A stretch of DNA of 64,000 bases from Owenia fusiformis (lineage: Eukaryota > Annelida > Polychaeta > Sabellida > Oweniidae): contig CAIIXF020000010.1 of the NCBI GenBank assembly GCA_903813345.2, positions 7,245,169-7,309,168 on the forward strand, given 5' to 3'. The notes beneath the pieces are model-generated. The model had not been told where the DNA came from and ran no database searches. It saw only the letters and a program-made list of their open reading frames with translations. The translations under genes and the position numbers were made by a program. Positions 1-64,000 of the stretch are shown one piece after another (positions within the stretch are counted from its first letter, which is position 1; every line of letters begins with the position of its first letter).

Positions 1-1574
1 TTCAAAGGTCATTCGATGTTATCCAGATGTCATATAACAATCATGACTTCAGATTAATAATTTTCAGGAAGTTTTCCTTCATTTTTATTGATCAATTTTA
101 TGAACTTTAATTTTGACCTATGCTTTGGCACCTCTGATATCTCAAGATCGGTTAGAGCTATTAAAGAATTGGTGCCATATCATAAAAATTTTAAAGAGTA
201 CAAATTCGACACAATTTGTACTCTTTTTGACTTTCCAAATAATATTTGACTTTCCAAGTAATGTTTTGAGTTATTTCATCAAATTTTCAAAAAGATGCTT
301 TCAGAAAATTAAAGGATGAGTCTGGGAATGAGTCTGGGTATCGACTTAGAAAATATTGAAAATTGTAATGTCTGAAGAAGCAACTCAATCACACATATTA
401 TTAAACTTCAATATCTTATCCTTCTTCTGAGAGTACAAAAATATCAATTTGTATCACAATTAATGAAGAATATTGGCATCAAAGACAGTGCATATCACTT
501 TGTCAGAATGGAAAAAAAATCAATTGCAAATATTAAATGAATTATTTATACAAAAGGCTTGAAACATATCCTCCAAAACATTGCTTACTTTCTTTGTATA
601 GACATTGAATGGCATTTCTGGATAAGTGAATTGGTGTTTATCTGGGTAATCAAGGGATTATAGTCACTCAAAGTTACTGAGCATCCAGTTTTGAGACTTC
701 AATTGTGTTGGTGAAGTTACACATATTTCAGTCAAATTCATGCTGAGCACAACATTCCGGTTTCAATTTTATAATCTCTATACATGACCCTGGTGATGAA
801 GAGTCAGAATCAGTCAAAAAACCTAAACCGGAAAACTGTGCTCATTGTGAAAACTAAAAGTGAAGCAACTTTTTTTCTGATATTTCTTACATCAAATGGC
901 AGCCATCTTGTTTTTTCCCCTTCAAATTAAACTGGCGGGAAATTCAAAAATTTGAAAAAAATTAAATATATTTCAAAAATATGATTTTCTTTTTAATTCT
1001 TCATGGGTCTAAAGTTATTTCTTCTTTGTATGTCATATATGTTGCCATTGATGTTTTTTTTCTATGATAATGACTATTTTTTTTTGTTAAGATACTTATT
1101 CTGACTCTCAGCAGGGGGTTAATTATGCATCAAAACTAGTGAAAAAGTAAATATACTTATCAAATATAACTAGGACAGTAATAAAAAACATATTTAATAT
1201 ACATTTGACTGAGGGACCAAAAGGGCATATACCCGGACACATCCTTTCCCAATTATTTGGATATGATTTTATAACTTATTATAGCAATGAATAAGTTCGA
1301 ATATGAGTATGTCATTGTGTGATACCAGCACCTTTATTAGATGTCCTAGAACCGTGGACTATTAATTTATTGATTGTTAAACTTTCGAAAGGCACGTTAA
1401 AATTTTATTTTCAGAATATAATTAGAGCAATTGTTTAGCTTATGTATTGTATTGTGTTATAATCGTGAAGTCACTCAAAGCTGCTCACTGCACTGTAAAA
1501 ATCACAGGCATAGGAAAAGACCGTCGTATCTTGCAGTTACTAGACTTGACCCTCTCCTCCATGTTTCTTTGCAG
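1..1574. other. No gene seen; probably EEF2 intron or upstream flank
   Basis: I find no convincing exon here. The stretch is AT-rich and ends in a pyrimidine-rich acceptor (tttctttgcag) feeding the EEF2 exon at 1575, so at least its right part should be EEF2 intron. The codons that normally precede that exon in EF-2 were not found in the window, so the upstream exon probably lies before base 1. A dispersed repeat occupies about 541-985. Confidence 0.5.
541..985. repeat. Dispersed repeat, copy 1 (second copy near 28.1-28.65 kb)
   Basis: Two blocks match a second site in the same order. About 541-660 (ATCCTCCAA..., gaattggtgtttatctgg) resembles 28117-28235. About 890-985 (ggaaattcaaaaatttgaa) resembles 28610-28650. 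The spacer between blocks has diverged. No terminal repeats were found, so the class is unknown. Confidence 0.45.
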
Positions 1575-2389
1575 TGTCCACAGGATGCCACAGGTGGAAT
1601 AAACTCATGTCTCAAAGGAAGGAGAGGAGACATATTCAAAGAGACTCAAATTAAAGACACTCCTTTGGTTAATGTGAAGGCCTGGCTGCCTGTTAACGAA
1701 TCTTTTGGTAAGACTGCTTTTTAACACATTTTGAATGTCAAAATTATAACGAGGTCAATGGTCTGCTTTACGTTAAGTCAACGCCCGTTACCTTCTATTT
1801 CAAAATGGCCACCTCTATTGGTCACCTCTGTATGACTCAAATCTCCATTTGTGTAAGTATCTGTTTGATCTAGGTAAGTTTCAAACATGGCAGCCATAGA
1901 GGACAGAATGACAAATAAATAAAATAATGATATATGCCATAGGTATTTGGGTTGATACGACCCTCGGAAACGCTTTGAACAATCCATTTTGACTCATATT
2001 GTGACTAGTTATATAATCAAGCAATTTTCTCTATTTCATATGAAAATACGGACCTGCCTTATTTCGATTGATGCAAGATGGAAACAATGCAACATTGAAT
2101 GTATTTGAATGCACCGTTGCTAGAAATGTTTCATCACCTGCGGAAATCATTGCGGATTTAAAAATACATTTAGGTTATGTTCATTTACCTTGCAGGATTC
2201 ACTGCTGATCTTCGTTCGAGGACACAAGGAAAAGCCTTTCCGCAAACTGTTTTTGACCATTGGCAACTGTTCAAAGGAGACGTCAATGACTCTACATCCG
2301 ATCCAGGCATCGTTGTCATAGAAACAAGAAAAAGGAAAGGATTGAAGGAAGGAATTCCGCCTCTAGATGACTTTTTTGACAAATTATAA
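1575..2389 (+). CDS. EEF2: Elongation factor 2, C-terminal end (last two exons)
   Basis: EF-2 is the GTPase that drives ribosomal translocation in the cytosol. Two exons are visible: 1575-1707 and 2196-2389 (stop), joined in phase (G|GA makes Gly) across a GT-AG intron with donor GTAAGACT and acceptor ACCTTGCAG. The product covers domain V: GGI near the start, [17 protein letters not shown] across the junction, then [10 protein letters not shown] and [11 protein letters not shown], ending in the family-typical DKL tail. The first exon differs from usual EF-2 at several otherwise conserved places (for example [13 protein letters not shown]), suggesting a diverged paralogue rather than the main housekeeping copy. 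No frame break is seen. The rest of the gene lies outside the window or was not recognised. Identity of the family is secure; orthology is not. Confidence 0.88.
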
Positions 2390-2697
2390 ATGAGGGAACA
2401 GTATCATTATGAAAAAAATCTATGGCACATTAAAGACAAATTATGTTTTTCTCTTATCACACACTTCAAGAAATGTACGTACGTTCTCTTACTACTGCTC
2501 GAAACACAATCATTAATGCTGATTCATAATCATAAGCACAACAATAAGCAGACATTTATAGAGATTGAAATTTGGCCAGTCACTTTTTTACTGGGCCACC
2601 CTGTGAGAGTTCTATATTCTTTGACTCTCCGTGAAATATTTGTTATATTAATGCCACATGGTCATTCATATTCTTATAGTCTATAGGGTATCCCATG

Positions 2698-2713
2698 CCC
2701 CCCCCCCCCCCCC
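2698..2713. repeat. Poly-C/poly-G run of 16 bases
   Basis: A homopolymer of 16 C in the 3' UTR of the EEF2-like gene, about 310 bp after the stop. It stands out in AT-rich surroundings; its length is prone to sequencing or slippage error. Confidence 0.9.
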
Positions 2714-2755
2714 TAGGCAGACTTATACCAGTGTCGTCATAATATGTATGTGTCA

Positions 2756-2761
2756 AATAAA
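2756..2761 (+). terminator. Poly(A) signal AATAAA of the EEF2-like gene
   Basis: Canonical AATAAA about 367 bp after the EEF2 stop codon, on the same strand and before the next element begins at 2798. Confidence 0.6.
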
Positions 2762-2797
2762 GTTTTAAAGCGTATTCAAAATTACGTTTGCCTTGAA

Positions 2798-3687
2798 GAC
2801 GTGTCGCAAAAAGGTGGCGCATTTGTTTTTAAGGGTATCGCGTGAATGTAACTTTGATTCCCCGGCATATTAGATATTATTCTAATTAAAGTTATATATC
2901 ATTTTAAAGCTGTTTCGATGACGTTAATTTAGATCAACTACACTCCGTCCACGATTCTTGCACGTTCTTTTTTAAAAAAGAGTTTTTTACCAAATCATCT
3001 GTCAAATATCCCCTGTTGACACGTTACATTTTGAATTATTTTTCGTCTTTTAACGCTCATAACTCAAACAATATATGACTATTATACTTATTTTTCGTTT
3101 TGATAAAGGTAGATTGAAGTTTTATTTCAAAGGATGAATTTTAGTAAGCGTCCCATATTTTGACGTCATAGAGTTTGAAAAATAGAATCTGTTGACAGCG
3201 ACCTTTTTTGCTCTTTTTTGTTACCTTCAACTTTTCAGGTGTACATTAAACAAAAAATACGAGATCAATTTTTAATAAATCATACATGATTATTTTGCTC
3301 TTAAACTCTAGTTTATTAATAAATAGTTGATTTTGTTCACAAAAGTATGTGTTTTCTGTTGTATGTGGAAAAATGGAGGACGAAAGGTTTTCAAAATTCA
3401 TTAAAATAGGCCTAATTTACGCCATTCGCTTATTTTCAAGCACATCAACACGTATATTTATTTCATCTAAAATATCAATTGATTCGTGTTTTATGATGCT
3501 CCTATCCCATTGTTAATACATATACGATATCAGAGTTATTCGCCTTAAATATTTTGAGATATAGAGGCAAATGTGGAGGACGAAAGGATTTCCATATGTG
3601 TACATTTTTATCAAAAAACGTCACATTCTGTGGTTTTAAAAAGCGAAAATGTGTAACAATGCGTGCGCGACCTTTTTGCGACACGTC
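2798..3687. mobile_element. Non-autonomous TIR element, about 890 bp
   Basis: The ends are 18-bp perfect inverted repeats: GACGTGTCGCAAAAAGGT at 2798-2815 and its reverse complement at 3670-3687. Inside, a block around ATGGAGGACGAAAGG occurs twice in direct orientation (about 3373 and 3570). No transposase coding potential and no clear target duplication were found, so the superfamily is undetermined. Confidence 0.7.
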
Positions 3688-3736
3688 CAAGTATTATGGT
3701 TCAACTCTCATATGGGAGAGAGTTACATCGTCATTT

Positions 3737-4057
3737 TAAAATTTAGTGTTTGGTCAAAATAAAGTTCAATTTTACACCACATTACCCCTTCCTGGGTCAT
3801 GTTAACAGCAGCGATTCTTTCGAGATATGACCTTAAAAGCCCTTCAAATAGGGGTGTGGAATTTGTAATCCTCTTAAAACCTTTTAAGGGACTTTAGAAG
3901 AGTTTCCTTAGAGTATCTACCCTCATCGTTCTTTTTTCCAACTTAATATCCGTCCGGCCCGAAAAACAATTGCTGATGTTAGATGGCCCGGAAGGACATA
4001 TTGAGTCGTGATTTGGTGTTAAATTGAACTTAAGTTTGGCCAAACACTGAATTTTGA
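3737..4057. mobile_element. Small TIR element (MITE-like), about 320 bp
   Basis: Imperfect inverted termini: AAAATTTAGTGTTTGGTCAAA at the left pairs with the complement of CCAAACACTGAATTTT at the right, and the match continues inward through AAGTTCAATTT and ACACCA. No coding potential. Confidence 0.55.
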
Positions 4058-4325
4058 AAAGTCTGTAAGGTACTCGTAAATAAAGTTGTTATCACTGCAC
4101 ATAAGAATCTCAGACTTTTCTTGTTATTATGTATTATGTACATGTACCAGAGGTCATAACTAAAACCACGACAACCGAAACTTTGGTCATGTTTGCCATC
4201 CACGATGGTTTACTGCAAAATGTAATTTATAAACTAATAGCCAAAACACTAAGTACTCCTACAATAGTAAAGCTATATTTTAGAACGTTTCACAGTCTGT
4301 AAAAGGATCGAATCTTGCCCTACAG

Positions 4326-4506
4326 GTGCATGCAGAAGGTACTCGGATATTGTCGAATTCGTTGCGCACTGACGTGTGATGCGTGCCATTCCAACTCGAC
4401 CGATCAACTAGAAGAACTGGGACCCAAAGCCAACGGAACTCATTCGTACACGTCCCGATTGCCCTGCGGCATTTCTTACCCCTGCAATCGGAGAACGTAT
4501 TTATGA
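4326..4506 (+). CDS. Terminal exon encoding the C-terminal half of a ShKT-like domain (partial)
   Basis: The exon follows an acceptor-like CTTGCCCTACAG and reads to a stop at 4506. Its start spells MQKVLGYCRIRCALTCDAC, matching the C-x3-C-x2-C end of ShKT domains, small disulfide-rich modules found in many secreted animal proteins including metalloproteases and nematode and cnidarian proteins. About 40 hydrophilic residues follow with two more cysteines and one N-glycosylation-like NGT. The N-terminal half of the domain and any signal peptide would be on upstream exons that I could not find between 2761 and 4325. It could be a decayed gene end. The domain call is reasonable; the function is unknown. 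Confidence 0.5.
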
Positions 4507-5181
4507 ATTCAACATTAATCGCACTTGTAAATTATAATTTTGAGTGTAGAGAATACATATGGTGTCTTTTATATATCTACCCTGTTGAGAACGTTAGAGA
4601 GAATTAATGTCAAGTTACATCTTCATTTGAGAAGGCACTTTTGCCACAATCACAATTCTAAAACATCTTGTTTTTTCTGGAAAATATCTATAAGCGATTG
4701 TTTTCATAACAATTATCGAAAAACATTGTGTCGCGAGGCGAATTAGGCGTTAGGAGGAACTACGAGCCTTCTGCAGATTGTATTCGATTGAGAAATGGAG
4801 AAATAATAGCTTGAAATCTATACAAAATCCAGAAGGGGAAACGATTGTGTGTCCCTCTATTGATGCACATCTGTAAAAATTGATGTTGTATACAACTTAA
4901 CAAAGGATCGTTCTCCTTACCAGTTTCAATTACGTCAACATTTGATATACCAATCATGTTTAAAACAAAAAGTTACTCGTAAACTTTCGACTCTATTTCA
5001 AATATTTATTCGTAGTCTATGCAGTATATTTCATAAAAGTTTCCTAAAATGGCTACCTGATATTTCCGAAATAAATCCAGGTGCCACTTGCAAAATTAAT
5101 AGTTCACGCGTGTATGATACATTGGCCTCCAAATTATGTTAAAAGTGTCTATACAAAGACGAGTGTACCTTTACATATGAC
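4507..5181. other. No gene seen
   Basis: AT-rich sequence with only short open frames that resemble nothing I recognise and have no splice support. Confidence 0.5.
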
Positions 5182-5397
5182 TTACACACAAATGGTATGC
5201 TGGAGCCTACTATTGAACCAGACTTCACCAAGTTTCTGTCCCTCATAAAATCCAGGCTCTGCCCACTTGACGTCTTCCTGACACAAATCGTATGTAACTA
5301 CTGTGTTGTTATTCTCATCGGTTTCATCAACCCTGGAAAAACAATCATCAACGTGATGTTTTGTTCCACATTCATACATTTTCATCTTTATCTTCAA
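5182..5397 (-). CDS. Unrecognised cysteine-containing exon (hypothetical)
   Basis: An open frame of about 67-71 codons on the minus strand follows an acceptor-like TTTTAATTTGAAG. It reads MKMYECGTKHHVDDCF, later TVVTYDLCQEDVKW and a short tail ending HTICV. Four cysteines and balanced charged residues make it look more like protein than random frame, and codon use is unlike the AT-rich surroundings. I recognise no family. Upstream exons would lie at higher coordinates and none was found. It could be the last exon of a secreted protein or a chance frame. Confidence 0.3.
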   Translation of the reverse strand: MKIKMKMYECGTKHHVDDCFSRVDETDENNNTVVTYDLCQEDVKWAEPGFYEGQKLGEVWFNSRLQHTICV

Positions 5398-5427
5398 ATT
5401 AAAATTAAGCGTTTGGAATTTGGACTA

Positions 5428-5500
5428 TGGGATTCGGACGAATGGCATTCGGACCATTGGGATTCGCACCAATGGGATTCGGACCATTAAGATTCGGACC
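5428..5500. repeat. 15-bp minisatellite (ATTCGGACCAATGGG type)
   Basis: About five copies of a 15-bp unit based on gattcggaccaatgg, alternating between ...CCAATG and ...CCATTG. One forward frame would read as G-F-G-P-M/L repeats and ends in a stop at about 5513, but no splice or start signal supports translation. Confidence 0.7.
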
Positions 5501-5512
5501 AATGAGGTTACC

Positions 5513-7432
5513 TCCGGGTTGACCTCTTTTAAATTTTGACTAGAACGATATTTCACTTTTGATTTTTCGTAAAATTTTGATAAATGACACTAGAAATTCA
5601 ATGTGTTGGAAAATGCTCACAAACGCATCTTCGAATTCCAAATGGTTTTAGCCTTGAGAATCAAAATGAACAAACGCTCATAAACATAAAGCATGATATC
5701 ACTATGTATATTTTAATAACCCTCTCTGCTCCATGACCCCTATCATTATCCCTTCCCTTCTCTACACGAATACACAAAAATAGCCCCAGCTACATATACA
5801 CGCCTGTTCTAATTTATAAGCTATAAGTATCTCACTGTCTTTTGGTTCGAACCCTAGCATGTATGGAGTAGCTCTCTTCAAGTTTTGTTATATACTGTCT
5901 GTGGGACTCGCCCATCCAATTTAGCGCCTCTTCCGACCTGAAAAACATACATGGACTTCGAAAACGTTTTCAGTTTTAACTGTTGATTTTAGATATGACT
6001 GACCAAATGAAATTATACAATGAGGGTCGCTACCTTTTCATTCAAAATGGTGGAAGAGTATCGACTAGCATCGCTAGCTACTCTAGCTTTGTTGGAAAAT
6101 ATCGATGTTGCATTCTGGAAGCTGCGCAATAAATGATGACATTATCAAACGCTTCATAAGTTATATAGCCTACGTTATACGGGAATAATTAACATGCTAT
6201 AAGTGAGTTGCGAAATCTCTCTATTATTTGGGGGAATAACTTATTTCTGCACACTTGGGTGTTATTTTATCAAAGATCATTGTAATGATAGTATTTTAGG
6301 TGGTAACGAATATATTGATAAGTCATTGTACAAGTTGAATTTGTTTGCGATCTTTTCGCTACATACATCACCGATTATGAATATAAAAAGAAATAGGAAA
6401 TATAGACTAGAAGTTAGTCTACACGAAGACATACGTGAAATGATGCTCTGCAGAAACCCGGAGATACAGCAAAGCTAAGCCAACCATCTGAAATATGGAA
6501 TTTGGTCAACATGTTGAGATTTAGGTCGCAATTATCAAGAATCATTCTTTAGGTCCGGGCCTCACTTAGCTCAGCCCTCAAAGCCATGGCCATCCTTCAT
6601 CAAAAGCTTCATTCAAAGCATTGCTCACTCAGTTCATTATGAAGAGAAGTGAAATACCATTGGGCTAAGGAAGATCAAGAATACTGAGTAGAATGCTATA
6701 GTAAATGGAAAATAGTTTGTTTTCCGTAATTTGAAAAGAGTAGTCCAAGGCTAACAAGGCACTTACATGCAAAATGTCACCACCTACCATTTGTTTCAGA
6801 CGCCGAACGTTAACCGCCAACCAACACCAACCTTCGAACACCGTCCACAAAAAATTAAGACGATGACATTGTGTTGAAAATAAGCTGGATAAGTGGTTAT
6901 TTAGATAAAATTCAGCTTTGTGTCAACTTCTGACAACTTCTGACTTTAAAATCCCAAGATTTCAAAAAACAAGTTGCACCCCTACAAGTTTGGGCCCCTT
7001 AAACCAAAAGTTGGGCCCATATTTTGAAAATATAAGGCCTATTTTTGATAAATTGGCCTAAAAAGGCCAAATAATGCCCAAAAAGATCCATTTTTGAGGC
7101 CCCATAAACTTCTAAAAATCTTTAGGGCCCTAGTCTCCCGTCTGCTATGGCATCTTAGACCCTTTAAGAGACTAAGAATACCATTTCATTACTTGAATAT
7201 TTCATTTTCATATTATTTCCTGACTAATCCGAAATGATACAATAATATATAGTATCTGATATTTGAATGATTATCGATTAGCTATCATTTTGCGCATTGC
7301 CTTTAAATATGCATCAATCCGATGCATCAAAGTCAAGTTCTGATCCCAAAGAATCTTTATGGTTGAACCAATTGATTTTAGAGTAGGCATTCTCACGTTT
7401 TCGGGAATACAATCGCTCAGAATACTACACGA
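5513..7432. other. Non-coding stretch with one dispersed repeat
   Basis: No supported exon. A GTCACCACC-type dispersed repeat sits at 6763-6850. Around 6985-7110 the sequence is rich in GGCC and GGGCCC words (ttgggcccatatttt, aaaaaggccaaataatg) that can fold locally. Confidence 0.45.
6763..6850. repeat. GTCACCACC-family dispersed repeat, copy 1
   Basis: Contains acatgcaaaatgtcaccac followed by CATTTGTT and a CCAAC/CACCAACC tract. Closely similar copies occur near 47278 and 63606, and an inverted one near 37796. Confidence 0.6.
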
Positions 7433-8673
7433 GTACACGGTGCCCATGTCAAGCTGCGCGCCTACTTAGGCGCGCAGTTTGTTTCGATCACAAACTGCGT
7501 GCCTAAGAACATTGCATCATTTAAGTTGGAGTCTGTATTTTGAAACGTAATTTAAAGACATTTATCCTGCATTGTTTTCTTGTTCAATGCGTTCATTCTG
7601 TGGCGAATATACGAATCTTGCAAATACTAGCAACAACTATGTGCAAATGAATCTAAGTTTTAAAACATAAGCATATTAATGTCATTTTCGTCACTGATTT
7701 AACGGGAATGTATATACGTAAATCGATCTAGCACTTTAAACATAAATGACAAATACTTTAGACTCGTTTTATATTTAGTTCCTTACACATTTATCATGTA
7801 TAATTCAAAATATTTCGAGATAAAACAGATAATCAGGAGATTAAAAAGAAATAAATCACAAACTGCGCGCCTATTTTAGCCAGAAATTACAAACTGTGTG
7901 CATACACTATTAAAACTATACATATTATCATTGGAATTTCTACAGAGGCACGTGTAGGTGTTTTTCACATAGCTTTGGAAATTTTACTTTTTCGTCAGAT
8001 TTTATGAGATTTTCATATTGAAAGTCAAAATGTATAATAGAAGTGACAATTAAGTTGGGAACGAAAAAAACTTTTATTTTCAGAATCTTGGTGGATGGAC
8101 TCTCATAGTGTTTCAATTATAGGGTTCTACTATTAGACACATATGTGCCTTGTATGGCGCTTATGTTTTCTAATAATACAAAACAAGCTTGGATAGGCAC
8201 GCAGTTTGGGAAATACATGTGAATATAGGCGCGCAGTTTGACAAGAAAAATGTTTAAATCACGTTTATGGCGTATTATCGTTTTGAACACAAACTTTGCT
8301 GATTTAATCAGATGGAGGGATCCTATATATTCTATCATACACAGACACAATGGCTGAATAAACGGCAAATGACGATAAAAAGACATAGATATAACTTTAC
8401 ACTGTAAATTTTGAACACAGAAGTTACTGAAGACCCTTATATTGAGATAACTAGGTTTACATCGGGAAAAACATTGAGTACTATGAGTAAATTAAGTTCA
8501 TCTTCTCAGAATGGTACTATCTTTAGAACGAGACTAACCTTGTATTTTTCGTATTTTGGCTCTTTTTGGGAGTCGTGTCCTCCCCGTCTTCCATTTTGAA
8601 ATATGCACGCAGTTTGTCAGAGTTTCAAACTGCGTGCCTTGTAGGCACGCTGCTTGACATGGGCATCGTGTAC
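7433..8673. mobile_element. 1.24-kb TIR element with reiterated GCGCGCAGTTTG subrepeats
   Basis: Left end GTACACGGTGCCCATGTCAA pairs with the right end (GTACACGATGCCCATGTCAA on the other strand). The inverted similarity continues about 75 bp and includes back-to-back copies of CAAACTGCGYGCCT. The same roughly 13-bp word recurs inside in both orientations near 7486, 7858, 8197, 8226, 8606 and 8625. No transposase is seen, so this is a non-autonomous DNA transposon of unknown superfamily. The repeated word is a candidate transposase-binding site. Confidence 0.75.
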
Positions 8674-9171
8674 TAGGTAACAACAAATACACAAAAGTCA
8701 CGATACAAAGGCCCTTAACCAGGATAGCTATATGAATGTTTTCTGTACCATGTGATTTCAATGATAATTTTAAGCGCTTTTTCAAGAAACAAAATCAAAC
8801 ATACAAAGGATAATCTGAAAACAATAAGTCAGGACTTGAACATATTATTGTTTTTAATGAAGCGTTTAATGCATTGGTCTGGTATTCAATCGGTATTGAT
8901 CAACTTAATTATAGGTTAATCGGCTATTAATGTTGAATAGGCTTTTCCGAGCAATGTCCTTTCTCTAAGGATAAACATGTCTCTTGACAATATCCACCAA
9001 TCTTACATTTGAAAGTCTCCGCCATTTACTTCCCTCTTGCAGCTTGTAGTGGTGATGTATGTATTGTACGGGGAGTCACAAGGGCTAAGTGAAAGGTTAA
9101 ATTACCAAAAGTATCTAAACCTTACTGATAATTTCTGGTTCCAGTCGTCCAAATGCATGGACGGTAACCCC
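8674..9171. other. No gene seen
   Basis: Unique-looking AT-rich sequence between two transposons; no supported exon. Confidence 0.5.
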
Positions 9172-9940
9172 CTATCACACCAAAACTAGTTCTTACCCGT
9201 CCTTGCCAGTCCTACGAAAACGGGCTCAATCTGACTGTGGTCGGGAAATATGTCTAAAATAATTAGCTACTTCGTTCATAAACAGTCTTCAATACGTCCA
9301 TCTCAATTGCAGTTCGTTCAGGTCGGACCACGTCGGTTTGCAACGTTGTATAACGCGTCCCTTAGTCTAGAAGGTCATCATGACCTGATTACCGAACGGA
9401 ATGGTCGCCATCGAATTTTGAATCGATTCAAAATTCTAAATCACATTCCCCGTCCGGGAAAGTCCATGAAGTTCGTAAACAGACCGTAGAACGTTGTAGC
9501 TACGTTCATTCCGTTCGCACACAGTTTAAAACCAGTTTTGAAGAACGCAGTGGCAACTTGCTTGGTGTGATAGCTATATTTTTGCTAACTCGTTGATAAA
9601 TACGTTCTTAATCAGTTTGCAATTAGTTCTACCTCGTTCTCAATACGTCCTCAGACAGTTCAAATCGTTGTAAAAACGTCCCTAGTAGGATTGAAGTACG
9701 ACGGTTTCGTTCGTAGTACGTCCAGCTCGTCGTTAGTAGGTTGTCACTCGTTCTAATTTGAGAACGTGACGACCAAGAGAACATTTTGAGCATGTTCTAA
9801 GTTCTAGAGGACCTACCCGTTCGAGTACGTTCGACGAAGTTTGTAAATAGACCCCAAACGGTTCTAAGTACGTCCAGTCCGTTCGTACACAGTTGAAAAC
9901 CGTTTTCGAGAACGTAGTGAGAACTAGTTTGGTGTGATAG
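9172..9940. mobile_element. TIR element with CTATCACACCAAA ends, full copy (769 bp)
   Basis: Left end CTATCACACCAAAACTAGTT and right end AACTAGTTTGGTGTGATAG are inverted repeats. The interior is richer in CG (many ACGT, TCGTTC words) than the flanks. The left half reappears in inverted orientation at 26862-27242, which confirms it as a family. No coding capacity. Confidence 0.75.
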
Positions 9941-10709
9941 TAGGGTTAATAAGATTGACTTTCCAAGATGACTCTCCTACTTATCTTTTTTTTAAAAAGC
10001 ACATCTTTAAAAAATATATTTATATGCTAGAGCTATTTTATCTAAATGAAAATGATACATTTCCTATTAATCAATCAGTATTTCAATCGCATCCAGTAAC
10101 ATACAATATTTAAGTTTAATTACGTTATGGAGGGAATGTTGTAACAGGGACGTCCATACACTCCTCAATAAGTCTGGTAACTCGAAGTCCCTTTTGAATG
10201 ACGATCTCAACAAAATAAATCTAAATACTAGTATTGTAATTAAGGAATACAATTTCAAGCACTGACAGGCGACAGGCTATGCTATCCAATAAAAACAATC
10301 GGTTCCCAAACTTATACAGAGAGCGTATCTGCAATTTTGTACAGTATTTCCTTAATGAGATCCTCATTTAATGAAAAATACACTCAAATTAAAATATCAA
10401 GCAAATGTGGATCTGGTCCATATATTTCCATAAATAGGCATCTTCACCTCGAATACTCATGCCATGTAACATATACTAGGATGAAATATAAAATAGTTTA
10501 ATTAATACTTACATGAAACATCACGGAGGCATCCATCTTTGTAATTACAAAACCACACATGTGTCGCCACCTAACAGTAATGATATTAACGAAATGTAAA
10601 CATGCCAATCTGCATTAATTGGGACATTAGATGTTAAATCAAGCTTGACAGTTTATAATGTCATAATATGCATATGTACGAAAATGATAATCAATAGCAA
10701 TTACATGTA
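9941..10709. other. No gene seen
   Basis: AT-rich spacer without supported exons. It ends in the TA (10708-10709) that is duplicated around the following mariner relic. Confidence 0.5.
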
Positions 10710-11563
10710 CGAGGGTGGTTCATAAAGTAAGGTGCACTTTGATCTAATTTCAAGAGTTTCTAATATTTATTCTAAAAACTTCAGACACTTATAAACATAC
10801 TATTAAGGAATCATTTCTACAATTTTCAACAGTGAAAGTCAAAAACTCCTCAAATGAGGCATGTTTCCGTGCTTGGGACGCAGGTAGGTCAGGTATTTTC
10901 AAGTGTGCTAGTTTAGCAGCTTATCATTCAAATATTTTAATTTGAATGTTTATTCAGCTCTCCTTCATTGGTTTTCCTCAAATTAAGCACCTCCATATGA
11001 TATACATTTTTTGGGTTTTACTACCCAAGAACTGAATGCTGAGGGCTCTAACTTCTTCATCAATTCTACCCTATTGATAATTTCAGGTGTGGTGATAGTG
11101 GTCCTGCCAGATATGGGCAAATCTTTAATTCTTGTGCCTCCTAGTGTTTGTACCACCTGAACACATTCTTTATAGCACACGCTTTGTCCTCATGCATTGT
11201 CTAGACACGCTCAGGGTATCCAGTTGTGTTTTACCTTTATATACACAGTGTCTTATCGGTCATCTTTGTTTTCTTCTTGGTTGGCCTTCCATTTTGACCC
11301 AAAATGGCTGATTTTCTGGGTCAGGTGTGTAATTTGGTGTCTGTTTGCCTTAAAATGATATTCCACACACAAAGCACCTTATGACATTATAGTAGCACAT
11401 GGTTACTTTAGAAACATTGAAAACTATAAAAAGAAATAACTGTCATCATATTTGAATATAATAAATAACGTTTTATATACTAAAAGCAACAAACCATACA
11501 TGCGACAAATGTGCGTGCATTCAAATGAGATCAAAGTGCACCTTATTTTATGAACCACCCTCG
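10710..11563 (-). mobile_element. Degenerate mariner-like element (854 bp)
   Basis: Termini CGAGGGTGGTTCATAAAGTA (left) and the complement at 11529-11563 form a long inverted repeat, flanked by TA dinucleotides at 10708-10709 and 11564-11565 as expected for Tc1/mariner target duplication. On the minus strand at 10983-11180 a fragment reads SGRTTITTPEIINRVEL, like the GRP-x-TPE linker and HTH region of mariner transposases. The catalytic DDD/E part is missing or unrecognisable, so the copy is dead or non-autonomous. Confidence 0.75.
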
Positions 11564-11635
11564 TATGAAATAAAATTAGCATCCAGAATCAGCATACAGA
11601 ATAAGCCTCTGTCAACAAAGCATGACATACCAAAA

Positions 11636-12489
11636 ACACCACGACAATGAGGACGTCAGATTCCGTTGTCCAAAATGGCGGACGTAACCGTCGCACCAAG
11701 GTATGAGTACCGTAATCCAACACCAAATTCGAAAATTCAGAACAATACTTTGCACATATGGCGTTCCTGATCAACTATAAAACGCTTACCCCCCCATAGT
11801 GTTATATATCAAAATGTACCTGTTCATACAGGAGTTCGATTGATCTACATCAAATTAGAGTCGGGTTACTTTTTGAGATATCAGCGTCCATTTATTGTAA
11901 CTCGCGTTTGCTACCATTTCTTCAATTCCGAGATGACGAGCAAACGCGTAGTAAACACGCTCACGTCGGAACTATTTTTGACCTACATCGCTATTTTCGT
12001 AATTCAAATGAAAGTTGAACTCCTCCTCTTTATTTTGATACCAAATAGTGGCATACTCGGTACCCTAAAGCCAACTATGGCTTTATTTAGAACAAAACCA
12101 CAAGTTTTTAAATGGACTATTTTTGCGGATGGATATGGAACCTCAAACCCCAACTCTATAATCGCCTGGTTCTCATTTCATGCCACCTAGTTTATCGGTA
12201 CTAATTCTGTGCACGTATTTGCTCTTGTGATAGTGTAGTATATAAAATGCTGATTTAGAGATTGAACAGTGGTCGTGGATCGCCATAATATACCGTTTTC
12301 CATATCAGCAAAGACAACAGATTCTGAATTAAGAAATACAGTATAACAGGGACAGCGGTAGATGCTACGGTAGTATCAGAATTCGATCTACGGATTCTAT
12401 TAAACACGCAGTGGAAGAAAATCGAATCAATGCGAATCTTCGTCCGCCATTTTGGATAACAGAATCTAACGTTGCCGTTATCAGGGTGT
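11636..12489. mobile_element. TIR element with ATGGCGG core, long copy (~850 bp)
   Basis: Diverged inverted ends of about 45 bp share ACACC...GTT.TCCAAAATGGCGGACG (left 11636-11682; right 12440-12489). The internal stretch 12160-12300 (TCTCATTTCATG, GCTCTTGTGATA) matches, inverted, the interior of the smaller element at 18373-18898, so both belong to one family. The open frame at 11840-12190 has no recognisable similarity. Confidence 0.6.
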
Positions 12490-12854
12490 CCCGACGTGAA
12501 AATGTGTTAAACGTATAGTTTGATTACCAAGAATGAGTGACATCTTGTGATTAGTCATAAGTTGAAGTGTTAAAATTTTGACAATAAAGTAAGTTACCAT
12601 GTCAACCAATAATGGCACATGGTGATAGCTTAAGAAGTTCCAGTCAAATTGACTTGAAATTCGTATTGATCACCTACTTGAAACTTATATTTATTGATAA
12701 ATCAAGCCTTCGATGTAAATTGTTGATAAGTTAATTTTATTAATTCAGGCGTCCATTTTTACAATCGATAAAGCGAGACAAGGATTATGTTGTCGGACTA
12801 ACTCCCCGTTGTACATTTCATGGACTATTGATATATTGTATTATAATTCGTATA
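12490..12854. other. Putative promoter/5' UTR region of the secreted peptide gene
   Basis: No exon. The stretch lies directly upstream of the first codons at 12855. I see no certain TATA box or initiator. Confidence 0.3.
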
Positions 12855-15800
12855 ATGAAGGTATGTAAAGTACATTTTGTTTTAATTCATATTTTGAGCA
12901 AATTTGATTCACAATCTTTTAAAAAAACATAATTTAAATTGAAAATATTTTCAAAATCTGAATGATCTGTTTTGTAAATAAATGTGGCCCAGTATTTCAA
13001 ATTATTAAGTCTATATTTCTGAATGTTACGTAAACCTGAGATTGACGCGTCAAAATATAATCTCAGAGCGATTATAGTCCTCCTAGAGTACAGACCTGAA
13101 ATACATTTACACCAATGTTTCGACTCTTCTAAATCGATGCCACTGTGACCAAGAATCTTAAGTCGTGTCCGGGGAGTCGTGTCGTGTATCGTCTTATCAT
13201 GCATGTCATGTGTCATTGTAACCTCATTAGAATATGTGACCTCTCCAAGAGGCAAATTATGCAACTCGTGCAAATGTAAATCTCTCATTTAGTCGACCAT
13301 ACATTTCATAGAACCCCAGGTACTATAGCAATTTATTAAGGGCCAGGTATAAAAATCATTTCGAATTGTGTTATTTTCTAGTTCCACGTTGTCTTATTGG
13401 TGGTTTGTTTAGAATTCTATAAAGTAAATGGAAATGGGGATGATGAACAACAAACGAAACATAAAATAAAACCAGATCTGCCTCCATCGTAAGTACAGTT
13501 TTATTGATGATGTATTGTCATATCACCGGTGGGATGCAGTTGTCATGACGATGGCGTAGTCGGGCTTTGTATAAAAAACCTCCTACCTCATACCCACCTA
13601 CCCACCTACGTGGAACATGATACAGTCATTGAAGGGTTCAATTTTAAAGATTGTTAAATCTCAAAATAGCTCAAATTATTAACATTTCTACCATTCCGGC
13701 TTTATTTTATGACTAGACAGATAACAGATCCATAAATAAAGGCATATGGATGCATTTTAATTTGTTATGACCCGAGGGCGGCCAAGGGGAATAAATAACT
13801 TACGACCGCGAGTAGGTCCAACAAGCCAGATAAAGAAATTGAAAGAAAGTGTGTTAAATTCGATGCCACGAGTGTGAATCGAACCCAGCTGGGATGTAGT
13901 AGCAACTTGCTATCAAGGGTCGTTACAAATGCATCTATAATTCATCATAAACTAAGATTTAATAAATTAAGATCTTAAAAATTGAACCCTTCAAAGACTG
14001 TATCATGTACCACGTACTTGGGTAGGTGGGTATGAGGTAGGAGGTTTTTTATACAAAGCCTGGCGTAGTCGTGACGATCGTTATCGAGATTGTTGTCTCG
14101 CTTTTTTTGTCATTGTACTTTCAGGAAAACCACCTATTACTTGGGGTGGTGATTTCGTGGCCATTTACCTTGTTTTTATTTATTGCAAGTTTTTGTTGAG
14201 ATACGTGTGGTGTACATGGATACAAACTGTAGATCAAAGAAATGTATCGTGACATTTGGAGTGGTGGGAAGAAAGCATTGGTCCAAATACACCTAATGAT
14301 GACTCAGCAAAGACTTTTTGGGATCGAAGGACAGTTTTCTCATAAAGAAATGTCTCACTTCATTCAATTGAGTTTCATACACTTTCTATTTCGATCAAGT
14401 CATATTGATTCTTGAATTCCAAGCCCCTGAATGAAATCATATAGAATTCAAATTGTTGAACAAGAAAAGCTGACATTTTGCATCTTATTCATGCATGTCA
14501 TGCCAATTTTTGATTCATCAGCTGTTACTTACAACTAAACACCCTCTAACATGTATATACGGATTCGATCCGACATATGGTTTTCCACGAATCACGATAA
14601 CGATCACGGGGCATGAGGACGCCGTCATCATGACGACTTTACCCCACTGGTTATGTGATCAAAATCACAACACATATTATGAAGTGTTACTAGTTTACAT
14701 TGCAGTTTTGAATTAGAATCGGGTTGATCTCCATCAGAAATCATAATTCTCACATAATTGTCATTTTACAAATACAGACCATCCCAGATTCAGGATGCAA
14801 TCAATGCATTGACAGAGGACGCAAAAGATTTCTGGACTACGCACGCCCAGCCACAGCCACCTTCCGGTGTCCAAACAATCCATGAGCGAAAAAAGCGTCA
14901 AGTTAAGTAAGTCATCTGAACTGATACAATTTATTAGCATTACAAAAATCGGTTGTGTTGATACTCATGATAGATTTCTGGCTTAATATGAGTAGATTTT
15001 GGCGTATCTAGTTATATTAGGGATGGTGTTCAAATCAGTGGGTCTTTAACTATTTTCTCCTGTGTAACCCTTTCTGTCCTCTAAATTCACTAATTGGCCA
15101 ACCGGACTAACACTATAACTTTCTTTTGGTAAGTGTGCGTCCGTCTTATTGTGTTTATTGTCACAATAATTCATTTGCACTCCTAGAAACCAGGGGTCTT
15201 GTCAGGAATATTTTATTCCTCGAAAAAGTTGTCACAGGTTTACATTGTCTGCGCGGTGTCTCAGTGTTACAGTGTCTTACATTCCAGTGCTACTACTCGT
15301 GCAGAGAAAAGGAAAATCCCCAAAAGACGACCTGACGATACATTCTGTAGGACCCTTGTTCAATTCACCCCTCGAGAAGACTGGCGAGATTCGTTGGAGT
15401 ATGGCTACGTTTACGTGATTGCGGGATTCACAGAAGCGAAATGCCTGTATGTAGACGATTTGGGGATTTTTATAACGTGTTGTAAAGTTTTATTTTCTGG
15501 TATTAAATAGGTACACTTTTCTCACCATAATAGAATGTAATGATCAGATTTTGAGATTGGCCTGACATTTTCCAATAAAAACGTATATAACGTGTATATT
15601 ATAAGTTAATTCATGGTGGTGACTATAACGTGATTTTGTCATATTTTATTTCATTCTGACAACAATGTTAGGAATATCATAAAAACAAAATCTGATCCTT
15701 CTAATCAAAATCCTTACTTATATCTTCATTCAAGTTTTGCCTTTCACTTCAGAACTCGGCAAAGTAGAATAGTCTACGGAATCTGCAAACAAGAATACCA

Positions 15801-16002
15801 ATGGATCTTTTTACCAGTCTTGAACTGTGAAATCTTCGCTAATAAGACTATAGGTGAATGCAAGGCTGATTATGCTAGTATACGTTACGCCTCGGGTTGC
15901 ACGGCGCATGCCGTAGACGTGCCGTTTTGCGGAGATGTACATAGTCCGTTACAGCAGCTTGGACCCACAGCTGACTCTCTTAATAAAGCTATTGACATTT
16001 AA
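12855..16002 (+). CDS. Secreted cysteine-rich prepropeptide with furin site (cytokine/growth-factor-like)
   Basis: Five exons with agreeing phases: 12855-12860, 13382-13488, 14778-14906, 15273-15446, 15753-16002; 221 residues. Donors are GTATGT, GTAAGT, GTAAGT and GTATGT; all acceptors are AG. The N-terminus MKFHVVLLVVCLEFYKVNG is a good signal peptide. A charged prosegment follows, ending in ERKKRQVN, a furin-type site, at about residue 90; a second basic cluster (KRKIPKRRPDD) precedes the mature core. The core holds seven cysteines: FCRT, EAKC, YGICKQEY, VLNC, GECK, SGCTA, PFCG, with one N-glycosylation site (NKT). Signal-prodomain-furin-Cys core is the plan of Spaetzle/neurotrophin cystine knots, and the GCT near the end recalls IL-17; neither family is proven. 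The first coding exon has only two codons, so the start is the least certain part. Confidence 0.65.
13562..14060. mobile_element. Fold-back TIR element with 10-bp target duplication (Mutator-like size)
   Basis: Long inverted arms: GGGCTTTGTATAAAAAACCT at the left matches the complement of AGGTTTTTTATACAAAGCC at the right, and similarity continues inward through GTAGGTGGG, GTACATGATACAGTC and TTGAACCCTTCA. The element is flanked by direct repeats TGGCGTAGTC at 13552-13561 and 14061-14070. It lies in intron 2 of the secreted peptide gene and contains a nested tRNA-like element. A 9-11 bp duplication is typical of Mutator-like elements; the assignment is inferred. Confidence 0.75.
13764..13926 (-). 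mobile_element. tRNA-related SINE/TIR element, short copy (nested)
   Basis: Ends GTTATGACCC and GGGTCGTTAC are inverted repeats. Read on the minus strand it holds GATAGCAAGTTGCTACTACA, a B-box-like GGGTTCGATTC and a tail containing GCCAGATA-type sequence. The copy at 60810-61015 has the same parts in the same order plus an A-box that is missing here, so this is a deleted copy. Confidence 0.65.
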
Positions 16003-17347
16003 TCAAAATTGTATACAAATTAAATTGAAATTCATAGAGTGGATGCATTCATATTTTCTTAAATACCTTGGGACAATACACTGAACGAAACGACTATGTA
16101 AAAGTGGGAACTTTCATTGGACGTGAAGATATACCTATCTCCATAGATTTGGCTACTGGAATTTGATTGAAATCTTTTGATTGCATATCAAAGCCTGCCA
16201 ATGCTTGAATCTTAATTTCGCTTCTTAATTACTTGAGTTCGAAAATTTATTACAAAAATGCTTTGATAAGTATTCCAAAAAGATGACTTCAGATTGCCAC
16301 ACGTAAGGAGGGGGGTGTATATCTTCATTTATGAATTCATAATATTGTAATAAGGATTTCTAAAGAGAAATGTGCAGTTGATTTGTACGTATTTTGAAAG
16401 AAGTTGAAAGCTAAAAGTCTTACATATCCATTATGGTCCGCTTAATGGATTTAAAGTCCCCGTCTAAAGTTTGAAAATATTTTTTTATCATTCATTTACT
16501 ATTTATCAGGACTTAAAAAGTGATTTTAGAGATTTTTGAACAAAAAAATTTTTTTGAAAAAAATGTTGTGAGCATTTCATTTCTCAAACATTCAAATTTC
16601 CCGCCATTTTTCAAAAAAAAAATTGAAATTTCTTAATCATCAAATATTTCTTGATGCATTTCAAAAAAGATTATATTTTTAACACCAATGCAAAGATTGA
16701 ACAAAAGACACACTATTTCAATAATAAAATGTCATATTTAATGGGCCACTTCAATGTTTTAGCTTATCAAAAATATTTTGAAACATTAGTGATGTCACTA
16801 AGGTAACAAAAACTTTTTGAAAAAAATTGACTTTTTTTTCGATGTCAATCTTTTCTAAATATGCTAGACTTTCATAAAAAACCAATGTTGATTGTCTAAC
16901 CAGGTTAAAAGGAAGAATAAATTATGTTTTAGATATCATTGTACCATTGGTTTCTATGAGAACTAAAATTTTGAAATGCATTTTTTCAGAACCATTTTCA
17001 TGCACTGATAAGTTCATTTCTCGCTTGTTTATCAACCGATTTTCTTAATTTTTCGGCAAAAAAACATGGGAGGATGTATGCTATGCATTGGTATGAATTG
17101 TAGCTAATTAGAAGATATGAGTGACCTCTAAAAGTTGGTTTTAAATAAATTCACAAATTTTGAGACAAAAAGTCTATCAAAAAACACTTTTTGAAATTAA
17201 AAAAAAAAGTTTCACATATCACACTTTGATAACATTGGGTAAGACTACAATATAAGCCAAAGTGGTTTAAACTTTACATGGGGCCTTTAAGTTTATTTTA
17301 AATAAACATTCAGCTCAGTAACTTCTGTTTTATAAAATGATTATAGT
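16003..17347. other. 3' flank of the secreted peptide gene; no gene seen
   Basis: Very AT-rich (many poly-A and poly-T tracts). No recognisable exon. An ATTAAA at 16019-16024 is probably too close to the stop to be the poly(A) signal. Confidence 0.45.
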
Positions 17348-17550
17348 GTTTATTAATGGTGTCATTAAGAAGTTTATTACAGAATCAATACTTTGGCATT
17401 TGATTTATAAATTGTCAATGACCTTAAGACAAAGAGTGACGTTATCACAGAGAATTATGGTTTCATAAAGAACTTGACAATGCGTCGTATTTTTAAAGAA
17501 GTGATAGCATATTTGAATTGCAATAAAGATCCTGTATCATGCTTAATTCA
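17348..17550. repeat. Dispersed ~200-bp repeat, copy 1
   Basis: Shares long identical runs with 40374-40572, such as ATTAATGGTGTCATTAAGAA, CAGAGAATTATGGTTTCATA and GAAGTGATAGCATATTTGAA. Same orientation, a few percent divergence and a small indel. Class unknown. Confidence 0.8.
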
Positions 17551-18372
17551 TACAAGCATGTTCCAACCCATCCTAGTAATGTACACAGGCTCTGCCCTCG
17601 TGCATTGTGTAAGGGTTGTTTTAATGCACTTGTGCTTTTAAATTTCCAATAATGATCATGGGCTTCTTTAGTACACTTGGTGCAGTCATAAACAGTAGAG
17701 GGGAAACTTGTACAGAAAACATGATAACAGTTCCATTTTGATAATGAATGGCGATTTTGTTTCCGAAATGTGTCTATCGTCGTATCCAACGTGCAACAGA
17801 TGAGATGAACATGCAATATAATATTGGCGTGCTTTTGAAAATTGCTTCGGGTTTGGGAGGGCTGCTACCTCTTTTTTACTATTTCGTCTTTTTATGGATT
17901 TTAGAACAATTGAAACTAATTCACTTATCTTAATGTCTTAAAAGCATATCCCTCACCTTATAATTCTACTTCAAAACTATGCGAAGATATGCATTATGTT
18001 TTCATACATATACCCATATGGATGTTGTTTTTAATTAACAATGTTATTATGAAAGTATCTGCAAGTAACTTACATAACGCATCTATATTACATGATTATC
18101 GTATCATGTTAATTAACTTATTGGTAATGGCAATCAATTACAAATTATGTACACGAAAAACAACTACCTTTTTATGTCATTTTTGTAAAATCAATTATTT
18201 CCATTAAAATGTAATTAACTATATATGAATATACATGTGCACCGATATCACATAGGTTTATATAAGTAATATCAAACAGACAATTCGATCACATGCTCAC
18301 TGAATTCCCGTTCAAGCCTGTCAAGGTTATAATGATAATTCTCATGAAAGGTGGATACATAGTCTTTAGATG
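17551..18372. other. No recognised gene
   Basis: A minus-strand open frame of 107 codons spans 17493-17816 and has several cysteines, but it overlaps the dispersed repeat and matches nothing I know; I do not call it a gene. The rest is AT-rich. Confidence 0.35.
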
Positions 18373-18898
18373 CACCCCGGAATAGCCTGACAACGGTAAA
18401 GTCAGATACTGTTGTCACAAATGGCGGACATAACCGAAGTTTCAATTGATTTTCATGAACTGTATGTTTAATAGAGCACCTTATAGACTAAATTCCTTTA
18501 GAAAAACAATTAATCAAAGTGTCTTAATACTCATTGTACAGTTAATAATGTTCTACCATCGAAATAAAGTCTTTAAATGATTTAAACGATCAAAATTAGA
18601 TATGGGACAACGGACACTGTAATTACCATATGCCGTTGTCTTTCTAAATTACTCAAATTCAGATTCTGTTGTCATTGACGATATCGAAGACGCTATATGG
18701 TGGCGATTAACGACCCAATTTGATCGAAATGGGATTTCATATGATACATTATCACAAGAGCTTAATACACGTACTGAATTGGCGACGATAAAAAGCCATG
18801 AAATGAGGACCAAGTGATCAAAAAGTTGAAGCGACGGTTGTGTCCGCCATTTGTGACAACGGTATCTGACTTTACCGTTGTCAGGCTATTCCGGTGTG
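18373..18898. mobile_element. TIR element with ATGGCGG core, short copy (526 bp), 5-bp target duplication
   Basis: Terminal inverted repeats of about 70 bp, nearly identical (left CACCCCGGAATAGCCTGACA; right end complement CACACCGGAATAGCCTGACA), continuing through GTCACAAATGGCGGACA. Direct repeats AGATG flank it at 18368-18372 and 18899-18903. The interior matches the element at 11636-12489. No ORF. Confidence 0.85.
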
Positions 18899-18903
18899 AG
18901 ATG

Positions 18904-19070
18904 GGCAAATGGTCTCGAGTTGGATAAATGGTCTTAGGGTGGGTAGATGTTTTTTTGGTAAATGGTTTTCAGGTGGATAAATGGTTTTCAGTCGGATAAT
19001 TGATCTTAAAGTTGGTTGGTAAATCGTCGTTTTTTGGTAAATGGTCCCCAGGTGGATAAATCGTCAAGAT
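18904..19070. repeat. Degenerate tandem repeat (GGTGGATAAATGGTCTT type)
   Basis: Six to eight degenerate copies of a 17-25 bp unit around GGATAAATGGT and GGTAAATGGT, starting directly next to the right end of the TIR element at 18898. Confidence 0.65.
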
Positions 19071-19311
19071 GGCAGCTTACTGGAAATTAGTACTACATTT
19101 TCAAATGATCAATATTGACCATATCAAAACAATTCCCTTGTTTTGCTGAACTAAAGTATATAATTGTATGATATTATCTAACGATAGCTACCATATCAGG
19201 AGAGAAATAGTCTGTGAAAGAATGTCCCTTCAAGGCTTAAGGTCCAGATGTGCAAGGCTTGAGGTAAACTATCGATGTTTAGTGAAATAAAAAAAAGTGT
19301 TTTTTACATTG

Positions 19312-19317
19312 TTTATT
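19312..19317 (-). terminator. Poly(A) signal of the beta-lactamase-domain gene
   Basis: AATAAA on the minus strand, 80 bp past the stop codon at 19397. Confidence 0.6.
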
Positions 19318-19396
19318 CATTCCGAATGTTGATCATCAGCATTACATAACATATTACTGTGTTCTTATTTTAGTTCATTCATCTATAGTAGTTGTA

Positions 19397-22300
19397 TCAA
19401 GTCCGTTCCAAGGTATCGACTACAGCATACATGGCCTCTACTAGCTTTGTGTAATGTGCATCAACCATACAGTTGCTTATATGGTTTGTAGTATATGACC
19501 AGGCCAAGTCCTTCTTTACATCCATCAACCCAAACTGTCCACCCCAACCTGGATGACCAACGATTTTGGTACCCTGAAGTATAAAACAAATAGATTAGAA
19601 ATAGTCATAAAAATAACAATACACATAACTTTGGAACTTTCAGAAATCATCGAACAATGTAACGCACTGAAAAAGTCATAGCATGGACACACAAAATGCC
19701 ATCCACATAATGTTTAATAACGTCTTTGTCTCTATGATATTTGTATTCTTGAGCACATTACAACTAAGCTCTCCATATAGCAGCTTCACAATAAGATTCA
19801 GATGATTAGTTCAACTAAATACACTTTAATTAGCCTTACAAAATTACAAATTGTCAGTTGATGTATAATTTATGTATCATAGTTTGACAATAAAGTATGT
19901 AACTCACAAAAAACTAAATACTGATAATTTTTCCTTGGACTTTCAGGGAAAAAAGTCCACTTAATTTATTCAAAAAATGATATAGTTGTCATCGATAAAA
20001 TAATTATAACCTATTTCCAAAAGTATGTTACAAAACGTGTGTATCGTTTTTTGTGTAAAACCTGGTGTGCCTGCAAAGGAGTAATGTAGACGACACATCT
20101 TGTTACGCTCATAAATCTGCATTTAATTGAGCTAGTAATCTGAAACTAATGTGACCAAAAACAAGTTAGACTTTTTGCTGACAAAAATGTTATCCAACGT
20201 TATTTTGGTGAGGTGGTATGTTTGTGTGACGCGGAATGTTCAAAGTGATACCTTTGACCTAAAGGCATTCTGATACTCACATATTTCTGATTTTCAAATG
20301 GGAAAAAATATTGCTAGAAAGAAACTGATAGAGGGTCATGATTTCTCACGATGCATCAAGCGACCTTAGACTCAATGGCTATAGTATTATAAAATTGATT
20401 GATGATTTTAAAAACACCCGATCTAAAGATTTTGTTGTTAGGGATATATAGATCTTGTACCTGAGGGCTGTCATAAACCACATAGCCCGTTGCATACGTA
20501 AAATTGAGACCAATGACTGCATCTGAACCTCCTACCAGAGGCTTAGTCATGGACTCCACAGTTGCCTTGGATACTAGCGTTTTATTAGTTGTCTGATCGT
20601 TTCCATGGGCTACGATGCTGAATAGCTTGGCCACAGACGCTGCATTACTAAACCCATAAGCCGCTGCATTAATAAAGGATCTGAGGTCTGGGTTGTTTCC
20701 TAAACTCTGTAAATGAAGAATATGTTGAATAAAAAAGTGTCCAATATAATTGGCATCCTCCTTCGCATTTAACAAACGAAAACTCACATCCTCCTCAGCA
20801 GGAATGAGCATATTGTTATCATAAAACAACATAAGCCGACTTACAGGGTTATCTATCATTGGCATGGTCTCGAAGAAAGGCTCACTAGCTTTGGCGTAAT
20901 TGGTCCCCAAAGATTTCATAATTGTGTAAAACATTTTCCATGATTCCCAGGACTGTGTGAATATTTGACTGAGCTCTCTTTTATACATCCGGGCACATCT
21001 GTGGTTCTCTTCTAGAGGAAGCCCAATAAAAAAATCAATACCTGCAAAAACATGTATATTAAGTAGCACCCGAATGTTCAGATATGGGTTTATACATGTA
21101 TCTGATGTTTACTGGTTTGGTTAAATAAAGATTACTTTTAAATCACATCAACACTGGTGATCCGCTCGATTACGCTGGTTACCGAAACGGTTCGTTTTGG
21201 GAACAAAATGTCGAAACGTCGAAGGTTCGATTTTTTCCTTATTTCACATGTCGTAGGCAGAATCCCCACGACATTTTTTCTCACAAACGTGTATCAGTAC
21301 CATATGTTTTAGAAAATGTACATCTTTGCGAAGAAATCGCTCAGAAGACAACAGAATCGTCGATTTAATTCCTCACTTATGTTACATAAACGGTAGGGGT
21401 TAAAAGAGCTGATTACCGTTTATGTAACTTAAGTGAGGAATTAAATCGACGATTCCGTTGTCTTCTGAACTATTTGTTTAGCGAATGTGTACATTTTCTA
21501 AAACATATGATACTGATATACGTTTAATGAATAATGTTTAGTGCCTACAACGTGTGAAATAAGGAAAAAAGAAAAATCGTACCTTCGACGTTCCGGCATT
21601 TTGTTACCGAAACGGTTCCAACGTAATCGAGTGGATCACCAGTGATCAAAACATATTTACTGAATGGATGGATTAAGCATGGTTTGAAGAATACAAACTT
21701 ACCAAAAGGTTTTGCAATTTCCTCTTGAAAGTATTGTGATAAACTTCTTTGTTTACTGTCTACTCTTCTCACCAACTGATCCAGATACAGCCCAATGGTA
21801 AACATGTGATAGCCATGTCTAGTACCTGAAGAACATACATATACTATTTACAAAATTGAAATCGTAAAAGAGCACAAAGGTTAGGGCGATTGAGAAAAAT
21901 TGTCAAATTGAATTATGCATTCGAAATTCTTTCAATTGGCTTTAACTTATTTGTATTTGAATCTTTGAAATCATCCTAGGAAGGCTTGGGTCCAGACCTC
22001 ATCCATTATACGTTCCTTTACGCTTTCCTTACAGGCAAGAAGTAGTATGGGGATGATTTGCCATAAATTAACTGCTGCTGCTGTCGAGTTGAGCACAAAA
22101 CACTTGTGTCTCTTTGTTATCAGAGGACGAGACAAAAACGTACCTGGCTCCCAAACTGGTTTTTGTCTGGCTAGTATCCTTCCCGCCTCCTGCCAGTTTG
22201 ATTTAAGGAGCTTCTGCGAGAAAGGCACATCAACTGTGATCAACCCAGCCTAAAATTTCAAATTCTTTAAACATGCTGTGTATAATAACTTTTATATATG

Positions 22301-23397
22301 AAATAAATTTGTCGGGAAAAGATATCATGCACGGCAATAGTGCAATTGGTGTTGGTTTTCAACAGTTTGAATATTTTGCATTTAGTTGAACTCAACATTA
22401 TACCTAAAGACAATTACAGTGATACGGAATCACAAAGTGTTGACCTTCCTTAAAGCAAAAATGTTCATTCTACCCCTTTTGCTTCTTATACTATTATTTC
22501 AGAACAACACTTTGGAACAACGTATTTGGCATAATTGTACTCGCCTGATGACTTAGGTATGTTCTTAACGTTATTTTCTCTTTTCCATTCTGAGCAAACT
22601 CTTTCCAGTACTTAGCTATTGGTTCATCATACTCAAGGAGTCCCCTGAAAACAATGTAAAAAAGTAGTCTGTAGTCTTACAATTTTGCAAAAAAGATTCT
22701 TAGAGAGGATTTATCTCAAAATGATAAATATGGCCATACCATTCTGTTAAGATAATAAATATGTTTGTCAATACATATGTGAAATTTGATTTATAATGTT
22801 ATAGTATTACAAAAGATTAAAATGAGTTTCATTGCTGGCTAGACTAAGCTTAAACTACTGGAGGTTCATTTTAACCATTTACTTTTGTGCTGTACCTGCA
22901 TAAATTACCTGTCAACTAGTAGAGCAATAGTAATTGAAGCAATGGCCTTAGTGGTAGACATAACCTGTGTTATTGTGTTCTTATTCCAGGGGATTTCAGC
23001 TTCAACATCCGCATATCCGCCTCTCAGGTTAACCACTTGCTGTCCCTTATAATACACAGCAAATGCTCCACCCTTCTCCAATCCACTTTCAACATTTTTC
23101 CTAAAGTAAAACAATCATTATAGACAAATACAGATGCCTCACATCGACATTTGCTCCTGTTTTCAAAAGTTTGACTTCATTATCCGATAGTAATAATCTA
23201 AAAAGGATCGTAGTAACTCCATTTACAAGGTCAAGAAACTTTCCTTACCTAAAAATATCAGCCAATGGTTTCCAATCTGCTTCTGTGTCTCCCTCCCAGA
23301 CTGGGGGTAGTTTTGGTTGTAACCAGGAGGACGCAAAAATAGCAAATACTGCCAATGCTAGTACTACCACGGATCCAAATAACAGCCCCATGCTCAT
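19397..23397 (-). CDS. Beta-lactamase-domain serine hydrolase (class C / LACT-2-like)
   Basis: Seven exons on the minus strand, all phases agreeing: 23397-23249, 23100-22909, 22644-22545, 22249-22144, 21825-21703, 21041-20461, 19573-19397; 475 residues, a normal length. Residues 4-21 are a hydrophobic signal anchor (LLFGSVVVLALAVFAIFA), suggesting membrane attachment or secretion. The class C hallmarks are present: S98-T-T-K101 (the S-x-x-K nucleophile motif), LSHQAGL before residue 150, a Tyr at about 188 in HGYHMFTIG, and H424-P-G-W-G-G, which takes the place of the K-T-G triad motif in the LACTB/serine-hydrolase branch. Animal relatives act as serine peptidases or esterases; the substrate is unknown. 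The start was chosen at the first in-frame ATG (MSMG); the second ATG two codons later is equally possible. Intron 3 uses a GC donor. Intron 5 carries a fold-back transposon. Confidence 0.9.
21152..21644. mobile_element. Near-perfect palindromic fold-back element in an intron, 5-bp target duplication
   Basis: The 493-bp element is one large hairpin. Ends CACTGGTGATCCGCTCGATT and its near-complement; arms of about 230 bp also share GTTACCGAAACGGTT, CCTTATTTCACA and GATTTAATTCCTCACTTA. Direct repeats ATCAA flank it at 21147-21151 and 21645-21649. It lies in intron 5 of the beta-lactamase-domain gene. Confidence 0.85.
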
Positions 23398-24081
23398 AAA
23401 GGCCTATGCCATTACTTAGTACTGAGCTATACTTTTATCCTCAAAACAGAGAACCCACTGTTAAAATATTAAGATCCTGTGTGCATTTATAAAGGTCATG
23501 CGATTATTTGATTACATATAAATAAGCTTAACCCACCATTCTATTTATCTGTAAATGCATCCTTCTTCAAAGGACTTCATCTATGCTTATATAAAAAAAT
23601 ACTTGTAAAATACCGTTGCAGCAAGGATGCAGAAAATGACAATAAGTGAGTTTAGTCTTAAGCTTATAGTCATTGAGTTTTAGTAACAAATGATACAATG
23701 TATAGTTTTACTTACATGTGCACACCTTTTGATTGGTGTTTTGTTGAGAACTAAGAGAAACGGGGTAACTGACGTTAAAATATCAGTCAAATCACAACTG
23801 TAAATAGACGTGACTCAACAATAAAGACTTTTCGTTTAAAACAAACTCCATATATGGAGGCAATGTTTATTGACTGTGGTCCAACATTCATATGAGAAAT
23901 AATCCTATGATAAAGTGATTATTATTTAATCATTAACAAATTGTATATACAACTGGGTGAATCTCTTAAAAGAACCTATATATTGACATTGATGGCCCAA
24001 TAGGATGATCATAGGCAGGAATAGGAATAATTTTTAAATAAAGATGGCATGGTAATCGATCTGTGTTTATTTATATATATA
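23398..24081. other. Upstream flank of the beta-lactamase-domain gene; no gene seen
   Basis: Presumed 5' UTR and promoter side of the minus-strand gene starting at 23397. No definite promoter element identified. Confidence 0.35.
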
Positions 24082-25099
24082 TAATGGTTATTTGCTTGCA
24101 AATTGACTTTAATGTAATGTAATGTTTGAGATAGATGTCGCATCATACATATTGCTAGTTTTTGAAATAGCCGTCAGAGGCGGGGCATAGTGAACAAAAT
24201 TTAGGATGATAGGATGTACACAAAAACAGCTTTGCGCAGTTTGTTTGACAGAAAAATACTTAGAACATAGAAGTGATAATAATGAATCTTTGTTTGTGCT
24301 CACTAATGGGTGTTCATTAAACAGATCTTGTTTCATAGATCACGTGAAAATATCCATGGCTATGTTAGGGTATGACTCGAGTAAGTACTCGGGCCATTCG
24401 TTTAGAATTGGCGGAGCAACTTCAGGTGGCAACGTTGGTCTGAAAGACTGGGAGATAAAAGCCATGGGGAGGTGGTCTAGCCAATGTTATCAACGTTATG
24501 TGCGTACGTCAGTCGACTACTTGAGCAAGTTATCAGCTAAATTAACTGAATGTTGATATTAAAGGGTATAATATTATTGATATGTGATAACTCTGAAATG
24601 ATATGTTATGGATGTAAGTAATTGTTGGGCGATCTTTGGGCGGTTTTTATAAAAGTGTTTATGTTCTTGTTATTTTACGTTTACTTAGTATAATAAAGCA
24701 TCCGCTCATTTTAAGCCCAACACATTTCTTACTGTTTCAATATTTGTTATTATTTTGATATGCAATAACATTAATGGTTATTTGCTTGCAAATTGACTTT
24801 AATGTAATGTAATGTTTGAGATAGATGTCGCATCATACATATTGCTAGTTTTTGAAATAGCCGTCAGAGGCGGGGCATAGTGAACAAAATTTTTCCACGC
24901 CCACCCACCCTGTACATGTACTTCATTAATTCATTCTATATATATTGTACAAACGTTTAAAGGGCGGTTTTTATAAAAGTGTTTATGTTCTTGTTATTTT
25001 ACGTTTACTTAGTATAATAAAGCATCCGCTCATTTTAAGCCCAACACATTTCTTACTGTTTCAATATTTGTTATTATTTTGATATGCAATAACATTAAT
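24082..25099 (+). mobile_element. Miniature Ngaro/PAT-like tyrosine-recombinase retroelement with split direct repeats
   Basis: Order A1-ORF-B1-A2-B2. A1 24082-24202 and A2 24772-24892 are essentially identical (TGGTTATTTGCTTGCAAATT ... GGCGGGGCATAGTGAAC). B1 24638-24775 and B2 24962-25099 are essentially identical (GGGCGGTTTTTATAAAAGTG ... CAATAACATTAAT). This split-direct-repeat layout is characteristic of Ngaro and PAT-type DIRS-order retrotransposons. Between A1 and B1 only the C-terminal part of a tyrosine recombinase remains (24206-24556), so GAG, reverse transcriptase and RNase H are deleted. The near identity of the repeats implies recent activity or homogenisation. Confidence 0.85.
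24206..24556 (+). pseudogene. Tyrosine recombinase C-terminal catalytic fragment
   Basis: The frame encodes the catalytic C-terminus of a DIRS/Ngaro-type tyrosine recombinase: GHSFRIGGAT supplies the H-x-x-R pair, GRWSSQCYQRYVRT supplies GRW and the candidate nucleophilic Tyr in the usual spacing. The N-terminal half and the first catalytic Arg region are absent or only partly present (FVLTNGC... DHVK). The frame is open for about 116 codons and ends shortly before repeat B1. It joins the element's A1 repeat within a few bases, indicating an internal deletion. Probably not a functional recombinase alone. Confidence 0.85.
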
Positions 25100-25595
25100 A
25101 TCTTTTAATGACTCTTTGGATGGCATATCATGACATATTAGTCACTAAGGTAGAGCAGTTCTTCCCATTGTCGAGTTGAAGAACTGGTATCTTTATTCTG
25201 GCTAGAACCATAGACAATTCTAGCCAGTGCCAGCCTTTTATCGAGTTAGCAGCACTCTAGTAATCGCTGGTATAGGTCAGCAGTCATAGGTCAAAGAAAA
25301 AAAATCTCTAGAGATAATACTGGATTCTGTTGGTGCTGCCATCTTTATATCGGCCCAGAACCCATAAAGATAATATACCCTCTTGTATGTATCCAACAAA
25401 CCGAATATAGGTCTGAATTTATTCAGACGAAGGATACAGTCTACGCTCCCCTCCATGAGGAGGTTGTCATTAGAAAGCATATGGAATTCGAAACCTGTCA
25501 ATAGTTTAATCTTTAATTTTGTTTCTTAATTACAATAGTAAGAAATTTATGACAGCAATTTTTAAGTCGCCAAACAAATAGGGGGAGGTGTAAAT
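25100..25595. other. No gene seen
   Basis: Right flank of the retroelement; no supported exon on either strand. Confidence 0.45.
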
Positions 25596-25715
25596 CCATA
25601 CACAATATTTTTCAGCTCTCTTATACCATATACAATATTTTTTCACCCCTTCTATACCATGTACAATATTTTTCATAGCTCTCATACCATATATGATATT
25701 TTACAAAAGTTCAGG
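25596..25715. repeat. ~35-bp minisatellite (ATACCATATACAATATTTTTC)
   Basis: About four imperfect copies of CATACACAATATTTTTCAG / TATACCATGTACAATATTTT separated by CTCTCTT-like linkers. Confidence 0.65.
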
Positions 25716-26861
25716 TAAAATACAAGATACGATAATTTTGAAACTGCTGTTATTAACGTTTGGATATTTATAAGGAAATAATATTAGGAGAACCAATGCA
25801 CTACAGTAAATGTATTAATATAGGACAAATAGACTGCACATACAGACCACAAATGATTTCATTTATTGCATTATGAATAAGACACCGTTTGGGTACATCC
25901 GATTGTGTTCAGAACTTCTGTGTTCACATTTAATTATCAGGTATTTATGGAATAAGATTCATGCTACTCTTTAGTGATTCCACAACCTACTTTGACCAAA
26001 ACACTAATGCCGTAAAGAATATATTTAAAATTAGCACAAATGTACATCAATGGAATGGGTGGAACTCAGTGTTAGTGTACCTGTTACGCATGACTTACCT
26101 TTCCATGAATTACATAAATATCAATGGAATCCTTCGCAGGGAAAAAATCCTTAAAACATAATTGATGCAAAATTTAGAATGCGGAATAAAAGATTCATCA
26201 TGTGTCCTTTGAAAATAAAAGGAAGTAATGCGCTCACCATTATGATCGCCCCATGAAAAAATTAATTCATCTGATTTTTCAAAATGAGTATACTGCTTTT
26301 ATTATTACATTTATATGCACACTAGTATTGTGGACCTATATTCACACGGTGTTATGGCATGACGGTTACGTCGAGGCGATTTGCAAAATTTTGCGGTAAC
26401 GATAACAAAAAATGGCGGATGGGAAAGACAGCTTGTCCTCTTTCTCGCCTGTAGGCAAGATTCACAGATAAGATTTCCTTTTCAGCTAGTTCCATTCGGT
26501 GACGTATATATGGCTGGTTATAAAGACTGGGTTAAATCATTCTGATACTCATAGCATCTTTCTGTTTCACCTGAAACATCTCAGGGCTGAGAAGAAATGA
26601 GATGACATGGTTTATCATGATGGGGTTAAATCTGCCAGGTGGTTTACTAGAAGTGGAATATAAGCTGTAAACTTACCGACTGAGATGTTCAAGTTCATAT
26701 TTTTTAGTCCATTCTCGTGATTTCTCAGTATATATGTGCCTCAGAGCAACTCAAACTATTAACAGTAAGTATACTGTGTATAAACAAGCCATAAAATGAC
26801 AAATCCAGAACAGAAATGAACTTAGAGGATGCTCAAAATGTTCTGGTGATCGTCAAAACGT
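25716..26861. other. No gene seen
   Basis: No supported exon. A short ATGGCGGATGG near 26410 next to GGTTACGT and CGGTAACG words resembles the core of the ATGGCGG element family but has no matching end. Confidence 0.4.
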
Positions 26862-27242
26862 TGCCAAATCAGTTTTAAACTGTGTGCGAACTGAATGAAC
26901 GCAGCTACAACGTTCTACGGTCTGTTTACGAACTTCATGGACTTTCCCGGACGGGGAATGGGATTTAGAATTTTGAATCGATTCAAAATTCGATGGCGAC
27001 CATGCCGTTCTGTAATCAGGTCATGATGACCTTCTAGACTAAGGGACGGTTTATACTACGCTGCTCACCGACGTGGTGCGACCTGAACGAACTGCGAATG
27101 AGATGGACGTATTGAAGACTGTTCATGAACGAAGTAGCTAATTATTTTAGACATATATGCCGACTGCAGCCAGATTGAGCCCGTTTTACGACATTTTCGT
27201 AAGGACTGGCAAGAACGTGTAAGAACTAGTTTGGTGTGATAG
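26862..27242. mobile_element. CTATCACACCAAA-family element, truncated inverted copy
   Basis: Reverse-oriented copy of the left half of the element at 9172-9940, from the terminal TTTGGTGTGATAG at its right end to a region matching about 9555 of the full copy. Shared runs include TTTTGAATCGATTCAAAATT and CAGGTCATGATGACCTTCTA (allowing for orientation). The other terminus is missing. Confidence 0.8.
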
Positions 27243-28116
27243 TGGGATGACAGTCTTACAAGTTCGTTGGTCCCCATAGGTCCCTGGTTCAAAATGCAAT
27301 TAAACTCAGGAATTTTGTTATATTTACAAATATTTATTTCAAACTCTTAACCTCTTGACGAAATTTCTCGCCATCTCAGGTCATCCATGACAAAATCTTT
27401 CACTAGAATTGCTCTTATTTGAACAATTTTCATCCAATTTACACAAAAAAATGTTTTAAAGGTGATCTCTGTCGTCCAATTTTACTAAATTGAGCATCAC
27501 CTGTTGTATGTAGTAAAATGTCAAAAGCTGGTAAAAATGAAAATATTTGTGGTTTCAAGGGATTTTAGAACCAAAGATTCAAGAGGTTAAAGACAATATT
27601 GATCCGAAAAAGAAATGAGTAGTTATCAGTCAGTCAGTAAGAATTTGTTGATGACCTCAGTATTGAATCAAGTGGTAGGGTACCTCACCAACTTGCTGTT
27701 TGCACACACTTAATGAAAATGAGACAAATCATGGAAAATTAGGATGACCTCAACAAGAATTGAAAAAGATTATCATATGAATAATTTATTACTGGTGTCA
27801 CAGATGTCCAATTTTATCCCGATTCATGGAAAGGGACTCTTAGTTCGAAACAAATATGATTTTGTTTTTTTTGTTCCCTCACACAAGATATTCAAACATG
27901 AAGATGGTTTTTGTTTAAGGTAAAGAGATTTATTAGCTGTTGTTTTTTACTATATCATTCGGATATGCAAGTGAGAGCCAATAAAATTATGCTTCGTTTT
28001 TTAGGAAATAAATCTATGATGTCAAAACCCGAACTGAAATTGTTCCATTCTGAAGCCAAATGTTCGGAATCGAATCATGGGTTTTCAATGATCGAATCGT
28101 TCTAAAGGGTTTCGTT
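27243..28116. other. No gene seen
   Basis: AT-rich with no supported exon. Confidence 0.45.
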
Positions 28117-28650
28117 CCATGAATAATTTATGCCAATGTAACACATCCTCCAAGACATCTTCCAGACTTTCTTGGTATACATATTGAATGGTATTTCTCG
28201 AAAACTGAATTGGTGTTTATCTGGCCCGGGTAAGATTTTTTTCTAATTTTCCCAACGTCAAGGTAAAGAGGGGGAAGCCTCAGAGCTTTAGCGATGACAG
28301 GCATATTACGTCTATTACGTACCACCTTCGTTTGCGCAAATGTTCACCAGTTAGTTTTCGAATGTAACACGTCGTCGTGATGGTTTAATCGATTTAAGCA
28401 TATTATTTACATCTTTCTTTAACTTGCTATGAAATAACAAGCAAACATTTTTGTCAATTTTGACCAACCAGAGACGTGTGTCATCTCAATACATTATAAG
28501 CGTACGTCATCTTTGAACTCTGGGGTTAATCCCCCTGGTCAAGTCATCTTGTCATCTTGCCATCTTGTTTTGTCTTTTGCATGTCATGCTTAAATTATTC
28601 TGAACTTGTTAAAATGGTGGGGAATTCAAATATTTGAAAAAAATTAAATG
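28117..28650. repeat. Dispersed repeat, copy 2
   Basis: Blocks near 28117-28235 and 28610-28650 match 541-660 and 930-985 in the same order, with a diverged spacer. Confidence 0.45.
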
Positions 28651-28746
28651 AACATTACATCTGAATTGTGCATTTGCATACAATGCAGGTTATAAATGTA
28701 TGAAATAATGTGGTATTTTAAGATGAACGTTTTATGTTCAATCTGT

Positions 28747-31700
28747 TCAAAAATGACTGATGTTCATGTGTACGCTGTTTACATTGTGCCCTCCACATGT
28801 TTGAGCGTTGTTTCCACTACATTTGAAATTGCATTCACTCTGAGGACTTGCTCCATATCTCCCAAAGGTGTTACCACAATAACATTCTTTCCAATATTGA
28901 AGTCCAGCGTACATATAACCTATAATAAGAAGCCCACCACACATGTAACCTATTAAATAAAAGCTAACATTATTATAGAACCAAGAATGTAGTCAGAATC
29001 AAAATGTAGATAAGGCAAATATACATTTTTAATAATTTGTTCCTCTACAAAATGTTAACACAATAACAGCCCTGGCTGTTATGTCATATTCCGCAACGAA
29101 TATGGCATATTCATTTGCGGTGTATGACAGATTTACCTGCGGTATATGGCATACACACTTACCAATGAAAGCGTGATATGGAAGTACGCAATTGTCAATT
29201 GCATCGATTGAACGAACAAGTAAAACTTTATAAATTATTATAATGATTACTGAATCAACAGTACAGTTTATCGAATACATCAACGTATGCAGAAGTATTA
29301 CTCACCAATCTCACCTTATAAACTTATTCAATCAATCCAGGATTCATTAAATTCAGCGTGGTTTTACACTTAGAGTCGATTCTCGCAACCAATCAAACTA
29401 AGGCTTTCTGTATTACGTTTTCACCTGCGGAATATGTCATATTCACCTGCGGTATATGGCATATTCCGCAATTGAGTATGGCATATTCGGCAGGTGAGTA
29501 TCGGGTATTCACTGAAATCAATGTATCGCATATTCACTGCGGAATATCGCATACCCACCTGCGGAATATCCCATATACCGCAGGTGAGTATGGCATATTC
29601 ACCCGTATCACAAATACCGCGCAACCATGAATGTATGCCATATTCCGCGTAACACAGCAGACTCAGGACTGACTTCATTTTTTCCAAATCATCTACAAGT
29701 TCAAATCTGACTTTACATTTATATTTAAGATTTGACCTTCAATGACCTTTTCATGATCATAAAGGTTAAAAAAGGTCAAAAAGGTATTTTTCAACTTGCA
29801 TCAAATTGACCATTTTTTCAGATTTAAGATTTGACCTTCAATTACCTTCTCGAGGTCAAAGAAAGGTCAAAAACGTATTTTTAACTTGTATTGACCAATT
29901 TAAAAAAAATCATCTACAAGTTCTCAGAAATTCAAATCTGCCTTTAGATTTGAGATTTTACCTTCAATGACTTTCTTAAGGTCATAAAAGGTCTTTTTTA
30001 GTTGCTTCAAATTGACCAATTTTTTTTCAAAATCATCTACAGAGTTCTCAAATCTCATAATAGAGATTTCACATTTTGGCATGCCATCTCCCGATACCTT
30101 GGTGACCTAAGTCATGTGATCATTTATATCCAATCAGAATGCATTTCTGCCACATAGTGATAGCATAGTGATCCAAAGCTAAACCAAGGTGTAGGAAGGG
30201 TTTATATTATCATATAGAAGGGGTGCACTTTTCTAATTGGCCATGGTTGACATGCATGTTTGCAAACTTAGTACTGGCATCAAGAGCTCTGACTGGCATC
30301 CTAATGCCTTGGTCACATAGCCTCCGATTTTCACTACGGCGCCCGGCCGATGAGTATTTTGTTCAAAATCGGCCGGCGAGCCCGGGCATCGTACGGGCGC
30401 CGGGCGATGATCGCCACTCATCGGCCGATTTCTAGACATCGTACGGGCGCCGGCAGAGTTTTATCGCGGAGATAAAAGTTGCCGATGTTTTGGCGATTTT
30501 TTCTCAACCAAACTCATCGGTACCTACCCGGCCGTGTCCCGTCCGGTCATCGTACGATTATCTTACGGCGCCCGGTGGCATCGCACGGTCATCTTGAGAT
30601 TTTGCATGCTGATTTGTTGATAAATCTTAATAATGATTACTTATAAAGTGATATAAAGGTTTTAGAAATAATGAGGTAAGGAATTATAATTACTACACAC
30701 TGTCAGAGATTTTTTATAAAACATAAATGGAACGATTAGACTTGTAGATTAGACTGTAAAACAATGACACACATTTGAATTGCTGGGTGGGTGGGTAGGT
30801 TGATCTAGTCGTTCTTATATTGACATTAATCGTGTATGTCTGTCATACACATTGAATAGAGTGATACATTTTTATGCGTATATTCACTCATGCATATATA
30901 TACCATTACAAACCATTTATTTAAAAAATCTTCTGAATGTTTTTGTGAGTACAGTATTTTCAAAGGTCACAATTTTAATACTGTCTCAATTACAGTTAAT
31001 ATGTCAAAGGCTAAGGATAGAGGGGATAAGGCCAATGGACCATATATGAGGAAGGCCTTGGGAAGACAGGTGGAAAAAGACAATAACAATGCTAGTGAAC
31101 TGGTGGATGATGAAGATTTAGATGTGTGTGGGGAAGAGGGTTTTCCATTTGAAATAAAAGAAAAAATTGCCAATTTTTTTGATGATAGGCCATATTTTTA
31201 TGACCAAACAAATTTACGAGAACAGACAAAAGAAAGATGCAGAAATAGGGAATTTTGCTAATAGCATCGGATGGACAGGTAGACATAATATTTGTTTATA
31301 TGAAAGATCTAAAAATGAATTAAGGTCAGGGTGCACTTTGATGAAAAGACCACGTGCAGTATGGCAAGTGATTTTAGACGGTCATATCATTCACCATGAG
31401 TACTTTCTGGGCATAAATACAGTGTTTCTATTAAAACAATATGTTTTCTTTTAATTGAAGTATCCATGATAGTAAAAATATCAATCAAACAATTTGAAAA
31501 ATTATGAATAGGGATCCCATGTCAGCATTTTTTTCTAAATATTGAACCTATTTAGAGGATCTTCTTTTTCTGATTTTTATTGCATGAAAACATTATAATC
31601 CTGGAAGTCCTGTCTATCGAAGTATTTCGTTTTCAAATCTTGCATTCATGCCATGTGGAACAGTCAAACTGGGTCATACAAGAATTTAGTATAAATCTAG

Positions 31701-34700
31701 AGGCCTGTAGATCGACCGATGTCCTGGCGGATGCCGTACGGCCATCGGCAGATAGCCTTGCGATACCCGTGCGATGTCTTTCAGATTCAATTGATTGCGG
31801 GCGCCGTACGTTGCCTGTACTAATGTGACCATACTCACGATTAGATCAAGACATCGGTGAAAAGTCACCGGCGCCCGGTCGATTTATAAATCGGCCGATG
31901 ACTACTCATCGGCCGGCGCCCGGCGGCTATGTGACCTAGGCATAACAAATAAATTCATACTACACTGATGCCTGGGTCACATTTGCTCCGTTTGTTCAAT
32001 ATTGTATTCAATTAATATTTTGAACAAAATTCTCAATCGGCATGGCGCCGTAGTGAAAATCGGAGAAATCTGCATTACTTGTACACAGTGTATACCGATA
32101 GCCCATTTTCAGCATAGCAATTTCTAAGAAGGGTTTCCAAAATGCTCCATCATGGAATACCTTGACCCCCTCTTCTTACATGATAGACACAGACATGTTC
32201 TTAGATGCGATGTGTACCAGAATGAAAGCTCTGGCTTCTTCCTAACTTGGCGGGAAGTACTTTCTTGATCATTAAAAATGAATGCCATTGTCACAGGAAC
32301 TCTGCATTTTATGTAAATCCATTGAATATTTATCTGCATGCTCGAAGTTAAGTAAGTTAAGAAGATCAGATTCTTTATAACACTTGATCCAAATCTATTT
32401 GATATTCAAAATCTAAGTAAACCTCTCTTTTTGAAGAACCAACTATTTATCATATTACTCAGATTGGATTAATCAATATTCTCATACTCTCTCTAGTTTG
32501 TATGAATGAATGACCCTAAACATCATGTGAAAGACTTCCCAGAAAATGTGCCCAATATATCACTCTAAATCATACATGTCATAGGAGCTTTGAAATTTTG
32601 AAAAGTTGTCTGAAACAAAAATTGTGAACATAAAAAGAGAATGGATTGCTTTCTAAAGCAGTTTTCTCATTTTTCTATTTTTAGGAATGAATTCAAATTT
32701 TCAAAAGCTTCTATAATTTCGAATAATATAATTGGCATACTTTCTGAAAAATGCAATAGATTCTGTCTGGTGACCTTTCTAAAAGTCCAACTTTTAACTG
32801 TTTTTGAGTCACATTTTCTGAGTCACACTCCTCTGTGTATACTTTCTCCAGTATGTATGAATCGAAACTAGGTTAATTTCCCATGTGCCTAAACCAATAT
32901 TTTATTGTTTTATTTACTTTCTGTGTATGTGTGTATGGACTACTATTTATATTTTTCCAATGTATATATGAAACAATAAATTTTAACTGTGTGTATTGAC
33001 AAATATCATGTACTTTCTCCAGTGTATATGAGCAATTCATACACATTATAGATATTGTAGTACATTAAATTCGTTCATACTCACTGGTTTAGGTACATTT
33101 TATTCGTTCTGACACATTGATTAATTAACAAAATATTGAAAACACGGAAGAGAATGAACAACGTTTTGGTTCATGCACAATGGAGAAAGTACAAATCATT
33201 TGCTTAGGCATGTTGGAGAATGGACACAGAATATTTGTTCATACATGCAGGAGAAAGCACAAAAAATGTGTTCATTGAAAGTGGAGAACCCAGATTATAT
33301 ACTTTCTCCAGTTTGTATGAACAAATTCATCAATGTGTTTCATGCAACACATTTTAATTTGTAATTTAAGGTGCTATGGAAGTTAACAGAAATGACAAAA
33401 CAAAAAATGTCAAAACCATGCTGGATTCTGAAATTTTTTTGAACCAAGATAACAGAGTTCTGTTTGGACCTCCAGTCAGTTTAACTAGTTAAACATATTT
33501 ACATGACCGGGAACACAAGGAAAATGGTCAGAATGACCATAAACATGATGAAATAACCTTTCCAGCCCTCTGAAAATGTGACTGAAAAATAGCTAAAAGT
33601 AGGTGCTCAGGAAAGGTCAATGAACAGAATCTCTTGATTTTTTCAGAAAATGTGTCTAATATATTGCTCTAAATGATACAATCTTTGAAATTTTTAAAAA
33701 TTGTCTGAAACAATAATTGCTGTAGTTTAAAGGAAAATAGATCGATTTTATATTCAGTTTTTTTTCAGTTTTTTCTTTTTCTGAGAATGATATGAATTTT
33801 TTAAGATTGTATCATTTAGAGTAATATATTGGGCAATTTTTCTAAAAAAGTTAAAATATTCTGTTCAGTGACCTTTCCTGAGCACCTACTCTTAGCTATT
33901 TTTCAGTCACATTTTCAGAGGGCTGAAAAGGTCATTCCATCATGTTTATCGTCATACTGACCATTTCCTTTGTGTTCCAGGTCATGTAAATGATATGTGG
34001 AGCTAGTTAAACTGACTGGAGGTCCAAACAGAACTCTGTTATCTTGATTCAAAAAATTTTCAAAATCCAGCATGGTTTTGACATTTTTTGTTTTGTCATT
34101 TCCTGTTAACTTCCATAGCACCTTAATTTGTATTTCCAAGTAAGATTTTTTAGAGTTGTGCCTGTTTGTGAAATTTAGTCAATAAACTAACCATAAATGT
34201 CTGCAATAATAGAAAAATCAATAGTGATTTTTTGGGCATTTTGGTAAAGCCTTTGGTTTGTAATAGGAAGATTGTCTTTATCACTAGAACTGTTCTGTAT
34301 GGGGTCTTTTGCACAATTGATAAATTATATACTATACTAATACATTACTATATGGATTTGCAATGTCTAGGTTTTACTCAAGTAACTGACTCCGGTGAGT
34401 GTGTGTGTATTCAAATGTTGTGCTTATAAAATGTATCGACTCCTATACTACCTTTTGAATGAAAATAAACTCTTCCAAAAGTGATAGGACCTTAGTGCAC
34501 CCATGCCATGGTAAGGACCTTAGGTTGGCATGCCAAAATGTAAAATCTCTAATATTGTGAGCAACTAGATGGTGACATGTTGCCATGTTCATGCCTTGTT
34601 TACGTTTCTCAAACCCTGACACTACACTTCAATATTTTTGCCTGAATTTTTGCGTACATACATATATAGATATTAGTATTCTATTAGTGTGAGCCTTTTG

Positions 34701-36756
34701 CCGTCTGGACAATTTTTGCCCAGATCTTGAGATATTGAAGGTCAAAAAGGTAAAAAATGTCTCTTTTGAACTTGCTTGAAATTGACCAACTTTTAAAAAA
34801 ATCATCTACAAGTTCTCAGGTGTTCAAATCTGACTATAGTTTTTAAATAGATTAAGATGTGACCTGCTTCGAAACTCACAACTCCACTCACATAATTTTA
34901 AACACCCATCCTACTCCTATATGTGCCTGTGCCAGAAACACTAAGACACTTTCTTTTTAGATGTGATCTCACTAAAACATTCATCAACCAGTTAATAGAA
35001 ATATTGTCCAAAGATTACCCTTTACTTCATTTTAAAGATATGAATCAAACTTGTAAGATAAATACTCTCCTATATGGCTCTAAATATTACCCCCTCCCCC
35101 GAAACTTTTTCTTGTTACACCTTCAGACCTTAGCTGTAAATATCTGGAGATGGCTGTCAGAGACCGATAGGAGGAACATTCCTGGGAATGTCGCACATGG
35201 GAAGTTAATTAATAAATGCTTAACTTGCCTATTAATACCATGTAAAAATTTGGCTATTAATGTCTGTATGGACACTGCCAAGGAAATGATTGCTTAAATA
35301 AAAAAAAAATAAAATAAAAAATACTGAGGTCTGAAAAAGTAACGTTTGCAAGGTCAACGGTGAAGGTCATCAAACTAAATAACAAAGTGTGTTATCTAAG
35401 TTTCTCAAAGTTTGAGATTACAATTCAATATTTTTGGATGAAAGTCAAAATATATATTCTTCTAAATGTTCAACACATATTAGCAATTGATTATGTTCTA
35501 AAACGTTGCAGTAGTTTTGAGATATTGGAGCTCAAACATCTTTCAAGGTCAAATTGACCAAAATTGCCTGAAGTATTAAGATTGCTGCAATCTTAAATGT
35601 TTAGTTTCTCCAGTGTTTTTTTTGTTTTAATTATTCAAATAAATTATATGCAAAATCTATGAAGATAAAGAAATTAATAAAATTCAAACTAAATTGAATC
35701 AATAAAAAATAGTTACCCTTTTCATTGCAATATTGAAGGCAGAGTTCAACAGACATATTTCTGTATTGTACAAGGACATCTCCCGTCAGATCACGCTGAG
35801 TTTTATTATCGTGAAAGCAGCCCAAGAAGTATGCTAAAATGGATAGTCAATGTAACATATATTATATATTTAGAGAGCACTGGCCTCAGTATCAGTTGCT
35901 AGAAAAAATTTACCATCTGTGAACGAATTTGAAAAAAACACATGGTTGAGAGCTCTTTTTCGATAAATCTTGTCATTTTGATTCCAGGAACTGCTCTTTC
36001 GATTCACGTTTCCTTGTGGTCATTTTGGAAGCTTTTCGATAAATCATGTCATTGTGATTCCAGGAAAATTGCTCTTTCAATTCATGTTTCCTTGTGGAAA
36101 AGTTGTGAAGTTTTCAGGAAAACCAATCACTTGATTCTTCTTTGAACACATGATAAATTAAATCAATTAATTCTAGAGCTGGTTCGTTCACATGATAGAG
36201 GATACCAAATTCTAGAGCTGATTAATTTTTGGATGGCCATCTTTTTTCTTGTGGCCATTTTGATAAATCTTGTCATTGCATTATCTAATGCCCAGTGTAT
36301 CCGTTTGGTTGTGTGAGTTCATTCATGTCATGTACCTTGTTAGAAAATAAAATCAGGATTGTGAGGAACATTATGCTTTAGAATCTTTTTTTTGAAAATA
36401 CTGCTTTCAACATTTAACACTCTCTCTAACCCCTTCTAATTCTAATTCTAGATCCAATACTTACAATTTTCAAGCTGCGTACTCCATACATTGTAAGTCT
36501 CATTTAGTTCATATGGGACTCCATTTATCAGCTCGCATTGACCTTTTTCACCATTGAATCTCTTAAAATTGAAGGCAGGACATCTCACTGGACCTCGTTT
36601 GAGGCACATCGACGCACATTTGACCACAGAATCGGCATTCGGTTCTTTTGTCGTATTCAGTCCTCTCATTTTGTTTAGCTTTTTGAAAAGCTGATTACAA
36701 TTGACATAAAAACTTATTCCAATTACAAGTGCGCTCACAAAAACACAATTTTTCAT
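28747..36756 (-). CDS. Secreted PAN/apple-WSC domain protein
   Basis: Three minus-strand exons with consistent phases: 36756-36465, 35833-35717, 28919-28747; 193 residues. Exon 1 starts with a signal peptide (MKNCVFVSALVIGISFYVNC) and then a PAN/apple-like module (VVKCASMCLKRGPVRCPAFNF ... GQCELING). Exons 2 and 3 encode one WSC domain: SYFLGCFHDNKTQRDLTGD, NMSVELCLQYC, then GYMYAGLQYWKECYCGNTFG, CNFKCSGNNAQTCGG and NSVHM. PAN and WSC modules bind proteins or carbohydrates, so an extracellular recognition role is likely; no catalytic domain is present. In exon 3 an earlier AG is also possible, but the AG at 28921-28920 gives the family-typical GYxYAGLQY. The 6.8-kb second intron is full of transposons and satellites. 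Confidence 0.85.
29085..29655. repeat. Palindromic minisatellite (GGCATATTC / ACCTGCGG modules)
   Basis: Two clusters, 29085-29170 and 29415-29655, are built from alternating modules: ATGGCATATTC or its near-palindrome, and ACCTGCGG/CCGCAGGT in both orientations, for example TATTCACCTGCGGTATATGG. At least a dozen modules occur. Lies in the intron of the PAN-WSC gene. Confidence 0.75.
29675..30060. repeat. ~125-135 bp tandem repeat, array 1
   Basis: About three diverged units each containing AAATCATCTACAAGTTC, a TTCAAATCTGACTTTA word, GATTTGACCTTCAATGACCT, AAGGTCAAA and TCAAATTGACCAATTTTT. The same unit forms a larger array at 37937-38620 and a single copy at 34735-34870. Confidence 0.8.
30305..31942 (+). 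mobile_element. PIF/Harbinger-like DNA transposon, non-autonomous (1.64 kb)
   Basis: Inverted ends TGCCTTGGTCACATAGCC and GGCTATGTGACCTAGGCA, followed inward by GC-rich GGCGCC/CGGCCGATGAGTA blocks in both orientations. It is flanked by TAA at 30302-30304 and 31943-31945, the 3-bp duplication typical of PIF/Harbinger. The interior carries a Myb/SANT (MADF)-like gene remnant, the second protein of Harbinger elements; the DDE nuclease gene is missing. The GC-rich subterminal arms contrast sharply with the AT-rich host. Confidence 0.8.
31001..31454 (+). pseudogene. Harbinger Myb/SANT (MADF)-like protein, frameshifted
   Basis: Starts at ATG 31001 (MSKAKDRGDKANGPYMRKAL), then an acidic linker and a MADF/SANT-like segment: KIANFFDDRPYFYDQTNLRE. 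The frame stops at 31261, but a +1 frame (31240 onward) continues the domain with IGNFANSIGWTGR and SGCTLMKRPRAVWQVILDG, the KxxSG-W pattern of Harbinger Myb proteins. The family helps the transposase bind DNA and enter the nucleus. The break indicates a dead copy, though a missed small intron is possible. Confidence 0.65.
31976..32070. mobile_element. Fragment of a Harbinger-like MITE
   Basis: Contains GCCTGGGTCACATTTGCTCC at the left and GGCGCCGTAGTGAAAATCGGAG at the right; both resemble the terminal 60 bp of the adjacent 30305-31942 element. Ends are not intact. Confidence 0.5.
32475..33325. repeat. Dispersed ACTTTCTCCAGTNTGTATGAA motif cluster
   Basis: The word tactttctccagtntgtatga appears near 32847, 33010 and 33300, degenerate at 32488, and in reverse near 33178 and 33240 (ATGCAGGAGAAAGCAC). 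Spacing is irregular, so it is not a simple tandem repeat. Confidence 0.5.
33368..34124. mobile_element. 757-bp near-perfect palindrome (fold-back element)
   Basis: Left end AAGGTGCTATGGAAGTTAAC pairs with the complement at 34105-34124. Arms of roughly 300 bp match through AACAGAGTTCTGTTTGGACC, CCCTCTGAAAATGTGACTGA and GGTGCTCAGGAAAGGTCA. A direct repeat AATTTGTA occurs just outside each end, a possible 8-bp target duplication. No ORF beyond the mirrored arms. Confidence 0.8.
34735..34870. repeat. ~130-bp repeat unit, single copy
   Basis: One unit of the ATCATCTACAAGTTCTCA / AAATTGACCAACTTTT repeat seen in arrays at 29675 and 37937. Confidence 0.7.
34880..35330 (+). pseudogene. 5'-truncated LINE 3' end (reverse transcriptase ORF tail and A-rich tail)
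   Basis: The frame 34923-35297 reads VPETLRHFLFRCDLTKTF, like the zinc-knuckle-adjacent ...PET..H.L..C... signature at the C-terminus of many LINE ORF2 proteins, followed by about 100 residues with IWRWLSETDRRNIPG. Immediately after the stop comes an A-rich tail (35297-35330, AATAAAAAAAAAATAAAAT). Structure and truncation fit target-primed insertion. The reverse transcriptase core is absent. Confidence 0.55.
35940..36110. repeat. ~85-bp imperfect direct duplication
   Basis: Two copies of TCGATAAATC.TGTCATT.TGATTCCAGGAA...GCTCTTTC.ATTCA.GTTTCCTTGTGG in tandem, in intron 1 of the PAN-WSC gene. Confidence 0.6.
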
Positions 36757-37795
36757 TTTAACTTTTGATTCGAATCAGTAAATTCAATCAACAGTCTTAA
36801 GGCTGCTTTTACTGACACAGTCAACAATTCTCAAAATGAACCACATATACGCTTTGCAGGTGAGGGGCCATTCCAGCGTGTCTGGAGTAAAAAGAATGAA
36901 AAACAAAAATACAAAATTACATTGAAAATATCTGTAAAATTAAAGTGGCCAGGGTTATTTATTCCAATTTTATTTGTGTAGTTTTTTTCTATATACTTCT
37001 TTTATAGTAATTTTGTATGGTTAACGTCATATCATGAAACATTGAGATTTTGAAATGGTCCCCGCATTGTGGTGATAAGGGAGAGAATATACATACCAGG
37101 ACTTGAAACTTATAGTGCCAAAGTAGTTATTTGCAACCATAGTATCAATTATCCAATCAATGAAGTTCTGGGGCATATACGGGCAACACCTATGTCTGTC
37201 CGTCCATCCCGGCGATAACCCAAATACTGTTCACCCAATCTTGTTCATATCATGTACACATATGCCCAATGGGGGTAGAAATTCTCCTTGAAAGCTGATA
37301 TTCAAAATGGCTGTTCGTTTTAAATGGCGGCCATTTTAGTGCTGATTTTACAGTTATTATGAATAGAACTAGAATAGCAATTGTTTTTATGTAAAAAGGT
37401 TATATACCCGACATTAGTAAACTAGGAATGAAGATATTGAAGAAATACATGGCAGCCATCTTGAAACAACGGCAGCCTTTACACGCTATTTTACAATTTT
37501 TGAAAATGTCTACCATTTTTACATGTTTTATTTTTTGTTTTTTTTACTATAATTCAAAAGGTAGAAGAGCGATTTTGTTCATATTTGATATGTGCCTATT
37601 AGAATGACACGCTGTCGTATGGCAATTTGACTAGTAGGTGGCCATTTTGAAAATGGCGGCCATTTTTATGTATATTATTTTACGATAACTGAAAAAGTAG
37701 TTGAAGGATTTTGTAAAAATGGCAGCCATGGCTGTTCGATGAGATTTTCTACGCATTGTCGTTGCTGTTATGTAGTTTCTATTTTCCACTATTAT
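36757..37795. other. Upstream flank of the PAN-WSC gene; no gene seen
   Basis: Presumed 5' UTR and promoter side of the minus-strand gene. From 37290 it is enriched in AAAATGGCGGCCATTTT-like palindromic words (five or more) without coding support. Confidence 0.4.
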
Positions 37796-37905
37796 GTCAC
37801 TACCACCAAGAAGTGGTGACATATTGTTATGCATTGGTCTCCGTTTTACTGTGGTGGCGGCGGTTGGTTTGCGATCGGCGGGTGGCGGTTGGTAACAAAT
37901 CCTCA
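37796..37905. repeat. GTCACCACC-family dispersed repeat, inverted copy
   Basis: Contains AAGTGGTGACATATTGTTAT and GGTGGCGGCGGTTGG, which read on the minus strand match the ATAACAATATGTCACCACTT and CCAAC tracts of the 6763, 47278 and 63606 copies. Confidence 0.55.
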
Positions 37906-37936
37906 AAACTTCTAATAACTCAATAAACACTGTTTA

Positions 37937-38620
37937 GATTGACTTCATTTTTTCCAAATCATCTACAAGTTTTCAGAAGTTCAAATCTGACTTAACATTT
38001 AAAATTTGACCTTCAATGACATTTTCAAGGTAAAAAAGGTTAAAAAGGTCAAAAAAGTATTTTCAACTTGCTTCAAATTGATTATTTTTTCAAAATCATC
38101 TACAAGTCATCAGAAGTTCAATTCTGACTTTATATTTCAGATTTGACCTTCAATGACCTTCTCAAGGTCAAAGAAATCTCAAAATGGTATTTTTCAATTT
38201 GCTTCAAATTGACCAATTTTTTCAAAATCATGTACAAGTTCTCAAAAGTTCAAATCTGACTATAGATTTGACCTTTAATGACCTTCTCAAGGTCAAAAAT
38301 GTCGTTTTTCAACTTGCTTCAAATTGACCAATTTTTCATGATCATCAACAGAGTTCTCGGAAATTCAAATCTGACTTAAAATTGAACTAATAATATTGTG
38401 AGCAGCTAGGTGGTGGCATTTTGTCATGTTAATGCCATGATCGATTTTTTTCAAAATCATCTACAAGTTATCAGAAGTTCAAATCTAACTTTAGATTTAA
38501 GATTTGACCTTCAATGACCTTCTCAAAGTCAAACAAAGGTCAAAAGGTCTTTTTTCGACTTCCTTCAAATTGACTATTTTTTCAAAATCATCTACAAGTT
38601 CTCAGAACTTCAAATCTAAG
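37937..38620. repeat. ~125-135 bp tandem repeat, array 2
   Basis: Five or so diverged units with AAAATCATCTACAAGTTCTC, GATTTGACCTTCAATGACCT and TTGCTTCAAATTGACC. One unit is interrupted near 38385 by AATAATATTGTGAGCAGCTA, a sequence also seen at 34553. Confidence 0.85.
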
Positions 38621-38639
38621 ATAATACTGAGGAATTTGA

Positions 38640-39794
38640 TATTCTGATTGGTCAGTTTTCCTGCATTCTCAAGTCACTTTTCCGACTCTAAACTGAGTTT
38701 CTAGAAATGGCACTTGTTACATTTGTCTCTTGGTTTTGTTTCTGGACGGATTTCTTAATTTATGGCATCATTGTCCGTCTGAGAACAGTGGTAATGCGAA
38801 CGGTACTTAGTATTTTGAACGCGATCAAAACCTGACACTATTATACCTAAAACGTCAGTGTAAATGATGAAACAAACCCAAACTTCTTGCAAGAAGACGA
38901 TGTTATTTATAAAAACGATGTTCTAAAATCCTGTCTGGTTTTATGTCATTCTCGACTCCGGAATGTCTGAAGAGTACCCAAAGCTCAAATACGTTTTGTA
39001 TTTTGCCCAAAATAGGTGAAACTTTGAGAACCCATGGGAGTAATTGCAAACGGTAGAGTTTAAAAGCAACCGAGTAAATGTTTGTTTTATATAGCCTATG
39101 TTCTTCTAATATGAATAAAAAAAATTGATGCCATCTCCTTATTTAATTTTGTCGAAATTATGTACAAGGGAGGTCTGGTGCAATTTCACAATTTCAGGGA
39201 AAATAGGCTGTAATCGGCCCTTGTACCCTGGAGCAGAAATAAACGATATCTAGGACAAAATATTTCATGTCATTAAAAAAAACCTTATTTATGGAAATAC
39301 TTTAAAATTGCACTTACTATGGATGTTATATGATTTAATTGGAATTTGAAATCCAGAATCGTTTAAATTTTAAAAGATAACCGTTATTTAATACATTGGC
39401 GTTACGGCAATTACCGTATCGTCGTTCAAATCCAATATGATACGGCAATCGAGCCCATTGTCTCCACTGTAATTTATGTACTATTAATGACTATGTTTTG
39501 TTAATTTTACAGTTTTAGCAATCTCAATTGTTTTTAATTCATTCCTAAATTAATTTTCTATAAATTATTAAACTGTAATGTTTCACAGAAGATTACCTGG
39601 CAGGGTGTGGAATTTATGATCATTTATGATATAGAATAAAACCTGTCCGATGGAACACTTCTGTAAGAAATGTCTAAATGAATAGTTTTTAAAAGAACAA
39701 AGTTCCATAAAACATTCAATGACCTCTCGCTGTATTGAACAGCTGTTCGCAAGTGTTAAATTTGGACAGTGTGGAAGGTGTTACTTAAACACAG
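38640..39794. other. No gene seen
   Basis: No exon with splice support on either strand. Confidence 0.45.
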
Positions 39795-39900
39795 ACACCA
39801 GTTTTTATGCCAGCATTAAATGGGATATCACTTTTTATGCCAGCATCAATTGGGACATAACTTTTTATGCTCAGCATAAAATGCTGGGCATAAAAAAGTG
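39795..39900. repeat. ~30-bp minisatellite ending in a hairpin (CTTTTTATGCCAGCAT)
   Basis: Three copies of TTTTTATGCCAGCATYAA(A)TGGGA, followed by GCTCAGCATAAAATGCTGGGCA which can fold back on the repeats. Confidence 0.65.
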
Positions 39901-40164
39901 ATATAAAATTTTTTTTAACCAACAAATCCGGGTTTTTGTTACAGTCCATTTTCATATAATCCGCTGTTACAGGTTCTACTGTACTTCAATTAGTAAATTC
40001 ATACTGTAATTAATCAGCAAATATTTAAGAAGACTATCTTTTTATAATTTGTTTTGTGACCCAGTTTTTATGGGATATGACATAGAAACAACAAAGCTAC
40101 CTCTAAAGTGTCCTGATGTGGCCACTGACCAAATAATGATGATTTCTTACATGGTAGATGGACA

Positions 40165-40365
40165 GGTAAAAATGGGTTAGATTATACAAGATAAAATTAC
40201 AGGGTTCAATTATGCAAGTAAAATTGGTTAGATATTGCGAGGGTAAAAGTAGGTAAGATTATGCAGAGTATAGATTATGCAGAGTTGGATTATACAGGGT
40301 AGAAATACAGGCTACAGTTATGTGAGTAATATTGATTGGATTGTGAGGGGGAAAATGGGTTATGA
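40165..40365. repeat. Degenerate short tandem repeat (GGTTAGATTATGCAAG type)
   Basis: Eight or more loose copies of GGTTAGATTAT(G/A)CA(A/G)AGTA, directly left of the dispersed repeat at 40374. Confidence 0.5.
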
Positions 40366-40373
40366 TTATGGTG

Positions 40374-40572
40374 TGTATTAATGGTGTCATTAAGAAGTTT
40401 ATTACAGTACTTTGGCATTTGATTTATAAATTGTCAAAGACCTTAAGACAAAGAGGGACATTATCACAGAGAATTATGGTTTCATAAAGAACTGGACAAT
40501 GTGTCGTATTTATAAAGAAGTGATAGCATATTTGAAGTGCAATAAAGAACCAACCTGTATCATTCTTAATTG
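40374..40572. repeat. Dispersed ~200-bp repeat, copy 2
   Basis: Same orientation and same order of words as 17348-17550; differs by scattered substitutions and a 6-bp deletion. Confidence 0.8.
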
Positions 40573-41165
40573 AATTTAAAGGCAGACAAGCATCAAATTA
40601 ACCCACATAAACATTGGCTCAGTTAAGCATGTGGCTTTCCCATTGGTACAAGGCGGTCATAGAATTCAAGATTAGTAAAAAAGACCGACTTGGGCAAGGC
40701 TAGCATAAATGTTGAGTCAGATCATAATCAGTTGAAGATGTGGCATATGCCAAGAGCATTGTTAAATAATTTTCTTGGAAACATGTGACCTAGTTAGATT
40801 CATATCCGATGTGCCAATTTTCAATCAAGATCCCCCTCACAATTTAAAAGCTGCTATTCAGTCTACCCCGGAGTACATTTGAAAATCAGCCTAGATACGT
40901 AGCATTTCTAGGAAAGCATGCGATTTGTTTGACAAGTGGCACTATCTACACCATTTAATAAAACAAATCATTCACTTCTTATATGATATATTTCTTTGCA
41001 TAAAAGCATTCATATGTATTATATACATTTATATAAAATTCCTGGAACAGATAAATTCAAACCAAAAGTTACCATTGTTGCAGTGATTTAAAGTACTAAT
41101 TGAATGATCAAGAGGGTTTATAAAATAATCTATCAGCAGAATAGTAGGTGATGCATCAACTCTCG

Positions 41166-41171
41166 TTTATT
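41166..41171 (-). terminator. Candidate poly(A) signal of POLE
   Basis: AATAAA on the minus strand about 345 bp after the POLE stop codon. It lies past the CACTGTACTGCA simple-sequence tract. Confidence 0.4.
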
Positions 41172-41189
41172 GAATATTTGTAGATCAAA

Positions 41190-41390
41190 GCTCATACTGT
41201 ACAGCACAGTAACAGTGCACTTCCCTGCACAGCACTCCAATGCACTACATGGTTCCATACTACATAGCACTGTACTGCATGCACTGTGTGCAATACTGTA
41301 TTGTACTACACTGAACTGTCCTGCACTCAGCATTACACTTTACTGCACTGAGTTACACAGTTGCAATACACTGTTCCTGTTTGCAATGCA
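41190..41390. repeat. Cryptically simple CACTGTACTGCA tract
   Basis: About 200 bp made of irregular CTGCAC, TACTGCA, CACTGTA words in the presumed 3' UTR of POLE. Open frames here are by-products of the repeat. Confidence 0.65.
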
Positions 41391-41513
41391 TTTACTGAAC
41401 TCCCTCAGTGATGTCCGTAACTGTCCTTGATATCCTTCAACTGAGGTCCTAACCTCTGGGGTCCTATCACTCTGCATTATATATTCGTTTTCCACTGTTA
41501 AACACCTGTTGGT

Positions 41514-44500
41514 TCAACCAGCCTGATGGTTCATTTTCAATATCCACTCCACAGTTTCTAACAGTAAAGGCATGTTATAATGGCTGAAAAAACAATATCA
41601 AATTCATTTGTAACATTATTGATGTATTTCCTAAGTATTTTTCATTGTACATCAGTTAATAAAATTTCCTCTTATGAACTGAACAACTTAAGTATGGGTG
41701 CTGCTGCACATGGCTTAAGTCATTAACAAATCATGGCAGTAAAGCCACTTACATCAATGATTAATAGAAAACATCTTCATTCAACATATTTACTCAAACT
41801 TACCTTGCTATATTCCTAAATATTTTCAGTTTCTGTACAACATCTGGAAGGGATTGTGTGGTTGTGAAGTCACCTGCACATTTACAATACGTCGCCATAT
41901 TAGTATCTTTCACCTGAAATTAACACAACTGAAAGTGACCACAGAATAGAGTGAACAATGTTGGAAGCAGAATTTGAAAAACATGCCAATGATTTCCTTA
42001 CGCTCCTAGTTTTATTTTTCTGAAAGAGAACTGAGATGGCTGATCAAATATGGAAGTTATCATAGATTAGAATTAAAAATTGAAAAATACCATCCTGAAG
42101 TAATGTCACGTGGACTTTTTTGGAAAATAGGCTAAAAATATTGTATAATTGAGACAAAATTCCTGAAAGTTACTCCCAACATGTCTTTAGTGTTTGTTAT
42201 ACCTTTGTGAGAAAAGTATATAAAGTCACTGGTGTGGCTTAGACCCATTTTTGGCTTAAATAAATGGACTCAACTTATATCTAATTTTCAATATCATATC
42301 ACAGCCAAAATACAAGAACAAGCAGAATTTGATGTTTTGCTAAACTTTTCAGACTTAGTATTTCCTCCCCAAAATGATATTTATGGACTCCTCCCCACAC
42401 TCCAAGATCCAATAATCCACACTTCATGTTTTACAATATTGACAGAAACAATGCATACCCCATTGCATTTAATACACTTGAGATCCTGTAGCACATGAGC
42501 CATTGACTTCCTCTGTACAGCATCAATAAGATGTTGTTCGATTTCAGCAACGTCATACTCCGTTTTACATGTCTCATTTGTACAGTGCCATAAAGACCTG
42601 CAAAAAGTAAATGAAGAGAATATATTTCAATTCATGCCTATTCAACGAATTTCACTGATTCACATTTCAAGAATTAGGTTTTGTGGAATGTTAAATTCAA
42701 AGTCAGAAAAATATTGTTAAGAAAATACTTATGTATTTCTTTTCTTATTTGTCAAAACACCATATTTGGCATTTCAAGCGATTTAAGAGTATTTTTGACA
42801 ATTATGCAACATATCCATAAGAACTATGTTTTCTTGCAAGGCAAGTCCCTGAGATACCACAAATATCAATAATCACTCTATTACCTTTCCTATGAGGAGA
42901 AAAACACATTGTTTTACCATGTTTAAAATTCAAATGTTGTAATTGTGGTTAGATAATACAGACAGTCAACGAAATGGTTGTCTAAAATTACCTGGGGCTG
43001 TGAATTCGTACGATCCCCAAACCAATCCGGATAAATTTTATCCTTTGGGATAAATCTTGGATTAGTAATCCGATAAATATTTGGTGAATTCGTACGATCC
43101 AAGGATTATGAGGGGGAATCCCCAAGATTTATCCAATTTGCATTGGAATTCAGATAAAATTTATCCAAAAAGTAATCCACCACTATAGGAGGATCGAGAA
43201 TTATCCTGAGATTAATCCCAGGATTGTACGAATTTACCGATTTTTGGATTAATTCTTGGATTAATCCCACAATGCATCATTACCATGACGAAATTTATCC
43301 GGATCGGATCGTGGAGCGTACGAATTCACCGCCCCTGGTCTACAAATTATTTCCATATTCATAAAATTACCATTTAATCTGAAAATGCATCTTTAAATGT
43401 TTCTCATTATTTGTACTCACTGAGCATCGTCAGACAAATGTGGATCTCGACACAGATCAACGTCCCGCGTGCTATTACAATTCTTACATATAACTTCAGG
43501 GAGGATGTACGATAAACATGGATCTTGGAAATCAGCATCCCTCGAGAAATCTCCAACACCAATCAGCTTCAAGAGATCTCTTCGCATCTTATTCACCTGG
43601 TTTGTAATATTTGAGTCCAAGGACAGAACCTAATAAACACAAGGGATGGAAAATCAATAGCCTGTCAAAATTCTTAAATTCCCTCACTAAGATATATCAT
43701 TTACAATTTGGCATTCAGTCAATTGAGGCGCTGAACAAGGCCACGATCAAATCTTTGAGGGATGAAAAACTGCAAGTTTGGTGGTTTATTTGCTATGTAC
43801 AGACGGTAAGATGATTTGACCACTCTTTCAAAGGGTTAGAAATGCCTGTATGAGAAGTCTTCTTTAAGCCTCATAATGAACACTAGAAAACTATATCTAA
43901 TAATAAAGAATGCTAGATATAAGATGAGTTCTAGGTTGAAATTGGTATTTAAGAAATATGATATTTCAATATGATTTTTCTTCAGATATGTCTTTTATCA
44001 CATAATTCATAATTAAATTATTCTCTGAAAAAGATTTCCTATTCTCACAAATGATAACTTACCTTGCACACATATTTGATAAATTCAAGGGCTGGATTGT
44101 TTAGTGGCAAATACGATCCAGGGAGCTTCGGGAATTCCGCAGACAAATCTCCACGCCCACTTCCTGAGAGTTTCTTCTGGATTTTCTGGGTTATACTGAA
44201 AATGTTACATTTTTGTAAGATCAATTTCAAAATTGGGATGGTCAGATTAAAAAATATGAAGAATTTTGAATGACAAAGTTATACATCTGCTTTTTAAATT
44301 TCCTTAACATTCAAGTACCCTGAAAATGTTTGCACTGTGACATGAAAAACAAAAAGATCCTAGATTTATCCCATTTGGTCCATCTTAAATTCTTAAATGT
44401 GTCCTAGATGTACATGGTTATTGTTTTCACATTTATACCTTAATATTATACTTATTTAACTTAACCATCTTAAATTCTTAAATGTGTCCTAGATGTACAT

Positions 44501-47500
44501 GGTTATTGATTTCACATTTATACCTTAATATTGTACTTATTTAACTTAACATTTGGTCCATCTTAAATTCTTAAATGTGTCTTAGATGTACATGTATTTT
44601 GTACTTACGCGAACATCTGCATACACATGTCTTTCTCAATAAGCTGTTGTGATTTCTCTAGCAAGCCTGGGGTTACAGTGGCATCTATGCTTGGCTAGAT
44701 GGAATATAAATATTTTATTTATTTATTCTTTAAGTACATTCACACCCCTTGGGGTCAAGTACATGTACAAAAATTATAACAATTATAAAGGAAGGAAAAA
44801 AAGACATTTACATGTAAAAAACTACATAACTATTAATATTACTATTAATGATGATGATGCATTGGTGCATATAAACATGTACATTTCAACACTGTCAATT
44901 TTTGAAATATGAAATACCTGTTTACAACGCAGTTTGATTATTTTCTTTGAAATGTATTTTGTATGAAAATGAAGACTCAAATTACAAGTGATTATGATGA
45001 CAAAATATAATTTATAATAGGACTATCATTAAAATGACAAAATATGTGCTATTAAGTTACTGTAAATGGTGCAAAAATTAACAGTTGTTACAGACACCAA
45101 TTTATTACTTCTTGGTATTACTATTAAGAATCGGTCATTACTGAAAAGATGTCACTACCTGTGTCTGACTACCTCCCCGCCTCCTGACTGGCGTGCTGCC
45201 TGGAGTGTGGCTCTGAATCTCGTTCTCTAAGTGGTTAAAGATGGCGTGGATGTAGCCCGCAATTATCATCTAAAATTAAAAGTATAAAACAATTTTCACA
45301 CCAATTATGTTAATATGAAAATTTATAAAACTAAGAAGAGTTCGAATTAATAAAAAAGACATGATGAACAATATAGTAATATGACATATTTTTAAGAAAC
45401 ATTTATAAACCAAAGATTGACAATATTATGACAATGTAGGTGTTATTATCATTATATGGGCTAAAATCAATCTTTTTGTACCACAGTTTGTTTGGTAACA
45501 TGGTTTTGAGACTAAAATTCCAAAATAAATCTTTTAGATTTCATCAAGTGTACAGCATGTACAGGGTGGTCCAAAAAAATGGGACACTCATATTTCAAAA
45601 ATAAATATTGATTTTCTTGATGAAAACATGTCATATTATATACCAATGGATAGACATTATAATAAATTTGAACTTTTAATATACCAAATAAAAGATGAGT
45701 AAATTCCCTATCCATTGGTATATAAAATGACATGTTTTCATCTAGAAAATCAATATTTATTTTTGAAATGAGTGTCCCATTTTTTCTCGGACCACCCTGT
45801 ACTTATCACATCACACATTTCTACTTATCTGACTTACATTAAAGTGTGTCTGACAGGCAGCTGCCTCGGGTAAAAACTTCACCAGGTTCCAGTTCATCTC
45901 TATCTCAGGCTGAAAAGGTATAAAACACAATGACAATCTCATGATTTCAATTCATGCACAAATTAAAAAAATCATGATTTTCTTGCCTCTTGATGCTTCA
46001 TAAAATGACCACTATAACAGTTGTCTATGTCTATAATCTGCAAAAGGCTAATAAGCCCATATAAAGCAGATATATAAAATTGAAAGGAACCTTCCTGGTT
46101 GGCCCCTGTAACCCCCTAGGAAGTCCCTTTATGTTGAAATACACTGGGGTGACTGTCAGGCTACCGCGTTGACAGCTCCCCTCTTTACCAGTAGTGCAGG
46201 CCTATTGCTTTGCACTGGGGACCTTTTACATTAAAACATAGATCTATATTAAAAACACACCTTCCTTCAAAGTTTTCTTCTGGTTCATTGAGATAAAGAT
46301 AAGACTGAAAAGTGCATATTACACGTTCAATCCAGAATCTAAACGTGGCTTTTAAAGATGCATCAGATCTTTCAATGCACTTTCATGCATATTTGGAAAA
46401 TAACTCAATAGGGAAGGTGTTAGACCAAACAATTGTCTCGAAAGCCAGAAAAGGTATGTTTTTGACCAATTTTCTGTTGTCAACCAATTTTCAAATGACA
46501 ATATGGCTTTGGTGTGATGAAGGATGGCAAACACTGTTAATTATTTAGAAATTCAACCTATTTGGTGAATGGAGATATAGCTGTGATAATTAATAAATCT
46601 TAAAAAGTAAATCTGGCCCTCACATCATCTTCACTGTCAGACTGGTCCAAAGTTTCTTCTCTTTCAGGGGTGTTAGGTTGTTCTTCATCACTATCCTCAC
46701 CTCCCTCTCTGCCGGTCAATCCATTTCGTGGTGTTGGAATCTTGGCTCTTACACCTCCAAAGTTAGCCTGGACACACAAAGAATTATAACATATAGCCAT
46801 TTAGTGAATTTCTGTTTTGTGACTTTGGGCCTAAACATATTTTGACCTGGTATGATTTTAAGTTTGTTATTTGATTCTGAAATACATCAGATATTTTACT
46901 TCAGGTTAAACAAGAACCTACCGGGTCAAGCCAGAGAAGCAGCTGCCAGTTGCTGCTATAAGTAATATCTATCATATGATAAAGCTCTTTCGCCCGTATG
47001 GTGTTTGTGATATACTCAACATAAGCCAAAGCATCAATGAGTTGACGTTTCTTGGTGCAGATGATCATGCGGCTGAAGTTAGCATGGACAATCGTAGAGC
47101 CAAGTCTTTTGAACTCAGCAACCAACTAAAAATAAAGTAGAAATTTCAATACAATGGGAGGTATTTTAAATAGAAATTTGCATAATTCTCTCTTAACAAG
47201 ATGTCCACTTATGGAAGAAGCAAACTTCTTGATTTTAGTCAGACCTGGCCTTAACGAAGAGATTACAAGGCCTTAACATGCAAAATGTCACCACCTGCCA
47301 TTTGTTACAGACAGCAAACACCAACTGCCAAAGACCATCCACAAAGATAATAACAATATATCCCACTTCTGGTGGTGACATAAAATAGTACTTAAAACAC
47401 ACTTTTCCTGCCTGGTGGTAAGATTCATTGAGGAAATAAATATACTCTTCACATGCATAATTTTTTTAAATAGCTTAAATTCCAGCAACTCTATAAACTA

Positions 47501-50500
47501 TACATATTTGGATTTCAGTGATCCTGCAAATAATATCAACTGTACAAGATATGTTTTTGAATTCATCATAGTTTTACCTGCATGAATAATTTCTTCATCA
47601 TGTTGTGAAGAGTTCTCCTAAGGGCTGGGTCATACAACAGAGAGGCTGGGGACGTCAACCATCTAAATAACAACATCTCATAGTTGGTTCCTTTGGCATG
47701 ATATTGTACATATTATAGAGGTTGCAAAACTAATTTTCCCATTCATTTCTTCATGCCTTCATGATTCTGGTATATTTGTTAGTAAGGCAGAGCAGGGGAA
47801 AAGATTCAATTTTTTCAAGATGTTTGAATCAATTATGTTTTATGACAGTATTTTGAATCAATTATGTAATTCTGGGTTTTTCTCTTTTTTGACAATAGAT
47901 TTAGAATCTTAAGCTTTTTAGTGGGTATATTATCATGACTTAACAATATAATGTACATGTAAACTATTTACCTGTAAAAATGAATGACTTGATGGTCTGC
48001 AAATACATTCTGGTAATTTGTGATATCCCTGATCCAACCATGAACCATGCTCTTCATTATCCTGGAACATAAAATATTAAAAGATTCTTCATCCTAGCAA
48101 GTAAATCAATTCTCTTAATATTCTAATCCTTACAATAGTCATGAGATGGAGAAAGGTTAAAAAAATCTGAAATTGGAAACATACGAAGAATATAGTAACT
48201 AAATGTGTTTGCATAAATGGTGGTCTCATAAGGACTGGTCTTGCCTACTAATCACAGAACATGAACACAGGTAATTACCAGACCTCAACATACCATGAGA
48301 ATTTTAGGGACCACATTGAGGTGATCATTTGGCCGAGTGCGCTAATACATATAGCCCTGTGCCTTAGCTATGATACTCTGTCAAAACTCTTCATGAGGTA
48401 TTGTGAGTAGCCGTAGATAAGTGAGCCAAAATATATGAGCAACATTATTACATTATATTGACTGAATACCTGAAAGTGACAGCACAGAGTGCAGTTTCAT
48501 CATAACTTGTCAACATTGTTGCTGCCCCTTGTCCTTGGAGCATGTCTTGTATGTACGTCTGCGGGTTGTCAAAGCTAACTGCACTTGCTCCCTCTATATC
48601 ATTCACATGGCCTGACTGTAACGCAAAGGAACATCAATTTAACACATATATTACTACTTTACTATTGCTAGGCTAAATGATAAATGATTCTGAGATAAAG
48701 TGATTGAAAAATGTAAAATGTAAGATCTCTTTGGACTTTTTCATTGATTTATCATCATTTTGGCTGATAGTGTTTTGTAAAGGAGGGCTACATCGGAAAC
48801 TAGAGTTAATTTTCATTTATAGAGGTAAGGGTGCTACAGTCCTTTGGCGTGCATTAATACCTCAGTCACATTTGTTCTATGGCAACCATATGGCGACCAT
48901 AGCTTCCCAAAATCGTGAGAAATATGCAGCATAAATATAGGGATAAGCAGTACAATGTAGATATTCAAATGTGACTGAGGATTAATATTATGGTGTGTTT
49001 TCTTGCCTCAAGCAGAGTGTTCACTGCTATACTGGCCAGATCTAACTTAACACATATAGTAGAATAGCACCCTTCATTGTTGATTTCAAGTGATGTATTC
49101 TCTTACCTCAAGCAGAGTGTTCACTGCTATACTGGCCAGATCTAACTCAACAAATATAGTAGAATAGCACCCTTTATTGTTGATTTCAAGTGATGTATTC
49201 TCTTACCTCAAGCAGAGTGTTCACTGCTATACTGGCCAGATCTAACTCAACACATATAGTAGAATAGCATCCTTCATTGTTGATTTCAAGTGATGTATTC
49301 TCTTACCTCAAGCAGAGTGTTCACTGCTATACTGGCCAGATCTAACTCAACACATATAGTAGAATAGCATCCTTCATTGTTGATTTCAAGTGATGTATTC
49401 TCTTACCTCAAGCAGAGTGTTCACTGCTATACTGGCCAGATCTAACTCAACACATATAGTAGAATAGCATCCTTCATTGTTGATTTCAAGTGATGTATTC
49501 TCTTACCTCAAGCAGAGTGTTCACTGCTATACTGGCCAGATCTAACTCAACACATATAGTAGAATAGCATCCTTCATTGTTGATTTCAAGTGATGTATTC
49601 TCTTACCTCAAGCAGAGTGTTCACTGCTATACTGGCCAGATCTAACTCAACACATATAGTAGAATAGCACCCTTCATTGTTGATTTCAAGTGATGTATTC
49701 TCTTACCTCAAGCAGAGTGTTCACTGCTATACTGGCCAGATCTAACTCAACACATATAGTAGAATAGCACCCTTCATTGTTGATTTCAAGTGATGTGTTG
49801 TCTTACCTCAAGCAGAGTGTTCACTGCTATACTGGCCAGATCTTACTCAACACATATAGTAGAATAGCATCCTTCATTGTTGATTTCAAGTGATGTATTC
49901 TCTTACCTCAAGCAGAGTGTTCACTGCTATACTGGCCAGATCTAACTCAACACATATAGTAGAATAGCATCCTTCATTGTTGATTTCAAGTGATGTATTC
50001 TCTTACCTCAAGCAGAGTGTTCACTGCTATACTGGCCAGATCTAACTCAACACATATAGTAGAATAGCACCCTTCATTGTTGATTTCAAGTGATGTGTTC
50101 TCTTACCTCAAGCAGAGTGTTCACTGCTATACTGGCCAGATCTAACTCAACAAATATAGTAGAATAGCATCCTTCATTGTTGATTTCAAGTGATGTATTC
50201 TCTTACCTCAAGCAGAGTGTTCACTGCTATACTGGCCAGATCTAACTCAACACATATAGTAGAATAGCATCCTTCATTGTTGATTTCAAGTGATGTATTC
50301 TCTTACCTCAAGCAGAGTGTTCACTGCTATACTGGCCAGATCTAACTCAACACATATAGTAGAATAGCACCCTTTATTGTTGATTTCAAGTGATGTGTTT
50401 TCTTACCTCAAGCAGAGTGTTCACTGCTATACTGGCCAGATCTAACTCAACACATATAGTAGAATAGCATCCTTCATTGTTGATTTCAAGTGATGTGTTC

Positions 50501-53500
50501 TCTTACCTCAAGCAGAGTGTTCACTGCTATACTGGCCAGATCTAACTCAACACATATAGTAGAATAGCATCCTTCATTGTTGATTTCAAGTGATGTGTTC
50601 TCTTACCTCAAGCAGAGTGTTCACTGCTATACTGGCCAGATCTAACTTAACAAATATAGTAGAATAGCACCCTTCATTGTTGATTTCAAGTGATGTATTC
50701 TCTTACCTCAAGCAGAGTGTTCACTGCTATACTGGCCAGATCTAACTCAACAAATATAGTAGAATAGCATCCTTCATTGTTGATTTCAAGTGATGTATTC
50801 TCTTACCTCAAGCAGAGTGTTCACTGCTATACTGGCCAGATCTAACTCAACAAATATAGTAGAATAGCACCCTTCATTGTTGATTTCAAGTGATGTATTC
50901 TCTTACCTCAAGCAGAGTGTTCACTGCTATACTGGCCAGATCTAACTCAACACATATAGTAGAATAGCATCCTTCATTGTTGATTTCAAGTGATGTATTC
51001 TCTTACCTCAAGCAGAGTGTTCACTGCTATACTGGCCAGATCTAACTCAACACATATAGTAGAATAGCACCCTTCATTGTTGATTTCAAGTGATGTATTC
51101 TCTTACCTCAAGCAGAGTGTTCACTGCTATACTGGCCAGATCTAACTCAACAAATATAGTAGAATAGCATCCTTCATTGTTGATTTCAAGTGATGTATTC
51201 TCTTACCTCAAGCAGAGTGTTCACTGCTATACTGGCCAGATCTAACTCAACACATATAGTAGAATAGCACCCTTCATTGTTGATTTCAAGTGATGTATTC
51301 TCTTACCTCAAGCAGAGTGTTCACTTCTATACTGGCCAGATCTAACTCAACAAATATAGTAGAATAGCATCCTTCATTGCTGATTTCAAGTGATGTATTC
51401 TCTTACCTCAAGCAGAGTGTTCACTGCTATACTGGCCAGATCTAACTCAACACATATAGTAGAATAGCACCCTTCATTGTTGATTTCAAGTGATGTATTC
51501 TCTTACCTCAAGCAGAGTGTTCACTGCTATACTGGCCAGATCTAACTCAACACATATAGTAGAATAGCATCCTTCATTGTTGATTTCAAGTGATGTATTC
51601 TCTTACCTCAAGCAGAGTGTTCACTGCTATACTGGCCAGATCTAACTCAACACATATAGTAGAATAGCACCCTTCATTGTTGATTTCAAGTGATGTATTC
51701 TCTTACCTCAAGCAGAGTGTTCACTGCTATACTGGCCAGATCTAACTCAACACATATAGTAGAATAGCATCCTTCATTGTTGATTTCAAGTGATGTGTTC
51801 TCTTACCTCAAGCAGAGTGTTCACTGCTATACTGGCCAGATCTAACTCAACAAATATAGTAGAATAGCATCCTTCATTGTTGATTTCAAGTGATGTGTTC
51901 TCTTACCTCAAGCAGAGTGTTCACTGCTATACTGGCCAGATCTAACTCAACACATATAGTAGAATAGCACCCTTCATTGTTGATTTCAAGTGATGTATTC
52001 TCTTACCTCAAGCAGAGTGTTCACTGCTATACTGGCCAGATCTAACTCAACACATATAGTAGAATAGCACCCTTCATTGTTGATTTCAAGTGATGTATTC
52101 TCTTACCTCAAGCAGAGTGTTCACTTCTATACTGGCCAGATCTAACTCAACACATATAGTAGAATAGCATCCTTCATTGTTGATTTCAAGTGATGTATTC
52201 TCTTACCTCAAGCAGAGTGTTCACTTCTATACTGGCCAGATCTAACTCAACAAATATAGTAGAATAGCATCCTTCATTGTTGATTTCAAGTGATGTATTC
52301 TCTTACCTCAAGCAGAGTGTTCACTGCTATACTGGCCAGATCTAACTCAACAAATATAGTAGAATAGCATCCTTCATTGTTGATTTCAAGTGATGTATTC
52401 TCTTACCTCAAGCAGAGTGTTCACTTCTATACTGGCCAGATCTAACTCAACAAATATAGTAGAATAGCATCCTTCATTGTTGATTTCAAGTGATGTATTC
52501 TCTTACCTCAAGCAGAGTGTTCACTGCTATACTGGCCAGATCTAACTCAACACATATAGTAGAATAGCACCCTTCATTGTTGATTTCAAGTGATGTATTC
52601 TCTTACCTCAAGCAGAGTGTTCACTGCTATACTGGCCAGATCTAACTCAACACATATAGTAGAATAGCATCCTTCATTGTTGATTTCAAGTGATGTATTC
52701 TCTTACCTCAAGCAGAGTGTTCACTGCTATACTGGCCAGATCTAACTCAACACATATAGTAGAATAGCACCCTTCATTGTTGATTTCAAGTGATGTATTC
52801 TCTTACCTCAAGCAGAGTGTTCACTGCTATACTGGCCAGATCTAACTCAACACATATAGTAGAATAGCACCCTTCATTGTTGATTTCAAGTGATGTATTC
52901 TCTTACCTCAAGCAGAGTGTTCACTGCTATACTGGCCAGATCTAACTCAACAAATATAGTAGAATAGCATCCTTCATTCTTGAATTCAAGTGATGTGTTT
53001 TCTTACCTCAAGCAGAGTGTTCACTGCTATACTGGCCAGATCTAACTCAACAAATATAGTAGAATAGCATCCTTCATTGTTGATTTCAAGTGATGTATTC
53101 TCTTACCTCAAGCAGAGTGTTCACTGCTATACTGGCCAGATCTAACTCAACAAATATAGTAGAATAGCATCCTTCATTGTTGATTTCAAGTGATGTATTC
53201 TCTTACCTCAAGCAGAGTGTTCACTGCTATACTGGCCAGATCTAACTCAACAAATATAGTAGAATAGCATCCTTCATTGTTGATTTCAAGTGATGTATTC
53301 TCTTACCTCAAGCAGAGTGTTCACTGCTATACTGGCCAGATCTAACTCAACACATATAGTAGAATAGCACCCTTCATTGTTGATTTCAAGTGATGTATTC
53401 TCTTACCTCAAGCAGAGTGTTCACTTCTATACTGGCCAGATCTAACTCAACACATATAGTAGAATAGCACCCTTCATTGTTGATTTCAAGTGATGTGTTC

Positions 53501-56500
53501 TCTTACCTCAAGCAGAGTGTTCACTGCTATACTGGCCAGATCTAACTCAACAAATATAGTAGAATAGCATCCTTCATTGTTGATTTCAAGTGATGTATTC
53601 TCTTACCTCAAGCAGAGTGTTCACTGCTATACTGGCCAGATCTAACTCAACACATATAGTAGAATAGCACCCTTCATTGTTGATTTCAAGTGATGTATTC
53701 TCTTACCTCAAGCAGAGTGTTCACTGCTATACTGGCCAGATCTAACTCAACACATATAGTAGAATAGCACCCTTCATTGTTGATTTCAAGTGATGTATTC
53801 TCTTACCTCAAGCAGAGTGTTCACTGCTATACTGGCCAGATCTAACTCAACACATATAGTAGAATAGCACCCTTCATTGTTGATTTCAAGTGATGTGTTC
53901 TCTTACCTCAAGCAGAGTGTTCACTGCTATACTGGCCAGATCTAACTCAACACATATAGTAGAATAGCACCCTTCATTGTTGATTTCAAGTGATGTATTC
54001 TCTTACCTCAAGCAGAGTGTTCACTGCTATACTGGCCAGATCTAACTCAACACATATAGTAGAATAGCACCCTTCATTGTTGATTTCAAGTGATGTATTC
54101 TCTTACCTCAAGCAGAGTGTTCACTGCTATACTGGCCAGATCTAACTCAACACATATAGTAGAATAGCACCCTTCATTGTTGATTTCAAGTGATGTATTC
54201 TCTTACCTCAAGCAGAGTGTTCACTGCTATACTGGCCAGATCTAACTCAACACATATAGTAGAATAGCACCCGTCATTGTTGATTTCAAGTGATGTATTC
54301 TCTTACCTCAAGCAGAGTGTTCACTGCTATACTGGCCAGATCTAACTCAACACATATAGTAGAATAGCATCCTTCATTGTTGATTTCAAGTGATGTATTC
54401 TCTTACCTCAAGCAGAGTGTTCACTGCTATACTGGCCAGATCTAACTCAACAAATATAGTAGAATAGCACCCTTCATTGTTGATTTCAAGTGATGTATTC
54501 TCTTACCTCAAGCAGAGTGTTCACTGCTATACTGGCCAGATCTAACTCAACAAATATAGTAGAATAGCATCCTTCATTGTTGATTTCAAGTGATGTATTC
54601 TCTTACCTCAAGCAGAGTGTTCACTGCTATACTGGCCAGATCTAACTCAACACATATAGTAGAATAGCATCCTTCATTGTTGATTTCAAGTGATGTGTTC
54701 TCTTACCTCAAGCAGAGTGTTCACTGCTATACTGGCCAGATCTAACTCAACACATATAGTAGAATAGCATCCTTCATTGTTGATTTCAAGTGATGTGTTC
54801 TCTTACCTCAAGCAGAGTGTTCACTGCTATACTGGCCAGATCTAACTCAACACATATAGTAGAATAGCATCCTTCATTGTTGATTTCAAGTGATGTATTC
54901 TCTTACCTCAAGCAGAGTGTTCACTTCTATACTGGCCAGATCTAACTCAACACATATAGTAGAATAGCACCCTTCATTGTTGATTTCAAGTGATGTATTC
55001 TCTTACCTCAAGCAGAGTGTTCACTGCTATACTGGCCAGATCTAACTCAACACATATAGTAGAATAGCACCCTTCATTGTTGATTTCAAGTGATGTATTC
55101 TCTTACCTCAAGCAGAGTGTTCACTGCTATACTGGCCAGATCTAACTCAACACATATAGTAGAATAGCACCCTTCATTGTTGATTTTAAGTGATGTATTC
55201 TCTTACCTCAAGCAGAGTGTTCACTTCTATACTGGCCAGATCTAACTCAACAAATATAGTAGAATAGCATCCTTCATTGTTGATTTCAAGTGATGTATTC
55301 TCTTACCTCAAGCAGAGTGTTCACTGCTATACTGGCCAGATCTAACTCAACACATATAGTAGAATAGCATCCTTCATTGTTGATTTCAAGTGATGTATTC
55401 TCTTACCTCAAGCAGAGTGTTCACTGCTATACTGGCCAGATCTAACTCAACACATATAGTAGAATAGCATCCTTCATTGTTGATTTCAAGTGATGTATTC
55501 TCTTACCTCAAGCAGAGTGTTCACTGCTATACTGGCCAGATCTAACTCAACACATATAGTAGAATAGCACCCTTCATTGTTGATTTCAAGTGATGTATTC
55601 TCTTACCTCAAGCAGAGTGTTCACTGCTATACTGGCCAGATCTAACTCAACAAATATAGTAGAATAGCACCCTTCATTGTTGATTTCAAGTGATGTATTC
55701 TCTTACCTCAAGCAGAGTGTTCACTGCTATACTGGCCAGATCTAACTCAACACATATAGTAGAATAGCACCCTTCATTGTTGATTTCAAGTGATGTATTC
55801 TCTTACCCCAAGCAGAGTGTTCACTTCTATACTGGCCAGATCTAACTCAACACATATAGTAGAATAGCATCCTTCATTGTTGATTTCAAGTGATGTATTC
55901 TCTTACCTCAAGCAGAGTGTTCACTTCTATACTGGCCAGATCTAACTCAACAAATATAGTAGAATAGCATCCTTCATTGTTGATTTCAAGTGATGTATTC
56001 TCTTACCTCAAGCAGAGTGTTCACTTCTATACTGGCCAGATCTAACTCAACACATATAGTAGAATAGCACCCTTCATTGTTGATTTCAAGTGATGTATTC
56101 TCTTACCTCAAGCAGAGTGTTCACTGCTATACTGGCCAGATCTAACTCAACAAATATAGTAGAATAGCATCCTTCATTGTTGATTTCAAGTGATGTATTC
56201 TCTTACCTCAAGCAGAGTGTTCACTTCTATACTGGCCAGATCTAAATCAACAAATATAGTAGAATAGCATCCTTCATTGTTGATTTCAAGTGATGTATTC
56301 TCTTACCTCAAGCAGAGTGTTCACTGCTATACTGGCCAGATCTAACTCAACACATATAGTAGAATAGCACCCTTCATTGTTGATTTCAAGTGATGTATTC
56401 TCTTACCTCAAGCAGAGTGTTCACTGCTATACTGGCCAGATCTAACTCAACACATATAGTAGAATAGCACCCTTCATTGTTGATTTCAAGTGATGTATTC

Positions 56501-59500
56501 TCTTACCTCAAGCAGAGTGTTCACTGCTATACTGGCCAGATCTAACTCAACACATATAGTAGAATAGCATCCTTCATTGTTGATTTCAAGTGATGTGTTC
56601 TCTTACCTCAAGCAGAGTGTTCACTGCTATACTGGCCAGATCTAACTCAACAAATATAGTAGAATAGCACCCTTCATTGTTGATTTCAAGTGATGTATTC
56701 TCTTACCTCAAGCAGAGTGTTCACTGCTATACTGGCCAGATCTAACTCAACACATATAGTAGAATAGCACCCTTCATTGTTGATTTCAAGTGATGTATTC
56801 TCTTACCTCAAGCAGAGTGTTCACTGCTATACTGGCCAGATCTAACTCAACACATATAGTAGAATAGCACCCTTCATTGTTGATTTCAAGTGATGTATTC
56901 TCTTACCTCAAGCAGAGTGTTCACTGCTATACTGGCCAGATCTAACTCAACACATATAGTAGAATAGCATCCTTCATTGTTGATTTCAAGTGATGTATTC
57001 TCTTACCTCAAGCAGAGTGTTCACTTCTATACTGGCCAGATCTAACTCAACACATATAGTAGAATAGCACCCTTCATTGTTGATTTCAAGTGATGTATTC
57101 TCTTACCTCAAGCAGAGTGTTCACTGCTATACTGGCCAGATCTAACTCAACACATATAGTAGAATAGCACCCTTCATTGTTGATTTCAAGTGATGTATTC
57201 TCTTACCTCAAGCAGAGTGTTCACTGCTATACTGGCCAGATCTAACTCAACACATATAGTAGAATAGCATCCTTCATTGTTGATTTCAAGTGATGTATTC
57301 TCTTACCTCAAGCAGAGTGTTCACTGCTATACTGGCCAGATCTAACTCAACAAATATAGTAGAATAGCATCCTTCATTGTTGATTTCAAGTGATGTATTC
57401 TCTTACCTCAAGCAGAGTGTTCACTGCTATACTGGCCAGATCTAACTCAACAAATATAGTAGAATAGCACCCTTCATTGTTGATTTCAAGTGATGTATTC
57501 TCTTACCTCAAGCAGAGTGTTCACTGCTATACTGGCCAGATCTAACTCAACAAATATAGTAGAATAGCATCCTTCATTGTTGATTTCAAGTGATGTATTC
57601 TCTTACCTCAAGCAGAGTGTTCACTGCTATACTGGCCAGATCTAACTCAACAAATATAGTAGAATAGCATCCTTCATTGTTGATTTCAAGTGATGTATTC
57701 TCTTACCTCAAGCAGAGTGTTCACTGCTATACTGGCCAGATCTAACTCAACAAATATAGTAGAATAGCACCCTTCATTGTTGATTTCAAGTGATGTATTC
57801 TCTTACCTCAAGCAGAGTGTTCACTGCTATACTGGCCAGATCTAACTCAACACATATAGTAGAATAGCATCCTTCATTGTTGATTTCAAGTGATGTATTC
57901 TCTTACCTCAAGCAGAGTGTTCACTGCTATACTGGCCAGATCTAACTCAACAAATATAGTAGAATAGCATCCTTCATTGTTGATTTCAAGTGATGTATTC
58001 TCTTACCTCAAGCAGAGTGTTCACTGCTATACTGGCCAGATCTAACTCAACACATATAGTAGAATAGCACCCTTCATTCTTGAATTCAAGTGATGTGTTT
58101 TCTTACCTCAAGCAGAGTGTTCACTGCTATACTGGCCAGATCTAACTCAACACATATAGTAGAATAGCACCCTTCATTGTTGATTTCAAGTGATGTGTTC
58201 TCCTCAAATTCAGTCATCAATCTATTCAGAACATAAAACAGTAATTGTAATAAGTATTCATTTGAGACTTTTTTCTACAATACACCCTTGGAGTGTTATT
58301 TTGTTAGCATGTATTTTAATTTTGTTGCTTGTGTTTGAAATATTTTCTTAAACTATAATTAGACAGACTGGTTTAGTTAATACAAGGCAATGATCAACTG
58401 AACTCCTTATATTCAAAGTTTTATATTTGAATGATTTGTGGAATGATGTAAACTTTCTGTTAGACAATAGCTTTTTTGAACAATCAATGCAATGAAAAAT
58501 TCTCACCGATTATCATCTGCTTCCTTTCCACCCAGATCGGGTCTCTCAGAGGGGGAGCACCAGAGGACATGGTTGTGTTTAGCGAGATGGCGGGCAAAGA
58601 AAAGATCGCAACCAAAGATCATTGTATCCTTGGGAAGGTTACCAACCGGTATGTGAAAGTATCTGCATTGCTCCATATAAGCCTAGAAGGATTAAGGTTT
58701 AAAAATATAGAAGGATTTCAGACAGTTAGGATTTTAATTAAGAACTAGTTGTTTGAAAGTGTGTGCAACATTTTACATGCTGTGCAAAATTTTTGAATAA
58801 TATAATGTTAATTTTAATCAGCACAAGAGTATTCAAACACCCCAATGATTGCCTAAACTAAGCTTGGTAACCTTGACTTCATTTTCGATATTGCCTGTTA
58901 AAAATGCCTGTTTAATTTTGAAATCAATTTTTTTCTTCATATTCGGAAATTTATAATATTTGAAGGATATTTTAGTGCTCAAATAGGGAAGTTGGTATTT
59001 CCATACTTTTATAAGGGAGTGTAAGTTGTAGGTATAACTTACTTGTAATATCATGTCTACATTGAGGTAATGTTGTATCATTCTCTTGGCACCAACTCTC
59101 TGCCAATCAAGGGACTTGAACATATTGGGACTGTCAGACACGTGTACAGGCACCATGGGGAAGTCACTGAGTCCTGGCATATCCTTTACCATATGTTGGA
59201 AATCTAGAACGAAAGTACCTCAATAAAATTACAGGGTACATGTTTATTTTAGTGAGACTATTTTCTTGATGTTGAACTCAAATCAGAAGACATTTTATTG
59301 TTTAATTATGACAGTAATTGTAATTTGTCCCTTCAATTGACCCTTCAATTCAAAATGGCAATCATCTTTCAGTACACATTGCTCTTGACCAGTGGAAAAT
59401 AGGCCCAAAAGCCTGGGTATGATGGTATTGCATGTCCTCCTCTGCTTACCTTTTACTGACTGGACAGCTATGAATGTTGGTCCTTTCTTTTCATCTTTGT

Positions 59501-62500
59501 AGAGTGAGAGGAGACGTTGGATAGAACGGAACACTTGGCGCACATCTTTCTCAACTTTCACCTCAAATGTGTGGCCCCCTGGTGGTAGAAGTTCTTCATC
59601 CTGGACCTTCTCAATTCTGATAAACAGATTTTTGAATATATTTCAAATTAAATGGAAATTAAAAATAAATACAAGAATTATACATGGAACATGGAGGTCT
59701 TTTCATTTAATTTAAATCTCAATGAAAATGTTAAGTTTTACTCCATACTACAAAGTACATGAAGTAGTACACAAAAATCTAACTTTATAATGTTAACTTT
59801 GAAAATCTCTGCTTTCTTGAGTGCCATAATCTTTCAGTTGGTATTAAACTATTTTGTCTTATTGTAGAAGGTTATCTTACTTGAGATTATGCTCAGCATT
59901 GTACAGTGCATTCATGTTTGGCATCTGATTGGTTCGTACGGTATCAACTACAAATACAGATGCTTTCTTTGACATCGGGAAGAACAACCCAAACATCATC
60001 TTTGCTCCACTAAAACAAAAAATAAAATAAAGTCATATTTATATTCTAAAATGATGAGTTTTCCTCTGTAGAGAATAAAAATCGAAAAAAACTTATCTAC
60101 CAAATCAATTTACAATATTTATAAACTTTTATTAATAAGTTTTGCACAGGCTATATATTTTGTTTGTATCTTTACAATTCAAGTTTTTTCACTGTGTATT
60201 GTTCAAATCAATGATGAGAAAAATGTGGCATGAGGTGACCCAGGTCAATTTGATTCTCAGAGTTTTTTATAAAACTTTGGCAATTAATTGCTTGTATATT
60301 ACTGTTGAATAAAGGAATAAAATGTATAAAAAGAGTCAGATTGAGAAATTAGTCTATGGAAACATGTTATAAATCCCATCACTATGAAACACCCACCTCT
60401 GATAATGGTAAAGATAGATATGTTTCATGCTCCCAGGCTCAAGGTACGGATACTGTGCCAGTGTCCGGAAATCCAAATGATCCAGATCAAAAGTATCCGT
60501 GTCAATGCTGCCATAGTGTTGCGAGATGGACTTGTTGACAGTACACACACAGCCTATTCTGACCATAGCCCTGAACATTAAGGGGACTTGTGTCTCATAA
60601 ACACCTTCAATATCAGGGGATGACAGGTCAGCACTGATTTCACTGTAAAGTAAAATAACAATATGAATTAGAAAAACAGCAAAAATATGACTTTCTATTC
60701 ACTCATGTGCAATTTAATACACTTCGGCTTCATTTATTTCTACATTTAATACTTTTTGGTATTACAATGATCATCAGCATTTTGACTATCAATGACATTT
60801 TTTCATTGTGTAATGACCCTTGGGCACGCTCGTCGGGGAGCTGTAGTGTACCGAGCCAGATACTAGACTCGAAAGAGAATGTGCTAAATTCAATGCCCGT
60901 ACGGGAATCCAACCCAGGACCTTCCGCTGTCAGAGTCAGACACTCTACCCCTGAGCCATAAAGGCTAGCCACTACAGCTGAGACTGTAGTAGCGACTTGC
61001 TATCGAAGGTCATTACAATTGCAATACTTCGGAAATTTCAAAGGAGATGATGCATGAATCCTTGTGTTGAATACATACAAGTTCATCATAATAATATTTC
61101 CATATGCATGTTCTGTCCTTTTCTGTTCTATTTCTTGACTTCATTTTTTATATTTCAAAATTGAGATGAATCAATTTGGTACTTTTTTACTTACTTTATA
61201 TTTTCTAGGTATATATCTTCTGGAACAGAGTACTGGTAGAGGTACTGGACCATATGGGACCTTGGTAGAGTTTTATGTACTTTTCTCCACACTGGAACAC
61301 AGGACAAGAAGCAAAGATTACAATGGAAGTTATACAGATTATACAGTTCAAATATTGTATTGCCCTTCTAGGCCATCCACCCTCCTTTTCATAATTTCCC
61401 AATTGTTTTTGTACATGTACTCGTACATGACAATTCTGTCTGAACAGATTATTCATCTACAGATTTGAAAAAGGCCTATATGGGAAAGGAAATTAAAATG
61501 AAATATTTCACTCACTTTGCCCTGCACCTTCTTTTTCAGTTTTTTGATTAACATAGAATATGCGTGGAATGGTGAGTTTTATAGCGTGCAGGTCATTTCC
61601 TATGAGTGCCCATAGTTTGTACATTCCAGGGTGCCCTGTCTCTGCAATCTGAAATGTTAAACAAGTGCCCAACAATATCATTATCAGTAATAAATTCAAA
61701 TAACCTAATGCCTTTGCATAACTTCATAGTACTAATTTCTTTTTATATTTCATACCAAATTCGATTAATTTATTTCCAATTGAGTATTTGATTCATCTAG
61801 AAGTAATTTGCAAGCATGATTTTGTAATATGTCATTGGAAAGGTTGTAATAATATACACCTATATTTAAAACATGAATAATGTTAAAGTAAATATACCTG
61901 CACAATCTGCCAAGGCATATCAAGGACACTTCGAGCCTTCTTACGCAGAAAACCGCTGAGGCCACCTCCGCTACGGATCACACCTCCACCACCTGCGTTA
62001 ACATAAAGTACAATAAAATGTCCATTAAATAGGCAAACATCTCTACAACAGTAGATTGAATTTGTTTTTGCATCATATAGCTAATATGACCAATGCTTAT
62101 TTTAAGCTAATGCAAACTTAGTTAATGTCTTAAACACCAGAGCATTTTTCATTTTCGCTTGATTCTGCCATATTTTATTTTAATATACAATGTTTAATGT
62201 TAGTTTTGGTAAAATCACTGAACATATAAAAAGTTACAAACATTTTAATACATGGTTTGAGTAAACAGAACAAAATTTATTGAGAAATCCTGTGACTGAT
62301 ATATCCATTGAAATCTAGCAAGTTATTTTGGCATCATAGGACTAATATGACCAATCATGACGTACTACCTTATTTGGCGAACAGCCTAATTTGTAACGTT
62401 TTCTTATGTTACAGCACAAGACTGTAAATGTTTCTTACCTGAGGGTTTCTCACCATTGTCTAATCTCCTACGTTTGGTTTTTTCTGCCCGTTGTTTAGCT

Positions 62501-63830
62501 TGTAATGCCCACTTCTTCTTGTGGTACGCAACCCATTCATCCCTTTCATCCTGAAATGAGAAACAATGAGACCTTGTTTTCATTTTAATTGATGCATCTG
62601 ATATTGATCTTTTTGTACAGTGTAGTTTATTGTACATGTGAAGTTGTAATTAAATATGTGTACTCGTGTTGTTTGAATTGTATAAAATCATTCAATCATA
62701 TGTGTACTTTCTGCAGAATCATTCACCTGGGTTTTGCCCATAGGTGGAGGGGGTCCAAGTATTTCTCTCCAAGACCTTGTCAAATCAGAATCTTTCCTTC
62801 CAAAATCCTTCTGGGATTCATCATCAAATGCGCTGACTTGTCGTTTACGCTTGTTGCTAATGGCAACCAGTTCCTTTGATTTGGCACTATTGGTGCCACC
62901 TATATCTTCAATATCCATGGCATTACTGCTGTTTTCCTCTTCATTGTATTGCTGTCCACTTGAGTCAGTCTGCAAAGTAAAATGCAAAGAAACATCTTTT
63001 GATGTTCAAAAGGACACAATGGATAGCAGACATTTGTATATTTAACAGAAATTGCGCTGTATTTTTACAACCCATGTTGATCAATATATTTTAAAATGTA
63101 GATAATAAGATCTTACCAAATTGATTCAGCTTATTGCCAAATAAAGTATAAAAACTATAAAACTAACATCATGGTGTAGCAAATTCCACCAAACAAAACT
63201 TAATTTGTCAGGCCAATTTGTCTAATCATTCATCATTTTGAACATTAAATGACAGAAATAAATATGACGCCATATCATTTGTTGCCCATTCAAGGAAAGG
63301 ATTCTTGTATTCCCTATTTGAGAAAATAAACTTCTCATATGTATTAAACATGAAAACAGTGACTCACCATATCTTTTGCTGCCGGTGCAAACATCTCATT
63401 GATGCGTTTCTGCTTGAAGACATCATTTTTCTCCAATAATTTCTTATGCAGCCAATCAGGATGCTTAATACGAGGCACTGGGTTGACAATCTGAATAAAT
63501 TATGTTAAGGTTATACTTAAAAGTTTTTAAATCAATTCTATCAATCAGACTCCAATCAGCCTCGACCTCATGACAAATTATAGTATTAAGACAAGATATT
63601 AGCAAACAAAATGTCACCACCTGCTATTTGTTACAGATCCCAAACACCATCCACAAAAACGTTGGAGACTATAACAATATGTCACCACTTGTGAAATAAT
63701 AGGATACATTTAATTGCCTAATACAATAAATGATTGAATGTGGACTTACCCCTTGCAGGGCAGCTGGAATTGTAATAATTTTCTGTACAGTCCCACCAAG
63801 TCTCTCAATGTAGTAGCCCCAGTCCAGAAT
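41514..63830 (-). CDS. POLE: DNA polymerase epsilon catalytic subunit, C-terminal half (partial)
   Basis: Leading-strand replicative polymerase. 26 exons, minus strand: 63830-63750, 63490-63368, 62969-62727, 62550-62439, 61992-61898, 61648-61516, 61291-61195, 60642-60397, 60009-59881, 59616-59450, 59203-59043, 58682-58507, 58221-58107, 48615-48470, 48061-47972, 47662-47578, 47125-46922, 46767-46624, 45909-45838, 45269-45159, 44694-44609, 44195-44063, 43629-43421, 42597-42459, 41913-41804, 41583-41514. Every junction is GT-AG and every phase fits; 1,158 residues, about half of the usual ~2,280. It opens with [17 protein letters not shown] at the end of the active polymerase module; then comes the inactive second exo-pol module ([49 protein letters not shown]). 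CysA (ICKNC ... CTNETC) and CysB (CIKCNG ... YCKCAG) zinc sites bind POLE2 and the CMG helicase contact. The intron after exon 13 is a 9-kb satellite. The N-terminal catalytic half lies beyond the window. Confidence 0.97.
42994..43335. mobile_element. TIR MITE with GGGGC...GAATTCGTACGATCC ends, in a POLE intron
   Basis: Ends GGGGCTGTGAATTCGTACG and the complement of CGTACGAATTCACCGCCCC. The interior repeats GGATTAATCC/GGATAAATTT words in both orientations. No ORF. Located between the CysA exons of POLE. Confidence 0.75.
44376..44601. repeat. ~95-bp tandem repeat beside a POLE splice donor
   Basis: Two and a half copies of CCATCTTAAATTCTTAAATG ... CTAGATGTACATGGTTATTG ... TTATACTTATTTAACTTAAC, ending 8 bp downstream of the donor of exon 44694-44609. 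Confidence 0.8.
45562..45799. mobile_element. Tc1/mariner-type palindromic MITE (238 bp), in a POLE intron
   Basis: Ends CAGGGTGGTCC...AAATGGGACACTCAT in inverted orientation, arms of about 95 bp (AAAATCAATATTTATTTTTG, AACATGTCAT), flanked by TA at 45560-45561 and 45800-45801. Confidence 0.85.
47278..47395. repeat. GTCACCACC-family dispersed repeat, in a POLE intron
   Basis: Left part CATGCAAAATGTCACCACCT matches the 6763 copy; right part ends GGTGGTGACATA, an inverted version of the left TGTCACCACC, so the element has short inverted ends. Confidence 0.65.
48853..48986. mobile_element. ~134-bp MITE abutting the satellite edge
   Basis: Inverted ends ATTAATACCTCAGTCACATTTG and CAAATGTGACTGAGGATTAAT. 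The terminus resembles the CTNGGTCACAT end of the Harbinger-like element at 30305. It stops 5 bp before the 100-bp satellite begins. Confidence 0.75.
48991..58202 (-). repeat. 100-bp exon-derived satellite, 92 tandem copies, inside POLE
   Basis: The word TCTAACTCAA (or one-base variants) recurs at 49041, 49141, 49241 and so on to 58141 without a single register shift: 92 units of exactly 100 bp. On the minus (POLE) strand each unit reads from GAA(C/T)ACATCACTTGAAATC through GTTGAGTTAGATCTGGCCAG to CTGCTTGAG|GTAAGA. That is the last ~93 bp of the POLE exon at 58107-58221 plus the first few intron bases, so the 5' splice site is copied in every unit. The unit at 58.1 kb is the functional exon itself. 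Copies differ at a handful of recurring sites: AGCAYCC, ACAMATA, CTKCTAT, TGTRTTC. The last unit (48991-49090) has a GC in place of the GT donor. No unit contains a polypyrimidine tract or acceptor. Confidence 0.95.
58107..58221 (-). CDS. POLE: POLE exon that seeded the satellite
   Basis: 115-bp exon, phase 1 to 0: [21 protein letters not shown] followed by [18 protein letters not shown], a close match to the conserved CYSTVCVELDL region of POLE's second polymerase module. The acceptor is TGTTCTGAATAG, with a weak pyrimidine tract; the donor is GAG|GTAAGA. The first 19 bp or so (LMTEF...) are unique. From about base 58202 downward the exon is identical to the satellite consensus. The next real exon begins at 48615 (SGHVNDIEG), so the intron is 9,491 bp. 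Confidence 0.93.
60810..61015 (-). mobile_element. tRNA-related SINE/TIR element in a POLE intron
   Basis: Ends GTAATGACCC and GGTCATTAC are inverted. On the minus strand it carries GATAGCAAGTCGCTACTACA, then a complete tRNA-like region and a tail with TTTAGCACATTCTCTTTC and TATCTGGCTCGG. The same parts occur in the 13764-13926 copy. Confidence 0.7.
60895..60966 (-). other. tRNA-like region (A and B boxes) within the SINE-like element
   Basis: Minus strand reads TTTATGGCTCAGGGGTAGAG (A box TGGCTCAGGGGTAGAGTG) and 30 bp later GGGTTGGATTCC (B box), with a D-arm/T-arm arrangement like a tRNA but with acceptor ends GCC...GTACGGGCA only partly paired. It is a tRNA-derived promoter of the repeat, not a host tRNA gene in my view. 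Confidence 0.6.
63606..63695. repeat. GTCACCACC-family dispersed repeat, in a POLE intron
   Basis: AAATGTCACCACCTGCTATTTG, CACCATCCACAAA, and ATAACAATATGTCACCACTT, as in the 47278 and 37796 copies. Confidence 0.65.
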
Positions 63831-64000
63831 CTGAAGTGAAAATCAATTAATGAAGGTGGATCGCCAATATATCGCCAACAGTACAATCAGCATAATTAAC
63901 AAACAATAAATTAATACTGAATCTTTGTTCTTAACAACCCAAAGAAGTCAAATAGTTAGTTTGATCTGCAACATTTTTGAAACTTTGTTCACTGAATTGA

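Follow-up and report, generated by a model that had tools for sequence, protein, structure and literature searches.

An intron of the DNA polymerase epsilon gene (POLE) of the annelid Owenia fusiformis contains an unbroken tandem array in which the 3' end of a coding exon, together with its splice donor, is repeated over 9.2 kb. This array is a very large case of the repeat type known from amphioxus as 'mirage', and it is very probably a neutral minisatellite that was founded at a microhomology, expanded, and tolerated through cross-exon pairing with the proximal donor. All positions are those of the window, i.e. the whole 64,000-nucleotide stretch of DNA that was analysed.

The host gene is POLE, as the initial annotation had proposed: six joined exons flanking the array match residues 1595-1851 of the human DNA polymerase epsilon catalytic subunit (PDB match, E 2e-107), with an open frame throughout. 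The 3' part of the gene occupies 41517-64000 of the window on the minus strand (tblastn exon matches and the PDB match), and the gene extends past the window, its most upstream match (human residues 33-68) lying near G000:C10:7350261. The exon at the array, 58107-58221 (minus strand, 115 nt), is placed by exon matches and the joined frame; it corresponds to human POLE residues ~1702-1741, covers DUF1744 HMM positions 184-220 and is intact at the array end. The called splice sites delimit a 9491-nt intron at 48616-58106 (minus strand), followed by the next exon at 48470-48615 (minus strand), whose acceptor reads TTACAG/TCAGG. Array and gene both lie on the minus strand, so the sense orientation claimed earlier stands, and transcription of the repeats would be expected from that orientation.

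Tandem Repeats Finder (TRF, minimum score 50) reported one array at 48994-58202 on the minus strand (48991-58202 in the initial annotation), with a period of 100, 92.1 copies, 98% matches, 0% indels and a score of 17557, while 20 shuffles of the array stretch yielded 3 arrays in total at the same threshold. The register consists of 92 head-to-tail units, each exactly 100 bp, without a break, a copy number that is the figure from one assembly. Each unit comprises the last 93 nt of the exon (58107-58199) and 7 intron nucleotides starting GTAAGA, a composition that had been recognized correctly. The 92 copies had all been assigned to the intron; the total held, but it divides into 91 intronic copies and one that is the 3' part of the real exon itself. 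A search of the 498-Mb genome with the unit, proposed earlier as a test of abundance elsewhere, returned 92 matches, all within the POLE array; the tool skips very common words, and confinement to a single locus is accordingly a strong rather than an absolute result. With the unit in no array at a second locus, we rejected a genome-wide satellite class; the repeat is indeed tandem, but 'satellite' overstated what is a single-locus minisatellite. The same search, within its limits, refutes the idea that a dispersed satellite or transposon landed at the POLE exon by chance, for which no supporting evidence was found; moreover, unit and exon are colinear, and the POLE residues that the unit encodes can be aligned with the human protein, leaving this explanation next to no probability.

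The units differ at 16 variable sites, giving 26 unit types among the 92 and 8 singletons. Across the 92 units we found no clear spatial correlation of variants (lag 1, z -1.9) and no higher-order repeat structure, mixed blocks 4 to 12 units long never recurring, and at five of the six pairs of common variable sites all four allele combinations were present, with an absolute r of up to 0.31. Divergence peaks in the most distal unit, which shows a mean of 4.9 differences where a typical unit shows 1.7; of the other 91 units, the one closest to it is that of the exon, at 2 differences and a distance of 9 kb. The exon-side end unit differs by a mean of 3.0, a value exceeded by several interior units, and exclusion of end units from mixing is therefore clear at the distal end only.

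Such almost random mixing is also what consensus errors could produce, and part of it could be an assembly or polishing effect. That the array as a whole is an artefact, a shorter repeat inflated or several haplotypes merged, is nevertheless unlikely, even though one amphioxus mirage was apparently misassembled in the draft genome according to the globin paper (PMC3087553). The window contains no N, both array ends continue into other POLE sequence, the interior variants, including the singletons, mark places inside the array, and a similar, shorter array is present in POLE itself.

The ends of the array point to how it may have begun. The most distal donor copy, GAG/GCAAGA (49001-49009, minus strand; GC at 49006), is followed by single-copy intron sequence, which presumably once followed the exon directly. 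The motif AACACA occurs both in the exon (58194-58199, minus strand) and in this original intron sequence (48994-48999, minus strand), and the first junction reads GTAAGAA-AACACA-TCACTT, with intron meeting exon at the common AACACA. In the history that we infer, a 100-bp segment of exon end and intron start would have been tandemly duplicated at this 6-nt microhomology, and unequal exchange and gene conversion would then have multiplied and mixed the copies into the 9.2-kb array. Subtracting the 91 added copies (9100 nt) leaves ~390 nt, and the intron would thus have grown from ~390 nt to 9.5 kb, by an array without a function of its own.

We then considered what the array offers to the splicing machinery. 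The donor reads GAG/GTAAGA in 90 of the 92 units, GGG/GTAAGA in one and GAG/GCAAGA in one, so that 91 have GT and one has GC. The array donor scores 11.0 bits and outranks 28 of the 32 real POLE donors, a comparison that, like that of the acceptors below, is somewhat circular, the splice-site matrices having been built from introns called by a generic splice score. In a frame test, splicing from donors 2-92 led to an early stop in 91/91 cases, and the exon-proximal (first) site, GAG/GTAAGA at 58101-58109 (minus strand), was the sole one of the 92 with an open frame. POLE therefore needs the exon-proximal donor, and this need suggests that it is the one used in cells.

In a whole-array scan, 815 of 816 intronic AGs scored below all 32 real POLE acceptors, the lowest of which has 4.1 bits, and the AG at 56241 alone reached that range. 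It lies in a mutated unit (56194) and, at 9.3 bits, is as good as ordinary POLE acceptors. The earlier statement that the array lacks any acceptor thus applies to the common unit and fails for this one, in which a 35-nt pseudo-exon may be possible at 56207-56241 (minus strand), running from the acceptor TTGATTTAG to the unit's donor. With one AG in 816 in the real-acceptor range, we rejected an array of cassette or mutually exclusive exons. A structured RNA was likewise rejected: a 300-nt stretch of sense array folded no better than its shuffles (z 0.07).

Stepwise removal of the repeats by recursive or dual-specific splicing has to be weighed here, since the unit junctions read AG/GT, with GAG/GTAAGA at one fixed unit position in 90 of the 92, and since human UBC is described in PMC10809524 as having dual-specific AGGT sites in tandem repeats. 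UBC and VCX3A, as presented there, resemble the POLE array in carrying such a site once per tandem unit; the UBC repeats, however, are coding and their site serves as both donor and acceptor, whereas the POLE repeats are intronic and their site is a poor acceptor (-1.24 bits in the one unit examined), with a weak pyrimidine tract and with GAG in front of the cut. Together with the array-wide scan, in which just 56241 exceeds 4.1 bits, this makes stepwise removal highly improbable.

In the neutral mirage reading, the array would be tolerated because the real exon retains its own acceptor and the machinery, pairing sites across the 115-nt exon, would choose the nearest donor; the 91 donors farther downstream, almost none of which has its own acceptor, would remain mostly unused. 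Human minigenes that offered two identical 5' splice sites showed, as reported in PMC9225289, a preference for the proximal one across the exon. According to the same source, this rule is a bias, the upstream site being chosen in ~60% of human events in which the sites are equally strong, and intron definition favors the downstream site. POLE introns are short (a median of 360 nt for the 32 other introns that could be called, and 285 nt for the one upstream of the exon), and the gene's architecture is hence also compatible with cross-intron pairing.

If downstream donors were used at all, the copies could act as decoys, the mis-spliced share of transcripts being destroyed and copy number tuning the POLE level. 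Retention of GT in 91 of the 92 donors, almost all of them matching good POLE donors in strength, is in keeping with such a function, and, with an early stop after every downstream choice, even infrequent use would reduce output proportionally. Donor retention, however, is expected in a young, homogenized array with so few variable sites, unrelated exons and unrelated genes carry similar arrays, and the published mirages are reported to leave splicing undisturbed (PMC3087553, PMC3902484); we regard a decoy function as quite unlikely. Similarly unlikely is a copy-number rheostat, in which some ninety decoys would send a copy-number-dependent share of transcripts to early stops and array length would set the POLE dose, which in turn would feed back on the array through replication fidelity and repeat stability; array length should then differ from individual to individual, and perhaps from cell to cell.

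Copies spanning a splice boundary were found at 6 of 94 exons, which are not a random sample: 2/41 in POLE, 2/13 in other family-B polymerases and 2/40 in myosins. The second POLE array is acceptor-side and has 10 copies; the others are in POLA1, REV3L and two myosin genes. For POLE, 28 exons were compared with the gene by blastn and the rest of the 41 chained exon matches were assessed by TRF and tblastn. The criterion for the 13 PF00136 matches, in four loci (L014-L017), was overlap with a TRF row whose period is at least 40, so that short-period cases were possibly missed, and the myosin sample comprised 40 of the 92 PF00063 matches listed (65 of 210 candidates scored), hand-picked and mostly among the stronger ones. 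Three candidates were left out of the count: a degenerate part-exon copy in POLE (extended coordinates ~84788-84720), in which an acceptor within the unit was not demonstrable; intron repeats at the POLE exo-I exon (L011, 1476-1650), which begin exactly at the donor, repeat GTAAAAATGG and contain almost no exon sequence; and a myosin locus (L052) with one 19-bp self-hit.

The initial annotation knew of no description of such a structure, yet tandem arrays over exon-intron boundaries have been published as mirages in the amphioxus genes Adh3, BflGb6 and BflGb9 (globins), TnC and PGBD5 (PMC3087553, PMC3902484; the original Adh3 paper, Nucleic Acids Res 2002; 30:2871, is cited in PMC3087553). As described in these sources, mirages share with the POLE array a unit that spans the boundary and an authentic exon that is kept; they show concerted evolution within the cluster, to which the internal mixing here probably corresponds, with boundary units left out, as seen in POLE at the distal end, and their length is unstable between haplotypes. 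Their units, of tens to ~160 bp, bracket the 100 bp of POLE, and they occur in donor-side and acceptor-side forms, both of which also exist in Owenia POLE. The mirages whose numbers entered the comparison are far smaller: two BflGb6 haplotypes carry 3 and 6 repeats, and one PGBD5 repeat has 3, against 92 copies over 9.2 kb. What is new is the size, the essential gene, encoding a replicative polymerase, and the non-cephalochordate host. The system of PMC4974935 likewise involves a tandem duplication across an intron-exon boundary, but there a new intron is born, whereas in POLE an old one was enlarged and none is predicted to be new, barring the possible pseudo-exon. In our literature search nothing combined tandem repeat expansion in a POLE intron with splicing, and the portion of PMC2206037 consulted contained nothing on boundary repeats.

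The POLE array also sets two classic rules against each other, with opposite predictions: proximity across the intron would favor the donor ~9 kb downstream, and proximity across the exon the first one. Reads mapped over such an array call for caution, as false spliced alignments can arise between repeats (EASTR, PMC10632439). Identical donors compete in cis in the Reed and Maniatis and exon-centric proximity minigenes too (PMC9225289), but these constructs, as presented there, carry two donors, while the POLE array, with donors that are GT in 91 units and GC in one, is a natural test of splice-site choice among many identical sites, in an essential gene where one answer alone leaves the frame open; in the second POLE array, ten acceptors raise the equivalent question. 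Six of the 94 exons considered here, which are not a random sample, carry boundary arrays, a frequency suggesting that splice-boundary minisatellites are no special feature of cephalochordates; they may contribute, so far unnoticed, to the growth and gain of introns.

The tandem repeat at 48994-58202 was reported by TRF as a single array with a period of 100, 92.1 copies, 98% matches and 0% indels, and when cut in register all 92 units were exactly 100 bp long, each composed of the last 93 nt of the POLE exon at 58107-58221 (minus strand) and 7 intron nt. The six exons around the array, once joined, encode 257 residues without interruption and match the human DNA polymerase epsilon catalytic subunit (E 2e-107). 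The initial annotation was thus borne out in its unbroken 92-copy register, its unit of exon end plus intron start and its assignment to POLE. The array-bearing intron measures 9491 nt, of which 9100 nt come from the 91 added copies; the remaining ~390 nt compare with a median of 360 nt for the other callable POLE introns (n=32), so this intron owes its length to the array alone. Another POLE intron is also very long, at 10165 nt (G000:C10:7313932-7324096; 68764-78928 in extended coordinates, which number the window together with its neighbouring sequence). It carries 24.6 copies of a 17-bp minisatellite (5003-5420 of fetched locus L009), and TRF found no large array comparable to the 100-bp one in it. 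GC skew across the array was steady on the + strand (-0.15 to -0.165, window 50001-58000), so the sense RNA is richer in G than C and could favour R-loops.

Splice sites were scored with donor and acceptor weight matrices built from 32 introns of POLE itself. The array donor scored 11.0 bits, above 28 of the 32 real POLE donors, and reads GAG/GTAAGA in 90 of the 92 units, GGG/GTAAGA in one and GAG/GCAAGA in the most distal one. Among the 816 AGs of the intronic array, 815 scored below every one of the 32 real acceptors, and therefore nearly all units are donors without acceptors, as had been claimed; the claim fails for one AG, at position 56241, whose unit carries a base change of its own. 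This AG reached 9.3 bits, well within the 4.1-14.9 of real acceptors, and would, with that unit's donor, bound a predicted 35-nt pseudo-exon. Conceptual splicing from each of the donors beyond the first gave VRKHIT and a stop (91/91 cases), and POLE protein would be possible only if the donor closest to the acceptor is chosen. For human donor choice, PMC9225289 describes that exon definition favours the site closest across the exon and intron definition the one closest across the intron, this rule being a bias (~60% upstream choice overall at equal site strength). The intron upstream of the array exon is 285 nt long.

A search with one array unit across the 498-Mb assembly, as the initial annotation had proposed, returned 92 matches, every one inside the POLE array, and no dispersed copies were seen; as this search passes over very common words, the evidence for confinement is strong, not absolute. 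A search for the DUF1744 family gave 65 matches, all within POLE on contig C10, 60 of them array units.

On the sense strand the first array junction reads GTAAGAAAACACATCACTTG, its exon partner GAGAACACATCACTTG and the single-copy intron past the last unit CAAGAAAACACACCATAAT; the 6 nt AACACA at the join are common to the exon and single-copy intron sequences, which fits a founding tandem duplication mediated by this microhomology, from which the array would have arisen by later expansion. Divergence peaks in the unit farthest from the exon (48994; mean 4.9 differences, typical 1.7), whose closest single relative, at 2 differences, is the unit of the exon itself at the opposite end. These two units look ancestral and the interior ones derived. 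The exon-side unit, at a mean of 3.0, is not unusually divergent and is topped by several interior units, which argues against a clean picture. The 92 units comprise 26 types, with 16 variable positions and 8 singleton variants. Adjacent units are hardly closer than far-apart ones (lag 1 z -1.9), correlation is weak among the four common variants (absolute r up to 0.31), all four allele combinations occur in five of six variant pairs, and no repeated mixed blocks of 4-12 units were found within the array. We take such mixing to reflect a young array in which short tracts are often converted or exchanged; part of it may come from an assembly or polishing effect.

The initial annotation knew of no description of such a structure, a view overturned by the published mirage class, amphioxus minisatellites whose tandem units cover an exon-intron boundary. 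PMC3087553 cites the Adh3 mirage, which has units of 10-72 bp and is somatically unstable, and its authors state that the Adh3 data and their own RT-PCR suggest regular splicing; a later paper, PMC3902484, describes tandem repeats at splice sites of lancelet PGBD5 and cites TnC. The POLE array shares the anatomical features of the class; as to homogenisation, its interior is clearly homogenised, and only the distal end unit is clearly excluded from it. The host assembly has a G+C near 0.35, and its contigs C1-C12 measure 32-62 Mb. The erythrocruorin linker family, PF16915, is represented by three above-threshold matches that lie within 15 kb on contig C6. To our knowledge this family is annelid-specific, so we take the host for an annelid and not a lancelet; if this is right, mirages are not confined to cephalochordates.

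Other boundary-spanning arrays were found in this genome. At POLE exon 81463 (extended 82281-81463; G000:C10:7326579-7327486, L010 7480-8387) the acceptor is present in 10 copies spaced 91 or 92 nt apart, with one spacing of 86, which TRF also reported at a 183-bp period; the nine decoys score 3.8-6.3, the real acceptor 5.5, and all nine decoys lead to a stop. POLA1 has an exon end and donor twice at 120-bp spacing (L014 5380-5619), and REV3L has a ~22-bp unit of acceptor and exon start six times, real copy included (L015 5319-5451). In a myosin gene with myosin-XV as best PDB match, a 32-bp unit of acceptor and exon start forms 19 copies by TRF, 15 of which fit a strict pattern (L061 1-615), and a second myosin exon shows an old two-copy boundary form, 77.5% alike (L043 487-600). 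Such arrays thus occurred in 2 of 41 chained POLE exon matches, 2 of 13 PF00136 matches and 2 of 40 myosin loci, the last fetched from 92 matches listed. The total of 6/94 comes from a non-random sample, in which POLE was included because of the original finding; with POLE set aside it is 4/53. A borderline case left out of the count is an intron repeat whose start coincides with the donor of POLE's exonuclease-I exon and which repeats its GTAAAAATGG (L011 1476-1650, extended 85407-85581).

An inverted copy of this exonuclease-I exon with flanking intron lies at window 39969-40230 (+), ~45 kb from the real exon, and is 92% identical to C10:7330684-7330945(-). Its edge (window 39900-39990) is a dispersed repeat and may mark the terminus of a mobile element; 39 of 42 matches fell at other places, scattered over many contigs in both orientations, and covered about the first 70-90 query bases. 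On contig C9 (G000:C9:37986009-37994334), a single myosin-head exon (HMM positions ~18-84) is listed 12 times in tandem, and these copies may form a set of mutually exclusive exons. Long 55-57 bp minisatellites were present in two of six arbitrarily chosen 10-kb pieces (L018-L023), at L018 2900-4699 (31.7 copies) and L023 1398-2163 (13.8 copies), and the genome seems rich in long minisatellite arrays.

To summarize, the POLE array is an extreme mirage minisatellite, real and striking but interpretable. Its transcription and the predicted splicing are inferred; it is most likely neutral and would be made harmless by choice of the proximal donor. It is valuable as a natural experiment in splice-site competition and for what it hints about how widespread boundary arrays may be.
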